Shown here piece by piece: positions 1-64,000 of a stretch of DNA of 64,000 nt; the stretch's first letter is position 1; the number at the start of each line of letters is the position of its first letter. The stretch covers positions 1 to 64,000 of the forward strand of contig NZ_BBYK01000078.1 in NCBI RefSeq assembly GCF_001570365.1, in the 5' to 3' direction. Source of the DNA: Microtetraspora fusca. Lineage in GTDB: Bacteria; Actinomycetota; Actinomycetes; Streptosporangiales; Streptosporangiaceae. Position numbers and translations under genes: made by a program. Below the pieces are notes generated by a model, which saw nothing but the letters and a program-made list of their open reading frames with translations, was not told where the DNA came from and ran no database searches.

Positions 1-2
1 AA

Positions 3-953
3 TCCCTCCCCGACGACCCACCCGCCCCCTCGCCCAGCGAGACGTCTGGCCCTTCGTCCAGTGAGGTGTTCGACTCCACACTGGCCGGGACGTCTACTCC
101 TTCGCGTCCCGAGGCGTCCGATCCCGCATGCCCCACGACAACCGGCCGCTCGCCAGCCAAGACGCCCGACCCGACGCGATCCGAAGCGTCCGATCTCGCG
201 CGCTCCAAGGCATCGGCCTCTGGGCACTCGAAGACATCCGGCCCTTCGCGCAGTGAGGTGTTCGACTCCACTCCGGCCGGAACGGCCACTCCTCCCCAAG
301 GCGATGCATCCGATCCCGCGCGCTCCAAGACATCCGACCGTTCGCCAGCCGCAACGTCCACCTTCACGAGCGGTGAGGCGTCCGCCTCTTCGTCGGCCGA
401 CGCGTCCGGCTCACCGGAACGCGGGGCGTCGGGGCGGGGCGCCGGCGACAACAAAGGCGCTGTGGCGGAGCAGCGGAGACCGGGACGGGGACAGCGACAT
501 GGATGCGGTGCGGACTGGGCGACGCCCGGCGGGCTCGTCTCGGGACGCACGCTGCCCGGGCTGCTGCTGGCCACCGGACAGTTCCTCCCCGTCACCGACA
601 TCCACCGGCTCGCCCAGACCTCCGGCCTCACCCGCCTGGTCATGGACGCCGACGGATGCGTCCTCGACGTGGGACGCACCGCCCGCCGCGCCACCCGACG
701 GCAACGCCGCGCCATCCTCGCCCGCTACACCCGATGCATGGTCGACCACTGCCCCATGCCCGCCCACCTCTGCCAGATCGACCACATCACCAACTGGTCC
801 GACGGCGGCGCCACCGACCTGAACAACCTCGGCCCCACCTGCCAGTTCCACAACCGCGACCGCTACCGGAATCCCGAGCACTACCGGCTCCACCGCGTCG
901 GCAAGAACCGCTGGGGCTTCACCTACCTCGGCCCCCGGAACAAGCGGAGGTGA
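3..953 (+). CDS. HNH endonuclease of the DUF222 (13E12 repeat) type, 5' end outside window
   Basis: The frame is open from the first complete codon of the window, so the start lies upstream; the GTG at 66 is only the first in-window start codon. The C-terminal 100 codons carry the HNH module typical of actinobacterial DUF222 proteins: a Cys-rich turn (MVDHCPMPAHLCQIDH), the DH catalytic pair, then NxxxLGPTCQFHNR and the closing WGFTYLGP. Such proteins are predicted metal-dependent nucleases; many genomes carry several copies and their role is mostly unknown. Codons 1-160 are Ser/Thr/Pro/Ala-rich, low complexity and built from degenerate repeats, where other family members have the helical DUF222 domain, so this copy has an expanded disordered linker. 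The stop TGA is at 951-953. Family call is firm; activity is inferred. Confidence 0.8.
   Translation, partial: SLPDDPPAPSPSETSGPSSSEVFDSTLAGTSTPSRPEASDPACPTTTGRSPAKTPDPTRSEASDLARSKASASGHSKTSGPSRSEVFDSTPAGTATPPQGDASDPARSKTSDRSPAATSTFTSGEASASSSADASGSPERGASGRGAGDNKGAVAEQRRPGRGQRHGCGADWATPGGLVSGRTLPGLLLATGQFLPVTDIHRLAQTSGLTRLVMDADGCVLDVGRTARRATRRQRRAILARYTRCMVDHCPMPAHLCQIDHITNWSDGGATDLNNLGPTCQFHNRDRYRNPEHYRLHRVGKNRWGFTYLGPRNKRR
51..330. repeat. Degenerate direct repeat inside the HNH endonuclease linker
   Basis: About 40 bases at 51-92 (cccttcgtccagtgaggtgt onward) recur almost unchanged at 242-281, 191 bases later, and both copies are followed after a similar interval by a gcgtccgatcccgc block (near 116 and 305). 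The repeat encodes the Ser/Thr/Pro-rich linker in phase. Confidence 0.7.
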
Positions 954-1220
954 GACCTCGCACGGCCGTGGTGAGCGGCGACGCCTCCCCGCCCACCCCC
1001 GCGCTTCGGCGGTTGTCGCCGGACGCCGGTGAGACGAAGCACCTGAGCACGGTCACCAGCGCGGCCCGATGATTGCTCCCGGCAAGCGCCGCCGGCCACG
1101 CGCTCGGCCTGGCGCTGGCTGCGCTGGGGCAACGATCTCGATCCATACGAAGCCGGAAGCGGAAGGGGGCGTCGTGCTCGCGCGGGGAGGCCGCCGAACG
1201 TGTCGTGGGTGGCCCAAAGC

Positions 1221-1243
1221 GTGATCACATCTGACGTGATCAC
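1221..1243. promoter_or_regulatory. Paired GTGATCAC palindromes in the 954-1404 gap
   Basis: Two copies of the self-complementary octamer GTGATCAC are separated by ATCTGAC, giving a 23-base dyad that looks like a repressor operator. No convincing gene starts just downstream, so it may have belonged to the decayed P450 gene. The rest of the 954-1404 gap shows no gene I can support. Confidence 0.35.
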
Positions 1244-1404
1244 GGCCTGTCCGCCGCCGGCGGATACTCAAACAGTGCGCGCCGCGGATCGGCGCGGGCC
1301 CCGTCGTGAACCCGCTCGGCGGCGTGCCGCGCCTCCCCCGGCCCGGACGACAGTGATCCGCTCAGGGGACCGCGCCGGTTTGCCCCCGTTCGCGAAACTC
1401 TTTG

Positions 1405-1668
1405 AAGGCAGCACCATGGCCCCCCATCCGCCTGGACGTCACGGGCACGACATCCAGGCCGAGGCCGCCCGCTTCCGGGCCGCTGTCCTTCGGACACGGC
1501 GTCCATTACTGCCTGGGAGCGCCGCCGGCGCGGGCTGGAGTCCGAGGTGGCGCTGGCGACTCTCTTCGACCGCCTGCCCGGCCTCGCCCTCGCCGTCCCC
1601 CGGCGGAGCCGGCTCCATCCCTCGTTCCTCAGCTACGGCTGCCGGACGCTGCCGGTCGTGACCGGTTG
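1405..1668 (+). pseudogene. Cytochrome P450 C-terminal remnant, frameshifted
   Basis: The first part reads PLSFGHGVHYCLGAPPARAG, a clear match to the P450 haem-binding loop FGxGxHxCLGAxLARxE, with the haem-ligand Cys in place. Near 1532-1535 the frame changes by +1; the next frame continues as a normal P450 tail (VALATLFDRLPGLALAVP, then FLSYGCRTLPVV). The upstream three quarters of a P450 (I helix, ExxR) are absent and there is no proper start. This is a truncated, frameshifted remnant that cannot make a working monooxygenase. Confidence 0.8.
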
Positions 1669-1683
1669 GCCGGGCCGGACATA

Positions 1684-1720
1684 CGCCGGCCCCGGCCCCG
1701 TGAGGGGGCCGGGGCCGGCG
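1684..1720. terminator. Strong hairpin downstream of the thioredoxin gene
   Basis: Two perfectly complementary 16-base arms (1684-1699 and 1705-1720) flank a 5-base loop, 6 bases beyond the thioredoxin stop codon. It suits an intrinsic terminator of the leftward thioredoxin operon; there is no clear U-tract, as is common in actinomycetes. Confidence 0.75.
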
Positions 1721-1725
1721 AGGGG

Positions 1726-2058
1726 TCAGCGCAGGCAGGCGTCGAGTTTCTGCTCCAGCGCCCGCTTGGGCGCGGCGCCGACCCACGATCCCCTGGTCTC
1801 GCCGCCGGAGTAGACGACGAATGCGGGGACGGCGGTGACGCCGTGCCGGGCCGCCAGTTCGGGCTCCTGCTCGATGTCGACCTTGACCACGTCGAGCGTG
1901 TCCGCACGATCGGCGGCCAGCTCCTCCACGATCGGGGTGACCATGCGGCACGGATGGCACCACAGGGCCCAGAACTGGATCAGGACGGGCCGCTCCGCCC
2001 GCAGCACGCGGGCGGAGAAGGTCTCTTCGGTGACGCTGTCCACGGGGGTCGCGGGCAT
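1726..2058 (-). CDS. Thioredoxin with WCHPC active site
   Basis: This 110-residue protein has full thioredoxin-fold length. The redox motif is WCHPC at residues 33-37, preceded by VLIQFWALWC, and a cis-proline loop (TAVPAF) follows about residue 78. Cytosolic thioredoxins normally carry CGPC; histidine at the second position of the CxxC recalls oxidising DsbA-type sites and would be expected to raise the redox potential. No signal peptide is visible, so it should act in the cytoplasm, reducing or exchanging disulfides of partner proteins. ATG follows AAGGAG at 9-base spacing. It lies 69 bases downstream of a thioredoxin-reductase-like flavoprotein, its probable electron donor, and just before a strong hairpin. 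Confidence 0.9.
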   Translation of the reverse strand: MPATPVDSVTEETFSARVLRAERPVLIQFWALWCHPCRMVTPIVEELAADRADTLDVVKVDIEQEPELAARHGVTAVPAFVVYSGGETRGSWVGAAPKRALEQKLDACLR

Positions 2059-2127
2059 GCGGGGAATCTCCTTGTCCGAGGTACGGATGGGGTTGTCGCC
2101 GCCACGGTGTGACGGCGGGGCGGGGGC

Positions 2128-3138
2128 TCAGCCCGTCTGTCCGCCGAGCGCGACGACGTCGGCGAGCGGCCGAGGGAGGGCCGGGGACGCCGCATCCGCG
2201 ACGCGGTGGTTCGCGACGTCCCGGGCGATCTCCTCCTCCACCAGGCTGTTGTTGACGGCGATCGCGGCCGCCGAGGCCATGCCGGCCGCGGTGATCACCT
2301 GCGCCCGGCGGTCGGCGACATTGCCCACCGCCCACACGCCGGGAACGCTCGTACGGCCCGACGGGTCGGTGATCGGCCAGCCGCTCTCGTCCCGGGCGCA
2401 GCCGAGGCCGGTCAGCAGGTCGTCGTGGGGCACCATGCGCGGGAAGAGGAACACCGCGCCGCGCGGCACCACGCTGCCCTCGGCCAGCTCGACCCCGCGC
2501 AGCCGGTCGTCGTCCACCACCAGCCGCTTGACCAGGCCGTCGATGACCCGCACCCCGCGCGCGGCCAGCCGCTCGCGCTCCTCACCTGTCACGTCCATGG
2601 TGTGCGGGAAGAAGACGATGTCGGCCGACCACTGCCGCAACAGCAGCGCGTGCCGCACCGCTTCCGGGTGGGTGCCCAGCACTCCGATCGGCTCGTCGCC
2701 GACCTCGTAGCCGTGGCAGTACGGGCAGTGCAGCACGTCCCTGCCCCACCGCTCACGCACTCCGGGGATGTCCGGCAGCTCGTCGCGCAGCCCGGTGGCC
2801 ACCACGACCCGCCGGGCGGGGAGCGCCGGGCCGCCGGCCAGGTGCACCTGGAAACCGTGCTCGATGTGGTCGACCCGGCCCTCGATCACGTCCACGCCGT
2901 ACCCGGCCAGCTCGGTCCGGCCCACCTCCAGCAGGGCCGCCGGAGGCATCCCGTCCCGGGACAGGAAGCCCTGCATGTGGGAGGCCGGGGCGTTGCGCGG
3001 ACTCCCGGCGTCCACCACCGCCACCCGGCGGCGAGCCCGGGCGAGCACCAAGGCCGCGCTCAGGCCGGCCGCGCCCGCGCCGACCACCACCACGTCGTAT
3101 CCGAAATCGTTCGTTGCCACGTTGTTCGTATCGCTCAC
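2128..3138 (-). CDS. Thioredoxin reductase-like FAD/NAD(P)H pyridine nucleotide-disulfide oxidoreductase
   Basis: The N-terminus has the FAD dinucleotide fold (VVVVGAGAAGLSAALVLARA), followed by an ATG FAD motif (VVVATGLRDELP), a redox-active CPYC preceded by His at about residues 138-141, and a closing flavin-contact segment (GVWAVGNVADRRAQVITAAGMA). This is the low-molecular-weight thioredoxin reductase layout, though the CPYCHGYE form is typical of the actinobacterial TrxR-like branch rather than of canonical TrxB (CATC). I chose the GTG at 3138, which sits 8 bases after GGAGG, over the GTG at 3147, which overlaps that ribosome binding site. The thioredoxin gene follows on the same strand, so the two probably form one electron relay. 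Confidence 0.88.
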   Translation of the reverse strand: MSDTNNVATNDFGYDVVVVGAGAAGLSAALVLARARRRVAVVDAGSPRNAPASHMQGFLSRDGMPPAALLEVGRTELAGYGVDVIEGRVDHIEHGFQVHLAGGPALPARRVVVATGLRDELPDIPGVRERWGRDVLHCPYCHGYEVGDEPIGVLGTHPEAVRHALLLRQWSADIVFFPHTMDVTGEERERLAARGVRVIDGLVKRLVVDDDRLRGVELAEGSVVPRGAVFLFPRMVPHDDLLTGLGCARDESGWPITDPSGRTSVPGVWAVGNVADRRAQVITAAGMASAAAIAVNNSLVEEEIARDVANHRVADAASPALPRPLADVVALGGQTG

Positions 3139-3229
3139 GGCGACCACCTCCGCCCGTAGGCTGCGGCTGCCGGGCCTAAAGTGCCAACCTTTGTTGCCGA
3201 TTCTGGGAACGCCGTCGTGCCGGCCCGCC

Positions 3230-3319
3230 TCAGTACGGCAGCCGCCGCCCGCCGGGCGTTCGCAGGTCCAGCGGGGCCATGGTGGACTTTCTGCCCTTGG
3301 CCTTCCTGATCCGCCGCAT
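3230..3319 (-). CDS. Candidate 29-residue basic peptide translationally coupled to the ATPase gene
   Basis: A small ORF starts ATG at 3319, 8 bases past the stop of the upstream ATPase gene. Its Shine-Dalgarno AGGAG overlaps that stop codon (ATAGGAGCCACGATG) with 5-base spacing, a layout typical of translational coupling. The product starts MRRIRKAKGRKS and ends LRTPGGRRLPY; it is strongly cationic, about one third Arg/Lys, with no membrane segment. I do not recognise a family. It could be a real small protein, perhaps an effector or binding partner of the anti-sigma-like ATPase, or chance. The good ribosome binding site and coupling favour reality. Confidence 0.5.
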   Translation of the reverse strand: MRRIRKAKGRKSTMAPLDLRTPGGRRLPY

Positions 3320-3327
3320 CGTGGCTC

Positions 3328-3834
3328 CTATCCCAGCTGCTCAGCTGTCCGGTCTCGGGCGTCCAGCTCGAACCAGACGGCCTTACCCTCGCCCGTATGC
3401 TCGACGCCCCAGTCGCGGGACAGGGCCTCGACGAGGAGCAGCCCGCGTCCGCACTCCTCCTCCTCGGACATGTGCCGCACCTGGGGGAGCACGGAGCCGG
3501 CGTCGGCGACCTCGGCGCGCAGGACGCCGTCCCAGGCCGAGAGTGTGACGACCGGCTCTCCCGAGCCGTGGCGCAGCGCGTTGGTGACCAGCTCGCTCAC
3601 GAGGAGTTCCGCGGGCTCGATGTGCTCGCCGTACCCCCAGGCGGTGAGCTGGGCGCGGACGAGTCGCCGCACGGCGGGTGTCGAGGACACGTCGCGCGGG
3701 AGGGTCCACGAGGCGCGCCTGTCACACGTCACCGTGGCGACGTGGGCGGCTTCAGCGGCGGGTCCGGCGGGTCCGGCGTACGCGCCGTGTCCGCAGTGGG
3801 CCGGCGGCCGCACGCGATCACGCGGCCTGAGCAT
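3328..3834 (-). CDS. Anti-sigma-factor-like ATP-binding protein (HATPase_c_2, RsbW-type)
   Basis: The C-terminal 120 residues form a GHKL ATPase of the RsbW/SpoIIAB type: N-box ELLVSELVTNALRHG, a short G1 segment (EVADAG), and the GRGLLLVEALSRDWG box. Streptomycetes and relatives encode many such single-domain ATPases, believed to act as serine kinases or anti-sigma factors in stress or developmental switches. The N-terminal 40 residues (rich in Pro, Ala, His) look non-homologous, so the true start may be internal, near the VTCDRR segment. The annotated ATG overlaps the end of the DUF5999 gene by 17 bases, suggesting a common mRNA. No partner anti-anti-sigma factor is next door. Confidence 0.85.
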   Translation of the reverse strand: MLRPRDRVRPPAHCGHGAYAGPAGPAAEAAHVATVTCDRRASWTLPRDVSSTPAVRRLVRAQLTAWGYGEHIEPAELLVSELVTNALRHGSGEPVVTLSAWDGVLRAEVADAGSVLPQVRHMSEEEECGRGLLLVEALSRDWGVEHTGEGKAVWFELDARDRTAEQLG

Positions 3835-4012
3835 AGGAAACCCTGTGTACGGGAACGCTGCGCCCGTCGGGCAGCAGCTCGCCGGTGTCCTCGAAGACCA
3901 CGACGCCGTTGCAGAGCAGACCCCAGCCCTGCTCGGGGTGGAAGGCCACGAGACAGGCGGCGCAGTGATCCGGAGCGTCCGCGGACGGACACGGCGGGTT
4001 ATGCAGGCACAT
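3818..4012 (-). CDS. DUF5999 family small protein
   Basis: The 64-residue product begins MCLHNPPCPSADAPD and continues HPEQGWGLLCNGVVVFEDTGELLPDG, the almost invariant core of the actinobacterial DUF5999 family, whose function is unknown. Three cysteines near the N-terminus could bind a metal. I chose ATG 4012 because the family starts at this Met and GAGG lies 8 bases upstream; ATG 4030, overlapping the stop of the preceding hydrolase gene (ATGA), is possible but has a weaker ribosome site. The gene sits between an alpha/beta hydrolase and an anti-sigma-type ATPase with almost no spacing. DUF5999 genes are commonly seen near such ATPases, which suggests a shared regulatory role (inference). 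Confidence 0.85.
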   Translation of the reverse strand: MCLHNPPCPSADAPDHCAACLVAFHPEQGWGLLCNGVVVFEDTGELLPDGRSVPVHRVSYAQAA

Positions 4013-4026
4013 GACGGTCACCTCGC

Positions 4027-5301
4027 TCATCCGATGCCGGAGAAGCCGGAGAGTTCGTGGAAGGCCGACGGCCGGGCGACCCGGCGCAGCAACTCCCCGA
4101 GCGAGGAGTTGACGGTGCGCGGCCTTTCGAGCATCAGGTTGTGGCCGGTACGCGGGAGGACGACGAGATCGGCGCCCGGCAGCGTGTACGCGATCGCCTC
4201 GCTGTGCGCGACCGGGGTGACCATGTCGTCCCCGCCGACCAGGACCAGCGTGGGCACGTTCCGCAGCACCGCCAGGGCGGCCCGCCCGTCGTGTGCCAGC
4301 AGCGTCGCGTAGAAGTCCCCGATCACCTCGATCGGAGTGGAGTCGATGATCCGGACGGCGGCCGCCCACACCGCGGGCGACACGTTCGACGCGAACGAGT
4401 ACCGCCGCACCAGCAGGTGCAGGAGGTCGGCGACGGCGCGGTACCCGTGCCCGCCCATGATCGACGTCCCCGCCAGCACCTTGAGCAGTCCGGGGACGAA
4501 CGGCTGCAGCAGCCGCGCGCCGTACGCGGGCAGGCCCAGCGTGACGTGGTCCAGCCCGCCCGCCGAGGTCGCCAGCAGCGCGACCCCCGCGACGCGGTCC
4601 AGGAACAGGTCCGGGTGCGCCTCGGCCAGGGCCATGATCGCCATGCCGCCCATCGAGTGCCCGACCAGGACCACCGGCCCGGACGGGACGATCTCTTCCA
4701 GGACCCGGTACAGGTCCCGGCCGAGCTGCGCGATGGTCGCCGATCCGGCGGGGCCGCGGCCCGACCGGCCGTGCCCGCGCTGATCGTACAGAACGAGCCG
4801 GGCCTGGTCGGCGAACGCGATCCGCTGGTCGCTCCAGCAGTCAAGGTGGAGCGCCAGACCGTGGCAGAAGACCATGGTCAGCTCGGCGTCGGCCCGGCCG
4901 CCGACCTCCACGTACAGCTCCAGGCCGTCGTCGGCCGCGACGGTGCACACCGTGCGGGCGGCCGGAACGTCGGTCCCGCCGTCCCGCGGTGCGTCCGGCA
5001 GCACCTCGGCCAGGGCAGAGGTCAGGGCGTCCGTCAGGGGGCCGTCAGGCACGACATTCGGCAGGGCGCCATCCGGCACCGCATTCGGTACCGCACTCGG
5101 CACTGGATTCGGCACTGGATTCGGCACTGCTGGATTCGGCACTGCTGGATTCGACATTGCGTCCGACATGGCATCCGGCTCCGCGTAGGCGTCGTCCCGG
5201 CGCCCGATGTCGATCCCGTCCGCCGCCCGGGGGCCGAGCCCGCGGATGGTGGTGGGGTCGTACGTGTCCGACGACGGTCCGTGAAGGCGATCGCTGAGCA
5301 T
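4027..5301 (-). CDS. Alpha/beta hydrolase with N-terminal Asn-Pro-Val repeat extension
   Basis: Residues about 155-415 form a classical alpha/beta hydrolase: oxyanion-side HG (VFCHGLALHLDCW), nucleophile elbow GHSMGGMA, acid in LVLVGGDDMVTP, and catalytic His in TGHNLML. Substrate is unknown; esterase, lipase or haloperoxidase-like activities all fit. Between residues about 45 and 85 lies a repetitive segment of NPAVPNPAVP and NPVPNPVP units encoded by DNA tandem repeats, unusual for this family. ATG 5301 is preferred since it follows AAGGGAGG by 5 bases; upstream in-frame starts (5346, 5532) lack good ribosome sites and 5532 would overlap the divergent REC gene. It heads the set hydrolase, DUF5999, ATPase, small ORF. 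No signal peptide is obvious. Confidence 0.85.
   Translation of the reverse strand: MLSDRLHGPSSDTYDPTTIRGLGPRAADGIDIGRRDDAYAEPDAMSDAMSNPAVPNPAVPNPVPNPVPSAVPNAVPDGALPNVVPDGPLTDALTSALAEVLPDAPRDGGTDVPAARTVCTVAADDGLELYVEVGGRADAELTMVFCHGLALHLDCWSDQRIAFADQARLVLYDQRGHGRSGRGPAGSATIAQLGRDLYRVLEEIVPSGPVVLVGHSMGGMAIMALAEAHPDLFLDRVAGVALLATSAGGLDHVTLGLPAYGARLLQPFVPGLLKVLAGTSIMGGHGYRAVADLLHLLVRRYSFASNVSPAVWAAAVRIIDSTPIEVIGDFYATLLAHDGRAALAVLRNVPTLVLVGGDDMVTPVAHSEAIAYTLPGADLVVLPRTGHNLMLERPRTVNSSLGELLRRVARPSAFHELSGFSGIG
5101..5154. repeat. Short tandem repeat encoding the NPVP/NPAVP segment
   Basis: Two 12-base units (cactggattcgg) are followed by two 15-base units (cactgctggattcgg, the last ending in a), with further degenerate attcgg/gcactcgg copies on the left flank back to about 5055. 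Unit lengths are multiples of three, so copy changes would keep the hydrolase in frame. Confidence 0.85.
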
Positions 5302-5499
5302 TGCCGCCTCCCTTCGCTTGCCGGTCGGGTCGCTGGGCGACGTCATCGATGGCCTGCTTTCGACTCCCACAATCGCGCCGTAGGTCCCGGCCGTCTGCGC
5401 TGGCAGCCGCCATCTTGCGGGCATGCCTGCGGCCATCCCGGCATTCCTGGTAGCTGCAATGACGGGGCGGCGACCGGCTGCCACCCTGGAGGTGTGTCG

Positions 5500-5874
5500 T
5501 TGAGTTGCCTCATCGTGGACGACAGCGATCACTTCAAGGAGGCCGCCCGCCGACTGCTCGAAGCGGACGGCGTCGTCGTGGTCGGCGTCGCGTCCACCTC
5601 AGCCGAAGCGCTGCGCCAGGCCGGCGAGTTCCGGCCGGACTGCGTGCTGGTCGACATCGACCTCGGCGAGGAGAGCGGGTTCGATCTGGCCCGGCTGCTC
5701 ACCGACGCGACGGCCGGCGGTCCGCCGTACGTCATCCTGATCTCGACGTACGACGAAGGGGATTTCGCGGAGATGATCGCGGCCAGCCCGGCTGTCGCGT
5801 TCCTCCCGAAGCCGAACCTGTCGGGCTGGGCGATCGGCTCGATCCTGCGCGCGGCCGTCGGCGAAGGGGCGTGA
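5500..5874 (+). CDS. Single-domain response regulator (REC only)
   Basis: The 124 residues make a complete receiver domain and nothing else: acidic pair D7-D8, phospho-acceptor D52 (CVLVDIDLG), switch Ser/Thr at ISTY (82-83) and K104 in FLPKPNL. With no output domain it must act by protein contact or as a phosphate sink. I chose TTG 5500, giving MSCLIVDDSD, because the GGAGG at 5488-5492 is 7 bases upstream; the in-frame GTG at 5494 is too close. It lies beside a NarL-type regulator and a DUF4118/GAF kinase, either of which may belong to its pathway. It converges on the NarL-type gene with an 18-base gap. Confidence 0.85.
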   Translation: MSCLIVDDSDHFKEAARRLLEADGVVVVGVASTSAEALRQAGEFRPDCVLVDIDLGEESGFDLARLLTDATAGGPPYVILISTYDEGDFAEMIAASPAVAFLPKPNLSGWAIGSILRAAVGEGA

Positions 5875-5892
5875 CCCCGGGGACTCCCGGTG

Positions 5893-6552
5893 CTACCGCG
5901 ACTCAAGGAAGGCGAGCACCGCGAGGACACGGCGGTGGTCGTCCTCCGTCTCCGGCAAGCGCATCCGGGACATGATGCTGCGCACGTGCTTCTCGACGGT
6001 GCCCTCGGTGATCCAGAGCTTGTGCGCGATCCCGGCGTTGGAACGCCCCTCCGCCATCAGGGCGAGCACCTCGCGCTCGCGGTCGGTCAGCAACTCCAGC
6101 GGGTCGTGCCTGCGCCGCGCGGTGATGAGCTCCGTCACCAGGGCGGGATCGACGACCGAGCCTCCGTGGGCGATCCGTTCGAGCGTCTCGACGAAGTCGG
6201 CCACGTCGGTGACCCGGCTCTTGAGCAGATAGCCCACCCGGTGCCCGGCGGCGAGCAGCTCCATGGCCTGGTCGACCTCGACGTGCGCCGACAGCATGAG
6301 GACGCCCGTCTCGGGGAACTCCTCGCGGATCACGCGGGCGGCGTCGAGCCCCTCGGTCGTGTGCGTGGGGGGCATCCGGATGTCGACGACGGCCAGCACC
6401 GGGCGGCGTTCGCGCACCAGGGCGAGCAACTCGTCGGCGTTCCCCGCCTGACCGACGACCTCGAACCCCGACCTCTCCAGGAGGCTCGCCAGCCCCTCCC
6501 GCAACAGGACGTCGTCGTCCGCCAGGACCACCCGTGTCCGGTCCTCGTCCAC
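5893..6552 (-). CDS. NarL/FixJ (LuxR-type) response regulator
   Basis: A receiver domain (acidic cluster ADDD at 11-14, phospho-acceptor D57 in VVDIRMPP, K111 in YLLKS) is followed by a LuxR-type HTH: LTDREREVLALMAEG, then TEGTVEKHVRSIMSRM. It should bind DNA on phosphorylation by a histidine kinase; the divergent kinase at 6694 is the obvious partner, since both are of the NarL/HisKA_3 class. I used GTG 6552, matching the usual family start; the frame stays open to GTG 6630 but the extra 26 residues are Gly/Ala/Arg-rich and non-homologous. Neither start has a strong Shine-Dalgarno site. Confidence 0.88.
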   Translation of the reverse strand: MDEDRTRVVLADDDVLLREGLASLLERSGFEVVGQAGNADELLALVRERRPVLAVVDIRMPPTHTTEGLDAARVIREEFPETGVLMLSAHVEVDQAMELLAAGHRVGYLLKSRVTDVADFVETLERIAHGGSVVDPALVTELITARRRHDPLELLTDREREVLALMAEGRSNAGIAHKLWITEGTVEKHVRSIMSRMRLPETEDDHRRVLAVLAFLESR

Positions 6553-6693
6553 CGCATCGCCGCCATTTCCGTGGTCGGCCGCGCCCGCGGGACGCAGTGG
6601 ACGGAACGCCGCGCCGTACCGGCCGGCCACGGGCGCTCTGAGCTGCGTCAGCGTCGAACGTGCCTCCGGTTCCGTTCGGAGTAAAGTGGAGGC

Positions 6694-8547
6694 ATGCGCG
6701 CGCGGCTGATGTCGTTGCTGCTACGCCCGACGCGCCTGCCCGTCCTGTGGGGCATCATCGTCAGCGCCTTGTTCGTAGCGGCGGAGACCTTCCTGACCGA
6801 CCCGCTGGAGAGGTGGGCGCCGGGCAGTTCCCTGGGGATAGTTTACCTACTCGGCGTTCTCGTGGTCTCGTACGTCTGGGGGCTGCGGCTGGGAATCGTC
6901 ACCGCCGTGGTCAGCGGCTTCGCGTTCGATTACTTCCACCTTCCACCTGAGCACACGATCACGCTCTTCACCAGCTGGTCGTGGATCGCGCTCCTCATCT
7001 TCATCGTCGTCGCCCTGCTGGCCGGCTGGGCCGCGGCGCTGATCCGCTCCCTCGTCATCGAGGCGGACAATCGGCGCCGCGAGGCCGACACCGACGCCAA
7101 GATGTCCCGGCTCCTCCTGCGCACCGAGCGTGTGCGCTCGGCGCTGCCGGCCGCCTCCCAGCGCCTGGCCAAGGGGCTCGGCCTGCCGTTCCTGACGATC
7201 GAGGCCGACGCGGTCCCGGGCGACGAGGAGCGCACGGCGCTGCCGCTGGTCGAAGGCACCACCAGGCTCGGCACGCTCCTCGTCCCCACCGGCCTGCCGG
7301 ACACGACCATGCGCCGCCTGCGCGAGCGTGTCGTGCCGTCCCTCGAGGCGCTCCTGCACGCGGCCCGCGACCGCGAGGCGATCAGCCAGGCGCTGGAGAC
7401 GAGCCGCGACCAACTACGCCGGATCGCCGACGTGCAGGCCGCGCTGCGCCGGGTCGCGACGCTGGTCGCACGCGGAGTCCCGCCGTCGGGCATCCTCGAC
7501 GCCGTCGCCTGCGAGGCCGGCCTCCTCCTGCGTGCGGACTACACGGTGATCGAACGCTACGAGCCCGATGACACGGTCGTCATCGTGAGCTGGTGGAGCA
7601 AGGAGGGCTCCGCCTCGATGCCGCCCGTGGGGTCGCGCTGGCCGGTCAGGGAGCACAGCATCGCCGACCTGATACGGAGGACCCGGCGTCCGGGCCGGGT
7701 GATGGGGTACGAGGCCGCGACCGGGGAGCTGGCCGAGTGGGCCCACACGCAGCGGATCGTCTCCGCGGTCGGCAGCCCCATCGTCGTCGAGGCGCGGCTG
7801 TGGGGCGTCATGGTCACCCTCTTCCGCGCCCCGGAACCCCCGTCGCACGCGGACGAGCAGCACACGCTCGAGTTCACCGAGCTCATCGCGACCGCGATCT
7901 CCAACGCCCAGGCCCGCGACGAGCTTGCCGCCTCCCGCGCCCGCGTCGTCGCGGCCTCCGACGAGACCCGGCACCGCATCGAACGCGACCTGCACGACGG
8001 GGCCCAGCAACGTCTCGTCTCGCTCGGGCTGGAACTGCGGACCATGGAGTCCGGTGTGCCGGAGGAGCTGGTGGAGCTGAGACAGCAGCTGTCCCACGCC
8101 GTCGAGGGGCTGACCCTCGTGCTGGAGGACCTGCGGGAGCTGTCCCGGGGCATCCACCCGGCGATCCTGTCCAAGGGGGGCCTGGGGCCCGCGTTGAAGA
8201 TGCTCGCGCGCCGCTCCCCCGTCCCGGTCGAGCTCGACGTACATGCCGACCGGCGGCTGCCGGAGCGGGTCGAGGTGGCCGCCTACTTCGTGGTGTCGGA
8301 GGCGCTGACGAACGTGGCCAAGCACGCCCAGGCGTCCATGGCCCGGGTCGAGGTGGACGCGGACGACGCGCGCATCAGGATCTCGGTCCGCGACGACGGG
8401 GTCGGCGGAGCGGACACCCGCGTCGGCTCCGGGCTCATCGGCCTGAGCGACCGCGTCCAGGCGCTCGACGGCACGCTGGAGATCGTCAGCCCCTCCGGTC
8501 AGGGCACCACGCTGATAGCGACGATCCCCCTCGACAACAGCGGCTGA
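6694..8547 (+). CDS. Membrane sensor histidine kinase: DUF4118, GAF, HisKA_3, HATPase
   Basis: The 617-residue kinase begins with three to four hydrophobic helices (residues about 15-115) that match the DUF4118 sensor module of KdpD-like kinases. A GAF-like domain follows (about 250-420), then the dimerisation/phosphotransfer segment HRIERDLHDGAQQ with phospho-acceptor His434, and a C-terminal ATPase with N-box VSEALTNVAKHA and G-boxes VRDDGVGGA and GSGLIGLSDR. The class pairs with NarL-type regulators; one is encoded divergently at 6552. The GAF domain suggests sensing of a small ligand, redox state or light, but no chromophore or haem ligand can be assigned. The 3' end converges on a truncated kinase with an 18-base gap. 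Confidence 0.92.
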   Translation: MRARLMSLLLRPTRLPVLWGIIVSALFVAAETFLTDPLERWAPGSSLGIVYLLGVLVVSYVWGLRLGIVTAVVSGFAFDYFHLPPEHTITLFTSWSWIALLIFIVVALLAGWAAALIRSLVIEADNRRREADTDAKMSRLLLRTERVRSALPAASQRLAKGLGLPFLTIEADAVPGDEERTALPLVEGTTRLGTLLVPTGLPDTTMRRLRERVVPSLEALLHAARDREAISQALETSRDQLRRIADVQAALRRVATLVARGVPPSGILDAVACEAGLLLRADYTVIERYEPDDTVVIVSWWSKEGSASMPPVGSRWPVREHSIADLIRRTRRPGRVMGYEAATGELAEWAHTQRIVSAVGSPIVVEARLWGVMVTLFRAPEPPSHADEQHTLEFTELIATAISNAQARDELAASRARVVAASDETRHRIERDLHDGAQQRLVSLGLELRTMESGVPEELVELRQQLSHAVEGLTLVLEDLRELSRGIHPAILSKGGLGPALKMLARRSPVPVELDVHADRRLPERVEVAAYFVVSEALTNVAKHAQASMARVEVDADDARIRISVRDDGVGGADTRVGSGLIGLSDRVQALDGTLEIVSPSGQGTTLIATIPLDNSG

Positions 8548-8565
8548 CGGCCGTCGAGCCCATGT

Positions 8566-9375
8566 TCAAGGGACGTCGGGACGGTCGGCGAGTGGCAGGC
8601 GGACGACGAAGCGCGCGCCGCCCGCCGCCGACTCCTCCACCGTGACGGTCCCGCCGTGGGCCTCGGCGATGTCGCGGACGATGGCGAGGCCGAGACCGGC
8701 GCCCCCGTGGCTCCGGCTGCGGGCCGTGTCCAGCCGGGCGAACCGTTCGAAGACCCATTCACGCTCGGCCGGGGGGATGCCGCAGCCGTCGTCGGCCACG
8801 ACCAGCTCGGCGTGGCCGCCGGCCTCGCGCACGTCGACCTGGAGCACGTGCTTGCCGTGCCGCTGCGCGTTGTCCAGGAGATTGGCGACGAGTCGCCGGA
8901 TCTCGCGGCAGACGACCTCGACCGTCGTTCCCGGCGTGAGCCGCGGCAGCACCGGCAGCGGGTCGGCGCGCGTGGCGATCTCGCTCTCGACCAGCTCCGC
9001 CAGATCCACCCGGGCCGTCTCACCGGACGCCCGCATCCCGACCTTGGCCAGCACGAGGAGGTCGGAGACGATCGCCTGGAGGCGGTCCACGTCCCGCAAC
9101 GCGCGGCCGAGGAGCTTGTCCAGCTCCGTCGTGTCGGGGTGAAGCTGGGCCTCCTCGAGCTGCGTACGGAGGCCCGCGATCGGGGTGAGCAGCTCATGCG
9201 CGGCGTCGGACACGAACTGCCGCTGCTGGGCGAGCATCCGGTCCATCCGGTTCCGGGGGCTCTCCGCCTCGTCCGGCATCGCGCCGTTCACGGCCTGGGC
9301 CGGAGCGGCCACCGACGTGCCCTTCGTGCCGTCGACGGGGACGGGTCTCGGGTCGCACTGACACATGACGCTCAT
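8566..9375 (-). CDS. Truncated HisKA/HATPase histidine kinase lacking sensor region
   Basis: From about residue 44 this protein reads like the cytoplasmic half of an OmpR-class kinase: QRQFVSDAAHELLTP with phospho-acceptor His60, N-box VANLLDNAQRHG, G1 VADDGCGIP, F-box VFERFARLD and G2 GGAGLGLAIV. The segment normally just before it (transmembrane helices, periplasmic sensor, HAMP) is missing; the N-terminal 40 residues match nothing. The H-box has AHELLTP where AHELRTP is almost universal. No response regulator is adjacent on this strand. It is probably the 3' remnant of a kinase gene, although the catalytic domains look intact and a soluble kinase is possible. The start is uncertain (ATG 9375, 9279 or 9246). 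Confidence 0.7.
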   Translation of the reverse strand: MSVMCQCDPRPVPVDGTKGTSVAAPAQAVNGAMPDEAESPRNRMDRMLAQQRQFVSDAAHELLTPIAGLRTQLEEAQLHPDTTELDKLLGRALRDVDRLQAIVSDLLVLAKVGMRASGETARVDLAELVESEIATRADPLPVLPRLTPGTTVEVVCREIRRLVANLLDNAQRHGKHVLQVDVREAGGHAELVVADDGCGIPPAEREWVFERFARLDTARSRSHGGAGLGLAIVRDIAEAHGGTVTVEESAAGGARFVVRLPLADRPDVP

Positions 9376-9466
9376 CCAGAATCCTTGTCACGTCCAAGAG
9401 CGGCACCGTCCGGACCGTGTCGAACCGGCGGTTCCATCGGTTCGCGCTGCGAGGCCCGTCCGCCCG

Positions 9467-9508
9467 CTCATCCGGGCCTGCTCATCCGGGCCTGTTCATC
9501 CGGGCCTG
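9467..9508. repeat. 14-bp tandem repeat, three units
   Basis: Units at 9467-9480 and 9481-9494 are identical (ctcatccgggcctg); the third, 9495-9508, differs at one base; degenerate copies (ttcgtccgctcgtccgg) run on to about 9545. They lie in the gap between the truncated kinase and SulP, 9376-9714, which holds no gene I can support. The same gap contains a copy (near 9602-9650) of a motif also seen near 5410-5450. Confidence 0.85.
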
Positions 9509-9714
9509 TTCGTCCGCTCGTCCGGCCCCGCTCGTCCGGGGTCCGGAGAGCCGAGGGTGCCTTTCTTCAACGATGACGTCCCGTCGCCGCGCTGTCTGTG
9601 CGGGCAGCCACCATTTCCGCCCCCATGCCAGCCGGGTTCCCGGCATTACCGCCAGCCGGTATGCCGGGACCGCCGCGCGCGAACGACGCGGGCCGGCCTA
9701 GCCGCTTCGCGGGC

Positions 9715-11442
9715 CTACGGCTCGTCCGTCCCGTGCGCCGGGACGGGCCGTGTGTTCGGGGCGGGCAGCACGCCGGTCCGGTGGAGGTGGTCGCGGGCGG
9801 CGGCGATGGCCTCGGGCGTGGTGGCGAAGACGTGGCCGGCCCGGTCGAGGTCGGCGATCACCCCCAGCGCGTGCAGGGGCTGGTGGTGGCCGTCCCTGAT
9901 GCCGGAGATGTAGACGGTGATGCCGCGCCGTCGCAGCCGGGTGACGGCGTCGCCGAGGACGAGGGCACCGCTGGCGTCGATGGCGGTGACCCGGGACATG
10001 CGCAGGATGACCACGGACACGTCGGCGACGTTGGAGAGCTGCAGCAGGAAACGGTGGGCGGCGGCGAAGAACAGCGGCCCGTCCAGGCGGTAGGCGACGA
10101 TGTGCTCGGCGAGCAGGGCGTGCTCCTCGTCGGTGTGGTCGCCGGGCAGGTCGGGGCGCAGCGGCATGGCGTCCAGGCGGACGTCCCGCGCGATGGCCCG
10201 GAGCGCGAGCGCCCCGGCCACGATCAGGCCGAGGACGACGGCCTGGACCAGGTCGAGCGCGACGGTGGCCAGCGCGGTCAGCACCAGGACGACGGCGTCG
10301 CCGCGGGTGGAGCGCAGCATCGCCTTGACCGAGCCTGCCTCGACCATACGGAAGGCGGTGGCCAGCAGCACACCGGCCAGCGCGGCCAGCGGGATCTTGG
10401 CGACCAGCCCGGAGGCGGTGAACACGATCACCGCGAGGATCGCGGCGTGGGCCAGCGCGGCCAGGCGCGACTGGGCCCCGGACCGGACGTTCACCGCCGT
10501 ACGGGCGATGGCGCCGGTGGCGGGCACACCGCCGAACAGCGGCGTGACGAGGTTGGCCAGGCCCTGTCCGAACAGCTCCCGGTCGGGGTCGTGCTTGTGG
10601 TTGACGCTCATGCCGTCCGCGACGGCGGCCGACAGCAGTGACTCCAGTGCGGCCAGCGCGGCCACGGCGACGGCGGGGGCGATCAGCGAGCCGAGGGCGG
10701 AGACGTCGAGAAACGCCAGGGACGGCGCGGGCAGGCCGGCGGGCAGCTCGCCGATGCGGGGCACGTCCAGGCCGGCCAGCTCGGCGGCCAGGGTGGCGGC
10801 GGCCACGGCCAGCAGGGAGAAGGGCACGGTCGGGCGCAGCCGCGCGCCCGCGAGCATCAGCGTGGCCACGGCGCCGGCGATCGCCGGAGGCCACCAGTTC
10901 GGGTGGGCGAGGAAGTCACGAGCGGCCTGCCAGGCCACCGCGGTGACCTTGTCGCTGTGGGAGGCGGGCACGCCGAGCGCACCGGGGATCTGCTGCAAGC
11001 CGATCACGCAGGCGATGCCGAGGGTGAACCCCTCCACCACCGGGGCCGGGACCAACGCCATGTACTTGCCCGCGCGCGCCAGCGCCAGCGCGATCAGCAG
11101 CAGCCCGGCCAGCACGCCGACCGTCAGCACGCCGGAGGCGCCGTGCGCGTGCATGATCGGCACCAGCACGACCGTCATCGCACCGGTCGGTCCGGACACC
11201 TGCAGCCCCGAGCCGCCGAAGACCGCGGCGATCGCTCCCGCGACCACCGCCGTGGCCAGCCCGGCGGCCGCTCCCAGCCCGGACGAGATGCCGAACCCGA
11301 GCGCCAGCGGCAGCGCCACGATCGCCACGGTCAGCCCGGCCAGCAGGTCGCGGCGCGGACGGCGGGCGTAGGCGGCGATCTCGGCCCGCTCTGGCAGCAG
11401 CGAGCGCAGGCGGGCCCGGCCCGCCGACATCAGCGTGCTCAC
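9715..11442 (-). CDS. SulP-family anion transporter with STAS domain
   Basis: The 575-residue protein has the SulP pattern: a start of LLAGLTVAIVALPLALGFGISSG, ten or more hydrophobic helices to about residue 430, conserved motifs (SGPTGAMTVVLVPI; ATGAIARTAVNVRSGAQSR), then a C-terminal STAS domain (about 445-560). Family members move sulfate, bicarbonate or other anions by symport or exchange. GTG 11442 overlaps the TGA of the ArsR gene (GTGA), so the two should be translationally coupled; ATG 11430 is a second option. Coupling to an ArsR regulator suggests control by an oxyanion, metal or redox signal, but the substrate cannot be read from sequence. Confidence 0.9.
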   Translation of the reverse strand: MSTLMSAGRARLRSLLPERAEIAAYARRPRRDLLAGLTVAIVALPLALGFGISSGLGAAAGLATAVVAGAIAAVFGGSGLQVSGPTGAMTVVLVPIMHAHGASGVLTVGVLAGLLLIALALARAGKYMALVPAPVVEGFTLGIACVIGLQQIPGALGVPASHSDKVTAVAWQAARDFLAHPNWWPPAIAGAVATLMLAGARLRPTVPFSLLAVAAATLAAELAGLDVPRIGELPAGLPAPSLAFLDVSALGSLIAPAVAVAALAALESLLSAAVADGMSVNHKHDPDRELFGQGLANLVTPLFGGVPATGAIARTAVNVRSGAQSRLAALAHAAILAVIVFTASGLVAKIPLAALAGVLLATAFRMVEAGSVKAMLRSTRGDAVVLVLTALATVALDLVQAVVLGLIVAGALALRAIARDVRLDAMPLRPDLPGDHTDEEHALLAEHIVAYRLDGPLFFAAAHRFLLQLSNVADVSVVILRMSRVTAIDASGALVLGDAVTRLRRRGITVYISGIRDGHHQPLHALGVIADLDRAGHVFATTPEAIAAARDHLHRTGVLPAPNTRPVPAHGTDEP

Positions 11443-11786
11443 GAGGCGCCGCTGTTCGCTTCGTCCGCCAGCAGCTCGCTGAGCAGCTCGTTCTGTCCCG
11501 TCAGCTTCTCGGTGAGGAGGACGCGGGCAGCGCGCAGCAGCTCGGCCACCCGCCCGCCGGCCAGGGCGTACACCATGGTGTTGCCCTCGCGCTGCGCGGT
11601 GACCATGCTCGAACGGCGCAGCACGGCCAGGTGCTGCGACAGCCCGGTCGGCTCCACCTCGATGGCGGCGAGCAGCTCGCGCACCGACATCGGCCCGTCC
11701 TGGAGCAACTCCAGCACCCGGATCCGCACCGGGTGGCCCAGCAGCCGGAACAGCTCCGCCTTGGCCTCGTACAGCGGCACCGACAT
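11439..11786 (-). CDS. ArsR/SmtB-family transcriptional regulator
   Basis: The 115-residue winged-helix protein has the ArsR layout: FRLLGHPVRIRVLELLQDGPMSVRELLAAI, recognition helix around GLSQHLAVLRRSSMV, wing REGNTMVYAL. The usual metal-binding ELCVCDL segment on helix 3 is absent and there is no Cys at all, so it probably does not sense arsenic, cadmium or zinc in the classical way; other ArsR members sense sulfide, redox state or have no ligand. It precedes and overlaps the SulP transporter gene. A perfect inverted repeat at 11947-11966 in the upstream gap is the likely autoregulatory site. Confidence 0.88.
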   Translation of the reverse strand: MSVPLYEAKAELFRLLGHPVRIRVLELLQDGPMSVRELLAAIEVEPTGLSQHLAVLRRSSMVTAQREGNTMVYALAGGRVAELLRAARVLLTEKLTGQNELLSELLADEANSGAS

Positions 11787-11946
11787 CACACGTCCGCCTT
11801 TCCGTCCGGCCCCGCGTCGCCGTCCCTGCCGGGGCGCGGCCGGGCCGCACCCTGTCTCCTCGCCGGCGGCTCCTGGCCGGCCGCGCCGGCGAATGCCCTG
11901 TTCACGTCACTCCCGTGGTCCCGTCATCGCATAAGCAACACAATGC

Positions 11947-11966
11947 AATTGCGCAGTTTCGCAATT
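11947..11966. promoter_or_regulatory. Perfect inverted repeat, putative ArsR operator
   Basis: AATTGCG, six bases (CAGTTT), then CGCAATT make a perfect dyad in an AT-rich patch, 161 bases upstream of the ArsR start and 110 bases upstream of the divergent gene at 12076. Its length and symmetry suit an ArsR-type dimer. Confidence 0.55.
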
Positions 11967-12075
11967 ACGATACATCTGAGCACCGCCCGCCCCACGAGCA
12001 GGGGCACGGCGACAACGGAAGCTCGCCCCGCGATATCGGATGCCAGCCGCGTACGGCGCTCAATAGGGTGATGTG

Positions 12076-12906
12076 ATGACGATCTTCGGCTCGGCCATCG
12101 ACGTGCGACCCCTGTTCCCGCGCGAGCGGCGGGCCATGCTCGACCTGCTGCGCGCCCTCGACCCGGCCGACTGGGCCAGGCCGACGGTCTGCCCGGGCTG
12201 GGATGTGCACGACGTCGCCGGCCATGTGCTCAACGACTACATGCGGCGCCTGTCCGGCAGTCGGGACGGGTATGGCGGCGCCGTCTTCGGAGACGATGAG
12301 ACGCTTCCCGCCTATCTCGCGCGTGTCAACGAGGAGTTCGTCCGGGCGACCCGCCAGCTCAGCCCACGGCTGCTGATCGACCTGCTGGAGCACCTTGGAC
12401 CGCGCCTGGACGCCGTCTGGGCGGCACACGATCCGGAGGCGCCCGCCTACCTGAACGTGTCATGGGCAGCGGAGGACGTCGACAGCCCCGCCTGGCTGGA
12501 CATCGGACGCGAATACACCGAATTCTGGGTCCACCAGCAGCAGGTGCGCGACGCCGTCGCCCGTCCCGGCGCGACCGATCCGGAACTCATGGCACCCGTC
12601 CTGGATGTCTTCGCCCGCGCCTTGCCGTACGCCCTGCGAAGGCACGACCGCCCAGAGGGCACAGCCGCGCACCTGGAGGTGCTCGGACCGGCGGGGGGCC
12701 GATGGAGCACGGTGTGGCAGGGTGGCCGGTGGCGGATGGCGACGCCGGCAGATGAGCCGGCGGCGCGCGTCTCGATGAACCAGGACACCTTCTGGCGGCT
12801 CGCGACCAGGGGCATCACCGTCGAGGAGGCCCGTCGGCGCGCAGAGTCGAGCGGCGACCCGGAGCTCACCGCCGCCATGACGACCCTGCTCGCGGTCGTC
12901 GCGTAG
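12076..12906 (+). CDS. Maleylpyruvate isomerase-family mycothiol-dependent enzyme (MDMPI/DinB-like)
   Basis: The 276-residue protein has the MDMPI_N four-helix fold: an early RAMLDLLRALDPADWARPTVCPGWDVHDVAGHVLNDY with the metal-ligand His in DVAGHV, a second ligand region in EYTEFWVHQQQVRDAV, and a C-terminal MDMPI_C domain ending in a Trp-rich sheet (WSTVWQGGRWRM). The family uses mycothiol, the actinobacterial glutathione substitute, and includes isomerases and uncharacterised thiol transferases. ATG 12076 is chosen because AGGG lies 7 bases upstream; GTG 12073 is adjacent. Its end overlaps the convergent MFS gene by 41 bases. Substrate unknown. Confidence 0.85.
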   Translation: MTIFGSAIDVRPLFPRERRAMLDLLRALDPADWARPTVCPGWDVHDVAGHVLNDYMRRLSGSRDGYGGAVFGDDETLPAYLARVNEEFVRATRQLSPRLLIDLLEHLGPRLDAVWAAHDPEAPAYLNVSWAAEDVDSPAWLDIGREYTEFWVHQQQVRDAVARPGATDPELMAPVLDVFARALPYALRRHDRPEGTAAHLEVLGPAGGRWSTVWQGGRWRMATPADEPAARVSMNQDTFWRLATRGITVEEARRRAESSGDPELTAAMTTLLAVVA

Positions 12907-14269
12907 AACGGCGATGGCCGAAGTGCCGCCGGGACCGCGGTTCGCGCTGCCGTGCCGGGACAGCGGGTCTCGGTGGGTCGGAGGTGGACCCAGCGGTGTG
13001 GTTCCGCAGCTCTGGCACTGCCCATGCGATCGCCGCCACGGTCACTGTCGTGAGCAGCCCACCGGCGCAGATCACCACTCGGGGACCGAGGAGTGACGCG
13101 GCGGCCCCATGCAGCAGGTTCGCGATGTTCGGGCCTCCGACGAGGACCACGGTGAGCGATCCCTGGATCCGGCCGCGCATGGCGTCGTGGGTGTGTGCCT
13201 GTGTGATGGCGTTGCGGAAGGTGCTCAGCACGAAGTTGACCGCACCGCCGAGGACGAGCGCTACCAGTGCGACCCACAGCTGTGCGGCCAGTCCGAGGAA
13301 CACGACGGTGAGGCCCCACGCGGCGGCGGCCGCCGCCATGAGCGCTCCGTGACGTCGGGCGCGCGTGAACGTGCCCGACAACAGCCCGGCTGTGACGACC
13401 CCGGCCGGATAGGCGGCGTAGAGCAGTCCCAACTCCACGCCGCCTCCGGCGGCGCCGCCGTAGGTGTGGTGGGCGAGTTCCGGAAACACGGCCACCGGCA
13501 TACCGAAGACCATCGCCGCGAGGTCCACCGCGAGCACCGCCACCAGCAGCCGGCCGGCCGCCAGGTACCGGAAACCGGCCACCACCTGGCCGATCGTGGG
13601 GCGACGCCGTCGGCACTGTACGGCCGGATCGTTCGGTGATCCGGCCGGGTGCGGCGGCAGCGGCGGCAGCTTGACGACCGCCCACACAACGGCCAGCAGT
13701 GCGACGGCATCGAACAGGTACAGCGCGCCGAGCCCGACAATCGGGATCAAGACCCCGGCCACCACCGGTCCGAGGATCGACCCGGCGTAGCGGGTCAGCG
13801 AGCTGAGGCCGTTCGCCGCCGGGAGAAGCTCAACGGGGACGAGGCGGGGCACCACGGCGCCCATCGTGGTCATGATCGCCGCGAAGGACAGGCCCTGGCA
13901 GGCGACCAACACCATCAGGACCGGGACGGAGCGCCCGCCCAGCACGGCTTGGATCCACAAGGCCGCGTACGTGAACGCGAGGCCGCAGTGGGCCGCCAGT
14001 AGCACTCTCCGCCGGTCCATGACATCGGCGACCGCGCCGATCCCCAGCGCCGCAACGACCAGCGCGACGAACGACACCGCCGCCGCCGCGCCCACCGTCG
14101 CCGAGGATCCGGTCATCGCGTACAGCTGCGTCGGCACGGCGACCACGCTGAAGGAACCGCCCACCGCGCAGACCGCCGATGCCGCCCACAGTCGCCGGTA
14201 CGCCGCGACGGCCAGTGGGCGGCGGTCGACCGCGTAGGCGCCGAACGATCGGACCCCTGACATGGTCAC
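12866..14269 (-). CDS. MFS transporter, probable drug exporter
   Basis: The 467-residue protein shows twelve predicted helices, a typical MFS loop 2-3 (AVADVMDRRRVLLAAH), an Arg-rich central loop (about residue 215-240) and a polar C-terminal tail. Such single-gene MFS_3-type proteins usually export hydrophobic drugs or siderophores. GTG 14269 overlaps the stop of the MerR-PP2C gene (GTGA); ATG 14263 is an alternative. The pairing suggests that the MerR domain controls the exporter, as in BmrR-like systems. The last 41 bases overlap the convergent mycothiol-dependent enzyme gene, so the basic C-terminal tail is read opposite that gene's 3' end. Confidence 0.87.
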   Translation of the reverse strand: MTMSGVRSFGAYAVDRRPLAVAAYRRLWAASAVCAVGGSFSVVAVPTQLYAMTGSSATVGAAAAVSFVALVVAALGIGAVADVMDRRRVLLAAHCGLAFTYAALWIQAVLGGRSVPVLMVLVACQGLSFAAIMTTMGAVVPRLVPVELLPAANGLSSLTRYAGSILGPVVAGVLIPIVGLGALYLFDAVALLAVVWAVVKLPPLPPHPAGSPNDPAVQCRRRRPTIGQVVAGFRYLAAGRLLVAVLAVDLAAMVFGMPVAVFPELAHHTYGGAAGGGVELGLLYAAYPAGVVTAGLLSGTFTRARRHGALMAAAAAAWGLTVVFLGLAAQLWVALVALVLGGAVNFVLSTFRNAITQAHTHDAMRGRIQGSLTVVLVGGPNIANLLHGAAASLLGPRVVICAGGLLTTVTVAAIAWAVPELRNHTAGSTSDPPRPAVPARQREPRSRRHFGHRRSTRRPRAGSSWRR

Positions 14270-15366
14270 AGCCCGGCGCCCGCGGCCGGTGTCTCCAGGC
14301 TCACCACGTCGGCGACGACGCAGGCGATGTTGTCGGGGGCGCCGGCGGCGTAGGCGTGCGCGACCAGTTCGTCGAGCACCTCCTGGGGTGCGCCGGGCCC
14401 GGTCAGAACCTCGCGCAGCGACTCGGCGGGGACGACGGTGGACAGCCCGTCGGAGCACAGCAGGTACCGGTCACCGGCCGCGGCCTCGTGCAGCGACAGG
14501 TGCGGCCGGGCCCCGCCCGTGCCGGTCAGCGCTCGCGCGAGCAGCGCGCGTCGCGGATGCGAGGCCGCTTCCTCCGGGGTCAGCCGGCCCTCGTCGACCA
14601 GCGACTGGACGTAGGTGTGGTCATGGGTGATCTGGAACAGCTCCCCATCACGTACGAGGTAGGCCCGGGTGTCACCGATGTGCACCAGCGCCAGCCGGGA
14701 ACCCGACCACAGCAGTGCGGTCAACGTGGTGACCGCCTCGCCCGACGGCGTCGACGCGGCGATCTCCCCGATCGCCCGGTCGGCTTCACGGACCGCGTCG
14801 GAGAGAGCGCCGAGCAGGTCCTCGGCCGGGACGGCCATGGTCTCCAGCGGTTTGAGCGCGTCGACGGCCGCCGCACTCGCGAGGTCCCCGGCCGGGCCGC
14901 GGACCCCGTCGGCCACCGCCAGCAACCGGGGACCGGCGTACGCGGTGTCTTCGTTGCTCGTGCGCACCAGTCCCGACTCTGACCGGGCGGCGTAGCGGAT
15001 CCCCAGTACGGTCGCCGTCTCTTCCACGGTGCTTCCTCTTCCCGACAGGTAGTCGATGAGGAACGTGGCCAACTGCCCGCGGGCGGCGGTTTCGGCCAGC
15101 ACCTGCTCCCAGTAGCCGGCGATCTCTTCGGCCGCCGCGCTCGCCGGCAGGTCGCACACCTGCCGGATCCGGGCCAACGGCATGCCCAGCCGCCGCAGCC
15201 AGGCGATCAGCCGGGCCCGCTCCAGTTGCGTCGGATCGTAGAACCGGTATCCGGACTCTCCGTCCACCGCGGCCGGCCGTAGCAACCCGAGTTCGTCATA
15301 CAGCCGCAACGCCTTCGGCGACAGCCGGGTCGCCCGGGCGAACGCTCCGATCGTCAGCAGCCGCAC
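14266..15366 (-). CDS. MerR-type HTH fused to PP2C Ser/Thr phosphatase
   Basis: Residues 1-70 are a MerR winged helix (LLTIGAFARATRLSPKALRLYDELGLLRP, then GYRFYD). After a helical linker, residues about 125-360 form a complete PP2C phosphatase: SNEDTAYAG, VADGVRGPAGD, LVHIGDTRAYL, LLCSDGLSTVV and APDNIACVV, with the acidic metal ligands kept although the canonical DGMGG is DGVRG. The fusion would tie transcription to dephosphorylation, perhaps through the phospho-Ser/Thr signalling common in actinomycetes. GTG 15366 follows GAGGAGGAG; upstream residues to 15420 look non-coding. The MFS gene follows with a GTGA overlap, forming a two-gene operon. Confidence 0.88.
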   Translation of the reverse strand: MRLLTIGAFARATRLSPKALRLYDELGLLRPAAVDGESGYRFYDPTQLERARLIAWLRRLGMPLARIRQVCDLPASAAAEEIAGYWEQVLAETAARGQLATFLIDYLSGRGSTVEETATVLGIRYAARSESGLVRTSNEDTAYAGPRLLAVADGVRGPAGDLASAAAVDALKPLETMAVPAEDLLGALSDAVREADRAIGEIAASTPSGEAVTTLTALLWSGSRLALVHIGDTRAYLVRDGELFQITHDHTYVQSLVDEGRLTPEEAASHPRRALLARALTGTGGARPHLSLHEAAAGDRYLLCSDGLSTVVPAESLREVLTGPGAPQEVLDELVAHAYAAGAPDNIACVVADVVSLETPAAGAGL

Positions 15367-15469
15367 CGCTCCTCCTCGTCCCGGCCACGGTGGCCGGTAC
15401 GGACGATGCTGCTGCTTCACCCAGGGGGAAGGTCAACACGCCGCCGTGTTCCCGGCCCGGCCGACGCTC

Positions 15470-15505
15470 TTGACATCGGCTAGGATTAGTGCAAATGTCC
15501 GACAT
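15470..15505 (+). promoter_or_regulatory. Promoter and FadR-type operator of the GntR gene
   Basis: A consensus -35 TTGACA sits at 15470-15475. An 11-base palindrome ATGTC-C-GACAT (15495-15505) lies where the -10 region would be, 22 bases before the GTG start. FCD-class GntR proteins bind short dyads of the form TnGTC-n-GACnA, so this is a likely autorepression site. Confidence 0.6.
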
Positions 15506-15526
15506 CTACATACATGGGGAGGGTCA

Positions 15527-16225
15527 GTGTCGCGGATGACGTCGCCGGTACGGCAAGAACCGCTGGTCATACAACTCTGCGAGCAGTTCCGGCGGATGAT
15601 CGACGACGGGACCTGGCCGGTGGGCACCCGGATCCCGGGCGAGAACCAGCTCGCCTCCGAGCTCGGCGTCAGCCGAGGCACTGTGCGGGAGGCCCTGCGC
15701 GCGCTGAGCGTGGCGGGCCTGCTGGAGCCGCGCGTCGGCGACGGCACGTACGTACGCACCAGGGACGAGCTGGCCGCCATCCTCACCCGCGACCGCCGCG
15801 GCGGCGACCTGGAGGACATCCTGGACGTCCGCTCCGTCCTGGAGACCGCCGCCGGTGTGCGGGCCGCCCGCCACCGCACCGAGGAGGACATCCGCGCGCT
15901 ACGCCGCGCCCTCGCCGACCGCGCCGCGGCCGACGCCGCCCGGGACGTGGACGCCTACGTCGAGGCGGACGCGGCCTTCCATCGCACCCTGATCCGCGCC
16001 AGCGGCAACCCGCTGCTGCTGCGCCTGTACGAGGCGGTCAACGAGAGCATGGTCGCCTCCATCCGGCGGACCACGTCGCTCCCCGAGGACCCCCAGTTGG
16101 GCGGGCTGCACGAGGCGCTCGCGGACGCCGTCGAGGCGGGCGACGCCGAGCGGGCGCACGCCTGCGCCGCCGAGCTGTTCCGGGAGGTCGGGTTCCTCAG
16201 CGCCGTGTCGGGAGAGCCGTCGTGA
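15527..16225 (+). CDS. GntR-family regulator, FadR subfamily (FCD domain)
   Basis: The 232-residue protein has an N-terminal GntR winged helix (IPGENQLASELGVSRGTVREALRALSVAGLLEPRVGDGTYV) and an all-helical FCD ligand domain with metal-binding pattern residues (VEADAAFHRTLIRASGN, then LHEALADAVEAGD). FCD regulators sense small carboxylates. GTG 15527 follows GGGAGGGTCA. The CynX-like transporter gene starts in the stop codon of this gene (GTGA), so regulator and transporter form one operon, probably repressed through the palindrome at 15495-15505 until the transported compound accumulates. Confidence 0.9.
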   Translation: MSRMTSPVRQEPLVIQLCEQFRRMIDDGTWPVGTRIPGENQLASELGVSRGTVREALRALSVAGLLEPRVGDGTYVRTRDELAAILTRDRRGGDLEDILDVRSVLETAAGVRAARHRTEEDIRALRRALADRAAADAARDVDAYVEADAAFHRTLIRASGNPLLLRLYEAVNESMVASIRRTTSLPEDPQLGGLHEALADAVEAGDAERAHACAAELFREVGFLSAVSGEPS

Positions 16226-17487
16226 CGACCCGGCCCACCGCCGCGTCGACCACGTCCGCGACCCCGCGCACCGTCGGCGACACGCGCGGCGCGGCGCACC
16301 CGGCGGTGAAACTGCTGGCCGTCCTGCTCGTGGCCGGCTGCCTGCGTCCGGCGCTGACCTCCGTCGGCCCGGTCCTGGACCTGATCGGCGCCGACACCGG
16401 CCTCGGCACCACCGCCCTCGGCGCCCTCGGCGCGCTGCCGCTGCTCGCGTTCGCCGCCCTGTCCCCCTTCGTCCACGGGCCCGGCAGCCGGTTCGGGGCC
16501 GAACGCGTGGTCCTGTGGGCGATGGTCGCGCTGGCCGCCGGCATCGCCGTACGGTCGCTGCCGGGCAACGCCTGGCTGTGGTGCGGAGCCGCCGTGGCGG
16601 GCGCGTCGATCGCGGTCGGCAACGTGCTCGTCCCCTCGATCGTCAAACGCGACCATCCCGGCGCGGTCTCGCGGGTCACCGGCGTCTACACGTCCGTGAT
16701 GACCGGCTTCGCGGCGCTCGCGTCGGGCGTCGCCGTCCCGATCGCCGCCGCGACCGGGAACGGCTGGCGGTGGTCGCTCGCGGTGTGGGCCGTCCCCGCG
16801 CTGCTGGCCGCCGGGGTCTGGGCGCTGCGGATGCGCGGCACGCGCTCCCGCGCGGCGGCCGCCGGGACGGCCGCGCCCACCGTCTCCGCTGTGCGGGAGA
16901 AGCCGGTCTGGAGGTCGGCCGTCGCCTGGCAGGTGACGTTCTTCATGGGCCTGCAGTCCACGACGTTCTATCTGCTGGTCAACTGGCTGCCCACGATGGA
17001 GACGGCGCGCGGGGTGCCGGCGAGCACGGCCGGCTGGTATCTCTTCCTCTTCCAGGCCGTCGGCATCGTCTCGGGGCTGGCGGTGACCGCGGTCATGGGC
17101 GCCCGCTCCGACCAGCGCGCGACCGGCGTGCTGGTCAGCGTGCCGATGGTCGCCGCGATGGCCGGCATGCTGTGGGCTCCCGGCTGGAGCCCGGTCTGGG
17201 TCGTCCTCGCGGGGATCAGCTCGGGGAGCACCATCGTGGTCGCCCTCGCCCTCATCGGCCTGCGTACCCGGACCTTCGCGCACACCGCCAAGCTGTCCGG
17301 CATGGCGCAGTCGGTGGGCTACCTGCTCGCCGCCGCCGGCCCGATCGCCGCGGGCCGGCTCGCCGACGGCACCGGCTCCTGGACCCCCGTCATCGTCCTC
17401 ATCGCCGGGCTGGCGCTCGCGCAGACGTACGTCGTTCTGTGGGCGGGCCGTGACCGCTACACCCACCCCGAGCCGGCGAACGCCTGA
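16222..17487 (+). CDS. MFS transporter of the CynX/NimT type
   Basis: The 421-residue protein has about twelve hydrophobic helices and the family-specific start region LLVAGCLRPALTSVGPVLDLI, the GSRFGAERVVL loop and WLPTMETARGVPASTAGW mid-region of the CynX/NimT (cyanate/2-nitroimidazole) group. Characterised members export or import small nitrogen compounds; substrate here is unknown. It is translationally coupled to the FadR-type regulator and is followed by a strong hairpin shared with the convergent phosphodiesterase gene. The N-terminal 30 residues (Thr/Ala-rich) precede the first helix. Confidence 0.88.
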   Translation: MTTRPTAASTTSATPRTVGDTRGAAHPAVKLLAVLLVAGCLRPALTSVGPVLDLIGADTGLGTTALGALGALPLLAFAALSPFVHGPGSRFGAERVVLWAMVALAAGIAVRSLPGNAWLWCGAAVAGASIAVGNVLVPSIVKRDHPGAVSRVTGVYTSVMTGFAALASGVAVPIAAATGNGWRWSLAVWAVPALLAAGVWALRMRGTRSRAAAAGTAAPTVSAVREKPVWRSAVAWQVTFFMGLQSTTFYLLVNWLPTMETARGVPASTAGWYLFLFQAVGIVSGLAVTAVMGARSDQRATGVLVSVPMVAAMAGMLWAPGWSPVWVVLAGISSGSTIVVALALIGLRTRTFAHTAKLSGMAQSVGYLLAAAGPIAAGRLADGTGSWTPVIVLIAGLALAQTYVVLWAGRDRYTHPEPANA

Positions 17488-17496
17488 CCGGCGTAC

Positions 17497-17543
17497 GCGG
17501 GCCCTCTCGCGGCGCGGTGGCGCCGTACCGCGAGAGGGCCCGC
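17497..17543. terminator. Bidirectional hairpin between convergent genes
   Basis: Perfect 16-base arms at 17497-17512 and 17528-17543 enclose a 15-base loop, 10 bases after the MFS stop and 14 bases after the phosphodiesterase stop on the other strand. It can serve both transcripts. Confidence 0.85.
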
Positions 17544-17556
17544 CTGGGGGCGCCGG

Positions 17557-20500
17557 TCAGGCGGCCGCGCGGGCGGCCAGCGCGACCGTGGCCTGGCGGG
17601 TGACGCCGTTGACCGTGACGGCGACCACGACCTGTCCCGGGCGCAGCGCCGTGATGGTCCCGGTCTCCGGGTCCAGCACCGCGACGTGCCAGGGCTTGGC
17701 GTCGGCGCGGTCGCCGACGTACAGGTTCGGAGAGCCGGACCAGTCGGCCGAGACGGGATGGGCGACGGGAACCGTACGGCCGTCCTGCGTCAGGGTCGCC
17801 GACACGCGGCCGGACCCGCCGACCTGCACGGAAGCGGGCGCGGTGAGGGTCAGCTCGTCCACGTGCGGACGGACCTGGGTGCCGATCCAGGTCGGCGCGT
17901 CCACGAACCAGTTGCGCCGGACGTGCTCGGCCTCCTTGGCCGTCACCGGGTCGACGCCCCACAGCGACCAGCCGGTGAACCCTCCGTCGTCGGCCGCCGT
18001 GGCCGGGTTCTTGCCGGAGTTGCCGTTGATGAAGTACGGCACGGCGTCGACGTGCGAGGCGTGGAACGTCCCGACGTGACCGCCGATGTAGGCCGCTCCC
18101 TTGCCGGTGGTGCGCTGGAAGTCGGCCAGCCAGCTCTCGACCAGCGCGGCCTCCTTGCGGTCGCCGAGCTGGCTGCCCTTGCCGGGCGTCGGGTCGCGCG
18201 GGGGCACGTGGAACAGCACGGCGACCGAGCCGATCGCGGGGTCCTTCGCGGCCGCGTCGAGCTGCTTCCTGAGCATGGCCACCTGCTCGAACCCTCCGCC
18301 GAGCAGGTTCAGCCGCGAGGTGTCGAGGGTGATGAAGCGGGTGCCCTTGTGGTCGAACGTGCCGTAGGTGTCGCCGAAGACCGTCTTGAAGTTGTCGATC
18401 TTGCCGCCCATCACCTCGTGGTTGCCGGGCACGTAGTGGAACGGCAGCTCGCCGCCGAGTTCCTCGTCCAGGATGCGCTTGGCCAGCGCGAAGTCCTCGG
18501 GGGACGCCTCGTCGACGAAGTCGCCGTCGATGATCAGGAAGTCGGGCTTGGCCGCCTTGATCTCCCGCAGGGTGCGGCGGACGTTGGCGACGATGTCGCT
18601 GCCGGGGTCGCGCGCCACGAACTGACCGTCGGACATGACCGCGAACCGCCACGGCATGCCGGCCACCGCGGCGCCGGTGCGGATGACCGGGTCGGCCACC
18701 TTGGCGGCGGGCGGGGCGCTCACCGGCGGCGGCACCTTGGCGACCAGCCCGTCGACGGCGATCTCACCGTTGTACAGCTGGTCGGCCCTGGTCTCCGCGA
18801 CGTAGAAGCGCCGGAGCTTCAGCGGGTAGTTCACCCCGGGCGGAACGGCGAACTCGACGTACTTCCAGCCGGTCCAGGTGAGGTACGGGCCGCGCAGGAT
18901 CTGCGACTGTCCCTGGGCGTCGTAGAACTCCAGGCTCGGCCACTCCCCGTTCCCGGACGAGCGGATCCACATCCCGAACGCCTGCGGCTGCCCCTCGATG
19001 GTGATCTGCTGGGGCGGGCTGGCGTAGGCCGCCCGCGTGGCCGTCGACTGGGTGAAGTCGTACGCGAGCCGCAGCCCGCCGCCGCTCTGGCCCGGCGTCG
19101 GCGACAGCGACCCGGTGGCGCGCGCCGCGGAGAACGTCCAGGAGGCGGCGTCCTCGAAGTCGGCGACCGAGACGTCCTGGTAGCCGACCGTCACCGGCAC
19201 CGCGGTGGTGGCCTTGCCGACGGAGACGGTGATCGTGCCCGAGCCGGTCGCCTTCTTCGACGTCACCGTGAACAGGCCGTGCTCGGCGGGGGCGACGTCG
19301 AACAGGGCCGTGTCGTAGTCGAGACGCACGTCGCCGGGCTCGATGGGGGCGGAGTTGCCGTTGCGGTCGTAGCCCACCACGCCGAAGACGCCCGAGTCGT
19401 CCGCGCCGCCGAGGCCGACCAGGTCGGCCGTGGCGCCGAGCCGTACGAGGGGCTGCAGGACGGTGAGCTCGATCGTGCCCTTGGCGCCGCCGCGCGAGGC
19501 GGTGACGGTCGTCTGGCCCGAAACCGAGGCGTGGAAGACGCCGTCGCGGCCGACCTGCCCGTGCACGGCCGGCGTGGCCCGCCACGAGGGCGCGCCCTCC
19601 ACCGGGCCGTACGTCTCGTCGTAGCCGTCGGCGGTGAGCCTGCGGGTGAGCCCGGGGAAGACGCGGTCGGTGCGTCCGCCCGTGGTCGGCCCGGTGCCCG
19701 GCGCCTTCACCGGATCGGCGGCCGTCTCGACCCAGAAGCCCTTGAGCTTGCCGCTGCCGGCGGGGGCGTAGAGGGCCAGGCCGTTGGGGACGTGCCGCTC
19801 CTCGCCGTCGGAGGGGCTGTTCTCCACGCGGGCGTCGGCGGAGCCGGGCTTGCGGGCGAGCATCGTGGAGGAGCCGCCGCCGTCGAGGTTGATCGCGTTG
19901 CGCGCGCCGAGTTCGGCCATCATGGCCCCGAGCTCGGTGAGGGTGACGCCCCGGCTGTCGGCCTGGCGGCCGTCGACGGTCAGCATGTACATCGTGCGGC
20001 CGTCGGCGGAGAAGCCGAGGGCGGTGCGCGGGTGGGCGGCGTTGTCGGAGAAGACCTGGGCGACGCCGTCCTTGACGACGATGTCACCGCCGCCGATCGC
20101 GGTCTTGACGGCGCCGCCGTCGGAGGCCTTCGGCTGGTACGCCACGTCGACGCGGTCGCCCGGCTTCAGCCGGGCCAGGGCCGCGGCTCCGGCTTCGCGG
20201 CCGAGGAGGATCGTCGTGCCCGCCGGGATCGGGCCGCTGCCGGCGGCGGAGCGTACCTCCGCGACGGCGCCGTCGCGGAGCACGACCTCGGTGACCGTGG
20301 CGGCGCCCGCGACCGCGCGACCGCGATCGTAGGAGCCCCACAGCGGGGTGAACACGCCGACGCCATTGGCCTGGATGAGCTGGTTGAACTGGGTCAGGGT
20401 GATCGGGTCGCCGCCCGCTGGAGTGGCGGTGCCGTCGAAGCGCATCTGCAGGACGCGCCCGATGCCGTCGGGCGTGAGCGCGACCGCGTTGCCGTGGCCG

Positions 20501-21027
20501 GCGACCGAGGACTGGACGAGCTCTCCGTCGCGGACGCCGACGCCCTGGGCCGCCCCCGAGTTGTTGATGTCGAAGAAGTCGCCGTTGACGGCGGCGATCG
20601 CGCGGCCGCGCTTCACCGGCCCGGACAACGGCTCGGTCTTCGACACCTCCCCGGAGAAGACGTAGCCGGCGCTCGCGCCGCCGGTGAGGTCGGCGGTGAT
20701 CGCGTCGGCGCGTAACCAGCCGGCCGCGTCGTAGCGGTCGAACGAGGTGAGCGTGACGCCCGGCGCGACCGGCCGGGTCTGCTTCGCCGTCTCCAACTGC
20801 TGCGTGCCGGGGGTGGCGAGCAGCGTGGAGGCGGCCGGATAGGAGGACGCGGGGGCCGCGTCCTCGACGAGGGGATGCTGCGGCTGCGGGGGTGATGCGT
20901 CGGCCTTGGCGGGCCCGGTGGTCGCGCTGAACGCGAGCAGCGGGGCGAGGAGGGCCACGGCCAGCAAGCGGGGGTGGTGACGTTGTGACACGAGCGAACT
21001 CAATCGCGTTCTGGTTACAAGTTTCAA
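17557..21027 (-). CDS. Secreted phosphodiester glycosidase (NAGPA) fused to calcineurin-like phosphoesterase
   Basis: A signal peptide (LLAVALLAPLLAFSATTGPAKA) opens this 1156-residue exoenzyme. Residues about 55-390 are a NAGPA/phosphodiester glycosidase domain, marked by AVNGDFFDINNSGAAQGVG, RTALGFSADGRTMYMLTVDG and AINLDGGGSSTML. Ig-like and carbohydrate-binding-like beta domains follow (about 420-800), then a metallophosphoesterase (about 815-1050) with IDGDFVD, VPGNHE, FHVPP and GGHVGTFH; the first motif reads SDGQ instead of SDxH. A Big-type domain ends the protein. It probably removes sugar phosphodiesters, for example from wall polymers, and releases phosphate outside the cell. TTG 21027 is tentative; GTG 20991, nearer the signal peptide, is possible. 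No Pho-type box is obvious. Confidence 0.85.
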   Translation of the reverse strand: MKLVTRTRLSSLVSQRHHPRLLAVALLAPLLAFSATTGPAKADASPPQPQHPLVEDAAPASSYPAASTLLATPGTQQLETAKQTRPVAPGVTLTSFDRYDAAGWLRADAITADLTGGASAGYVFSGEVSKTEPLSGPVKRGRAIAAVNGDFFDINNSGAAQGVGVRDGELVQSSVAGHGNAVALTPDGIGRVLQMRFDGTATPAGGDPITLTQFNQLIQANGVGVFTPLWGSYDRGRAVAGAATVTEVVLRDGAVAEVRSAAGSGPIPAGTTILLGREAGAAALARLKPGDRVDVAYQPKASDGGAVKTAIGGGDIVVKDGVAQVFSDNAAHPRTALGFSADGRTMYMLTVDGRQADSRGVTLTELGAMMAELGARNAINLDGGGSSTMLARKPGSADARVENSPSDGEERHVPNGLALYAPAGSGKLKGFWVETAADPVKAPGTGPTTGGRTDRVFPGLTRRLTADGYDETYGPVEGAPSWRATPAVHGQVGRDGVFHASVSGQTTVTASRGGAKGTIELTVLQPLVRLGATADLVGLGGADDSGVFGVVGYDRNGNSAPIEPGDVRLDYDTALFDVAPAEHGLFTVTSKKATGSGTITVSVGKATTAVPVTVGYQDVSVADFEDAASWTFSAARATGSLSPTPGQSGGGLRLAYDFTQSTATRAAYASPPQQITIEGQPQAFGMWIRSSGNGEWPSLEFYDAQGQSQILRGPYLTWTGWKYVEFAVPPGVNYPLKLRRFYVAETRADQLYNGEIAVDGLVAKVPPPVSAPPAAKVADPVIRTGAAVAGMPWRFAVMSDGQFVARDPGSDIVANVRRTLREIKAAKPDFLIIDGDFVDEASPEDFALAKRILDEELGGELPFHYVPGNHEVMGGKIDNFKTVFGDTYGTFDHKGTRFITLDTSRLNLLGGGFEQVAMLRKQLDAAAKDPAIGSVAVLFHVPPRDPTPGKGSQLGDRKEAALVESWLADFQRTTGKGAAYIGGHVGTFHASHVDAVPYFINGNSGKNPATAADDGGFTGWSLWGVDPVTAKEAEHVRRNWFVDAPTWIGTQVRPHVDELTLTAPASVQVGGSGRVSATLTQDGRTVPVAHPVSADWSGSPNLYVGDRADAKPWHVAVLDPETGTITALRPGQVVVAVTVNGVTRQATVALAARAAA

Positions 21028-21385
21028 GACTTCGACGTGTCTTAAAAGAAAACTTCATCCGACCCCGGCGATCTTCCACCTGACCCTCGACCCGACCTCC
21101 ACACGCGCGGATATCGCCTCAGACCTGGGTAAACGACAGCCACCGCCAACGCCGCCCGGTCACCGAATCCACCCCGGGAAACCCTCGCCTTCCTTTACAA
21201 CGTAGATCACAACATCGGGTGCCGCGATCGCAGCCGGTATGCCCTCACGCAATCCGGCCATGGGCTCCCCCATCGAGTTCCAGCTCTCACCGATCCGAAC
21301 GTCGGCATCGCCGCCGCTCTTGCGCGCCTCCCGATCAAAGCTGGGACACGCGCCGGATATACCGATCGGCGGGGAGGATCGAGTC
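21028..21385. other. Intergenic region between the phosphodiesterase and small membrane protein genes
   Basis: This 358-base gap begins with an AT-rich patch (cttaaaagaaaacttcatc near 21042-21060), unusual for the window and probably the leftward promoter. A reverse-strand reading at 21160-21396 ends in a plausible peptide (VVIYVVKEGEGFPGWIR) but overlaps the ribosome site of the next gene; I treat it as a possible gene remnant only. Confidence 0.4.
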
Positions 21386-21715
21386 ATGAAAGCCACCCGT
21401 CTCCTCCCCTACCCAGCGCTGCTTGTCGCGGGCGTGTCCTACGTACACGGCGTATTGGCAGGACGTTTCCTCGAACTGCGTCCAACCAGCGAATACTGCG
21501 CGGACAAGCCGTTGGGGTCCCCGGCGACGAGTTGGACGTGGTTGCTGCTCACCCACCGATGCCGATGGAGCGACGGCACCACCACGGACCTGGTCCCGGC
21601 GTACGTCAACCCCGTCGTGTATGCCTGCTTGGCACTCGCGCTCACCTGCACAGTGGTGGCCGTCCGGACCGCCCGCCGCAACAGGTCGAATCGGCTACGA
21701 TCTATCGCAAATTAG
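21386..21715 (+). CDS. Small predicted membrane protein
   Basis: The 109-residue product has a hydrophobic N-terminal helix (LLPYPALLVAGVSYVHGVLAG) and a second near the C-terminus (VVYACLALALTCTVVAV), flanking an extracytoplasmic loop with two Cys (EYCADKPLG; THRCRWSDG) that could form a disulfide. It ends with a basic cytoplasmic tail. GGGAGG lies 8 bases before ATG 21386, so translation is well supported. I do not recognise a characterised family. The aldolase gene follows after 23 bases and may be cotranscribed. Confidence 0.75.
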   Translation: MKATRLLPYPALLVAGVSYVHGVLAGRFLELRPTSEYCADKPLGSPATSWTWLLLTHRCRWSDGTTTDLVPAYVNPVVYACLALALTCTVVAVRTARRNRSNRLRSIAN

Positions 21716-21738
21716 CCGCAATAGCAAGGAAGGTGCAC

Positions 21739-22824
21739 ATGGCCGATCGCAGCTCCTCCGTGCGGCGGTCGCTGTTCCTGCACGCGCCGATCCGGCGAAA
21801 GCCGCGCGCGATGCTGGAGCGGATGCTCGAACTGGTGGATGATGACACGCCGCCGGACGGCCCCGACGGCCCCGTCGCGGTGCTGGAACGGCGGCTGGCG
21901 GAGCTGCTCGGCAAGGAGACCGCGCTCTTCTTCCCCAGCGGGACCATGGCGCAGCAGGTGGCGCTGCGCGTCCACGCGGACCGGCGCGGACGCCGCGCGT
22001 TCGCCGCCCACTCGCAGTCGCATCTGGACATGTGGGAGAAACAGGGCTACAACGCCGTCCACGGCCTGTGGTTCCACCGCACGGGCGACCCCAACGAACT
22101 GATGACGGCCGACGACCTGGCGGCGATCGACGAGCCCCTCGCGGCGGCCGTCTGGGAGCTGCCGCAGCGCGACCTCGGCGGCCTCCTGCCGGAATGGGAC
22201 GATCTCCGCGACCAGGTCGCCGTCGTACGAGCCTCGGGCGCCGCCGCCCACTTGGACGGCGCCCGGCTGTGGGAGGCCCAGACCTACTACCGGCGGCCGC
22301 TGGACGAGATCGCCGCGCTCTTCGACTCGGTGTACGTCTCGCTCTACAAGAGCCTCCAGGGAGTGCGCGGCGCGGTGCTCGCCGCGGACACCGCCACCGT
22401 ACGCGCCGCGCGCGTGTGGCGGCAGCGTCTCGGCGGCGGCATCGACGACGCGTGGCCGCTCGCGCTGGCCGCCCTGGTCGGCCTCGACACCCGGGTCCCG
22501 CGGATGCCCGCCTACCGTGAGCACGCGATCGCCATCGCGGCGGCCGTCAACGCCGACGGCGCGGCCCGCGCGTACCCCGATCCTCCGCAGACGCCGCTGT
22601 TCCACGTCCATCTGCCGGCTTCCAAGCGGGCGGTCGAGCGGGCCGGCGCGGACATCCTCGCCGAGCACGGCGTCCAGCTCTGGGGGCGGGTGCGCTCCGG
22701 CCCGGATCCCTCCCGCTGCGGCTTCGAGATCAGCGTCGGCGAGAACGCCATGGAGTTCGCTCCGGACGAGGTGGTCTCCCTCGTCCGCGACCTGCTGGCC
22801 CGCGCCGCCCGCTACGAGAAGTGA
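21739..22824 (+). CDS. Threonine aldolase-family PLP enzyme (beta-eliminating lyase)
   Basis: The 361-residue protein has the fold-type I PLP layout of low-specificity threonine aldolases: ALFFPSGTMAQQVALRVHAD near the cofactor site, HLDGARLWEAQ with the PLP-nitrogen Asp, and the Schiff-base Lys204 in SLYKSLQGVRGAVLA. The expected reaction is cleavage of L-threonine or related beta-hydroxy amino acids to glycine and an aldehyde. The N-terminal 40 residues (RSLFLHAPIRRKPRAML) are typical of the actinobacterial branch. ATG 21739 is preceded by AAGGAAGG. No glycine-pathway gene is nearby, so its role may be catabolic or specialised. Confidence 0.88.
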   Translation: MADRSSSVRRSLFLHAPIRRKPRAMLERMLELVDDDTPPDGPDGPVAVLERRLAELLGKETALFFPSGTMAQQVALRVHADRRGRRAFAAHSQSHLDMWEKQGYNAVHGLWFHRTGDPNELMTADDLAAIDEPLAAAVWELPQRDLGGLLPEWDDLRDQVAVVRASGAAAHLDGARLWEAQTYYRRPLDEIAALFDSVYVSLYKSLQGVRGAVLAADTATVRAARVWRQRLGGGIDDAWPLALAALVGLDTRVPRMPAYREHAIAIAAAVNADGAARAYPDPPQTPLFHVHLPASKRAVERAGADILAEHGVQLWGRVRSGPDPSRCGFEISVGENAMEFAPDEVVSLVRDLLARAARYEK

Positions 22825-22852
22825 ACGGCCCGGCGGCCCGAGGCGTTCTCCG

Positions 22853-23852
22853 TCAGCACGTCACCGTGGCCGCCGTGGGCAGCGCGCCGTCGGTGAAATA
22901 GCGGTTGATGTGGGCGCGGGCGCAGGCGTTGACGCCGTAGAGCGTGTGGCCGGGGCCCTCGTGGCGGACGGTGACACTGCCCGGCACCTGCGCGAGCACC
23001 CGCTGGACGGCGTCCGACTCGCCCCAGGCGCCCGCGCCGAGCATCGGCGGCAGCCCCTTCGGCAGCGGGGCGGGCGGGTTGGTGACCGGCACCGGCCAGC
23101 CGACGCAGCCGAGGCTCCCGGTCGCCAGGGTGTTGGCGGCTCCGGCGTCCGGGGCGACCTTGCGCAGCCGGGCGACCAGCGACTCCAGTTCGGCGCGGCC
23201 GGAGGGACGGGGCCAGTCGAGGCATTCGGTGACGCCGGTCGACTGGTCGGGATAACGAAGGCCGCGTTCGGGGACGAAACCGGAGGCGTCACCGGCGACT
23301 GCCGCGCGGATGTCGCGCGCCAGCTTCGGCCACGCCTCGGCGCCCTGCTTGGCTGATCACATGGCGGCGAAGAGCTCGGGGTCCTTGGCGCGGCAGGCCT
23401 CGGCGTACCCGCGGTTGGCGTCGGCGAGCCGCCCGAATTCCGCGTCGTCCTCGGGGAACCTCGGCAGTGGGAGCCGGGTCCAGGTGCACGGCAGGCCGGT
23501 GCCGAGGCCGCCGAACTGCTCGCCGTACCCCCGGGTGTCCCACGTGACGATGTCCATGCGCTCGCGGAGCCCGGACCACCAGTCGAGGGACTGGGTGAGC
23601 GCGATCCGCGCCCGGCCCGCCGTACGCCACCAGGACGATGCCTTCGGAGCGGCCGGTGGCCTTGAGCCGGCCCAGTTTCAGCGTGATCGTGCGGCCGTCG
23701 GCCTTTCCCCGGTCGACCGGAACCTCGAGGTCGGCGCATTCCATCCCGACCTTGTCGCCGGGGCAGGGCTTCCAATCGAGCGGATCGGCGGCCTGCGGGG
23801 TGTGCGCGCCCGAACCCAGCAAGGTCAGGGCCACGGCGATTGATTTCAGCAT
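22853..23852 (-). pseudogene. Disrupted secreted alpha/beta hydrolase of the TAP (tripeptidyl aminopeptidase-like) type
   Basis: Pieces of one gene lie in order. From ATG 23852 a signal peptide and N-domain (DPLDWKPCPGDKVGMECADLEVPVD) run to AYGGPG near 23612, where a net deletion shifts the frame; the next frame continues IALTQSLDWWSGLRER, MDIVTWDTRGYGEQ, to LFAAM. A TGA at 23357-23359 follows directly, after which the same frame resumes with the C-terminal domain (AEAWPKLARDIRAAV ... GHTLYGVNACARAHI). The stretch normally between, holding the GxSxGG nucleophile elbow, is missing. With a frameshift, a stop and the active-site Ser lost, the gene is dead. Confidence 0.85.
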
Positions 23853-23998
23853 GCCGATCACGATCGCGGAACCGGCGCCCCGGCCGCGTCGGACCGGGGG
23901 CTGGTTCGGGGGCAGGCGGATCAGACCGGGGGATGTCATCCCGCCGCGCCACGACGGCGCCCGTCAGCCGCCGGTTCGCGGGCGAAAGCTCACCCCTG

Positions 23999-24904
23999 TC
24001 ACTCATCGGATCGGTGCCGCTCCGGGAGAAGCTCGGCCGGGACGCCGACCGCGACGAGGAACGCGGACGCCGCGGGCGTGAGGCTGAACCGGCTCCACAC
24101 AAGGTGCTCGACCCGGGACGGCGCGTCGGACACCGGGACGGTGACCACGCCGGTGAGGTGAGGCGTGTAGGTGGACGCCAGCATGGCGATGCCGAGCCCC
24201 CGCCGGACGAGCCGGGCCATGAAATCCGCGGCGGTCACCTCGAAGGCGACCTCGCGGCCGAGGCCCGCGGCCGCGAAGGCCTGGTCGGACTGGATCCGCC
24301 CCGCCGTACCGGCCGGGAAGTCCACGAACACCTCGGACGAGAGCCGGTGGAGATCGACATGCGGCTCCCCCGCGAGCGGATGCCCCGGCGCGACCACGGC
24401 GACGAGCCGGTCACGGGCGAGTACGTGGGAGCGGACGCCCTGCGGGCGAGCCGTGGCCGGCAGGCCGAGGAAAGCGACGTCGACGGCTCCCTCCTTGACC
24501 TGTTCGACGAGGTCCTCGCTGGCGCCCACGCGCAAACCGACGCGCACGTTCGGGTACTTCCGGCGAAAGTCGTCCAATACGGCCGGGATGTCGACCGCGG
24601 CGACGGTGGGGATCACCCCCACGCTGAGCCGTCCGCGCACCTCCCCGACAGCGGCGGCGACCTCGGCCACGGCGCGCTCCGCGGCGTCCAGGCATTGGCG
24701 GGCGGCGGGGAGGAACGCCTCACCGGCCGGCGTCAGCCGCACCATGCGGCTGGTGCGGTCGAAGAGCCGCGCGCCGAGTTCACGTTCCAGACGCGCGATC
24801 TGGTGGCTGAGGGCGGACTGGACGACCAGGCACCGCTCGGCGGCGCGGGTGAAGCTGTTCGTCTCGGCCACCGCGAGGACGTAGCGGATCTGCTGGAGCT
24901 CCAT
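23999..24904 (-). CDS. LysR-family transcriptional regulator
   Basis: The 301-residue protein has a LysR HTH (MELQQIRYVLAVAETNSFTR, SALSHQIARLERELGARLFDRT) and a periplasmic-binding-protein-like effector domain (GRLSVGVIPTVAAVDIPAVLDDF ...). ATG 24904 is the family start; no Shine-Dalgarno site precedes it, so the mRNA may be leaderless or start within the palindrome just upstream. The divergent EamA exporter gene begins 80 bases away, a classical LysR arrangement, making the exporter the likely target. The coinducer is unknown. Confidence 0.92.
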   Translation of the reverse strand: MELQQIRYVLAVAETNSFTRAAERCLVVQSALSHQIARLERELGARLFDRTSRMVRLTPAGEAFLPAARQCLDAAERAVAEVAAAVGEVRGRLSVGVIPTVAAVDIPAVLDDFRRKYPNVRVGLRVGASEDLVEQVKEGAVDVAFLGLPATARPQGVRSHVLARDRLVAVVAPGHPLAGEPHVDLHRLSSEVFVDFPAGTAGRIQSDQAFAAAGLGREVAFEVTAADFMARLVRRGLGIAMLASTYTPHLTGVVTVPVSDAPSRVEHLVWSRFSLTPAASAFLVAVGVPAELLPERHRSDE

Positions 24905-24906
24905 GG

Positions 24907-24929
24907 ATCTATCGTGTATCACGATAGAT
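24907..24929. promoter_or_regulatory. Perfect 10+10 palindrome, LysR binding site
   Basis: ATCTATCGTG, TAT, CACGATAGAT form a perfect dyad containing the LysR-type T-N11-A element (TATCGTG...CACGATA). It begins two bases beyond the LysR start codon and lies in the shared control region with the divergent EamA gene at 24984, so it may control both. Confidence 0.8.
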
Positions 24930-24983
24930 GATGTGAAAAACATGTGTTGGACTCATTGATGCCGCGAGCCCCAGACTCGTCGT

Positions 24984-25946
24984 GTGAGAAACACGGCGAC
25001 ACACACCATCTCGACTGGAACCACCGCAGGCCGCCCGTACGGGAACCTGGCCGGTACGGCGGCGACGGCGCTCGCGCCCGTGGTCTGGGGCACGACCTAC
25101 ATCATCACCACCGAGTTCCTTCCCCCGGGGCATCCGCTGTTCGCCGGGCTGCTGCGGTCGTTGCCCGCGGGCCTGATCGCGCTCGCGATCACGCGGACGT
25201 TCCCGCGCGGGACGTGGTGGTGGAAGGCCGCGGCGCTCGGTGTGCTGAACATCGGCCTGTTCTTCCCGTTCCTGTTCACGGCCGCGGAGCGTCTGCCGGG
25301 CGGCGTCGCCGCCACGCTGGGGGCGGCTCAGCCGATCATCGTCGCCGCCCTGGCCGTGATGGTCCTCCATGAGCGTCCGTCCCCGCGCCGCTTCGTCTGG
25401 GGTGCGGTCGGCGTCGTGGGCGTCGGCCTGGTGGTGATCGGCCCCGCCGCGGCCTTCGACGCGGTCGGGATCGGGGCCGGCCTCGCCGGAGCGGTGGTGA
25501 TGGCGTTGGGCGTGACGCTCACCAAGCGCTGGGGACGGCCCGCCGGAGTCGGCCCCACGGCGTTCGCCGGATGGCAACTCACCTCCGGCGGCCTGTTCCT
25601 GGTGCCCGTCACGTTCCTCGTCGAAGGGCCGCCGCCCGCGATCGACGGCACCGCCGCCATCGGCTACCTCTGGCTGGGGCTGGTCGGCGGCCTGCTCGCC
25701 TACGTCCTGTGGTTCCGCGGCGTGACCGCGTTGCCCGTCACGTCGGTCGCGGTCCTCGGCCTGATCTCCCCGATGGTCGCCGCGCTTCTCGGCGCCCTCC
25801 TGCTCGGCCAGACGCTCGGCCCGATCCAGCTTCTCGGGTTCGCGCTGTCGCTCGCCTCGATCGTCGCGGGACAGCTTCCCCCGCGCACGCCCAGGCGCCG
25901 CCGCCCCGATGTCCTCGCGGCGTCCGAGCACCACGCCGCTGCATGA
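24984..25946 (+). CDS. EamA/DMT-family transporter
   Basis: The 320-residue protein shows ten hydrophobic helices in two EamA repeats (about 28-155 and 165-300). Typical features are ALAPVVWGTTYIITTEFLPPG at the first helix and AVLGLISPMVAALLGALLLGQTL in the second repeat. Family members export amino acids, metabolites or toxic compounds. GTG 24984 has no evident Shine-Dalgarno site and may be leaderless. It is divergent from a LysR regulator with a strong palindrome between them. Confidence 0.9.
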   Translation: MRNTATHTISTGTTAGRPYGNLAGTAATALAPVVWGTTYIITTEFLPPGHPLFAGLLRSLPAGLIALAITRTFPRGTWWWKAAALGVLNIGLFFPFLFTAAERLPGGVAATLGAAQPIIVAALAVMVLHERPSPRRFVWGAVGVVGVGLVVIGPAAAFDAVGIGAGLAGAVVMALGVTLTKRWGRPAGVGPTAFAGWQLTSGGLFLVPVTFLVEGPPPAIDGTAAIGYLWLGLVGGLLAYVLWFRGVTALPVTSVAVLGLISPMVAALLGALLLGQTLGPIQLLGFALSLASIVAGQLPPRTPRRRRPDVLAASEHHAAA

Positions 25947-25992
25947 CACTGTAAAAGCGCCAACGCCGTCCCCCGCTCCCCTTCATGTCCCC

Positions 25993-28900
25993 TCACTTCG
26001 CCGCCTTCGCGAGGTCAGGGGCGAGGAGCGACCGGGGCGGCGCTTCGGCCTTCTCCCGCCCGCCGAGCCGCTCGTGCAGGCGCCGGGCCGTACGGACGAA
26101 TCCGCTCGTCCCCTTACGCGCGGCGATCTCGGCGACCTCCGGGAGCGTGCCGCGGGCGTCCGCCCGGCGGGCCGCCTCGACGGCGAAGGTGAGCGCCTGG
26201 GTGTGGGCGGAGTGCGCGCGCTCGCCCGGCCCCGGCAGGTAGACGGGCAGCAGGCCGGTCATGATCTCCCAGACCTCCCGATGGGCGCCCTTCCTCGCGC
26301 AGGCGTCCAGCGACGAGGTCACCTGGCTCAGCTTGACCGAGGCCCGCCGGAGGAGGAGGCCGAGTTGCCTGCCGCACTCCACCGCGGGCAGGCAGCCGGC
26401 GACGATCGCGCGCAGCAGCAGCTCCTGACCGCGCTCAGGCGTGTGGTACCAGCCGTGCTCCGTCAACAGGGAGGCGACCAGCAGCGCCAGCCCGTCACCC
26501 ACTGGTCCGTCCTGGTGGAACAGCTCGGTCACGTGCTGCTGGAAGGAGAAGGGCCGCTCCCACAGGTGGAGCAGGTGGGGCACGAGGTACATGGCCACCG
26601 CTTCCCGGTTGGAGGGCAGGATGAGCCGCCAGTACGCCATGGCGACGCTGTCGTTCCGGCGCCAGGAGGGCGGATCGGCCAGGAGCGCGTCGACCAGTTC
26701 CATCCCCGTCGGCTCCAGCAGGATGCGGGGACGCAGCGTGGGACCGGGCTCTCCCGGCTCCCGGTCGTGGGTGTAGTCGCCGTCGGCGTGGGCCCAGTCG
26801 ACGCGCGTCACGGGCTCGGGCCGTTCCTTCAGCCAGCGGGCCAGCGTGGCGCCCGCCTCCGAGGTCAGCCTCCCGGCGCGCTCCACAACGTCGGCATCCA
26901 CCTCCCTCGGCAGGCGGAGCAGCGCCTGCTGCAGGTCGGAGGGCAGCGCCCGGACGCTCGCCCGTTCGTAGCCCTCCAGGCGGGCGACCAGCACCGCGGG
27001 GTCGATGTGCCCCGAGGTGAGGGTCGGGGTGGCCAGCAGGTACGGCGGGAGCTCCCCGGCTATCAGGGCGGCATGGATCTCGGCGCAGCGCAGGAGCACG
27101 GCCCACTGCGGCACGGAGAGGGTGTGCGCGCCGGGCAACCGGTCTCGCGACGTGGCCGGCGCGCGCTTCAGCCGGCGCCCGTGCTCCCTCGACCCGGGTG
27201 AGGTGCCGAGTCTCTCCCCTTCGGCCGGTTCCTCGCCGTTCTGGAGGGCGCCGGGTCCGACTTCGACCAGGTCGAAGGTGATGAAACTCCGCACCGGATC
27301 GACCAGGCCGTCGAGGTCGACCTCGACGTCACCGGCGGAGGTGCGCAGGTCGATGCCGCCGACGTAGGCGGGCGGGGTCACGGGCTCGGAGACGGGCGGC
27401 TCCTGGCCGGGGTCGGCGGCTTCGCGCAGCAGCGCCTCGGCCCAGTGCTCCGGCCGCGACCAGTGGCGCCGCCTGTACAGCTCGTCCCGGCCGGCCCGTG
27501 CGCGCTTGCCGCGTGGCGCCTTCCTGGCCGCCGGGTTGCGCACGAAGCCGTCGAGCCAGCGCTCGAACGCGACGCCGCTGTCGAGCTGGGCGTACGTGCC
27601 GGCCAGGTCGTCGCGGGCGGGCGGGAACGGCTTGCGGGCGGGCGCCTTGAACGACGGAAGCGGAACGGCCTGGAAGTCGTCGTCTTCCACCGGCGGGGAG
27701 TCCATCTCGCCGTACGCCTCGGCCAGCCGCGCCACCAGGTCCGCGGGCAGCACGGTCGCCGCCTCGCGAACGGCCTCGGCGCCGATCGGCGAGAAGCGTC
27801 CGGCGTGCTTGACGGCCAGCCGTACCGCCCGCTCCTGCACCTCGTACGACTCGCACAGGAAGGCGGACGCGAGCGCGGGCGCCAGATGGTCGAGGTCGTC
27901 GCCGGCGTCGCGGGCCGCCTGGTCGAGCCAGGTCAGCCCGGCGCGGACCAGCTTGCCCTCGGCGCGGCACAGCAGCGCCTCCACCGCCTCGTTGACCTCG
28001 TCGCCGCTCAGGCCGCCGGCGCGGCGCAGTTGTTTCAGGGCCAGCTCGGCCACCGGACCCGGTGCGGCGGGCAGCAGCCGCAGGTAGTCGCGGGAACGCT
28101 CCTGGCTGGGAGCGGGGTCGAGCAGGTCGTGCAGCCGGACGAAGAAGCGCAGGTCGGCGGCGTTGCCGCCGCCGAGCAGGAACCGCCGGACGCAGCCGTC
28201 GACCAGCAGGTCGCGGCTGACCCGGCCGGTGCCGACCAGGTCACGGAGCGAGCGCAGCCAGGAGCGCCGGTCCCGGGCCCATTCGGGCGCTCCGAGCCGC
28301 TCGTCGCGCAGCGCCCGGCCCACGCCCTCGGCCTCGAAGATCCGGTGGACCAGGTGCTCGGTCAGCGGATCGCGCTCCAGGTCGGGCGGGTTGGACACCC
28401 AGGCGACCACGAGCGGGTCGTGGTCGGGCGGGACCGCTCCGGTACGGCGCAGCAGTTCCAGCGCCAGCGCCGCGCTGTCGTCCCTCGCCTGTGCCCGGGT
28501 GCCGCGCAGGCGCAGGGCCAGCCGTACGGCGAGGTCGGCCTGCCACTCCGCCGGACGTGCCGCGATGACCCTGAGCAGCGGGCCGAGCTCGGTCTCCGTT
28601 TCCCAACGGGTGAAGTCCCGCCGGTACAGCCAGGTCGCGACGGCCGCCGCGCCGCCGAGCGTGCCCGCTCCGGCGACCCGCATCGGCTCGATCCAGGTGT
28701 CGCGCTCGCTCCAGTCCACCCAGAACTCCTGGTGACGGCGGCGCGCGATCGTCGTCCACCACTCCCCGTGCGCGTCCTCGCTGGAGGCGCCCCGGGCCAT
28801 CGCGGTGCGGACGAACTCCTTCATGGCCCGCTCCTCGGCCTGGGACGCCTCGGCCTGGCGGCGCTCGTGGCGCTCATGGGCTTCCTGCCTGGCGACGCCG

Positions 28901-29025
28901 ATGTGGCCGGGCAGCTCGCGGGCCACCTCGCGCCGTCCCGCGTCGTCGAGACCGAGCACCTCGGCCGCCGTCCGCACGGCGTCGCCGGTGGCGATGACCT
29001 TGCGCACCCTCTCCCAGGCGGTCAC
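25993..29025 (-). CDS. DUF6493 family large helical-repeat protein
   Basis: This 1010-residue cytoplasmic protein is mostly alpha-helical with HEAT-like repeats. The closing region (LDACARKGAHREVWEIMTGLLP ... EIAARKGTSGFVRTARRL) and the WERVRKVIATGDA start match my memory of actinobacterial DUF6493 proteins; no enzymatic motif is visible. Relatives are often encoded with SWIM zinc-finger proteins and MoxR/VWA ATPase sets, but none is adjacent here: it sits alone between a convergent EamA gene and GH87. GTG 29025 follows AGGCGG by 7 bases; upstream in-frame residues to 29151 look non-coding. Function is unknown; a scaffold or conflict-system component is a guess. Confidence 0.7.
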   Translation of the reverse strand: MTAWERVRKVIATGDAVRTAAEVLGLDDAGRREVARELPGHIGVARQEAHERHERRQAEASQAEERAMKEFVRTAMARGASSEDAHGEWWTTIARRRHQEFWVDWSERDTWIEPMRVAGAGTLGGAAAVATWLYRRDFTRWETETELGPLLRVIAARPAEWQADLAVRLALRLRGTRAQARDDSAALALELLRRTGAVPPDHDPLVVAWVSNPPDLERDPLTEHLVHRIFEAEGVGRALRDERLGAPEWARDRRSWLRSLRDLVGTGRVSRDLLVDGCVRRFLLGGGNAADLRFFVRLHDLLDPAPSQERSRDYLRLLPAAPGPVAELALKQLRRAGGLSGDEVNEAVEALLCRAEGKLVRAGLTWLDQAARDAGDDLDHLAPALASAFLCESYEVQERAVRLAVKHAGRFSPIGAEAVREAATVLPADLVARLAEAYGEMDSPPVEDDDFQAVPLPSFKAPARKPFPPARDDLAGTYAQLDSGVAFERWLDGFVRNPAARKAPRGKRARAGRDELYRRRHWSRPEHWAEALLREAADPGQEPPVSEPVTPPAYVGGIDLRTSAGDVEVDLDGLVDPVRSFITFDLVEVGPGALQNGEEPAEGERLGTSPGSREHGRRLKRAPATSRDRLPGAHTLSVPQWAVLLRCAEIHAALIAGELPPYLLATPTLTSGHIDPAVLVARLEGYERASVRALPSDLQQALLRLPREVDADVVERAGRLTSEAGATLARWLKERPEPVTRVDWAHADGDYTHDREPGEPGPTLRPRILLEPTGMELVDALLADPPSWRRNDSVAMAYWRLILPSNREAVAMYLVPHLLHLWERPFSFQQHVTELFHQDGPVGDGLALLVASLLTEHGWYHTPERGQELLLRAIVAGCLPAVECGRQLGLLLRRASVKLSQVTSSLDACARKGAHREVWEIMTGLLPVYLPGPGERAHSAHTQALTFAVEAARRADARGTLPEVAEIAARKGTSGFVRTARRLHERLGGREKAEAPPRSLLAPDLAKAAK

Positions 29026-29257
29026 GCGGTCACCGCCTGTGCCGTGAAGAGACGCGGGTGGACGCGGGAGCCCGGCAGCACGCGGCCGCCATACGGGGAC
29101 GGCCAGAGGAGGGCGCCGGCAAAAGATATAGGGGAACAGACGTCGAAGCACGCCTGCGTCGCAGTCGTCATGCCGCAGAGGCTAGAGATCACCTCCGACA
29201 AAACCCCCGCGAACGTGGGCCGCAGCGCTGCGACGCCCCAAAGCGTTGCCGGCCGGA

Positions 29258-29289
29258 GGCCGGCGGCTGGACGGAACCAGCCGCCGGCC
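29258..29289. terminator. Hairpin terminator downstream of the GH87-like gene
   Basis: Perfect 13-base arms (29258-29270, 29277-29289) with loop ACGGAA lie 12 bases past the glucanase stop. The rest of 29026-29300 holds only the upstream region of the DUF6493 gene. Confidence 0.85.
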
Positions 29290-29300
29290 CCTGTGCGCCG

Positions 29301-32300
29301 TTACGGGTTGACGGTGATGACGAAGTTCGTCAGGTTCCTTATGTTCGTGTGGTTGTCGGCCAGTTTGAGGTTGTTGAAGGTGGCGGATCCCACGGCCGGA
29401 CCCTGGCCGGGCTCCGGCATCTCGTTCGCCCAGATGCCGAAGCCGGACTTGGCGTCGTAGGCGTCGCCGCTCTTGTGAGCCCCGGAGATCGAGACGTTGG
29501 TGAACACCGTGTCGGTCACCGGGTTGAGCGGCTGTCCTCCCACATAGGCGGTCTGGAACATGATCCCGCTGTACGTCGGATCGACGATGTCCACGTCGGT
29601 CACCCGGATCGCCTGGAACTTCTTCGACGCGGAGAAGACCCAGATCCCCGGGAACGTCTGCGCGCCCCAGAAGTGGCCGCCCGACCGGACCACCGAGATG
29701 TTCTCGAACTTGGTCTGCCCCGGGCCGAAGTCCCGCATCGGGATGCCGAAGTCGAGCGAGCTGATCGTGATGCCGGAGTAGACGAGCGTGTCGGCGATGT
29801 AGACGTTGCGGACGGTGTTGTTCTGTCCCCCGTACACCGCGATGCCTGCCGCCCGCCAGGTCAGGATCGACGTGAGGTTCTCCAGGACGTTGCCCTGCTG
29901 GTCGGCGTTGACCGTGTCGACGGCCGCGAACAGCGCGAAGCTGTCATCGCCGGTGGCGCGGGCCTCGACGTTGCTGACGAGGTTGTCCGAGCTGCCGTTG
30001 GTGAAGTTGCCGCCGTCGGCGAACGTGTCGCGTATCCGGGAGTTCTTGATCGTGATGTGGTCCACGTTCGCGCCCCAGTACATGCACACCTGGTGCTCCA
30101 CCCAGATGTTGTCGATGGTGATTCCGGAGACGCGCGACATGTCGAAGACCTTGCCGGGACCGTCGATGCGAGAGGTGTAGTTGCCGAAGTAGGCGAAGTT
30201 CGCGAACGTCGAGCCGTTCGTCGACGCCTGGGTCGACCACCCGACGTCGGTGTTCTCCTGGTTCGCCGGGGAGACGAACCTCGTGTACCAGGGTCCCGCG
30301 CCGATCACCTTGACCGGCTTGCCGTACACCTGGAACTTGCCCGTGGTCTGGTAGGTGCCGGCGGGCAGGTAGACGCCGACCAGGTTGGTGTCCTGGCGCG
30401 CCCGGTCCAGGGCGTTCTGCACGTCCTGCTGCGTGAAGCCGGTCGGCACCGCGTAACGCGCCGGATCCGGGTTGTCGACCGGCGAGACCTGCTCCAGGCT
30501 GACGAAGTCGATCGCGTACGTCGAGGTGTTCGCCGGGTCCTTCTGCAGCCTGATCTTGCTCCCCTTCGGGATGGTCGTGTCGAGCATGATGTTGGCCTCG
30601 TCGTAGATGTGCCGCGGCGATCCGGCTCCGGGCGAGTTGCCCGGGCTCGCCTCGTCGCCGTACAGCCAGGCGTACTTCGAGGTCAGGTCGATGGCCTTGC
30701 GGAAGGTGCCGTCGACGTAGATGTTCAGCGTCGCGTTGGTCCCGCCGCCGCCCGGCGCGTCGGGGATGGAGAAGCGGGTGACCAGCGTGTTCGTGGGAGC
30801 CTTGGTGGTCCACTCCACGTAGGCGCCGGTCTGGTTCAGCTGCACCGCTCGTCGCCCCGACGCCTCGCCGGCGAGCGTGCCGACGTCCCTGCTCGGGCCG
30901 ACGACCTGGGCGCCGCCGCCGACCACGCCGTCCTCCGCCTCGTACATGTCGTACGGCATGTTCGCGCCGCGGCCGACGAACAGCGGCTGCGTCGTGGTGT
31001 TGTTCGCCTGCTTGACCGGCGACTCGTTCGCGTCGTTCGCGATGACCGTCTTGACGGTGTACTTGCCGTTGGCCGCGGTCCACGTGCCCAGGGAGACCGG
31101 GGCGGTGGTGGCGCCGGCCGCGATCACGCCGTTGTAGGAGCCGGTGAGCGTCTTCACGACCGTGCCGCCGTCGTTGACGACGGTCAGCGTGACGCCGTGC
31201 GCGCCGGAGGCGGACGCGACCGTGCCCTGGTTCTTGATCGCCACGGAGAACGCGACCGAGCTGCCGTTCGCCGGGTTGCCCGGCGTCCAGGCCACCGGCG
31301 AGGCGATCAGGTCGGAGGAGTCCACCGGCTTGACCACGAGCGAGGTCGGGTGGGTGTAGGTGTTGTTCGTCTCGTTCTGCTCGATGACGGTCCCGGACTC
31401 GTCCACCTTGGCGCCGACGGCGTAGGTGCCCGCGTCCCGGGTGCCGATGTTCGCCGACACGGTGGCCGACGCGCCGGCGGCGAGCGCCCCGACGTCGGCC
31501 GTGCCGACCTTGGCGCCACCGAGGTAGAAGCCGACGTCGGTCGCGCCCGACGGCGCCGTGCCGATGTTCTTGACCACGGCCGACATCGTGACGGCGTCGG
31601 TCTCCACCGGAGCCGAGGGCGACCAGGACATGGAGGTGACGGTCAGGTCCGGGTTCGGCGCGGGGACGCCGATGACCTGGAACTCGGCGACCTGTCCCGC
31701 CGACGCTCCGCTGTTGGCGGTGAACGTCAGGCGGACGTCGGCCACCCTGGCGCTGACCGGGATCGTCACCGTGTTCCCCGAGGCGGGATTGAAGGTGTAC
31801 GTCGCGGCCGGCACCAGACCGGTGAACCCGGAGGCGCTCTGCTCCCGGCCGAGCACCTGGATGGTCTGGGTGCGGGTGCTCCACGCGCTGGACGGGTCGA
31901 GTTTCAGCACCACGGAGGTGATGTCGGCGTTCGCGCCGAGCTGGACGGTCAGCGTGTTCGGGTAGGAGCCGCCCGCGCCCTCCCAGTACGTCTGCACGTT
32001 GTTGTCGTTGGCGTTGGCGGCCACGAACGTGAAGACGGACGAGGACGCGGTGATGGGCTTGCCCACGGCCATGTTCGAGCCGCCGCCGCTGCCGTTGCGG
32101 GTGACGGTGTTGCTGGCCGGAGACTGGTTGCCGGCCGCGTCCTTGGCCTTGACGTAGTAGGAGACGGTGGCCGTCACCGGCTGATTATCGGTATAACTCA
32201 GGACATTTCCGGCGACGCTATCCCGAAGGATGTTGTTGGCGTAGATGTCGTAGCCCGTGACGCCGACGTTGTCGGTGGAGGCGCTCCACGTGAGTTTGAT

Positions 32301-33566
32301 CTGGCCGGAGGTCGGTTCGGTGTAGGCCAGGTTGCCCGGCGCGGTCGGCGCCTCGGTGTCGCCCCCGGACCCCTTGCGGGTGACCGTGTTGCTGGCCGGA
32401 GACTGGTTGCCGGCCGCGTCCCTCGCCTTGACGTAGTAGGAGACCGTCTCACTCCCGGGCCGACTATCCGTGTACGTCGTGATATTTCCGGCCACGCTGG
32501 TCAGCAGCTCGTTGTTGGCGTAGATGTCGTAGCCCGTGACGCCGACGTTGTCGGTGGAGGCGCTCCACGTGAGTTTGATCTGGCCGGTCGCCGGTTCGGT
32601 GTAGGCCAGGTTGCCCGGCGCGGTCGGCGGTTCCGTGTCGCCCGTGCCCGGGCCGTACACCTCGAACTCCGACAGCTGGCCGGCGGGCCAGCCGGTGTTG
32701 GCCGTGATGTTCAGCCGGATGTACCGCGTCGTCGTGGCGTTGAAGGTGATCGTCGCGGTCGGGTTGAACGTCTGCGCGGCGGAGGCCGCGACGGTGGTGA
32801 ACGTCGTGCCGTTGGTGCTGCCCTGCACGGACAGCGTCTGCGTCCTGCTCTCCCAGCTCGACGGCAGCTTGAGGATCAGCTTGTTCACGCTGACCGCCGC
32901 CCCCAGGTCGACCTGGATCCACTGAGGGAAGGCGTTGTTCGCGCTCTCCCAGTACGTGGCCTGGTCGCCGTCGCCCGCGTTGCCCGCGACGTAGCCGTTG
33001 GCGGTGCTGCTCGAGGTCAGCGTCTTGCCCAGCGCGAGGTTTCCGGTGGACGAGGTCGTGCCGTAGACCTCCAGTTCGGACAGCTGGCCGGCGGGCCAGC
33101 CGGTGTTGGCCATCACGTGGATCCGGACGAAACGCGCGTTCGTGGCGGGAAAGTTGATCGTCACGGCGTTGCCGTTGGCCGGTCCGAAGGCGTACCCGGC
33201 CGAGGACACCATGGTGGCGAAGGTGTTCCCGTCGGCGCTGCCCTCCACGGAGAGCGTCTGGGTCCTGGGCTCCCAGCTCGCCGGCAGCTTGAGCACCACC
33301 TGGTCGATGGTCGTGGAACTGCCCAGATCGACCCGGGCCCATTGTGGAAAGGCGTTGTTCGCGCTCTCCCAGTAGGTGGCCTGGTTGCCGTCGTTGATGT
33401 TGCCGACGCCGTAGCCGTTGGTGGAGCTGCTGGCCGAGACCGCTTTGCCGGCGGCCAGGTTGGGGCCGCCGGCCGCGGAGGCGGGTAACGCGGGCCACCC
33501 GAGGACGGCCAGGGCGGTGGCGAGTATCGCCGCGATCACACGTAAGAGGGGAGGCTTGCGCTTCAT
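29301..33566 (-). CDS. Secreted modular GH87-like alpha-1,3-glucanase (mycodextranase/mutanase type)
   Basis: The 1421-residue exoenzyme starts with a signal peptide (VIAAILATALAVLGWPALPASA). Domains in order: two F5/8C (discoidin) modules (about 33-165, 175-295), two FN3 (about 300-485), a third discoidin-like module (about 490-615), two CARDB/Ig-like modules (about 620-825), a CBM6/35-like module starting YEAEDGVVGGGAQVVG (about 835-985), and a C-terminal beta-helix. The helix has YLPAGTYQTTGKFQVYG, DTFADGGNFTNGSSDNLVSN and ARATGDDSFALF; the Asp and Asp-Asp pair match the GH87 catalytic acids as I recall them. The likely substrate is alpha-1,3-glucan of fungal walls or dental-type mutan. 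ATG 33566 follows GAGAGGT by 8 bases. LacI-type sites upstream suggest sugar-controlled expression. Confidence 0.83.
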   Translation of the reverse strand: MKRKPPLLRVIAAILATALAVLGWPALPASAAGGPNLAAGKAVSASSSTNGYGVGNINDGNQATYWESANNAFPQWARVDLGSSTTIDQVVLKLPASWEPRTQTLSVEGSADGNTFATMVSSAGYAFGPANGNAVTINFPATNARFVRIHVMANTGWPAGQLSELEVYGTTSSTGNLALGKTLTSSSTANGYVAGNAGDGDQATYWESANNAFPQWIQVDLGAAVSVNKLILKLPSSWESRTQTLSVQGSTNGTTFTTVAASAAQTFNPTATITFNATTTRYIRLNITANTGWPAGQLSEFEVYGPGTGDTEPPTAPGNLAYTEPATGQIKLTWSASTDNVGVTGYDIYANNELLTSVAGNITTYTDSRPGSETVSYYVKARDAAGNQSPASNTVTRKGSGGDTEAPTAPGNLAYTEPTSGQIKLTWSASTDNVGVTGYDIYANNILRDSVAGNVLSYTDNQPVTATVSYYVKAKDAAGNQSPASNTVTRNGSGGGSNMAVGKPITASSSVFTFVAANANDNNVQTYWEGAGGSYPNTLTVQLGANADITSVVLKLDPSSAWSTRTQTIQVLGREQSASGFTGLVPAATYTFNPASGNTVTIPVSARVADVRLTFTANSGASAGQVAEFQVIGVPAPNPDLTVTSMSWSPSAPVETDAVTMSAVVKNIGTAPSGATDVGFYLGGAKVGTADVGALAAGASATVSANIGTRDAGTYAVGAKVDESGTVIEQNETNNTYTHPTSLVVKPVDSSDLIASPVAWTPGNPANGSSVAFSVAIKNQGTVASASGAHGVTLTVVNDGGTVVKTLTGSYNGVIAAGATTAPVSLGTWTAANGKYTVKTVIANDANESPVKQANNTTTQPLFVGRGANMPYDMYEAEDGVVGGGAQVVGPSRDVGTLAGEASGRRAVQLNQTGAYVEWTTKAPTNTLVTRFSIPDAPGGGGTNATLNIYVDGTFRKAIDLTSKYAWLYGDEASPGNSPGAGSPRHIYDEANIMLDTTIPKGSKIRLQKDPANTSTYAIDFVSLEQVSPVDNPDPARYAVPTGFTQQDVQNALDRARQDTNLVGVYLPAGTYQTTGKFQVYGKPVKVIGAGPWYTRFVSPANQENTDVGWSTQASTNGSTFANFAYFGNYTSRIDGPGKVFDMSRVSGITIDNIWVEHQVCMYWGANVDHITIKNSRIRDTFADGGNFTNGSSDNLVSNVEARATGDDSFALFAAVDTVNADQQGNVLENLTSILTWRAAGIAVYGGQNNTVRNVYIADTLVYSGITISSLDFGIPMRDFGPGQTKFENISVVRSGGHFWGAQTFPGIWVFSASKKFQAIRVTDVDIVDPTYSGIMFQTAYVGGQPLNPVTDTVFTNVSISGAHKSGDAYDAKSGFGIWANEMPEPGQGPAVGSATFNNLKLADNHTNIRNLTNFVITVNP
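32107..32610. repeat. Tandem duplication of the FN3 module, 279-bp period
   Basis: A stretch of more than 70 bases around 32235-32310 recurs almost identically at 32514-32589, 279 bases (93 codons) away, with further matching flanks. The two FN3 domains (ITWSAS-type cores, TDNVGVTGYDIYANN in both) therefore arose by a recent in-frame duplication or gene conversion. Confidence 0.85.
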
Positions 33567-33714
33567 GGGGGGTACCTCTCGTCGACCTCGGACGTGACAG
33601 AGCTGCGCCGTTGAACAGGGGGGCCTCACGAAGGGGAATCCGGCGCCGCTGCCCGAAACATAAGATGACGAACAGAAATCCGCAATGTTCCAACTTCATT
33701 TCGCAAAAACTCGA

Positions 33715-33734
33715 CTGGTGAACGGAATCACCAG
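33715..33734. promoter_or_regulatory. Perfect inverted repeat upstream of the glucanase gene
   Basis: CTGGTGA, ACGGAA, TCACCAG form a perfect 7+7 dyad about 150 bases before the GH87 start, in an AT-richer promoter region (33640-33720). It may bind a second regulator. Confidence 0.45.
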
Positions 33735-33794
33735 AACGGAATGCGATGCTGGTCGCAAAGGGTGCGCCTATCCACGAGTACCGAGATATGACAC

Positions 33795-33831
33795 GCAACG
33801 CTTGCGGCAATTCTTACGCAAACGCTTGCGT
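33795..33831. promoter_or_regulatory. Two LacI-type operators
   Basis: ACGCAAACGCTTGCGT at 33816-33831 contains GCAAACGCTTGC, which fits the LacI/CcpA-family core GCAAnCGnTTGC. A shorter variant GCAACGCTTGC lies at 33795-33805, and TTGCG half-sites continue to about 33860. They sit 230-265 bases upstream of the glucanase start. No LacI regulator is encoded in the window. Confidence 0.7.
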
Positions 33832-34116
33832 CAATTTGCGTACGGCGGCGCGCGGTTTGCGTAAGCCAGGCGGGTGAGATCGTCGCGGAGCGACGTGCCA
33901 GCGACTCCGTCGGCTGCCGGTTGACAACGGGACGGCCCACCCGACCACGGCCGCGCCCGCCGCCCACATCGCACTCCGGACGCCGAACGCGCGGCGGCGC
34001 ACCTTCGGCAGGACTTTCGCCAGAGTGGCGCTTCAGTCAAGTGGGGCTGAATGTGATGCCGACGAAGGATCCGGGGCCGGCGACGACCGGAGTGGGAGCC
34101 GCCAGGGCGGGCCGAC

Positions 34117-34218
34117 ATCTCCACGGCGATCCTCGCTCCGGAGACGTACCACCTGCTGGTCCACGAGCGCGGGTGGAGCGCGGACGACCGGCGGGAGTGG
34201 GCCGCCGACGTGCCCGGC
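34117..34218 (+). pseudogene. Possible TetR C-terminal remnant
   Basis: One frame reads ISTAILAPETYHLLVHERGW then SADDRREWAADV, which resembles the closing helices of TetR-family ligand domains (LLSPETYxLLVxERGWSPE). No start, HTH or clean stop is present. Apart from this and the operators listed, the 33567-34351 gap contains nothing I can support. Confidence 0.4.
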
Positions 34219-34351
34219 AACTCCTGCCCGACGGACCTCTCCCCCATAGATTTTGACTGTGGTGGCACTCTAGTGAAGTCGCCGGCCCGCGCGCTCACCT
34301 GTCCCGATCCGAGAGCCGACCCGCCCGGAGGTCCGCGCGGACGGCGACGTG

Positions 34352-35191
34352 TCAGTACGCGTGGTCGGCCGTGACGTCGGCCGACAGCCGCAGTGCCTGT
34401 TCGGCGGTGGCGCCGCGCAGGGAGAGCAGGGTCAGGGTCAGCGCGTCGACCACGGCGAGGTGGGCCAGGCGGCTCGCGACGGTTTCGAGCCCGAAGACGA
34501 GGTCCTGCCCGCCGGCGACAAGTGTGACGGTGCTGGTCTCGCTCAGGGGAGAGCGGGCGTAGCTGGTGAGAGCGATGACGCTCGCACCTCCCTGGCGGGC
34601 GCGGCGGGCGGCGTCCACCGTGCTGCGGGTCGCGCCGGTGTGGCTGACGGCCAGACAGGCGGCGGACGCCGGGAGCTGGCCGGCGGCCAACTGGGCGGTG
34701 ATCGGGTCAAGCGGGGCGTCCACGACGGAGCCCAGGGCCCGCAGGCGATACGCGGCGTCCGCGACCACGGCGCCGGACAGCCCGGCTCCGACGACGAGAA
34801 CGCGTGTCGCCGCGTGCAGTGTCTGCGCCGCCTCACGCAGGCGGTCCACGGGGAGGGTGGCGGCCAGCCCGTCGAGGGCGTCCCGCGCGGCGCGCACCGT
34901 GTCGGCGAGCGCACGGGACGCGGGGTCCCGATCACGGGAAGGACGGGGAGGCGGAGCCTCGCGGGCTGCGGCGATCTTCACCTCCTGGAACCCTCGAAAG
35001 CCGAGGCGCTGGCAGGCGCGTACGACGGATGACGGCGCGGTGCGGGCGAGCGCGGCGACGTCGCTGACGCTGAGATGCACCAGGTCCGCGCCCTTGTCGA
35101 GGATGACCTGCGCGACGCGGGCCTCGGTGTCGCGCAGCTCGGACAGGTGTGCGCGCACATGGGCCGCGAGGGCTACGGAACGTTCTTCCAT
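34352..35191 (-). CDS. MurR/RpiR-family transcriptional regulator (HTH_6 plus SIS domain)
   Basis: The 279-residue protein has an RpiR HTH (ARVAQVILDKGADLVHLSVSDVAALARTAPSSVVRACQRLGFRGFQEVK) and a C-terminal SIS sugar-phosphate domain (TRVLVVGAGLSGAVVADAAYRL, LAVSHTGATRSTVDAARRARQGGASVIALTSYARSPL). Members sense sugar phosphates or amino sugars. ATG 35191 is the family start and lacks a Shine-Dalgarno site, suggesting leaderless translation. It is divergent from an EamA-type exporter with only 46 bases between, and a GGAA-n5-TTCC dyad in that space is the likely shared operator. Confidence 0.9.
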   Translation of the reverse strand: MEERSVALAAHVRAHLSELRDTEARVAQVILDKGADLVHLSVSDVAALARTAPSSVVRACQRLGFRGFQEVKIAAAREAPPPRPSRDRDPASRALADTVRAARDALDGLAATLPVDRLREAAQTLHAATRVLVVGAGLSGAVVADAAYRLRALGSVVDAPLDPITAQLAAGQLPASAACLAVSHTGATRSTVDAARRARQGGASVIALTSYARSPLSETSTVTLVAGGQDLVFGLETVASRLAHLAVVDALTLTLLSLRGATAEQALRLSADVTADHAY

Positions 35192-35207
35192 AGAGTTAGA
35201 GTACTTT

Positions 35208-35220
35208 GGAAATCTGTTCC
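35208..35220. promoter_or_regulatory. GGAA-n5-TTCC dyad between RpiR and EamA genes
   Basis: GGAA (35208-35211), ATCTG, TTCC (35217-35220) lies in the 46-base divergent spacer. RpiR proteins bind short dyads of this kind, and its position would let one dimer act on both genes. Confidence 0.4.
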
Positions 35221-35237
35221 GCGATTGGGGGCGTTCC

Positions 35238-36113
35238 ATGCCTGGCGTCGTGCCGTCGTCGGAGGGCGCGCGTACCGTAACCGCCGTGGTGCTGGCGGCG
35301 GCGATGCTGCACGCCGTGTGGAACGCGCTGGCACACGGTATGAAGGACAAGCTGGTCGCGTTCACCCTGATCAACCTCGCCTACACCGGGTGCGCCGCCG
35401 TGATGGTCTGCCTCACGCCGGTGCCGAACGCCGCGGCGTGGCCGTTCATCGCCGCCTCGGCCGTGCTGCAGGTCGGGTACCAGGTCCTGCTGCTGCGGTC
35501 GTACCAGCTCGGCGACTTCGGGCAGATGTACCCGGTGGCGCGCGGCGCGTCGCCCCTGCTGGTCGCCGTGCTGTCCGTGACCGTGCTCGATCGGTCCCTA
35601 CCGCCCGAGGACGTCGTCGGGGTGGTGGTGATCTCGTGTGGGCTGGCCGGACTGGCGCTCGCGGACGGCATACCCGGCCGGGCCCAACTGCCGGCGCTGG
35701 CCGCCGCGCTCGGCACCGGAGCGATGATCGCCCTCTACACGGTCGTCGACGGCACCGGCGTTCGGCAGTCGGAAACGGTCGCCGGGTACATCGCCCGGAT
35801 GTTCCTCTGCCAGGGACCGATACTGCCGTTGATCGCCTGGATGCGGCGGGGCCGCTCCCTCATCGACCAGGTGCGCCCCGTGTACGGGCGCGGGCTGGCG
35901 GGAGGGGTGCTCTCCCTGCTGGCGTACGGGCTGGTCGTGTGGGCGCAGTCCCGCGGCGACCTGGCCACCGTCGCGGCCCTGCGCGAGACGAGCATCGTCG
36001 TCGCCGCCCTGATCGGCACGCTGATCTTCCGCGAACGCTTCGGTGTCCTCCGGGTCACCGCCGCCGTCACCGTCCTGGCCGGCATCGCCGTACTGGAGCT
36101 GGCCCACGGGTGA
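35238..36113 (+). CDS. EamA/DMT-family transporter
   Basis: The 291-residue protein has ten hydrophobic segments in two EamA repeats. Characteristic features are AAMLHAVWNALAHGMKDK at the first helix, YPVARGASPLLVAVLSVTVL in the first repeat and AALRETSIVVAALIGTLIFRERFG in the second, matching the subgroup often annotated as phosphonate- or sugar-related EamA exporters. ATG 35238 follows TTGGGGG by 7 bases. Divergent transcription from the RpiR regulator suggests control by a sugar phosphate. It is only distantly similar to the EamA gene at 24984. Confidence 0.88.
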   Translation: MPGVVPSSEGARTVTAVVLAAAMLHAVWNALAHGMKDKLVAFTLINLAYTGCAAVMVCLTPVPNAAAWPFIAASAVLQVGYQVLLLRSYQLGDFGQMYPVARGASPLLVAVLSVTVLDRSLPPEDVVGVVVISCGLAGLALADGIPGRAQLPALAAALGTGAMIALYTVVDGTGVRQSETVAGYIARMFLCQGPILPLIAWMRRGRSLIDQVRPVYGRGLAGGVLSLLAYGLVVWAQSRGDLATVAALRETSIVVAALIGTLIFRERFGVLRVTAAVTVLAGIAVLELAHG

Positions 36114-36157
36114 GGCGGAACGTCGCGCCTTCGGCGTCACCCGAAGTCGCGGCGACT

Positions 36158-36961
36158 CTACTGCCAGGTCGCGGTGTCGGGGTCGATGCCGTGGGCGCGC
36201 GCGCCGGCGTCGATGATTCGACGGAACCACGTGGCAAGGCCGGCGCGGATGCCGTCGTAGTGGGCGGCGAATGCCGGATCGGCCTCGAACCTGCGGCCGA
36301 GACAGACCTGCATCTGCCTGGTGAGGGGAAAGTACGAAGCAAAAACTTCGCGGTGCCGCTCGACGAGTTGATTCGCTTCTGGGCTCCCAGGTGTGACGCC
36401 GGCGTCCATCGCATCCCCGAGGGCGCGGTCGAGGCCGGCGATGGCGTCGGCGATGGCCTGCCATTCCTCCGGACCGCGAGAGGCTGAGCGTTCGGCGTAC
36501 TGCAGCCATTGCGTCGTGTCTCCGTAGCGCTGACGGGCTTGGGCGGGCCAGTCCGGGTTCCACTGGGGGCCGAAGATCGCGGCCTGCTGCTCGACGGTCA
36601 GCAGCAGGCCGCGCTCGTGGGCGTCGATCATCCGATCCAGTCCGGCGCTGAGCTGCTGGAGGCGGTCGATCCGTTCAGCGACCTGGGCGCGCTGCACGCG
36701 CAATGCGCCGGGCACGTCTGCGGTCGAGTCGTCCAAGATGGCCTGAATCCTGTCCAGGCCGAGACCGATCTCACGGTAGACGGCGATGCGGTGGAGGCGT
36801 TCCAGATCACCGGCGGTGTAGAGCCGGTATCCGGCAGCCGTGCGCAGCGACGGTCGCGCCAGACCGATCTCATCCCAGTGGTGCAGCGCGCGGACTGTCA
36901 CGCCCAGACGCGTCGAGACCTGACCGACGGTCAGGCCATCGGCGTCAGTGGCATCAGGCAT
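36158..36961 (-). CDS. MerR-family regulator with TipAS ligand domain
   Basis: Residues 1-110 are a MerR winged helix and coiled coil (LTVGQVSTRLGVTVRALHHWDEIGLARPS; GYRLYTAGDLERL). The C-terminal part (about 150-260, PEEWQAIADAIAGLDRALGDAM ... VERHREVFASYFPLT) is the TipAS/antibiotic-recognition fold of TipA, AlbA and SkgA. TipAS proteins bind thiopeptides or other drugs and activate resistance genes. ATG 36961 is used; ATG 36970 is possible. The gene overlaps the end of the upstream VOC gene by 8 bases, so the two form an operon with a probable resistance role. Confidence 0.88.
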   Translation of the reverse strand: MPDATDADGLTVGQVSTRLGVTVRALHHWDEIGLARPSLRTAAGYRLYTAGDLERLHRIAVYREIGLGLDRIQAILDDSTADVPGALRVQRAQVAERIDRLQQLSAGLDRMIDAHERGLLLTVEQQAAIFGPQWNPDWPAQARQRYGDTTQWLQYAERSASRGPEEWQAIADAIAGLDRALGDAMDAGVTPGSPEANQLVERHREVFASYFPLTRQMQVCLGRRFEADPAFAAHYDGIRAGLATWFRRIIDAGARAHGIDPDTATWQ

Positions 36962-37490
36962 GCTCCTCATTGTCGCCGGGACCGACCCCCGGTGGAGTGA
37001 TCCCGATGGCTTCAAGGTTCCGGGCCTCCTGACTCGCCGGATCAAAGGGCTTCGCCGCAGTGAAAACGATCCGTGCGTTCTCGGGGGTGATCACCTCCAC
37101 ATCGCGGGTGTTCCACGGAGTATCCCGTGGACCGTCGACCGAGTTCGGGCGCAACGCACGACAGGCCTCGACAAGGGAATCGACCTGGCTGAGCACGCAC
37201 GCGAAACTGAAGCTCATCGCTGGTGCCTGCTCCGGAACGCTCGGCGCCAGGAGGAGAAGTACGTCCTGGAACGCCCACCGGCGCAGATGCACAAGCCTGC
37301 CGGGGATGCTGAACAGCTCGAAGAACCCGAGCCCACGAATCCAGAAGTCCATCGACGCCGCCAAATCGCTCGTGGGGATCGTCACGAACGCGGGCATTCC
37401 ATAGATGCCACGGAACGGCTCCGGCGGAACCGCGTCCGGGCCGGGAGCGGGCACGGGACTCATCTCAAACGCGTTGTAGTAGTCGCTCAT
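36954..37490 (-). CDS. VOC-superfamily (glyoxalase/bleomycin-resistance type) protein
   Basis: The 178-residue protein contains one VOC unit: MPAFVTIPTSDLAASMDFWIRGLGF, a central RLVHLRRWAFQDVLLLLAP strand pair, FACVLSQVDSLVEACRAL and a closing ENARIVFTAAKPFD. It could be a drug-binding protein or a metal-dependent dioxygenase/lyase; the metal-ligand His and Glu are not fully evident, which favours a binding protein. ATG 37490 follows GGAGGGTGGGG. The MerR/TipAS gene overlaps its 3' end, and regulators of that type often control neighbouring VOC resistance proteins. Confidence 0.85.
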   Translation of the reverse strand: MSDYYNAFEMSPVPAPGPDAVPPEPFRGIYGMPAFVTIPTSDLAASMDFWIRGLGFFELFSIPGRLVHLRRWAFQDVLLLLAPSVPEQAPAMSFSFACVLSQVDSLVEACRALRPNSVDGPRDTPWNTRDVEVITPENARIVFTAAKPFDPASQEARNLEAIGITPPGVGPGDNEEHA

Positions 37491-37923
37491 GCACCCCACC
37501 CTCCAGCCTCACGCTACGTGAGGGTCAAGCCGGGTCCGCGAATCTCGCCCTACCCCAACGATGCGACCAACCTTGGACTTGAGCGTCCAGTCGTCGCCCT
37601 CGGCCGCCAGCTCGATGCCGATGCCCGCCGCGATCGGCTCGTGCATCTCCCGCAGGTTGCCCCTGAGAAAGCCCGTCACGCGGACTCCGGCTGCGCGCCT
37701 TCCGGCCAGACCACGATCAGACCGTGATCCGGGCCCCAGTTGATCAATAACACGACAAGAGCTGCCTAAGAACGGAATGGCGGTGTTTGTCGTCTCACGG
37801 CGCCGGAGATCCACACGATGCGGAAATAGCCCCATCGGGGGCTATCCGGGGCATTCTCCGGCATGGATGGCGGAGATGCTCGAGCGTCTAGAGGAATCGA
37901 TTCCTTTTCGGAGGAGAATCGCC
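37491..37923. other. Intergenic region with hairpin and possible gene remnant
   Basis: A perfect 8-base stem (ATAGCCCC 37826-37833, loop ATCG, GGGGCTAT 37838-37845) lies about 80 bases before the secreted protein gene. On the minus strand 37509-37745 reads segments such as REMHEPIAAGIGIELAAEGD and, in another frame, GPDHGLIVVWPEG, which look coding but are discontinuous; this may be a decayed gene. Confidence 0.4.
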
Positions 37924-38367
37924 ATGTCCAAGTTCAAGAGTCTCGTCGGGCTGCTCTCCGTGGGCGCCGCGTTGACCGGTGGGGCAGTCGCGCTGGGTGC
38001 CGCTACCACCGTCACTGCGGCGAGCGCCGCCATCGTCCAGGCCGGCGGCTACATCCCCCCGCCGGCCCCGAAGCCGGTCACGGTGGTGAAGCCGGTCACG
38101 GTGTCGAAGCCGGTCACGGTGTCGAGGCCGGTCAGCGTCACCTGCTGGCGCCCCAGCTCCAGCCACAACCGCAACTGGAACCGCAACCACAACCGCAACC
38201 ACCAGCAGCAGCGCGACGAGCAGCGCCAGCACCAGCGTCAGCGCCAGTTCGTGATCAACAACATCCGGGTCAGCCAGCCGGAGGTGCGGCGGGAGCGTGA
38301 GGTCAGGGATGACCGGGGCTTCGACGTCCCGTTCAACGGGCTCATCGGGGACACAGTGCTGAGATAG
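37924..38367 (+). CDS. Small secreted protein with KPVTV repeats and an Asn/Arg/His-rich segment
   Basis: The 147-residue product starts with a signal peptide (LVGLLSVGAALTGGAVALGA, cleavage probably after TAASA). The mature part has three KPVTV-type repeats (residues about 47-67), a single Cys, then a strongly polar tract of N-R-N-H and Q/R repeats (about 80-110) and an acidic-basic tail. Such composition suggests an extended wall-exposed or nucleic-acid/metal-binding protein. GGAGGAGA lies 6 bases before ATG 37924, so expression is likely strong. No family recognised; a strong hairpin follows downstream. Confidence 0.8.
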   Translation: MSKFKSLVGLLSVGAALTGGAVALGAATTVTAASAAIVQAGGYIPPPAPKPVTVVKPVTVSKPVTVSRPVSVTCWRPSSSHNRNWNRNHNRNHQQQRDEQRQHQRQRQFVINNIRVSQPEVRREREVRDDRGFDVPFNGLIGDTVLR

Positions 38368-38522
38368 TCGGTCTCACTCAATTAAAAATCGGTGGCATGC
38401 GCCGTTGCCGCACTCAAAGCCGGTAGGAGGAACGGCGGAGGGACGCGTATCGATCCGCAGGACCTGAACGTCCACGAATCGGTTCGGCTCTTGCCATCCA
38501 GTGGAGGACCGCGAACGAAGCT

Positions 38523-38598
38523 GCCGGCTCATATGGGAGCCGGCCGGCTGATCTACAGCAGAGCGCCCCGCCACCCTTCGTCAGGGTGGCGGGGCGCT
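38523..38598. terminator. Two consecutive hairpins; the second is a strong terminator
   Basis: GCCGGCTC/GAGCCGGC (38523-38530, 38537-38544) precedes a perfect 16-base stem (38562-38577 and 38583-38598, loop TCGTC). They end the rightward secreted-protein transcript and may also serve the leftward gene at 38778. The remainder of 38368-38777 holds no gene I can support. Confidence 0.8.
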
Positions 38599-38777
38599 CG
38601 ACTGTGTGCGAGGCCCTACCGCTGGGGCCGGCCGGGCTGTGGTGCGCACCGGCAGGATCCCACTCGACGAACTCCAGGCGCGCCTCTTCGTGGCGGTCCA
38701 GCGTTGCGGCGAACGCCCGCTTTCCGCACAGAGAGGCCGGACGGACCCGTCGGTCTGGACGGTGACGACGTGGCCGG

Positions 38778-39083
38778 TCAGCCCTCCACCGAGCGGACGC
38801 CCTCGTCCGCGCCTCCCGGGATCTCCTCCTGGCCGAAGGTGATCACCATGTACCTGCCGTTGGCGTAGCTGACCACCGGCCGGCCGAGCATGTCCCCCAC
38901 CCTGCGGGCGACCGTCTGGAACACCCCCACCAACTCCGGGGTGTCGGCGCTCACCCTGAACCGACCGCTGGCGGCGAGGTGCTCGGCGACCAAGGTAGTG
39001 AAGCCCGCCACGGCTCGGGCCCTCTCGTCCGCGGCGAGCGGGGTGCGCCGAAGGGCGACCTGCGTGTCGAGAGGGTGCGCCAT
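38778..39083 (-). CDS. Hypothetical 101-residue protein
   Basis: ATG 39083 follows GAGGAG by 7 bases and codon usage is typical, so the gene is credible. The product starts MAHPLDTQVALRRTPLAADE and has an amphipathic helical half followed by a strand-rich half (RPVVSYANGRYMVITFGQEEIP). No signal peptide, membrane segment or known motif is visible. It is transcribed away from the phosphotriesterase operon across a 175-base gap that contains the operon's presumed operator. I do not recognise a family. Confidence 0.65.
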   Translation of the reverse strand: MAHPLDTQVALRRTPLAADERARAVAGFTTLVAEHLAASGRFRVSADTPELVGVFQTVARRVGDMLGRPVVSYANGRYMVITFGQEEIPGGADEGVRSVEG

Positions 39084-39216
39084 CACTGATCTCCTCGTGA
39101 TCGTCGGCTCTCCAGGATGCCATCGGAGACGCGCCACATGAGCGACAACCGGAGCAAATACCGCTTATTGGGATGAGGTGGCGACGAGCCGGAACGGAAC
39201 GCGGCCAGGATCGGTA

Positions 39217-39232
39217 ATATCCTATACGATAT
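39217..39232. promoter_or_regulatory. Near-perfect TATAC palindrome, GntR/FadR-type operator
   Basis: ATATCCTATACGATAT is one base from the perfect dyad ATATCGTATACGATAT, the style of site bound by several FCD-class GntR regulators. A TATATT element at 39247-39252 would place transcription start at GTG 39259, giving a leaderless mRNA with the dyad at about -35. Confidence 0.6.
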
Positions 39233-39258
39233 GGTGTCGCATGCATTATATTGATCGC

Positions 39259-40377
39259 GTGTCCACTACCGACTCGACCGCAGGAGCGGCACAGGCGCCC
39301 ACAGCCGCGCGGGCATCGCGGGAGACGGTCGTCACCGTCACCGGCGAGGTCCCCGCGAACTCCCTCGGCGCGGTCCTCTCCCACGAGCACCTCCTGAGCG
39401 ATTTCGCCATGCCCGGCGACACCCCCGAATCCTGGGCGGCGGTCGGCCGCACCCGCCCCGCCACCGCGAGCCGGCAGTGGCTCTACCGCGCGCCGCTCAC
39501 CATGGAGCTGCTGGGCGAGATCGCCATGGGCTCGCCGAACAGGGACGACTGGCTGCTCGGCGACGAGCAGCTCGCGGTGAACGAGGCCGCCGCGTTCGCG
39601 GCCGCCGGCGGGAGCACGCTGGTGGACGTCACGACCGTCGGTCTCGGCCGCGATCCGGCCGGCCTGCGCCGGATCTCCGAGGCGACCGGGCTCACCGTCG
39701 TCATGGGCGCGGGCTGGTACCACCCGGCGTGGGTCGGCGGACTCGCCGGACGCGACGTCGGAAGCCTCACCGACGAGATCGTCCGGGACCTCACCGACGG
39801 CGTCGACGGGGTGCGGGCGGGCATCATCGGCGAGCTCGCGGCGCTCGATCCGGACGAGCCCGCCGAGCGCGCCGTCCTCGTCGCGGCGGCTCGGGCGTCG
39901 GCGGCCACGGGCGCCGCGATCTCGCTCGCCCGTTCCGGCGACCCCGCTGCCCAGCAGCGGGTCCTCGACCTGCTCGCCGAGGAGGGCGCGGACCTCGCGC
40001 GGGTCGCCGTCGGGCACTGCGACGCCCTCTCTCCCCACCCGGACGAGCTGGAACCGCTCCTGCGGCGCGGCGTGTTCGTGCAGTTCGACCAGCTCGGCCG
40101 GCTGCCGTCGGTGCTGAGCGTGTCCGACGACCAGGACGTCGCCGCGGCCGTGATCGAGCTCGCCCGCCGCGGCCACGCCGGCCGGATCCTGCTGTCGCAG
40201 GACGTCTCGGCCAAGTCGCGGCTCCTCGCCTACGGCGGTGGCGGCTACGGCTTCCTCCTCCAGCAGTTCGTCCCGTACCTGAGGATGCTGGGGGCGGACG
40301 ACGCCCTCATCGAGGCCGTCACCGTGCGGAACCCTCAGCGACTCCTCGGCGTCCCGACCACGAAGGCAGACTCGTGA
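39259..40377 (+). CDS. Phosphotriesterase-family protein 1, incomplete metal site
   Basis: The 372-residue protein has the PTE/PHP amidohydrolase fold. Metal-site elements present: HEH in LSHEHLLSD, Glu in GIIGELAA (the position of the bridging Lys/Glu), His in VGHCDA and Asp in LLSQDVSAK. The segment that normally supplies the next His (as in ITFHVGG of the neighbour) reads ISLARSGD, so one metal ligand is missing. It may be a one-metal or inactive homologue. The start is uncertain: GTG 39259 fits a leaderless transcript, ATG 39241 is in frame 18 bases upstream. The following paralogue gene overlaps its stop (GTGA). Confidence 0.8.
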   Translation: MSTTDSTAGAAQAPTAARASRETVVTVTGEVPANSLGAVLSHEHLLSDFAMPGDTPESWAAVGRTRPATASRQWLYRAPLTMELLGEIAMGSPNRDDWLLGDEQLAVNEAAAFAAAGGSTLVDVTTVGLGRDPAGLRRISEATGLTVVMGAGWYHPAWVGGLAGRDVGSLTDEIVRDLTDGVDGVRAGIIGELAALDPDEPAERAVLVAAARASAATGAAISLARSGDPAAQQRVLDLLAEEGADLARVAVGHCDALSPHPDELEPLLRRGVFVQFDQLGRLPSVLSVSDDQDVAAAVIELARRGHAGRILLSQDVSAKSRLLAYGGGGYGFLLQQFVPYLRMLGADDALIEAVTVRNPQRLLGVPTTKADS

Positions 40378-41444
40378 GCCGCCACCCCTTCGAGATCCCG
40401 AACATCGCCGGCAAGGCGCTCACCGTCGCGGGTCCGGTCGATCCGGCGACTCTCGGGGAGACGCTCATGCACGAGCACGTCTTCGTCGACCTGCGGCGGC
40501 CGCCGCGCTTCCACCGTCCGGGCGAGGACTCCCCCGAGGCCGCCGAGCCGCTCACCCTCGCCAACCTCGCCCGCGTACGCCACGGGGCCCCGAACGCCGA
40601 CAACGACGTGATGGGCGACTTCGACGAGATGCTCGCGGAGGTGCTCGCCTTCGCCCACTGCGGAGGACGAACGCTGGTCGAGGTCTCCCCCATCGGCCTG
40701 GGGCGGGACCCCGAGTCGCTGCTGCGGCTCTCCCACGCGAGCGGTCTCAACGTCGTCATGGGCGGTGGCTGGTACACCCCGACCTTCCACCCGGCGGACA
40801 TGGACGAGCGCACCGTCGACGAGCTCACCGACGTCATCGTGCGCGACATCGTGATCGGGGCGGACGGCACCGGCGTCCGTTCGGGCGTCATCGGCGAGGT
40901 CGGGGCGGAGTCGGCGCCGCTGACCGGCAACGAGCTGAAGAGCGTGCGGGCGAGCGGCCGCGCGAGCAGGATCACGGGCGCTCCCATCACCTTCCACGTC
41001 GGCGGCGTCGGCGAGGAGAAGTTCCGGGTGCTGGACATCCTGGAGGAGGAGGGCGTCGCGCCGTCGAACGTCGTCTTCGGCCACGGCATGGACGTCCTCG
41101 CGGACCCCGCGTTCGGCGACCGTCTCCTCGCGCGCGGCGTCTTCGTCGAGTTCGACTTCATGGCCTCGCCCGGCAGCCCGTGGGGCCACCTCGTCCTGGC
41201 CAGCGACCACAAGGTGATCCGCGGCATCGCGGACCTGGTCGAACGGGGCTACGCGCGCCAGATCGTGCTCGGCCACGACGTGTGCCAGAAGATCCAGCTC
41301 AAAAAGTACGGCGGCAAGGGCTACGACTACATCCCGCGGTACTTCCTGCCCGCCCTGCGCCGCCTCGGCGTGAGCGAGGACGCCATCCACCTGATCATGG
41401 TCGAGAACCCGGCGCGCGCGCTCACCTTCGCGGAACCGCGGTGA
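40374..41444 (+). CDS. Phosphotriesterase-family protein 2, complete metal site
   Basis: This 356-residue paralogue keeps every expected ligand: LMHEHVFVD (HxH), GVIGEVG (bridging Glu), ITFHVGGVG (His), VFGHGMDV (His) and VLGHDVCQK (Asp). Family members hydrolyse lactones, phosphotriesters or related esters; the Glu rather than carboxylated Lys bridge puts it nearer to the phosphotriesterase homology/lactonase branch. GTG 40374 overlaps the previous stop, implying coupled translation and possibly a mixed oligomer with protein 1. An HSL-type esterase gene follows, consistent with stepwise degradation of an ester- or lactone-containing compound. Confidence 0.88.
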   Translation: MSRHPFEIPNIAGKALTVAGPVDPATLGETLMHEHVFVDLRRPPRFHRPGEDSPEAAEPLTLANLARVRHGAPNADNDVMGDFDEMLAEVLAFAHCGGRTLVEVSPIGLGRDPESLLRLSHASGLNVVMGGGWYTPTFHPADMDERTVDELTDVIVRDIVIGADGTGVRSGVIGEVGAESAPLTGNELKSVRASGRASRITGAPITFHVGGVGEEKFRVLDILEEEGVAPSNVVFGHGMDVLADPAFGDRLLARGVFVEFDFMASPGSPWGHLVLASDHKVIRGIADLVERGYARQIVLGHDVCQKIQLKKYGGKGYDYIPRYFLPALRRLGVSEDAIHLIMVENPARALTFAEPR

Positions 41445-41493
41445 TCCGGACCCTCCGTCCGCCCTGCTCCGATCACTCCATGAGGGGAGAACC

Positions 41494-42471
41494 ATGCCCG
41501 TCGTCCCAGTCCCCTTCGACCCGGCCCTGAACGCGGTGCTCGACCGGATGCCGCGGATGGAGGGGCCCGCGCCGTCCCTCGAGACCATCCCGCTGATCCG
41601 TGAAGCGGGCGGGGCCGTCCCCACGCTTACGGTCGCCGAGGCCATCGGCGCGCGGGAGATCGACGCCGAGGAGCGGAGGATCCCCGGACCCGACGGCGCT
41701 CCGGACCTCGAGATCACCGTGCTGCGTCCGCGCGGCCTGACGGCTCCGGTCCCGGGGCTCTACAACATCCACGGCGGCGGCATGATCAGCGGCCACCGCG
41801 ACCAGGACGCCCCGCGCCTCGTCGCCCTCGTCGAGGAGCTCGGCGTCGTCGCCGTCAACGTCGAATATCGCCTCGCCCCGGAGAACCCCGACCCCGCCCC
41901 GGTCGAGGACTGCTACGCCGGGCTGGCGTGGATGTCGGAGAACGCCGCCGAGCTCGGTGTCGATTCCCGGCGGGTCGTCGTCATGGGCGGCAGCGCCGGA
42001 GGCGGCCTCTCGGCCGGGGTCGCCCTGCTGGCCCGCGACCGCGGGGGACCGCGTCTCGCTGGGCAGATGCTGCTGTGCCCGATGCTCGACGACGGCAACA
42101 CGACGGTGTCGAGCCGCCAGTACGACGGCCTCGGCACCTGGCAGCGCGCGCTGAACCTGGTCGCGTGGCGGGCGTTGCTCGGCGAGAAGGCGGGCGACCC
42201 CGCCGCCGACGTGTCGATCTACGCCGCGCCCGCGCGGGCGACCGACCTGTCCGGCCTGCCGCCCGCGTTCGTCGAGGCGGGCAGCGCCGAGCTGTTCCGC
42301 GACGAGGACGTGGCGTACGCGTCCCGCATCTGGGCCGCGGGCGGACAGGCGGAGCTGCACATCTGGAACGGCGCCTTCCACGGCTTCGACATCTTCGCCC
42401 CCGATCACGAGGTGACCCGGGCCGCCGTCGCGACGCGGCTGTCGTGGCTGTGCCGCGTGCTCGACCTCTGA
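41494..42471 (+). CDS. HSL-family (family IV) alpha/beta hydrolase, esterase
   Basis: The 325-residue protein has the HSL oxyanion motif NIHGGGMISG, nucleophile elbow MGGSAGGGLS, acid region around EAGSAELFRDE and catalytic His in NGAFHGFD. These enzymes cleave short-chain acyl esters in the cytoplasm. ATG 41494 is preceded by GAGGGGAGAACC. It lies 49 bases after the second phosphotriesterase-like gene, in what seems a three-gene operon under the 39217 operator. The compound degraded is unknown. Confidence 0.9.
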   Translation: MPVVPVPFDPALNAVLDRMPRMEGPAPSLETIPLIREAGGAVPTLTVAEAIGAREIDAEERRIPGPDGAPDLEITVLRPRGLTAPVPGLYNIHGGGMISGHRDQDAPRLVALVEELGVVAVNVEYRLAPENPDPAPVEDCYAGLAWMSENAAELGVDSRRVVVMGGSAGGGLSAGVALLARDRGGPRLAGQMLLCPMLDDGNTTVSSRQYDGLGTWQRALNLVAWRALLGEKAGDPAADVSIYAAPARATDLSGLPPAFVEAGSAELFRDEDVAYASRIWAAGGQAELHIWNGAFHGFDIFAPDHEVTRAAVATRLSWLCRVLDL

Positions 42472-42801
42472 ACAGCGGCACCCGAAGGAGCCCCCGGGTC
42501 TGAGCCGCTGATCCCCGAATCGGAGCGTCGCGCGGCGGAGAGGTGCCTCCCGTGCCTCTCCCGAGATCGCCGTCCCCGTGCAGGGGGAACGGCTCGCCCC
42601 GCGGCCGGGCTGAAAATCGACCGCCACGCCGCCATTCCGGCATTCCTGAATTCGTCCGGCGGCGGGGCCGGACCCCGGATCCGGAATTCACGCACCCCGC
42701 CGTTTTCCTGTTTCCGCTCGACGACGTACATGCCGAGGCCCGCCGGTCCCGTGCCGGTCAGGCCGAGGCCGTGCCCCGCCGAGCTCCGCCGTCGTCGCCG
42801 T
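42472..42801. other. Convergent intergenic region
   Basis: This 330-base gap between the esterase and monooxygenase stops holds no supportable gene. It contains ccattccggcattcctg at about 42631-42647, similar to ccatcccggcattcctg near 5434-5450, and a set of short ccgg-rich dyads near 42655-42690. Confidence 0.4.
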
Positions 42802-44046
42802 TCAGGCGGAGCGGACGGGCTTCCTCGGCGCCCGGCGGGCGAAGACGGGGGCGCGCTCGGGGCGGACGCCCACCCCGATGACGTACGCGGGCACGGCCGA
42901 CAGAGCCGGCACGGCGGTGAGCAGGGCCACGAGCGGCTTGGGCGGAGCGAGGCGCCTGCCGGCGAGGACCGGCTCCATCATGCCCCTGTGCAGGAGCCTC
43001 TGCAGGCCCTGGGTCACCGCGGTGGGCAGGAGGCGCCTGCGGCGCACCGCGTCCAGGTCGCGCCCGGTGACGCGGTGCCGCCTGAGCGGGGCGGCGAGCA
43101 GCCGGGCGGCGGCCACGGCGTCCTGGACGGCCAGGTTGATGCCGACCCCGCCGATCGGGGACATGGCGTGGGCGGCGTCCCCGATGCACAGCAGCCCGTC
43201 GGTGTGCCAGCGCCGCAGCCGGTTCAGCCGCACGTCCAGGTGCTTGACGTCGTCCATCGACTCCAGGGCGCCGATGCCGCCGGCGAGCTCGGGCGCGATC
43301 TCTACGATGTCGCGGCGGAACGCCTCGAGACCGCGTGCGCGCAGTGCCGCGTCGCCGCCTTTGCGGCCGAGGTAGGCGATCTGCAGGTAGCCCTCGCGGG
43401 GGATCACGGCGATGGCCTTGCCGTGGCCGAAGCGCGGAGTCAGGGCCGGAGGGACCGTTCCCTGGACCGGGACCCGGAACCACCAGACGTCGATGCCGAC
43501 CGGGAACTCCCGCACCGGCAGCCCGGAGTCGCGGCGGGCGAGCGACCAGCGGCCGTCGCAGGCCACGGTGAGGTCGGCGCGCAGCTCGCCGGGGCCGTCC
43601 GGGCCGGAGTAGCGGACGCCGGTCACCCTGCCGTTCTCGCGGAGCAGGCCGGTGACCTCGGTGCTCATGCGCAGGGTGAACGCGCGCTCCTCCTGTCCGG
43701 CCTGGGCCAGCAGGTTGAGCAGGTCCCATTGCGGGACCATGGCGACGTAGGGGTGCGCGACGCGCAGGCGGCTGAAGTCGCCCAGCGGCAGCCGGCGGCC
43801 GCCCGGCAGCTCGAACGCCAGCCGCTCCACCCGGCTGTGCGGCAGCGCGGCGAAGCGCTCGCCCAGGCCGAGCTCGTCCAGCAGGGCGAGGGTGGTCGGG
43901 TGAACGGTGTCGCCGCGGAAGTCGCGCAGGAAGTCGGCGTGCTTCTCCAGGACGGTGACCTCCACTCCGGCCCGGGCCAGTAACAGGCCCAGCACCATCC
44001 CGGCGGGCCCTCCGCCGATGATCACACACGTCGTGGTCTCGCTCAT
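42802..44046 (-). CDS. FAD-dependent aromatic hydroxylase-type monooxygenase
   Basis: The 414-residue protein has the PHBH-class signature: FAD GxGxxG (CVIIGGGPAGMVLGLLLARAG), the DG motif (LTVACDGRWSLAR) and the second FAD motif (LCIGDAAHAMSPIGGVGINLAVQDA). Such enzymes hydroxylate aromatic or polyketide substrates with NAD(P)H and oxygen, in catabolism, resistance or biosynthesis. ATG 44046 overlaps the TGA of the TetR gene and follows GAGAGGAG. The pairing with a TetR regulator suggests substrate-induced detoxification, as in rifampicin or tetracycline monooxygenases, but no substrate can be assigned. Confidence 0.9.
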   Translation of the reverse strand: MSETTTCVIIGGGPAGMVLGLLLARAGVEVTVLEKHADFLRDFRGDTVHPTTLALLDELGLGERFAALPHSRVERLAFELPGGRRLPLGDFSRLRVAHPYVAMVPQWDLLNLLAQAGQEERAFTLRMSTEVTGLLRENGRVTGVRYSGPDGPGELRADLTVACDGRWSLARRDSGLPVREFPVGIDVWWFRVPVQGTVPPALTPRFGHGKAIAVIPREGYLQIAYLGRKGGDAALRARGLEAFRRDIVEIAPELAGGIGALESMDDVKHLDVRLNRLRRWHTDGLLCIGDAAHAMSPIGGVGINLAVQDAVAAARLLAAPLRRHRVTGRDLDAVRRRRLLPTAVTQGLQRLLHRGMMEPVLAGRRLAPPKPLVALLTAVPALSAVPAYVIGVGVRPERAPVFARRAPRKPVRSA

Positions 44047-44927
44047 CGAAGCTCCTCTCGATGCGGTAGGGGATGTCCGTCCGCCCCGGCCGGTGGCTCG
44101 GGAAGGGCGACGGCACGCAGGAACGTCTCGGCGAACACCTCGCAGGCCTCCTCAACGCTGGGCAGGACCACGTCCGGAACGCGCTCGCCGATCGGGCGCA
44201 GCAGGAAGTGGAACACCAGCGGGCCGGCCATCTGGTGGATGAGCAGCAGGAGCGGCAGGTCGCGGACGCGGCCCGCGGCCACTTCGGCGGCCAGCCACCG
44301 CCCGAGCCCGCCGAGCAGGCGCGGCGCGAAGTGCTGGGCCAGGATGCCCGCGCCCTCGTCGTGCGGCCTGGCCAGGGCCTGGGCGAGAACGGCCGGCAGC
44401 ACCCGGGGCGGGCGGGTGAGCCCGTCGACCAGCAGGCGGTAGACCCGGCGGACCGTCTCGGCCAGGTCGGCCGGCGGCCCGGACAGCGTCTCCTCAAGGT
44501 CCAGGATCGGGCTGTAGCGCTCGAAGACCGCGCGCAGCAGTTCGTCCCGGCCGCCGAAGGTCGCATACAGGCTGTGCACCGAGCACTGGGCGGCGGCGGC
44601 GACCGCCTCCAGGGTGGCCGCGGCGAGGCCCTGCTCGCCGATCAGGTGCGCCGCGGCCTCGACGGCGCGGTCGCGCACCGGCCGCTGCCCGCCGGGGTCC
44701 ACCCCGGCGGCGCGCACCGCCTCGTCCAGCGCCTGGCGGGTGCCCCCCAGGCGGCGCAGCAGCGTGCTGCGCGAGATCCCGGCCTCCTGGGCGATCGCGA
44801 GTATCGGCACGTCGGCCACGTCCCTGCGCAGCCTGGCTGCGGCGTGGAGCGCGGCCCGGACCAACTCGGAGGGGACCTCCGCACGCTCGGCGTCCTGCCG
44901 ACGATCGAATTCATCTCTCGGTGACAT
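44043..44927 (-). CDS. TetR-family regulator with two N-terminal HTH-like modules
   Basis: The 294-residue protein is about 90 residues longer than usual. Residues about 20-80 form a first HTH-like unit (PILAIAQEAGISRSTLLRRLGGTRQALDEAV) and residues about 90-145 a second, standard TetR unit (RAVEAAAHLIGEQGLAAATLEAV ... CSVHSLYATFGGRDELLRAV); a helical ligand domain follows. ATG 44927 has no clear Shine-Dalgarno site. It is first in an operon with the flavin monooxygenase (ATGA overlap). A GCGTACGC palindrome at 44936-44943 just upstream is the likely operator. Confidence 0.88.
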   Translation of the reverse strand: MSPRDEFDRRQDAERAEVPSELVRAALHAAARLRRDVADVPILAIAQEAGISRSTLLRRLGGTRQALDEAVRAAGVDPGGQRPVRDRAVEAAAHLIGEQGLAAATLEAVAAAAQCSVHSLYATFGGRDELLRAVFERYSPILDLEETLSGPPADLAETVRRVYRLLVDGLTRPPRVLPAVLAQALARPHDEGAGILAQHFAPRLLGGLGRWLAAEVAAGRVRDLPLLLLIHQMAGPLVFHFLLRPIGERVPDVVLPSVEEACEVFAETFLRAVALPEPPAGADGHPLPHREELR

Positions 44928-44932
44928 AGCTA

Positions 44933-44970
44933 TAAGCGTACGCCTTAATCGAGTTTCATCAAGAGATGAA
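44933..44970. promoter_or_regulatory. Operator-like palindromes upstream of the TetR gene
   Basis: TAAGCGTACGCCTTA (44933-44947) centres on the perfect octamer GCGTACGC, and a perfect dyad TTCATC-AAGA-GATGAA lies at 44955-44970. Both sit within 45 bases of the TetR start, where autorepression would act. Beyond them, 44971-45184 holds nothing I can identify. Confidence 0.55.
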
Positions 44971-45184
44971 TTATTTGAGCCATGTGCGGACACGCGGGTA
45001 GGAGCGCCCTATCCGACGACCGGCCGTCGCGCCGGCCGAGGTCACGAAGGCGGGGCAACACCTCCGCGCGCAGCCGGGGCGATGTTCTCCAGGACCCGGT
45101 CGCGACAGCCCGCGCCCTCCACCATGAGGATCGGACACCGCAGCGGCGGTGGCCCGGGTCGTCCCGTCGGCGAGGCGAACGGGG

Positions 45185-45487
45185 TCAGTGGTCGTCCCAG
45201 TGCCCGTTGTGCCCGGCATGGCGGTGACCGTCATGGACGTAGTCCACGTGGTCGCCGTGCGGGACGGCCACGTGTCCGCACCCCGGCCCATGCTGGTGGT
45301 CGTGATCGCCGTGCGGCACGTGGCCGGACGGCTCGCACTCGTCGACGTGGCCCTCGTGCACCCGGTGCATGCAGCCGTCGTGGACGTAGTCCACGTGGTC
45401 ACCGTGCGGGACGGCGACATGCCCGCAATCGGCTCCGTGGACATGGTCGTGATTCCGATGCTGACGGTGCTCGGCAGATGTGGTCAC
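45185..45487 (-). CDS. Histidine-rich metal-binding protein with duplicated module
   Basis: About a quarter of the 100 residues are His. A module CGHVAVPHGDHVDYVHDG occurs twice, separated by about 30 residues with further His and Cys; the product ends HRHAGHNGHWDDH. The composition strongly implies binding of zinc or a similar metal, as storage protein or chaperone. It has no signal peptide or membrane segment. It lies 196 bases downstream of, and on the same strand as, the zinc-independent ribosomal protein genes, so it is probably part of the zinc-starvation response. GTG 45487 after GGAGACCA is tentative; GTG 45502 is also in frame. Confidence 0.78.
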   Translation of the reverse strand: MTTSAEHRQHRNHDHVHGADCGHVAVPHGDHVDYVHDGCMHRVHEGHVDECEPSGHVPHGDHDHQHGPGCGHVAVPHGDHVDYVHDGHRHAGHNGHWDDH

Positions 45488-45683
45488 TGGTCTCCACCCC
45501 ACTGCTGGTCATGGCGGTGCTCCCGCCGCCGGTCAGCGACCTCGTACCCGTGAGTCGTTCACGGGCAACGCCGTTTCTCCTCAGAAGCACACAGAAGCGG
45601 TAAAAACCGACAAATCACGGCGACCGGGTCACCCAGTACAGGTCCGCGCGCCCCCCGAATGGGCGACCCGGTGCGCCGCCGTC

Positions 45684-45851
45684 TCACCGAGACGTGATGA
45701 GCCCCCGCCGGTACGCGCGGACGAGGCGGCGTGGGACCAGCAGCTCCTGCCCGTTCACGGTGATCGGGACGAGGCCGGGCACGGTCGCCTTCCACTGGCT
45801 GCGGCGATGCCGCGTGTTGCTGCGCGAGGTCCTGCGCTTGGGCACGGCCAC
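45684..45851 (-). CDS. rpmF: 50S ribosomal protein L32, zinc-independent (C-minus) paralogue
   Basis: This 55-residue gene begins [20 protein letters not shown], the L32 N-terminus. The standard actinobacterial L32 then has a CxxC...CxxC zinc ribbon; here that region reads [20 protein letters not shown] with no Cys. It is therefore the zinc-free replacement made when zinc is scarce. GTG 45851 lies 2 bases after the S14 stop codon, so it is cotranscribed with S14, L28, L31 and L33. The short length makes it easily overlooked. Confidence 0.9.
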
Positions 45852-45853
45852 GG

Positions 45854-46153
45854 CTACCAGCTCGCCTTTGTGACGCCGGGGAGCTCGCCCCGGTGGGCCA
45901 TCTCGCGGAAGCGGACGCGAGACAGCCCGAACCTGGTCAGATGGCCGCGCGGACGGCCGTCGACGGAATCGCGGTTGCGGACGCGGGTCGCACTGGCGTC
46001 GCGCGGCTGCCGGTTCAGCTCCCGCACGGCGTCCGCCCGCTCCTCGGGCGTACCGGTGCGGACGAGTTCCTTCAACCGGGCGCGCCGCTCGGCGTAGCGG
46101 GCCACGACGGCCTTGCGCCGCTCGTTGGCGGCGATCTTGCTCTTCTTGGCCAT
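45854..46153 (-). CDS. rpsN: 30S ribosomal protein S14, zinc-independent paralogue
   Basis: The 99-residue long-form S14 starts [20 protein letters not shown] and ends [24 protein letters not shown]. It contains no Cys, unlike the short 61-residue zinc-binding S14 of actinobacteria, and can replace it during zinc limitation. ATG 46153 overlaps the stop of the L28 gene (TGATG), showing tight operon structure. Zur repression is expected through the dyad at 46826-46850. Confidence 0.96.
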
Positions 46154-46389
46154 CAGATCCTCTCTCCTCGGGCGCGGATCAGTGCGACGGCCTTCTCGAT
46201 GCCGATCCGGTCGACCGTCTTGATCGCCCGCGCGCTGAGCGTCAGCCGGACGAAGCGGCCCTCGCTCGGCACCCAGTAGCGGCGCCGCTGGATGTTGGGG
46301 TTCCACCTCCGGCGGGTGCGCCGGTGGGAGTGGGAGACGTTGTTGCCGAAGACCGGCATGACACCGGTGAGCTGACAGTGGGCGGACAT
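46153..46389 (-). CDS. rpmB: 50S ribosomal protein L28, zinc-independent paralogue
   Basis: The 78-residue protein reads [20 protein letters not shown] followed by [20 protein letters not shown], the L28 core. Zinc-binding L28 carries a Cys quartet; here only the N-terminal Cys5 remains, so the zinc knuckle is lost. Start and stop both overlap neighbours (TGATG at each junction), placing it firmly in the L33-L31-L28-S14-L32 operon. Confidence 0.96.
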
Positions 46390-46634
46390 CAGCCCCTCCC
46401 GTAGCGCTGGTTGAACCGCTCGACACGGCCGGCCGTGTCGAGGACTCGGCTGCGGCCGGTGTAGAAGGGGTGGCTCGCGGAGGACACGTCGACGTCGACC
46501 ACCGGGTAGGTGTTGCCGTCGGTCCACTCGATGGTCTTGTCGCTGGTGATCGTGGAACGGGTGAGGAACGCGACGTGCGCACCCGGATCCCGGAAGACGA
46601 CGGGGTGATAGTCGGGGTGGATGCCCTTCTTCAT
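46389..46634 (-). CDS. rpmE2: 50S ribosomal protein L31 type B (zinc-independent)
   Basis: The 81-residue protein begins [20 protein letters not shown] and has the type B insertion ([19 protein letters not shown]); it lacks the CxxC pairs of type A L31. Type B replaces type A under zinc starvation and releases its zinc. ATG 46634 overlaps the L33 stop (ATGA) and the stop overlaps the L28 start. Confidence 0.97.
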
Positions 46635-46795
46635 CGTTCCTCCCGGAACTCCACGTGGCGGCGGATGGTCGGGTCGTACTTGCGGAGCGTGAGCCTGCCC
46701 GGGTCGTTGCGCCGGTTCTTCGTGGTCACGTACGTGTAGCCGGTCCCGGCGGTCGAGCGGATCTTGATCACCGGGCGGAGTTCGTTTCTGGCCAA
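46631..46795 (-). CDS. rpmG: 50S ribosomal protein L33, zinc-independent paralogue
   Basis: This 54-residue L33 ([20 protein letters not shown], then [21 protein letters not shown]) has no Cys, where zinc-binding L33 has a CxxC...CxxC ribbon. The start is TTG 46795, 6 bases after AAAGGA. It is the first gene of the leftward ribosomal operon, and its start is 31 bases from the Zur-box-like dyad that it shares with the divergent CobW-like gene. Confidence 0.95.
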
Positions 46796-46825
46796 GTCGG
46801 GTCCTTTCTGATCGCCAGACTGTGC

Positions 46826-46850
46826 AATGATAACGATAACCGTTTTTATT
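46826..46850. promoter_or_regulatory. Zur-box-like dyad controlling both arms of the zinc cassette
   Basis: A 25-base AT-rich imperfect palindrome (AATGATAACG at the left, CGTTTTTATT at the right, 9 of 12 base pairs symmetric) sits in the 73-base divergent spacer. AT-rich dyads with AACG/CGTT halves are typical of actinobacterial Zur sites. It lies 31 bases from the L33 start and 19 bases from the CobW-like start, so one bound Zur could repress both. Confidence 0.8.
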
Positions 46851-46868
46851 CCTGCAACTGGAGGACCC

Positions 46869-48011
46869 GTGTCCACCCCCGTCGTCCTCGTCGCCGGCCT
46901 GCACTCCTCGGCCCGCACGGCGACCGTCGACCGACTGTTGAGCGAGCACCCCGGATCCGTCGCGATCCACCACGACCTGCACGCGGTCACCGCCGACCGC
47001 GTCCAGCGGGTCGTCCGCGACGCGACGGAGGTGCTCGACCTGACCGAGGTGCGGCTCGCGCACGGCTGCGTCACCTGCACCGTCCGCGAGGACCTCCTCC
47101 CCCAGCTCGTACGGCTGGCGGACGCGGCCTCGCTGCTGATCGTCGACCTGTGGGACTCGGTCGAACCACGGTCCGTGGCCGAGGCGATCGACTGCGACGA
47201 GGCCGCGGACATCCTGCGCCTGACCTCGGTGCTCACCGCGCTGGACGCCGAACGCATGCCAGTCGACATCACCCTCGGCGACCGGCTGTCCGAGATCGGC
47301 AAGCAGGCGGCCAGAGGCGACCGGCGCTACCTGGCCGAGGTGCTCGCCCGGCAGATCGAGTACGCCACGGGGCTGGTGCTGCACGGCGGCGACGAGGAGG
47401 ACGGCGACCTCTCCCGGGCGGTGCTCGCCCACCTCGCCCCGGTCACGCCGGTGCACGAGATCACCGCGCTGCCCCGCCCCACGGGCGCCGCCCTGTGCAC
47501 CGCCGTACTGGCCGAACGCGTCGATCCGGCCACCGCCCAGCTCCCCTGCGACGCCCAGGACGACGAGATCACCACGGTGGTGTGGCACGACGTGCGCCCG
47601 CTGCACCCCGCCCGGCTGTTCGACGCCGTGGACGAGCTGGTCACCTCATCGGTCCGCTCGCGCGGCCGCTTCTGGCTGGCGACCCGGCACGACCGGCTGC
47701 TCGCCTGGGACGCCGTCGCGGGGGTCGTCTCGGTGGAGGACGCCGGCCCCTGGCTGGCCGCGCTGCCCGCGGCCGCCTGGGAGACGGCCTCCCCCGCCCG
47801 CCGCGTGGCCGCCACCCTGGACTGGCACCCGGTCAGCGGCGACCGCGTCCAGCACCTGGTCTTCACCGGCCCGGACCTCGACCGCGAGCGCATCCACGAG
47901 CTGCTCGGCTCCTGCCTGCTCACCCGCGACGAGGAGCGGGCCGGCCCCGCCGCCTGGACCCGCTACGACGACCCATTCGCCCCCATCCTCAACCTGAAGG
48001 AGATCGCGTGA
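46869..48011 (+). CDS. CobW/COG0523-like protein lacking the P-loop, probable zinc-starvation factor
   Basis: The 380-residue protein aligns by eye with COG0523 proteins: the family metal motif survives as [16 protein letters not shown] (Cys67, Cys70, with Thr where CxCC has Cys) and the C-terminal CobW_C region as [20 protein letters not shown]. The Walker A loop, GxxGxGKTT in true GTPases, reads [13 protein letters not shown], so GTP binding is unlikely. Mycobacterial homologues in Zur-controlled ribosomal loci (for example Rv0106, and the ribosome hibernation recruitment factor Mrf, as I recall) share this loss. GTG 46869 follows GGAGG. S18 is coupled downstream (GTGA). Confidence 0.85.
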
Positions 48012-48235
48012 AGCCCCGCCGTACCCCGCGTAAGAAGAGCAACCCGCTGCACGGTGTCGGTTACATCGACTACAAGGACACCGACCTGCTGCGGAAGTTC
48101 GTCTCCGACCGCGGCAAGATCCGCAGCCGCCGCGTCACCGGCGTCACCGTCCAGCAGCAACGACAGCTCGCCCGCGCGATCAAGAACGCCCGTGAGATGG
48201 CGCTGCTCCCCTACGTCTCCCGGACCCGCGGGTGA
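48008..48235 (+). CDS. rpsR: 30S ribosomal protein S18, zinc-independent paralogue
   Basis: The 75-residue protein ([60 protein letters not shown]) is a full-length S18 without the Cys residues found in the zinc-linked actinobacterial form. GTG 48008 overlaps the stop of the CobW-like gene, so its translation is coupled to it. It completes a set of six replacement ribosomal proteins in the cassette. Confidence 0.96.
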
Positions 48236-48309
48236 CCCCGCTTCCCGTGCCGGCGCCGCCCGGGTTCCCCGCCGTCCCCTGACGGCGGCCCGCTCGTGCG
48301 TGCCGGCCG

Positions 48310-49260
48310 TCAGTCCAACGGGCAGACGTGGGTGGTCAGCGGGCCGCCGTTCCAGGTCACCGCGTCGTGCAGGGCCGCCATCAGGTCCAGCTCGCCCCCA
48401 TCGGCGTCCGCGTAGGCGCGGTGCAGGTTCAGCACCAGCCGCTCGGCGTCCGCCCAGTCACGGAACTCTCCGAGATCGCACTCCCGCGCCGCGGCCAGCG
48501 GCGTGCGCCCCCGCTCACGTCCGCCCCGGGCGACGTCGAGGATGAACCGGTAGTAGCGCTCGTGCGCGGCCAGCACGTCGGCCAGGCCGTCCCGTCCCAC
48601 CAGGGGGCCGTGACCGGGCACGACGTGGTCGGGGTCGAACGCGGCGACCCAGTCGAGCGCGCGCAGGGCGCCCTCGACCGAGCCCATGAACACCAGCGGG
48701 GTGAGCCCGTGGAAGATCAGGTCGCCGGTGAAGAGGACCCGCTCCTCGGGGAGCCAGGCGACGAGATCGCCCGGGGTGTGGGCGGCGAAGCCGGGGTGCC
48801 GCAGCTCGACCCGGCGCCCGCCGGTGAACAAGGTCGTCTCGGCGTGTACGGCGACGCCCGGGAGACGTTTGGTGACGTTCCCCCAGTCGGGCACCGGCGC
48901 CCAGAACGCGGGGCAACGGTCGATGATCACGTCCTCGCCGAGCCCCCTGCGCATGGCCTCGTGGCCGAAGATCACGGCGGTCTCGGGGAGCACGCTGTTG
49001 CCGTACGTGTGGTCGCCGTGCTGGTGCGTGTTGACCGCCATCACGACGGACAGGCCGCCGGTGGCGGCGTCGACGGCGCCCAGGAAGCGGCGGGTGCGCT
49101 CCTCGGTGGCGCAGGTGTCGACCACGATGACGCCGTCGGCCCCGGTCACCGCGCCCGCGTTGTTGACCCACCACGTCCCGTCCGGCTGGACCCAGGCGAA
49201 GACGCCCGGCACCACCTCGTGCAGCGCCGCCCCCGTGGGCCCCCTGTCGACCACGCTCAC
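48310..49260 (-). CDS. MBL-fold metallo-hydrolase
   Basis: The 316-residue protein has the metallo-beta-lactamase motif AVNTHQHGDHTYGN (HxHxDH), a further ligand Asp/His in FTGDLIFHG and VVPGHGPLV. The active site should hold two metal ions, usually zinc. Substrates in this broad family include lactones, thioesters and sulfonates; the N-terminal VVPGVFAWVQPDGTWWVNNAG is typical of the SoxH/quinoprotein-relay-like branch. GTG 49260 follows GGAGAGCG. It converges on the S18 gene; there is no sign that it belongs to the zinc cassette. Confidence 0.87.
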   Translation of the reverse strand: MSVVDRGPTGAALHEVVPGVFAWVQPDGTWWVNNAGAVTGADGVIVVDTCATEERTRRFLGAVDAATGGLSVVMAVNTHQHGDHTYGNSVLPETAVIFGHEAMRRGLGEDVIIDRCPAFWAPVPDWGNVTKRLPGVAVHAETTLFTGGRRVELRHPGFAAHTPGDLVAWLPEERVLFTGDLIFHGLTPLVFMGSVEGALRALDWVAAFDPDHVVPGHGPLVGRDGLADVLAAHERYYRFILDVARGGRERGRTPLAAARECDLGEFRDWADAERLVLNLHRAYADADGGELDLMAALHDAVTWNGGPLTTHVCPLD

Positions 49261-49345
49261 CGCTCTCCGCCCCTCCGGACCCGCTTCCCGGCGTTCTTGG
49301 CGAAACCCTACCGGCGGACGGGTCGCGCCGAGCGGGCGTCCGCGT

Positions 49346-49380
49346 TGGCCGGGGACGTCCCGCACGGACGTCCCCGGCCA
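49346..49380. terminator. Hairpin terminator downstream of the glycoside hydrolase gene
   Basis: Perfect 15-base arms (49346-49360 and 49366-49380) around a CGCAC loop lie 6 bases past the glycoside hydrolase stop. Confidence 0.85.
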
Positions 49381-49385
49381 GCGCG

Positions 49386-51443
49386 CTACCGGGTCGCGCA
49401 GACGGTTCCGTTGAGGGTGAAGACGGCGGGCAGGACGTTCGGGCCGCTGTAATTGCCGACGAAGCCGATCGTGGTCGACGCGCCGGTGGGAAGCGAGCCG
49501 TTGCCGGGCTCGTTGACGACCTTCACCTCGGAGCCGCTCTGCGTCCAGACGGCGCTCCAGCCGCTTCCCAGGCTCTGCCACGTCCGGGGCCAGCGGAAAT
49601 GCAGGGTCCAGCCGTTGATCGGGGCGCCGTTGTTGGTGATGTCGATCGCGCCGACGTAGCCGTTGCCCCAGTCGGACTGGTCGGTCAGCCGCACGGTGCA
49701 GGAGCCGGTGGCGGGCGTGCCGGTCGTGAACGTCACCGGCGAGGAGGCCGGCGAGACGCCGCCGCCGCTGTCCCGCGCGATCACGTTGACCGTGTAGCGC
49801 GTGCCCGGCGTGAGGTTGCGCGCGGTGAAGGAGGTGCCGGAGGTCTCGCCGAGCTGCTCCGCGACCGCTCCGTTGTTGCGGTAGACCTCGTACTTCGCGA
49901 TCGGACGCGTTCCGGCGGAGGCGGCCGGCCAGGAGATCGCGGCGGTCGTGTCCGTCACGTTCGAGGCCGTCGGCTGCCCCGGCGCGCCGGGCAGCCCGGC
50001 CGGGGCCGAGGCGGGACGCACGACGATCGTGGTCATGGACAGCGGCGGCAGCGTCCGGCCGGTCGCGCTCCCCGAGGTCGAGCGGGCGATGTCGGTGGCG
50101 CCGTTGGTGTGGGTCAGCACGGTGGGCGCGCCGGAGGCCGGGCTGAAGCCGGAGTAGCCGATCGTTACCGGGTACGACGTGTCGGACGAGGTGTTGATCA
50201 GCAGGACCGCCAGGTCGCCGTCGGCGCGGCGGACGGCGTGCGCGCTGACCTTGGCGTGGTCGGTGGCGGCCTGGACGAACCGATCGCCGGGCCGGGCGAA
50301 CGCGCTCACCATCCGCAGGGCGTAGTACGGGGCGAAGGGTGTGTTCGCCGGTGGCTCGCAGACGCTGCCGTCGGAGGTGCAGGCCGCCGACGACAACAGG
50401 CCGAAGTCGCCGTAGTCGGTGTGCCCGGCGACCTGCGTGACCGCGCCGATGCCGTTGTGCACGTTCCACCAGTCCACGGTGAACACGCCGTTCGCGAGCA
50501 GCGTCGCGTACGCGTCGGCGGCGGCGAGCGCGCCGGGCTGGGTGTTCGTGCCGTTGCTGCTGCTCCCGGTGTTGAACTCGGTCATCGCGATGCCGATCCG
50601 CTCCGCCCCGGACCCCGCGTACGCGGCGATCTGCCGGCGGGTGAGGTCGATCATGTCGGGGACGTGGGCGGCCTTGTCGAGGGCGCCGGGGTACCAGTGC
50701 AGGATCACGAAGTCGATCTTCGGTCCGGCGAGCGACAGGACGACCTTGTTCCAGGTCCCGTCGTCGCCGTCGGCGGTCAGCCCGTCGGGCCAGTTGGCCG
50801 GCGTGGTCAGCACCGCCCCGATCTTGACGGTCGGGTCCACCGCCTTCATCGCGTCGGCGTAGGCGACGACGGTGCGGGCGTACTCGGCGGGGCTCTTGTC
50901 GGCGTGGTCGTCCGCCTCCCAGGCGGAGCCGTAGTGGCCGTTGCCGTAGTTCTCGTTGCCGATCTCCCAGTACCTGACGCCGTACCCCTTGGTGACGTTG
51001 GCGTAGCGGACCCAGGCGGCGGCCTCCTCGGCGGTGCCGGTGCCGTAGTTGGCGGTCACCATCGCCTGCGCCCCCGTGCGCCGGGCGCCGCCCATGAAGG
51101 TGTCGAAGTCGGTGCCGGGAGCGACGTAACCGCCCGGGGCGGAGTGGTCGGCCCAGTGGTAGATGTCGGAGTACGAGCCGCCGGGATAGCGCAGCAGCGT
51201 CACGCCCGCGTCCTTCAGCAGGTCCGCGGTCTCGTCGGCGCCGAGCCGGCTGTCCCAGATCGCATGGTTCGTGCCGACGCCGGTCTCGGGGACGGCGGCG
51301 AGGGCGGCGCGGGCGTCCACGGTCACCGCGACCGGGGTGACCTCGCCGGCGTGCGCGGCGGGGACGTTCAGGGCGGCCAGCGTGAGCAGGACCGCGGACG
51401 CGAGTCGTAACGGGGTTCTCGTGATCAAGGGGGTTTTCGGCAT
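49386..51443 (-). CDS. Secreted glycoside hydrolase (clan GH-A, arabinofuranosidase-like) with FN3 and CBM2
   Basis: A signal peptide (LASAVLLTLAALNVPAAHA) is followed by a (beta/alpha)8 catalytic domain to about residue 480: LLRYPGGSYSDIYHWAD, acid/base Glu in YWEIGNENYGNG, nucleophile Glu in IAMTEFNTGS. This NE/E pair marks clan GH-A; the RYPGGS start resembles GH51-type alpha-L-arabinofuranosidases, though the family number is uncertain. An FN3 linker (about 490-575) and a C-terminal CBM2 (about 585-685, with the usual Cys near each end and surface Trp in GWTLHFRWP) target crystalline cellulose or xylan. ATG 51443 follows GAGG by 7 bases. It should release side chains or depolymerise plant cell-wall polysaccharide. 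Confidence 0.85.
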   Translation of the reverse strand: MPKTPLITRTPLRLASAVLLTLAALNVPAAHAGEVTPVAVTVDARAALAAVPETGVGTNHAIWDSRLGADETADLLKDAGVTLLRYPGGSYSDIYHWADHSAPGGYVAPGTDFDTFMGGARRTGAQAMVTANYGTGTAEEAAAWVRYANVTKGYGVRYWEIGNENYGNGHYGSAWEADDHADKSPAEYARTVVAYADAMKAVDPTVKIGAVLTTPANWPDGLTADGDDGTWNKVVLSLAGPKIDFVILHWYPGALDKAAHVPDMIDLTRRQIAAYAGSGAERIGIAMTEFNTGSSSNGTNTQPGALAAADAYATLLANGVFTVDWWNVHNGIGAVTQVAGHTDYGDFGLLSSAACTSDGSVCEPPANTPFAPYYALRMVSAFARPGDRFVQAATDHAKVSAHAVRRADGDLAVLLINTSSDTSYPVTIGYSGFSPASGAPTVLTHTNGATDIARSTSGSATGRTLPPLSMTTIVVRPASAPAGLPGAPGQPTASNVTDTTAAISWPAASAGTRPIAKYEVYRNNGAVAEQLGETSGTSFTARNLTPGTRYTVNVIARDSGGGVSPASSPVTFTTGTPATGSCTVRLTDQSDWGNGYVGAIDITNNGAPINGWTLHFRWPRTWQSLGSGWSAVWTQSGSEVKVVNEPGNGSLPTGASTTIGFVGNYSGPNVLPAVFTLNGTVCATR

Positions 51444-51588
51444 CGGCACACCTCGTCATGGACAGCGGCATTCACTCGACGCCCCCTCCTGACCAGGTGG
51501 CACCATGATCCTGTGGGCTCGCGCGACGCGCGTCAACCGTCCGTGAAAGTTTCAGGCCGCGGGCCGGCGGAGGCCCCGCCGAGAGCGG

Positions 51589-52710
51589 TCACCGCCCGCC
51601 GTTGTCGCCGTTCAGGATGAGCAGCGCGATGAGAGCGACGACCGCCACGCCCGCGAGGACGGCGGCGAGGATCCGCACGGTGCTGTACGGCCGCTGCCCG
51701 ATGACCTCGCCGGTGCTGGCGTTCACCATCACCTGCCAGGTCTTGCCGCCGTGCAGGTAGCCGAGGAACCAGACCGGCAGCAGCACCAGCTTGTAGGTGA
51801 GGTCCGAGTACCGCGTGTCGACCGAGCTCACCCGCTGCTCGTCACCGCCGATGTCGTGCCGGCAGTCCGACTCGATGACCTGGGCCATGCGCCGCTTGGC
51901 CGCTTCCAGGCCGTCCTCCGGCTCGATGTCGTAGCGCACGGTCTGGAAGCCCGCCAGGTATCTCTCCTCGTACGGCACCGCCCGGTCCAGGAGCCACGGG
52001 GTGAGCTTGTCCAGCCGCTCGGAGGCGACCCGGCTCGTTCCGGGGACGAGCACGTCGTCGAAGTCGCGCGACACCCTGCCGGAGGCGTGCGACCAGCGGG
52101 TCCGCCTCACCTGCCGGGTCTCGGTGCGGGTCGAGCCGTTCTCCGTGACCGTGTAGGTCTCGGTCTCCCAGTAGTAATCGCCCCGCCGGCCGGTGTAGTC
52201 GGAGACCGTGCGGGCGTCGTACGTCCAGTACGGCAGGTAGCTCCCCTTGAAGGTCTCCGCCTCGGTCACCTTCTTCAGGCTGGAGGGGGCGAACCAGCGG
52301 GAGGACGTCCACTTCCGCAGCGCGTCGCGGGCGCCGCCCCGGTCGATGCCGAAGGGAAGGATCGCCTCGGGCACGACCCGCTCGGTGGACGCCGCGTCGG
52401 CCACGAGGGGCGTGCCGCAGAACTGGCACCGTTCGGACAGCGTGTCGCTCTCCGTGCGCGCGCCGCACCCCGGGCAGGCGAACAGGTGCGCCGCACCGGC
52501 GATCCCCCTCGGCTTGGACGGCATCCGGGCCAGCTCGGCGTAGTCGTGCTCGCGGACGGGCCGCCCGGCGGGCGCGATCGGGTGCTCACGCCCGCAGTAC
52601 GGGCAGCGCATGGACCCGGTGCCCGGGGCGTACTCCAGGCCGGCGCCGCAGGACTGGCACGCGTAGGAGCGGGACCCGGCCTGCGCGCCGGCGACGTTGG
52701 GATCGGACAC
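51589..52710 (-). CDS. Zinc-ribbon membrane protein, YdjG-like
   Basis: The 373-residue protein opens with two zinc-ribbon pairs (YACQSCGAGLEY, MRCPYCGREHP) and a further pair (FACPGCGART, CQFCGTPL), then a soluble domain rich in aromatic residues (KGSYLPYWTYDA) and one C-terminal transmembrane helix (ILAAVLAGVAVVALIALLIL). The layout matches Bacillus YdjG (TFIIB-type zinc ribbon). GTG 52710 follows GGAGG by 7 bases. Its upstream neighbour is an SPFH/virion-core-type protein like YdjI; in Bacillus, YdjG-YdjH-YdjI recruit the membrane-stress protein PspA. No PspA gene is in the window. Confidence 0.82.
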   Translation of the reverse strand: MSDPNVAGAQAGSRSYACQSCGAGLEYAPGTGSMRCPYCGREHPIAPAGRPVREHDYAELARMPSKPRGIAGAAHLFACPGCGARTESDTLSERCQFCGTPLVADAASTERVVPEAILPFGIDRGGARDALRKWTSSRWFAPSSLKKVTEAETFKGSYLPYWTYDARTVSDYTGRRGDYYWETETYTVTENGSTRTETRQVRRTRWSHASGRVSRDFDDVLVPGTSRVASERLDKLTPWLLDRAVPYEERYLAGFQTVRYDIEPEDGLEAAKRRMAQVIESDCRHDIGGDEQRVSSVDTRYSDLTYKLVLLPVWFLGYLHGGKTWQVMVNASTGEVIGQRPYSTVRILAAVLAGVAVVALIALLILNGDNGGR

Positions 52711-52757
52711 GACCGGTCCTCCGGGAAGACGGACAGGGGGGAAGGGGGACGCGCCGT

Positions 52758-53861
52758 TCAGGCCGGCGGCAGCGGCGGCGGGACGCTGGACAGCAGCGGA
52801 GCCAGCTCGCGCACCTGGTCGGCCGGTGCCCAGGCGGCCATGCCCGCGCGCCACACCAGGCTGGCGCGGGTCAGCTCACCGCTTCGGACGAGACCGGGCA
52901 GCGCGTTCGCGTCATAGGGGCCCTGCTGCCGGCCGTCCACGGCGACGTACCACTGCTCCTGCGGCGGCAGCGGCGGCGGGCCGCCCGCCGCGTCGGCCGG
53001 AGCCGCCTGCGGGGCCAGGCCGGCGGCGATGCGCTGCCCGACGGCCATCCCCATGCCCAGGCCGATGCCCTCGCCCGCGCCGCCGGGGTTGCGGGCGGCG
53101 TCGCCGATCGCGTTCGCGGTCTGGAACCGGGTGTACTGGTCGAGGTCGCCCACGACGCCCATCCGGGTGCGCGCGTCGACCGCCGCCTCGACCTCCGGCG
53201 GCAGGGAGATGTTCTCGATGATGAACGTGGGCACCGCGACGCCGACGGGGGCCAGTTCGTCGCTGAGGACGGCCGCGAGGCGCGCGCCGAGCGCGTCCTG
53301 ATGCGCCGCCAGGTCGAGGACGGGGACGTCCGCGGTGGCCAGCGCGTTCGCCAGCCGTCCCACGATCATCTGGCGCAGGTACTCGCGCACCTCCTCGGTG
53401 CGGAACTGCGGGTCGGTTCCGGCCAGCTCGCGCAGGAGCGCGGCGGCGTCCGTGATCCGGGTCGCGAACGTCCCGAACGCGCGCAGCCGCACCATGCCGA
53501 ACTCCGCGTCGCGGACGATGATCGGGTTCTGCGTGCCCCACTTCATGTCCGTGAACAGGCGGGTGTTCACGAAGTAGACCTCGGCCTTGAACGGCGAGTG
53601 GAAGCCGTACTTCCAGCCCTTCAGCGTGGCCAGCAGGGGGAGGTTCTGCGTCTCCAGGACGTACGTGCCGGGGGGAAACACGTCGGCGATGCGGCCCTCG
53701 TTGACGAAGACGGCGATCTGGGACTCCCGGACCACCAGCCGGGCGCCCATCTTGATCTCGTTCTCGTAGCGCGGGAAGCGCCAGACGATCGTGTCTCTGC
53801 TGTCGTCCGTCCACTCGACGATGTCGACGAACTCACCGCGGATGCGGTCCATCAAGCTCAC
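52758..53861 (-). CDS. SPFH/virion-core-like protein with C-terminal GYF_2 domain, YdjI-like
   Basis: Residues 1-260 of this 367-residue protein form the SPFH-related YdjI fold: DIVEWTDDSRDTIVWRFPRYENEIKMGARLVVRESQ at the start, PPGTYVLETQNLPLLATLKGW, and a coiled segment near VDARTRMGVVGDLDQYTRFQ. A Gly/Pro/Ala linker follows, then a GYF_2 domain (EQWYVAVDGRQQGPYDANALPGLV ... WRAGMAAWAPA) that usually binds proline-rich peptides. It probably scaffolds a membrane complex with the zinc-ribbon membrane protein encoded next. GTG 53861 follows GGGGA. Confidence 0.87.
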   Translation of the reverse strand: MSLMDRIRGEFVDIVEWTDDSRDTIVWRFPRYENEIKMGARLVVRESQIAVFVNEGRIADVFPPGTYVLETQNLPLLATLKGWKYGFHSPFKAEVYFVNTRLFTDMKWGTQNPIIVRDAEFGMVRLRAFGTFATRITDAAALLRELAGTDPQFRTEEVREYLRQMIVGRLANALATADVPVLDLAAHQDALGARLAAVLSDELAPVGVAVPTFIIENISLPPEVEAAVDARTRMGVVGDLDQYTRFQTANAIGDAARNPGGAGEGIGLGMGMAVGQRIAAGLAPQAAPADAAGGPPPLPPQEQWYVAVDGRQQGPYDANALPGLVRSGELTRASLVWRAGMAAWAPADQVRELAPLLSSVPPPLPPA

Positions 53862-54044
53862 GTTTCCCCGCCGTTCTGCTACTCCCCGTACGTCAGTGCC
53901 GGGCGGCCCGTGCACGGCACCGCCGACGACGATAACAAGCCCGGCAATCTACCAACAGACCCACAACTATTGGGCGGACCCGTGGTTTTCCTCCCCACCG
54001 CCGCGCTGAGATCGGCGATCACCGTCCGTGTTATGTTCTGCGGC

Positions 54045-54371
54045 ATGCCAAGGGGGACCGACGAAGTCAGCGAGCCCATGTACTACGTGCTCACCGCGCT
54101 GCTCGACGGCCCGCTGCACGGTCACGCGATCATGAAGGTCATCGGCGAGCTCTCGGGTGGCCGGGTGAGACCGTCCGTCGGCACCCTCTACGGCATCCTG
54201 GAGCGCCTCGGCGACCGCGGCCTGATCGCGGTGGACCGGGAGGAGACGGTGAACGGCCGGAGCCGGCGTTACTTCCGCATCTCCGACTCCGGCCAGTCCG
54301 TGGTGGAGGCGGAGGCGCGCCGGATGCACGAGGCCGCCGCGCTGGTGATGAAGCGCACCAGCTTCGCATGA
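54045..54371 (+). CDS. PadR-family transcriptional regulator
   Basis: The 108-residue protein is a minimal PadR winged helix: SEPMYYVLTALLDGPLHGHAIMKVIGELSG, RVRPSVGTLYGILERLGDRGLI, GRSRRYFRISDSG. PadR regulators repress resistance or stress genes on ligand binding. ATG 54045 has no Shine-Dalgarno site; a TATGTT element 8-13 bases upstream suggests a leaderless transcript. The following membrane-protein gene starts within its stop codon (ATGA), typical of PadR plus membrane-effector pairs in actinomycetes. Confidence 0.9.
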   Translation: MPRGTDEVSEPMYYVLTALLDGPLHGHAIMKVIGELSGGRVRPSVGTLYGILERLGDRGLIAVDREETVNGRSRRYFRISDSGQSVVEAEARRMHEAAALVMKRTSFA

Positions 54372-55252
54372 CGCCGCTCGAACGCCGTTACCGGCTGCTG
54401 TTGCTGGCCTATCCGCCCGCCTATCGCGCCGCGCACGGCGCGGAGCTCGTCGGCGTCCTGCTCGACTGCGCCGCGCCGGACCGCACGACCCCGGAGCTCA
54501 GGGAGGCGGCCGGCCTCCTCGCCGGCGGCCTGCGTGAGCGCGTGCGGCACGCGGCCCGCGGGAGCGCCTGGCGGGACGGCCTGCACCTGGGCGCCACCGC
54601 GGTGATGGCCGTGCAGCTCGCGGCGATGCTGCCCTATGCCGGGTCGATCCCGTTGTGGATGGTGCTGTCCGCGCTGGCGCTGCTCGCCGTCGTCCGCGGC
54701 CGCGTACGGCTCGCGCTCCCGCTCGTGCTGCTGACCGGCGTCAAGGCGGTGGCGATCGCGAGCGGATGGCAGGTCGTCGATGTGACCATGCTGCCGGTCT
54801 ATCCGAGTTTCCTCACGGACCGGCCGATGTTCGTGGCGAGCGCTCCGGCGACCGTCGCGGTCGGCTACGGGCTCGTCTGCTGCTGCCTGCTGGCCCTCGC
54901 CGTCGGGGAGGCGCCGCGCACCAGGTCCTGGTGGTGGTTGGCCGCCGTGCCGTTCGCCGCCTGGGCGGGGCCGCAGTGGATGGCCCAGGAGACGCCCGCC
55001 CCGATCAGCCTCAGCCGGATGATCCTGGAGGTGGCCGTGCTCGGCCTGGCCGTCTGGGCGGCGCGCGTGGCCGGCGATCAGCGGTGGGGGCTCGCGGCGG
55101 CGCTGTACCTGCTGGTCGTCTCCGACCAGCTCGGCGAGCATCTCGACGTCCTGACGCGGCAGCACCTGGCCTACTGGGGACTGCTGGCGCTGCTGACCGC
55201 GCTGGCGGCCTTCGTCCGATATGGCGGGCGGCGTCGCGTCCTTCTCGATTGA
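54368..55252 (+). CDS. Multi-pass membrane protein coupled to PadR
   Basis: The 294-residue protein has a cytoplasmic N-domain (RRYRLLLLAYPPAYRAAHGAE), typical of membrane proteins encoded after PadR regulators, followed by six to seven hydrophobic helices (for example TAVMAVQLAAMLPYAG, VAVGYGLVCCCLLALAV). No transport or enzymatic motif is visible. ATG 54368 overlaps the PadR TGA. It may act as a membrane partner or target of the regulator. Function unknown. Confidence 0.8.
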   Translation: MTPLERRYRLLLLAYPPAYRAAHGAELVGVLLDCAAPDRTTPELREAAGLLAGGLRERVRHAARGSAWRDGLHLGATAVMAVQLAAMLPYAGSIPLWMVLSALALLAVVRGRVRLALPLVLLTGVKAVAIASGWQVVDVTMLPVYPSFLTDRPMFVASAPATVAVGYGLVCCCLLALAVGEAPRTRSWWWLAAVPFAAWAGPQWMAQETPAPISLSRMILEVAVLGLAVWAARVAGDQRWGLAAALYLLVVSDQLGEHLDVLTRQHLAYWGLLALLTALAAFVRYGGRRRVLLD

Positions 55253-55279
55253 CCATACTTCGTTTAACAGAGTATGGTC
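55251..55279. promoter_or_regulatory. Perfect inverted repeat before the lipoprotein gene
   Basis: GACCATACT and AGTATGGTC (55251-55259, 55271-55279) form a perfect 9+9 dyad with an 11-base spacer (tcgtttaacag), ending 6 bases before the ATG. It overlaps the stop of the membrane-protein gene and could be an operator or an mRNA hairpin at the translation start. Confidence 0.6.
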
Positions 55280-55285
55280 CTCCGC

Positions 55286-56107
55286 ATGCCCAGAAGATCG
55301 TTTCTGCCTCTGGCCGTTCTCGCGCTGCTCGCCGGATGCGGCACCGGCACCGCCGCGTCGCCGTCGGCCGCCCCCTCGCCCACACAGGACAACGCCCACA
55401 TGATCCAGGCGGCCACGGCGGACTGCATGAAGACGAAAGGCTTCCGATACGTCCCGTACGTGTACCAGCCGAAGATCAGCGAGCAGGACATGAAGCCCTT
55501 CGACTACGCGGAGGAAAAGGCCTCGCGCTCGAAGCGCGGCCTCGGCGTCTTCAGCTCGTACGTCCACCCCGACAAGAGCCTGGACGACGACGCCGATCCC
55601 AATACCGCCATCATCAACGACCTGTCGCCCGCACAGCTGGGCGCCTACAAGAAGGCCCGGGAGAACTGCGACGTCCAGGCGATCAGGCAGGTCACCGGCA
55701 AGAACGTGAAGTCCTCCGGGGACTGGGCCGGCCAGGCCAGCGAGACGCTCCAACGACTCTGGAAACGGGAGCTCGACGGCGACCCGACGCTCGTCGAACT
55801 CGCCTCGGCCATGGCCGACTGCCTCAGCGGCAAGGGCTACCGGGTGACCGCCACCAACCCGGTGGCCCTGAACGAGTGGGCCCTGAAGACGGTCCAGAGC
55901 GATCTCCAGAGGAGCCACAAGACCATGAGCTCCAAGGGAGACGTCTTCCGGCCGATCACCATTTCCCCGGACGAGGCGCGGCGCTACCTGAACAAGGAGA
56001 TCAAGCTGGCGCTCGACGACCTCGAATGCGGCAAGCGCTTCTACCCCGCCTTCCTGCCCAGGAGCAGGGAACTGGAGCAGCGGGTCAACGACGAGTTCGG
56101 CATCTGA
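55286..56107 (+). CDS. Predicted lipoprotein
   Basis: The 273-residue product has a short signal peptide with a lipobox (LAVLALLAGCG; lipidated Cys about residue 18) followed by a Ser/Pro/Thr linker. The mature helical part contains paired Cys (ADCMKTKGF, ENCDVQ, ADCLSGKGY, LECGKRF) that could form two disulfides. Two internal segments with similar DCMKTKGFR / DCLSGKGYR motifs suggest a duplicated domain seen in actinomycete lipoproteins of unknown function. ATG 55286 lacks a Shine-Dalgarno site; ATG 55274 lies inside the upstream inverted repeat. Confidence 0.82.
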   Translation: MPRRSFLPLAVLALLAGCGTGTAASPSAAPSPTQDNAHMIQAATADCMKTKGFRYVPYVYQPKISEQDMKPFDYAEEKASRSKRGLGVFSSYVHPDKSLDDDADPNTAIINDLSPAQLGAYKKARENCDVQAIRQVTGKNVKSSGDWAGQASETLQRLWKRELDGDPTLVELASAMADCLSGKGYRVTATNPVALNEWALKTVQSDLQRSHKTMSSKGDVFRPITISPDEARRYLNKEIKLALDDLECGKRFYPAFLPRSRELEQRVNDEFGI

Positions 56108-56129
56108 GATCGCTCGCCCACGGTGGCGG

Positions 56130-56151
56130 GGGCCCGCAGGCGCGCGGGCCC
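56130..56151. terminator. Hairpin between convergent lipoprotein and argG genes
   Basis: GGGCCCGC (56130-56137), AGGCGC, GCGGGCCC (56144-56151) form a perfect 8-base stem, 22 bases after the lipoprotein stop and 18 bases after the argG stop, with weaker outer pairing (ACGG/CCGT). Confidence 0.75.
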
Positions 56152-56169
56152 GTCCGCCGTCCCGGGCGG

Positions 56170-57699
<1,530 letters not shown>

Positions 57700-57764
57700 T
57701 CAAGAGCAACGAGGTGGCACGCAGGTCGCGGCGGAGTTCGGCCAGTGAGGCGGTGCGGCCGGCG

Positions 57765-59978
57765 CTACGACGACGCGGGGCCGTCGAGCGACTTCGCGAG
57801 ATATTTGGCGGTATAGGTGGACGCGCAGGCCAGCTCCGCCGGGGTGCCCTCGAAGATCACCTCGCCGCCGTTCCGGCCGGCCTCCGGGCCCATGTCGATG
57901 ACCCAGTCGGCGTGCTTGACCACGTCCAGGTCGTGCTCCACCGCGATGACCGTGTTGCCCTCGTCCACCAGCCGGTCCAGCAGCGCCAGCAACGTGTCGA
58001 CGTCGGCCATGTGCAGCCCCGTGGTCGGCTCGTCGAACACGTACACCTTGCCGCGCTCGCGGAGCCGGTGCGCCAGCTTGAGCCGCTGCCGCTCCCCTCC
58101 TGACAGCGTGCTGAGGGGCTGCCCGAGCGTCAGATAGCCCAGCCCCAGCTCGCCCAGCCTGCCGACGCCCGGCAGGTCGAACTCCCGGGCCGCCTCGTCG
58201 GCCGTCATGGCGAGCACGTCCGCGATCGTCCGGCCGCCCACCGTGTACGACAGCGCCTCGGCGCTGTACCGGCTGCCCCCGCAGACGTCGCACACCCGCG
58301 TGACCGGATCCATGAACGCCAGGTCGGTCTTGATCTCGCCGCGCCCCTTGCACGCCGGGCACGCGCCGGTCGAGTTGAAGCTGAACGTCCCCGGCTCCAC
58401 CCGGTTGACCGTGGCGAACAGCTTGCGCAGCGGATCCATGGCGTTCAGGTAGGTCGCCGGCGTCGAGCGGGGCGTGGCGGCGATGGCCGACTGGTCGATG
58501 ACGATCGTGCCCGGGTGCCGGGCGACCAGCTCGCGCCGCATCAGCGTGCTCTTGCCCGACCCGGCCACGCCGGTGACCGCGGTGAGCACGCCGAGCGGCA
58601 CCCCTACCGTGACGTTCTTGAGGTTGTGCGCGTCGGCGTCCGCGACGGTCAGCCAGCCGGTCGGCGCGCGTACCGGCTCCTTGATCACGGTCGCGCGGCG
58701 CAGCATGCGGCCGGTCGGCGTGTCGGCGGCGACCAGCCCGGCCACCGTGCCCTCGAACACCACGCGCCCGCCCTCGGTGCCCGCGCCCGGCCCCATGTCC
58801 ACCACGTGGTCGGCCAGTCCGATCATGTGCCGGTCGTGCTCGACGACCAGCACGGTGTTGCCCTTGTCGCGCAGCTCCACCAGGAGGTCGGCCAGCCGGT
58901 GCACGTCGCGCGGGTGCAGGCCCACGCTCGGCTCGTCGAAGATGTACGTCATGCCGGTCAGGCTGCTGCCCAGGTTCCGCACGGTCTTGAGCCGCTGGGC
59001 CTCGCCGCCCGACAGCGTCGACGTCCCGCGGTCGAGGCTGAGATAGCCGAGGCCGATGGCGTCGATCCTGCGCAATGACTCCACGGCCGCCTCGGCGGCG
59101 GGGTCGGCCAGCCCCTCCAGCACGCCGATGAGGTCGATGACCTCCATCGCCGAGTAGTCGGCGAGGTTGCGCCCGTCGATCCTGGACGCCAGCGCCGCCG
59201 CGTTGAGCCGGGTCCCGACGCACAGCGGGCAGGTGCGCTCGCGCACCATCGACCCGACCTCCGGGTCGATCTCCTCGCGGGCGCGCCTGAGGTGGAGCCG
59301 GTCGAAGCGGAGCACCACGCCCTCGTAGGTGTTCTGGTACCTGCCCCGCTGGACCTTGAAGCCGCTGCCGTACAGCAGGAGCTTGCGCTCCTCGTCGGTG
59401 AAGTCCCGCAGCGGCTTGTCCGGGTCGAACAGACCGGACTCCGCGTAGATCTGCCAGGCGGCGCTGCCGATCGGGTGCAGGGCCAGCGCGCCCTGGTTGA
59501 GCGACAGGTCGGGATCGATCAGCTTGTCGAGGTCCGGCTCGATCTTCCAGCCCAGGCCGTCGCACTCCGGGCACATGCCCTGCGGATCGTTGAACGAGTA
59601 CGCCGTCGCGGGGCCGGCCGACGGCTCGCCCCGGCGTGAGAACAGCACCCGCAGGACGGCGTGGATCTCCGTCATCGTCCCCACCGTCGACCGCGCGCCG
59701 CCCCCGACCGGCTTCTGGTCCACGACCACGGCGGCGGTCAGGTTCGCCATGCGCTCGGCGCGCGGCCGCTCGTGCTTGGGCAGCCGGTGCCGGAGGAACG
59801 CGCTGAACGTCTCGTTGAGCTGGCGCTGCGACTCCACCGCGATCGTGCCGAAGACGATCGACGACTTGCCCGAACCGGACACGCCGGTGAAGACGGTGAT
59901 GCGTTCCTTCGGCAGCCGCAGCGAGACGTTCTTCAGGTTGTTCTGCCGCAGGCCGCTGAGCATGATGTCGCGCGACAC
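57765..59978 (-). CDS. UvrA-like ABC ATPase, class II (excinuclease-subunit paralogue)
   Basis: The 737-residue protein has two ABC ATPase halves with Walker A GVSGSGKSS and GVAGSGKST, signatures LSGGEAQR and LSGGERQR, Walker B YIFDEPSVGL and YVFDEPTTGL, and zinc-finger Cys pairs (CPECDGLG, CPLC; CPACKGRG, CDVCGG). At about 740 residues it lacks the UvrB-binding insertion of canonical UvrA (about 950), so it is a UvrA2-type or DrrC-like drug-resistance paralogue. Such proteins help tolerate DNA-intercalating antibiotics. GTG 59978 follows GGGGGATAGC; ATG 59990 is possible. A divergent TetR gene and a perfect palindrome lie upstream. Confidence 0.93.
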   Translation of the reverse strand: MSRDIMLSGLRQNNLKNVSLRLPKERITVFTGVSGSGKSSIVFGTIAVESQRQLNETFSAFLRHRLPKHERPRAERMANLTAAVVVDQKPVGGGARSTVGTMTEIHAVLRVLFSRRGEPSAGPATAYSFNDPQGMCPECDGLGWKIEPDLDKLIDPDLSLNQGALALHPIGSAAWQIYAESGLFDPDKPLRDFTDEERKLLLYGSGFKVQRGRYQNTYEGVVLRFDRLHLRRAREEIDPEVGSMVRERTCPLCVGTRLNAAALASRIDGRNLADYSAMEVIDLIGVLEGLADPAAEAAVESLRRIDAIGLGYLSLDRGTSTLSGGEAQRLKTVRNLGSSLTGMTYIFDEPSVGLHPRDVHRLADLLVELRDKGNTVLVVEHDRHMIGLADHVVDMGPGAGTEGGRVVFEGTVAGLVAADTPTGRMLRRATVIKEPVRAPTGWLTVADADAHNLKNVTVGVPLGVLTAVTGVAGSGKSTLMRRELVARHPGTIVIDQSAIAATPRSTPATYLNAMDPLRKLFATVNRVEPGTFSFNSTGACPACKGRGEIKTDLAFMDPVTRVCDVCGGSRYSAEALSYTVGGRTIADVLAMTADEAAREFDLPGVGRLGELGLGYLTLGQPLSTLSGGERQRLKLAHRLRERGKVYVFDEPTTGLHMADVDTLLALLDRLVDEGNTVIAVEHDLDVVKHADWVIDMGPEAGRNGGEVIFEGTPAELACASTYTAKYLAKSLDGPASS

Positions 59979-59996
59979 GCTATCCCCCATAGGTAT

Positions 59997-60013
59997 GGCT
60001 AATAGTATTAGCC
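59997..60013. promoter_or_regulatory. Perfect 17-bp palindrome, TetR operator
   Basis: GGCTAATA-G-TATTAGCC is fully symmetric and sits in the 48-base spacer between the UvrA-like start and the TetR start, a position to repress both. The AT-rich centre probably overlaps both promoters' -10 regions. Confidence 0.88.
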
Positions 60014-60026
60014 TAAGCTACATCTC

Positions 60027-60647
60027 ATGGGCGACATTCCCGACCGCAGATCGCGCCGGCGGAACGAGACCAAGGCCGAGATCCTGGCCATCGCGCTGGA
60101 CGTGATGGCGGAGGAGGGGGTCGCGGGACTGAGCCTGTCCACCGTGGCCCGGCGGCTCGGCGTCCGGCCGCCGTCCCTGTACAAGTACTTCTCGTCACGG
60201 CACGCCGTGTACGACGCGCTGTTCAAGAAGGGCCAGGAGGGCTACCGGGACGCCGTGCGCCGGGCCGCCGAGCCGTACGAGCCGGGCCTGGCCGCCATGG
60301 GCGCCGCGCTCGAGGCCGGGGCCCGGTGGATCATGGCCAACCAGATCCTCGCCCAACTGCTGTTCTGGCGGCCGGTGCCCGGTTTCACGCCGTCGCCGGA
60401 GGCGTACGCGCCGGCCCTGGCCGTCCATGAGCACTTCAAGGAGTTGATCGGCGGCGCTGTGGAGCGGGGCGAGCTGCACCCGGACGCCGCGGGCGAGGAG
60501 GGCCTCGACCTGGCCACCAGCCTGATCGCCGGGGTCGTCTCCCAGCAGCTCGGCAACCAGCCCGGTGTCACGTACGAGGAAGGCCGGTTCACCCGGCTGG
60601 TCCCCCGGCTCACCCGGGTCTTCGCCGCCGCGTACCCGCCCCGCTGA
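60027..60647 (+). CDS. TetR-family transcriptional regulator
   Basis: The 206-residue protein has an N-terminal TetR HTH (RNETKAEILAIALDVMAEEG, LSLSTVARRLGVRPPSLYKYFSSRHAVYDAL) and a helical ligand domain with a TetR_C_33-like end. It is divergent from the UvrA-like gene with a perfect palindrome between them, so it probably represses that gene and itself until a DNA-damaging or intercalating ligand binds. ATG 60027 lacks a strong Shine-Dalgarno site. The downstream ECF sigma gene follows after 30 bases on the same strand. Confidence 0.92.
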   Translation: MGDIPDRRSRRRNETKAEILAIALDVMAEEGVAGLSLSTVARRLGVRPPSLYKYFSSRHAVYDALFKKGQEGYRDAVRRAAEPYEPGLAAMGAALEAGARWIMANQILAQLLFWRPVPGFTPSPEAYAPALAVHEHFKELIGGAVERGELHPDAAGEEGLDLATSLIAGVVSQQLGNQPGVTYEEGRFTRLVPRLTRVFAAAYPPR

Positions 60648-60677
60648 ACCGCTCGCGTCCGCCCGTAGCATCGGCCC

Positions 60678-61634
60678 ATGGCCATGGGCGACCCGGCGGG
60701 GACGGATCTCGACCGCTATCGCGGCGAGCTGACCGGTTACTGCTACCGGATGCTCGGCTCGCCGTTCGAGGCGGAGGACGCGGTGCAGGAGACGCTGCTC
60801 CGGGCCTGGCGCGCTCTGGCGGACTACGACGAGCGGCGGGCCTCGTTGCGGACCTGGCTCTACCGCATCGCCACCAACATCTGCCTGGACCTCCTCAGGG
60901 GCGCCGCGCGCCGGGCCCGCCCCATGGACCTCGGACCGGCCACGCAGGGGCCGGATCTGGGCGCGCCGCTGCCCGAGCACGCGTGGGTGCAGCCGGCGCC
61001 CGACTCGCTGGTCCTGCCCGGCTCCGCCGATCCGGCGGAGGCGGCCGTGGCGCGGGAGACGGTCGGCCTGGCGTTCGTCGCGGCGCTGCAGGTCCTGTCG
61101 CCGCGCCAGCGCGCGGTGCTGATCCTCCGTGACGTCCTGTGCTGGCGGGCCGCCGAGGTCGCGACACTGCTCGACACGACGGTCGCCGCGGTGAACAGCA
61201 CCCTGCAGCGGGCGCGGGCCGCCCTTCCCGCCGGGCCCGCGCGCGCCGCCGACCCCGTCGACCCCGCGCTGCTGGCCCGCTATGTGGACGCCTTCGAGCG
61301 GTACGACGTGGCGGCGCTGGTCGCGTTGCTGCGCGAGGACGCGACGATGTCGATGCCTCCGTTCGCGTGGTGGCTGAGCGGCAGGGACGCGATCGAGCGG
61401 GCGCTGGTCGACTCGGGAAGGCCGTGCGCGGGAACCCGGCTGGTGCCCGTGGCGGCCAACGGAACGGCCGCCTTCGGGCACTACCTGCCGGACGGCGCCG
61501 GCGGGTACCGGCGGTTCGGATTCGTCGTCCTGGAGATCGAGGGCGCACGCGTGGCGTCGACGACCTCCTACCTCGGCGACACCCGGCTGTTCGACCTTTT
61601 CGGCCTGCCGGACTCGCCGCCCGCGATGAGTTAG
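60678..61634 (+). CDS. ECF RNA polymerase sigma factor with SnoaL-like C-terminal domain
   Basis: Residues about 10-85 form sigma region 2 (YRGELTGYCYRMLGSPFEAEDAVQETLLRAW, TWLYRIATNICLDLLR), and about 130-185 form region 4 (VLSPRQRAVLILRDVLCWRAAEVATLLDTTVAAVNSTLQRAR). The remaining 120 residues (ARYVDAFERYDVAALVALLRED ... WLSGRDAIERAL) are a SnoaL/NTF2-like domain that in this ECF class (SigJ/SigG-like) is thought to sense ligands or replace an anti-sigma factor. No anti-sigma gene is adjacent. An alpha/beta hydrolase gene follows after 57 bases, a common partner of these sigma factors. ATG 60684 is an alternative start. Confidence 0.9.
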   Translation: MAMGDPAGTDLDRYRGELTGYCYRMLGSPFEAEDAVQETLLRAWRALADYDERRASLRTWLYRIATNICLDLLRGAARRARPMDLGPATQGPDLGAPLPEHAWVQPAPDSLVLPGSADPAEAAVARETVGLAFVAALQVLSPRQRAVLILRDVLCWRAAEVATLLDTTVAAVNSTLQRARAALPAGPARAADPVDPALLARYVDAFERYDVAALVALLREDATMSMPPFAWWLSGRDAIERALVDSGRPCAGTRLVPVAANGTAAFGHYLPDGAGGYRRFGFVVLEIEGARVASTTSYLGDTRLFDLFGLPDSPPAMS

Positions 61635-61691
61635 GGGCGGCCGCGTCGTACACCCTGCGACAGAACCTTTCAGCGAGAGGAACGACGCGAC

Positions 61692-62471
61692 ATGACCGAC
61701 TACACCGAGATCAACGGGATCCCCACCTGGTACGACGAACGGGGGTCCGGCGCCGAGGCCCTGGTGCTGCTGCACGGCGGCTTCAGCGACTCCAGGGACT
61801 TCGCCGGCAACCTGGACACGCTGGCCGACCGCTTCACCGTCTTCATGCCCGACCGGCGCGGGCACGGACGCACGCCCGACGCGCCCGGGCCGATCACGCT
61901 GCCCTTCCTGATCGAGGACGCGATCGCGTTCTGCGAGTTCGCGGCCAAGAAGGCGGGCGGCCCCGTCAACCTCGCCGGATACAGCTTCGGCGGCACGATC
62001 GCGCTGACGGTCGCGCTGCGCCGCCCCGATCTGGTGCGCGCGCTGGTGCTGATCAGCACGGCGTTCCATCACGAGGGCATGATCGTCGCGCCGTCCGGCG
62101 ACGGGAGCGCGATGCCGGAGCGGGTCGTCGCCGCGTACGCCGAGGTCTCCCCGGACGGGCGGGACCACTTCCAGGTGGTGGCCGCGAAGGTGATGGCGGC
62201 GATCGCGGCGGCCCCCCTGGCCCTGACCGAGGCCGAGGTGTCCGTGGTCGCGGCCCGCACACTGGTGGTTGCCGCCGACGACGACATCGTCCACCTGGAG
62301 CACGCGCTGGCCCTGTACCGGGCGATCCCCGACGCCGAGCTGGCCGTGGTGCCGGGCACGTCGCACGTGCTCCTGCATGAGAAGCCCGCCCTGTGCGCCC
62401 GACTGGTCGACGACTTCCTCACCGTTCCCGCGAACCCCACCTACATGCCCATCCGACGCGGGGGCCGATGA
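61692..62471 (+). CDS. Alpha/beta hydrolase
   Basis: The 259-residue protein has the classical hydrolase layout: LVLLHGGFSDSRDF, RRGHGRTPDAPGP, nucleophile elbow GYSFGGTIAL, acid region LVVAADDDIVHLEHA and catalytic His in PGTSHVLLHEKP. The preceding ECF sigma factor likely shares the transcript. Substrate unknown. GAGAGGA lies about 10 bases before ATG 61692. A hairpin follows at 62536-62572. Confidence 0.9.
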   Translation: MTDYTEINGIPTWYDERGSGAEALVLLHGGFSDSRDFAGNLDTLADRFTVFMPDRRGHGRTPDAPGPITLPFLIEDAIAFCEFAAKKAGGPVNLAGYSFGGTIALTVALRRPDLVRALVLISTAFHHEGMIVAPSGDGSAMPERVVAAYAEVSPDGRDHFQVVAAKVMAAIAAAPLALTEAEVSVVAARTLVVAADDDIVHLEHALALYRAIPDAELAVVPGTSHVLLHEKPALCARLVDDFLTVPANPTYMPIRRGGR

Positions 62472-62535
62472 CCTGTCCGCCCCGCGTTTCCCCTCCTGCC
62501 CTCCCCGGCGCATCCTGGCAGGAGGGGCGAACCCC

Positions 62536-62572
62536 GGATGGCGGCCAACGGCGACGCGGCCGGCCGCCATCC
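62536..62572. terminator. Hairpin downstream of the hydrolase gene
   Basis: GGATGGCGGCC (62536-62546) pairs perfectly with GGCCGCCATCC (62562-62572) across a 15-base loop, 65 bases past the hydrolase stop and 22 bases before the phosphatase ATG. It may end the sigma-hydrolase transcript. Confidence 0.6.
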
Positions 62573-62593
62573 AGCGGACGGGTGGTAACGGCG

Positions 62594-63754
62594 ATGACCG
62601 ATGGACGACGATCCGGCGACGCGGCCGGGGGACAGGCACGACGGAGCTTCCTCTCGACGGCCGCGTTCGTGGCCTGGCTCGTGTTGCTCACCGCGGTCGT
62701 CGTCGTGCTGGACATCGCCACCGGCACCCGCGTACGGCTCGCCCCGCTGCTCGTCTTCCTGCCCGCGTTCTTCGCGGGCGTCGGCACCCTGCGGCAGACG
62801 GTGGTGGCGTCCCTGTGGGCGACCGCCATCGTCGGCTGCTCCGCCGTCTATCTCGGCGGAAACCTGTTCGGCAACATGCTCTCGGTGCTCTTCACCGCGG
62901 CCTTCGGCGCGCTGAGCATCGTCACCTGCCGGTACCGGACCCACCGCGACGAGATGCTCGTCCGGCTGCGCTCCACCACCGCGGCTCTGCAGCGGCAGCT
63001 TCTCCGGCCGCTCCCCCTCGTCACCGAGCAGGTCACGGTCGAGGGCGTCTACCAGCCGGTCGAGGAGGACAACATGGTGGGCGGGGACGTCTACGAGGTG
63101 GCGGCGTCGCCGTACGGGACCCGGGTGCTGATCGCCGACGTCCAGGGCAAGGGACTGCCCGCGATCGGCGCCGCCTTCGCCGTCCTCGGCGCATTCCGGG
63201 ACGTGGCCCACCGCGAACCCGCCCTCAGCGTCATCGTCGACGCGCTGGAGCAGGCGGTCGTCCGGCACAACCGCTTCGCGACGGAGACGGGCGAGCCGGA
63301 GCGGTTCGTGACCGCTCTCCTGCTCGACATCGACGGCGGGCTCCACGTGCGGGCCGTCAACTGCGGCCACATCCCCCCGTACCTGCTGCGCTCGGGGCAG
63401 GCGGCGGCGGTGGCGCTGCCGGGCACCGGGGTGCCCCTCGGGCTCGCCCGGCTCACGCGGGATCCCCACGTCGTGGAGCGGTTCGCCTTCCCCCAAGACG
63501 CGACCCTCGTGCTGTGCACCGACGGCGTCACCGATGCCCGGAACGCGCATGGCGACTTCTATCCCCTGCGGGCACGGCTGCGCAGGTGGGGGGAGCTCCC
63601 GCCGGAGCGGCTCACCGCGACGCTCCGCGCCGACCTGGCCCACTTCACGGGTGGCAACCCTCGGGACGACATCGCCGTCCTCGCCCTGCGCCGCAGGTCC
63701 CGGCGACGCCTGACCGTCGACCGCTCGGTGACCCGGCACGCCGAGCAGAGCTAG
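62594..63754 (+). CDS. Membrane PP2C-type (SpoIIE/RsbU) serine phosphatase
   Basis: Three N-terminal hydrophobic helices (residues about 20-110: FVAWLVLLTAVVVVLDI, LAPLLVFLPAFFAGVG, NMLSVLFTAAFGAL) precede a SpoIIE phosphatase domain (about 145-370). Metal-ligand motifs are intact: VGGDVYEVA, LIADVQGKGLPA, VNCGHIPPYLL, LCTDGVTDA and PRDDIAVLAL. Proteins of this type dephosphorylate anti-anti-sigma factors to switch on stress sigma factors. The 386-residue protein lacks PAS or GAF sensors, so input may come through the membrane part. Its stop codon lies in a CTAG tetranucleotide directly followed by an IS701-like element end. Confidence 0.92.
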   Translation: MTDGRRSGDAAGGQARRSFLSTAAFVAWLVLLTAVVVVLDIATGTRVRLAPLLVFLPAFFAGVGTLRQTVVASLWATAIVGCSAVYLGGNLFGNMLSVLFTAAFGALSIVTCRYRTHRDEMLVRLRSTTAALQRQLLRPLPLVTEQVTVEGVYQPVEEDNMVGGDVYEVAASPYGTRVLIADVQGKGLPAIGAAFAVLGAFRDVAHREPALSVIVDALEQAVVRHNRFATETGEPERFVTALLLDIDGGLHVRAVNCGHIPPYLLRSGQAAAVALPGTGVPLGLARLTRDPHVVERFAFPQDATLVLCTDGVTDARNAHGDFYPLRARLRRWGELPPERLTATLRADLAHFTGGNPRDDIAVLALRRRSRRRLTVDRSVTRHAEQS

Positions 63755-64000
63755 TAGGACTTTGTTAGATCGTCATGGTGGGCGTTGGTGACAGGTGGGG
63801 CATCGGCCTGCCCAGGTCGCCGGTAGCACCTGGAGCATGTGGAGGATCTTGTAGAAGGTCAGGCCGCCCCAGCTGCTTTTGGGCTGGTCAAGCGCAGTTC
63901 GGTAAGGAACAGGTGTGCGGCCGAGACCAGGGTGACGTGGCGGTGCCAACCGGTGAAGGAGCGGCCTTCGAAGTGCGTCAGGCCAAGGCCGGTCTTCAGC
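63755..64000 (-). mobile_element. End of an IS701-like insertion sequence (rest outside window)
   Basis: The transposase 3' end (63859-64000) and its downstream 104 bases reach to the stop codon of the phosphatase gene. CTAG at 63751-63754 could be the target tetranucleotide duplicated on insertion, as IS701-family elements favour; the terminal inverted repeat would begin near TAGGACTTTGTTAGATC. The other end is outside the window, so this is not proven. Confidence 0.65.
63859..64000 (-). CDS. IS701-family transposase, C-terminal fragment at window edge
   Basis: Reading leftward from the window edge, the frame encodes LKTGLGLTHFEGRSFTGWHR then HVTLVSAAHLFLTELRL and stops at TGA 63861-63859. 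The LGLxHFEGRSxxGWHxHVTL segment is the conserved C-terminus of IS701/DDE (DUF4322-type) transposases, including the Glu of the catalytic triad region. Only 46 codons are visible, so integrity of the gene cannot be judged. Confidence 0.85.
   Translation of the reverse strand, partial: LKTGLGLTHFEGRSFTGWHRHVTLVSAAHLFLTELRLTSPKAAGAA

Follow-up and report, generated by a model that had tools for sequence, protein, structure and literature searches.

Studies on mycobacteria and streptomycetes provide the closest described systems for the locus considered here. In Mycobacterium smegmatis, one report gives the genes MSMEG_6065-6070 as rpsR, rpsN, rpmG, rpmB, MRF and rpmE2, with predicted Zur boxes at -58 (MSMEG_6068) and -57 (MSMEG_6069), the whole set being strongly derepressed upon zinc starvation or loss of Zur (PMC7174638). 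The Zur regulon of Streptomyces coelicolor, according to another report, includes rpmE2, rpmF2, rpmB2, rpmG2, rpsN2, rpsR2 and a COG0523 gene (PMC6103462), and the mycobacterial MRF protein Rv0106 has been described as being without GTPase motifs (PMC2770081).

The DNA analysed is a stretch of 64,000 nucleotides (hereafter the window) from Microtetraspora fusca, a soil actinobacterium. It holds a cassette which is a compact form of the known actinobacterial module of Zur control, alternative ribosomal proteins (ARPs) and MRF, with M. smegmatis MSMEG_6065-6070 as its closest experimental parallel. Both loci have an ARP operon beside an MRF/CobW gene which is followed by one more ARP, and both have predicted Zur boxes for the facing genes; the window differs in adding L32, in having a His-rich gene beyond, and in that S18 follows the CobW gene while L31B sits on the other arm. 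The set of six ribosomal proteins, together with a COG0523 gene, is the same as that listed for S. coelicolor. In the window, however, everything lies on one divergent operator, whereas a single shared operator is not described in the accessible part of the S. coelicolor report (PMC6103462). It is rather probable that the locus as a whole represents a Zur-controlled zinc-sparing set beside a His-rich gene, the latter encoding a zinc binder under separate control.

Five ribosomal protein genes occupy the minus strand: L33 (rpmG2-type, 46631-46795), L31B (type B L31, 46389-46634, matching NCBIfam NF002462), L28 (46153-46389), S14 (45854-46153) and L32 (45684-45851). On the plus strand, the gene for a P-loop-less, MRF-like CobW/COG0523-like protein (46869-48011, with a GTG start behind GGAGG) is coupled by a 4-nt overlap to S18 (48008-48235). 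These identities and coordinates, as well as the coupling of the CobW-like gene to S18, agree with an earlier note on this DNA. The head-to-tail overlap which it described for the five genes applies from L33 through S14, where neighbours overlap by 1-4 nt, but not to S14 and L32, which are separated by a 2-nt gap. The His-rich gene is likewise present downstream on the minus strand (45185-45487), although its likely start is the GTG at 45487 rather than 45502, which places it 196 nt past the L32 stop.

The six proteins of the cassette had been taken for replacements devoid of zinc-site cysteines (C-minus), and a cysteine-bearing (C-plus) paralogue was found in the same genome (G000) for all six. 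L33, L31B, S14, L32 and S18 contain no cysteine, while L28 has lost the zinc-site cysteines and retains one Cys residue. The C-plus paralogues of L33 (contig C54), L31 (C45), L28 (C50) and S14 (C37) have four Cys each, as do two paralogues of L32 (C50 and C46), and the C-plus paralogue of S18 (CLFC) is located on C38. The suggestion that L32 is an unfamiliar member of such a set is ruled out, since it occurs in the cassettes of 9/10 named actinobacterial relatives and in the S. coelicolor Zur regulon. No S18 match was detected after the CobW gene in the nearest relative, M. malaysiensis (L030).

The CobW-like protein had been proposed to lack a P-loop and to be akin to mycobacterial MRF, and both proposals were borne out. 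The Walker A motif GxxGxGK[TS] is absent, with GLHSSART at the P-loop position in place of the GFLGAGKT of canonical relatives, and the GCxCC metal motif is replaced by GCVTC, the middle Cys having been lost. The MRF model (NF047431) matches residues 3-371 with 226.5 bits, which does not reach the curated cut-off of 375, and the identity of the protein to the 11 MRF-type and related rows in alignment A1 is 31-39%. Nonetheless, it shares with MRF the missing P-loop, a CxxC in place of CxCC, and a gene beside ARP genes on a common operator; Rv0106 and the window protein are alike in having no Walker A motif, CxSC or CxTC for CxCC, a link to Zur and neighbouring ARPs. Loss of the P-loop is not peculiar to the window protein, being common to the 28/28 above-cut-off MRF proteins read (from 30 above-cut-off matches across 393 genomes), to 34/34 rows of alignment A1 and, as published, to Rv0106 (PMC2770081). 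Since none of the 28 MRF proteins has a P-loop, the library name "GTPase MRF" is no evidence of GTPase activity. The protein at locus L060 was discounted as P-loop-less, its frame being cut at the N-terminus.

A COG0523 fold is predicted for the CobW-like protein (pLDDT 92.7), the model resembling YjiA in a Foldseek comparison (E 1.9e-12, TM-score 0.37-0.43). It is unlikely that the protein acts as an ordinary GTPase metal insertase. An alternative view, in which it would be a zinc insertase or metallochaperone rather than a ribosome adaptor, could draw on the proposal that Zur-linked COG0523 proteins are zinc chaperones (PMC2770081), on the CobW_C domain (PF07683, 63.8 bits) and on the two metal-motif Cys residues which are kept (HGCVTC). 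That view is nevertheless rather unlikely, given the absence of a P-loop, an absence shared by the MRF proteins read, the loss of the middle Cys, and the coupling of the gene to ribosomal protein genes. Because of its kinship to MRF, a role as a ribosome-linked adaptor, which by analogy might recruit a hibernation factor, is more likely.

The earlier note had also treated the whole 3 kb as one Zur unit, with the His-rich protein binding zinc released by ribosome remodelling. Such a unit is not supported, considering the 196-nt gap, the hairpin after L32 and a leader which is like those of stand-alone copies without a Zur box. While the other genes on this strand overlap or are 2 nt apart, 196 nt lie between the L32 stop and the His-rich start, which indicates that there is no tight coupling. 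This leader (45488-45683, minus strand) includes a strong terminator-like hairpin directly 3' of the L32 stop (45609-45683; -46.8 kcal/mol, z -3.2), without a close T-run. When the equivalent region was folded in 9 relatives, z was below -3.5 in five, -2.0 in one and above -1 in three. A short terminator-like match occurs at 45633-45619, with two such matches in the stretch against 0.8 expected. A comparable hairpin lies past L32 in both L031 and L033, where no His-rich match occurs within 4.8 kb beyond that gene. The leader aligns to those of two stand-alone copies in two sister genomes of the genus; for the third such copy (L143) and for L142 the alignment is within noise. No Zur box was detected within 400 nt upstream of these three copies, nor was there a Zur-type site in the window's own leader among the best matches of the window. 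A sigma-70 consensus scan of 45100-46900 gave no promoter, a result of little weight for an actinobacterium.

These observations bear on the possibility that the Zur-controlled transcript from L33 to L32 runs on to end with the His-rich gene, whose product would buffer zinc from ribosome remodelling. The gene lies immediately downstream of the cassette on the same strand in both the window and M. malaysiensis (L030), it follows S14 on the same strand in G150 (L142), and Zur-type boxes with a score of at least 17 occur within 400 nt upstream of it in 6/78 loci of other genomes. With the gap, the position of the hairpin, the leader common to two stand-alone copies and the missing Zur boxes against it, such a transcript appears improbable. 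Lying just past the cassette with its own leader, the His-rich gene probably has a transcript of its own, to which read-through may add.

The protein itself comprises 100 aa with 26 His and 4 Cys residues in two repeats, and is a probable zinc binder. Across 16 sequences of the family 35 columns are invariant, mostly His, Asp and Cys. Neither a Pfam or NCBIfam model nor a PDB sequence was matched at E 0.1, another PDB search giving weak matches near E 0.1, none of them useful, and the predicted structure, with a pLDDT of 49, was set aside. Literature searches for an already described His-rich protein working with Zur, ArsR or alternative ribosomal proteins brought no evident match. Small His-rich peptides from Rhodococcus plasmids have the same His-rich repeat, with 59-60% identity over one repeat, but contain a single repeat as opposed to two in the window protein. 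These peptides are annotated as "zinc transporter permease", a name which is not credible for so small a His-rich peptide, and the records read state no function.

Gene neighbourhoods offer a further view of this family. His-rich loci lie near ARPs in 9/78 cases, compared with a rough estimate of ~0.3 expected, in several arrangements and three families (f1, f45 and f6). Linkage was assigned from sequence identity to the proteins of the window, which might have let in cysteine-bearing copies; as the ARPs at all nine linked loci carry 0-2 Cys, the count stands. In 12/78 loci, the genes adjoin ArsR regulators with a D-x-H-x10-H-x2-E zinc-sensor motif, and the family is also linked to Fur/Zur-family genes. 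The gene could instead be an unrelated neighbour, set beside the cassette by chance and serving another metal or stress. Such a reading would fit the 48/78 loci with none of the zinc links tested, the diverse neighbours, and a Zur-box excess outside cassette-linked loci which is not significant (upstream of 4/69 His-rich versus 7/283 other genes, p=0.15). The repeated cassette linkage and the adjoining ArsR genes speak against it, and it is considered unlikely. Regarding the role proposed by the earlier note, zinc handling is supported by the family-level neighbourhoods, whereas a supply released from remodelled ribosomes remains conjecture. Judging from its composition and surroundings, the protein is likely a zinc buffer or chaperone. 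It is put forward tentatively, as a possibility short of an even chance, that an undescribed actinobacterial family of His-rich zinc buffers or chaperones serves both arms of zinc control: in some genomes it would be paired with ArsR sensors of the SmtB/CzrA type, and in others it would stand beside Zur-boxed ARP cassettes and take up zinc freed from ribosomes. If the family does hold zinc, it would speak to the question of where ribosome-released zinc goes.

The divergent arms are separated by a 73-nt intergenic region with a Zur-type operator at 46826-46850, 18 nt from the CobW start and 30 nt from the L33 start. The 25-base dyad noticed previously is present, although imperfect (9/12 arm positions pair), and exceeds chance: a matrix built from 16 operators, all taken from genomes of other genera, gives it a score of 22.3, while the highest score in 60 Markov-shuffled versions of the 64-kb window was 17.9. 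It is best described as a pair of 7-1-7 Fur-type motifs which overlap with an offset of 6 nt (46828-46842 and 46834-46848). Its assignment as a shared Zur-type operator, a sequence match to the Zur box, is backed by the same motif ~20 nt ahead of znuA, where the znuA-znuC-znuB-zur run of this genome begins (Zur being the Fur-family protein of contig C58), and by conservation upstream of the CobW gene (at least 12/15 consensus positions) in 22/25 relatives' loci. Although three PF01475 (Fur-family) proteins are encoded in the genome and Fur-type motifs are alike in form, it is very improbable that the dyad serves a Fur-family regulator other than Zur, as the same motif precedes znuA and, in keeping with published Zur regulons, the genes under it encode replacements for zinc-site proteins.

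Binding of Zur at 46826-46850, and zinc- and Zur-dependent expression of the cassette, are predictions from sequence. With ample zinc, Zur would occupy the operator and block both divergent promoters. When zinc is low, the six zinc-site-free proteins would be made and replace the zinc-bearing L33, L31, L28, S14, L32 and S18, a swap expected to free zinc. The P-loop-less CobW-like protein would be produced together with them and may serve as a ribosome-linked adaptor, for example for a hibernation factor, while the His-rich protein, small and conserved, would buffer or chaperone zinc, as a member of a family found repeatedly near zinc-control genes. Being very compact, the cassette is well suited to testing whether the MRF-like protein and the remodelling of ribosomes act in concert. 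At the level of single positions, the operator differs from the 15-mer consensus at two, and an ATG frame at 46827 starts within it, the CobW-like start being placed at the GTG at 46869. On the other arm, the TTG start of L33 corresponds to an ATG at the same position in a sister species (locus L007).

The cassette at 45185-48235 lies in a genome of 9.0 Mb, of which the window is contig 77, and its minus and plus arms are separated by a 73-nt space that contains the dyad (46826-46850). On the minus strand, the L33, L31B, L28 and S14 genes overlap by 1-4 nt and L32 starts 2 nt beyond S14, so that the head-to-tail overlap proposed in the earlier note holds for the first four genes and not for L32; on the plus strand, the CobW-like gene and S18 share 4 nt. 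All six ribosomal proteins and the CobW-like protein match their own Pfam families above cut-off, and a Pfam search found no family match for the His-rich protein. In this genome, family searches detected S18, L28, L33, L31 and S14 twice each and L32 three times; the third L32 is another cysteine-bearing one, divergent in sequence (L128, on contig C46). Four cysteines occur within the matched core of the non-window copies of L28, L33, L31 and S14 and of both other L32 proteins, while the non-window S18 has a CLFC motif immediately N-terminal of the core; the window's six proteins have no cysteine, except for one in L28. The description of these genes as a replacement set is thus upheld, with a cysteine-bearing paralogue in the genome for each. 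Adjoining S18, the minus strand at 48310-49260 reads, from translation alone, as a metallo-beta-lactamase-fold hydrolase (HxHxDH); a zinc-affected metallo-beta-lactamase gene, MSMEG_6071, has been described beside the M. smegmatis cassette (PMC7174638).

Comparison of the sequence upstream of CobW across 26 loci, the window's own being one, revealed in 22 of the 25 others a site that shares at least 12 of the 15 positions of the consensus TGAWAAYNRTTWTCA. A second TGATAA usually lies 6 nt upstream of this site, forming two overlapping 7-1-7 motifs. Among these 25 loci, the site was absent upstream of CobW in L019, where L31B is directly upstream, in L022, whose start was guessed, and in L023. 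With the window left out of the training, a 23-base matrix gave 46827 a score of 44.7 bits, and 30 Markov shuffles reached no more than 16.7, but the training set includes an identical sister-species site. A more stringent 15-base matrix, trained on 16 sites from other genera, gave the dyad 22.3, the highest score in 60 shuffles being 17.9. Allowing up to two mismatches, a genome-wide search returned 32 places, the window's dyad (two mismatches) among them, compared with five for a reversed control pattern. Three places have one mismatch; one of these is some 20 nt upstream of znuA within a znuA-znuC-znuB-zur run, and a two-mismatch place falls between two divergent ABC transporter genes (surroundings inspected for 10 of the 32, with gene names read from translations and zur resting on a PF01475 match). 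The above-shuffle score and the same motif before the znu-zur run support the dyad as a putative Zur operator between the arms. At L118 in the same genome (G000:C38:208700-212800), a gene reading like a CooC/MinD-type ATPase has a Zur-type box, TGGAAATGATTTTCA, in front of it, and at L089/L153 a gene 65% identical to it stands behind a similar box, beside His-rich and ArsR genes.

The CobW-like protein, whose nearest named relative is that of Microtetraspora malaysiensis (94% identity), reaches 226.5 bits with the MRF model NF047431 (residues 3-371), below the cut-off of 375, and scores 156 against a cut-off of 600 with the zinc chaperone ZigA model. A class-wide search gave matches at E 1e-30 in 135 of 393 genomes, and the MRF cut-off was exceeded in 28 genomes by 30 matches. 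Of these 30, the 28 that were read (L180-L207) all lack a P-loop; it is also missing from the window-type protein, confirming the earlier description. A previous study states that Rv0106 is without both GTPase motifs (PMC2770081). Canonical CobW proteins elsewhere and beside some cassettes (L033, L236, L245) keep GFLGAGKTT and mostly GCICC. Two near-invariant cysteines occupy the former metal motif in an alignment of 34 sequences (A1). An AlphaFold model (pLDDT 92.7) has YjiA as its best Foldseek match (E 1.9e-12), with a TM-score of only 0.37-0.43. Given the sub-cut-off score, the P-loop comparison and the Rv0106 precedent, the protein is labelled MRF-like and not MRF.

Known systems resemble this cassette. 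In M. smegmatis, the S18, S14, L33 and L28 genes (MSMEG_6065-6068) adjoin MRF (6069) and rpmE2 (6070), predicted Zur boxes lie at -58 and -57 of two facing genes, and zinc starvation raises the cassette genes about 280- to 1230-fold (PMC7174638); gene numbering and boxes suggest that these arms diverge. The Zur regulon of S. coelicolor contains the same six ribosomal proteins as the window (rpmE2, rpmF2, rpmB2, rpmG2, rpsN2, rpsR2) and likewise a COG0523 gene (PMC6103462), and another source names rpmF among Zur-repressed genes (PMC5472717). On these published sets, the six-protein set is already known and the window differs in arrangement. Ten named actinobacterial loci were compared (L030-L039, with short flanks in L034 and L039): L32 is near CobW in nine, all five minus-strand proteins occur in eight, S18 follows CobW in six, and the His-rich gene is present in one, M. 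malaysiensis. With rpmF2 also in the S. coelicolor regulon, L32 is not the less familiar member it had been taken for. Past the CobW-like gene of M. malaysiensis (L030, after 7140) no S18 match was found, unlike in the window and M. glauca, where S18 follows. Beyond S18 at L033/L007, in Microtetraspora sp. NBRC 16547 (L033), a canonical CobW match (GFLGAGKTT) starts about 12 nt past the S18 match, and the MRF-like gene, S18 and true CobW may therefore form a single operon.

The His-rich protein has 100 residues, 26 His and 4 Cys among them, in two repeats. Sixteen chosen sequences align with 75% mean column identity and 35 invariant columns, a degree of conservation not expected of low-complexity sequence left to drift. 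The protein was found in 42 of 150 family genomes, and class-wide in 112 of 393, where many matches are partial or single-repeat. His-rich peptides on a Rhodococcus plasmid (L177, H4-H6) bear the name "zinc transporter permease" in their records, apparently a misannotation.

The gene is probably not within the cassette transcript, and the proposal of the whole 3 kb as one Zur unit was not sustained. Directly 3' of the L32 stop lies a hairpin of -46.8 kcal/mol (z -3.2). Among nine relatives' stretches folded, z was below -3.5 in L030, L031, L033, L009 and L011 (0.3 kb covered beyond L32 in the last two), -2.0 in L032, and above -1 in L034, L035 and L142, the latter retaining a 13-pair stem. L031 and L033 possess the hairpin with no His-rich match in the 4.8 kb examined beyond L32, so it appears to be a feature of the end of the cassette. 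The window leader, without its last 16 nt, aligns to those of two stand-alone copies of the genus (L141, 43.0; L140, 37.0; maximum of 325 random stretches, 23.5), with the third, L143 (20.5), and L142 (17.5) within noise. No Zur box was detected within 400 nt of the three stand-alone copies, and the His-rich and CobW-like genes are on different contigs in three further genomes of this genus. Judged from sequence, the cassette would most likely serve putative Zur-controlled ribosome remodelling together with the MRF-like adaptor, and the neighbouring His-rich protein would most likely be a putative zinc buffer or chaperone under its own control.

The surroundings of His-rich genes were collected for 35 family copies out of 42, leaving out the window and six more, and for 47 class-wide copies; another 12 class-wide loci, whose matches were partial or single-repeat (L257-L267, L269), were excluded. 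Of 83 loci scanned, removal of three without the motif and two duplicates left 78, of which 12 have a short called frame (37-76 aa) with uncertain start and upstream stretch. Link categories were picked post hoc, with the data already seen. Genes for alternative ribosomal proteins, which carry 0-2 Cys, lie within 3 kb at nine loci (L142, L159, L168, L169, L174, L229, L236, L245, L251), against a roughly estimated expectation of 0.3; as L174 is M. malaysiensis, closely related to the window, and L168, L245 and L251 are of one genus, independent events number about five or six. A Zur-type box occurs within 400 nt upstream at six of the 78. Outside cassette-linked loci, the frequency of 4/69 compares with 6/843 tiles (p=0.0045) and with 7/283 stretches upstream of other genes (p=0.15), the latter making the excess weak. 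An ArsR gene is adjacent in 12 loci: six overlap the start of the His-rich gene by 4-35 nt, one ends 114 nt before it and five follow. All 12 ArsR proteins carry D-x-H-x10-H-x2-E, the metal-site signature of SmtB/CzrA zinc sensors. Fur-family genes lie within 4.5 kb at nine loci; they share 33-53% identity with the Zur of this genome, so some of them may not be Zur. At least one such zinc link, some of them weak, exists at 30 of the 78 loci and none at 48. At L216 and L228, ArsR, His-rich and Fur/Zur-family genes stand in a row on one strand, the last 50-53% identical to this genome's Zur.
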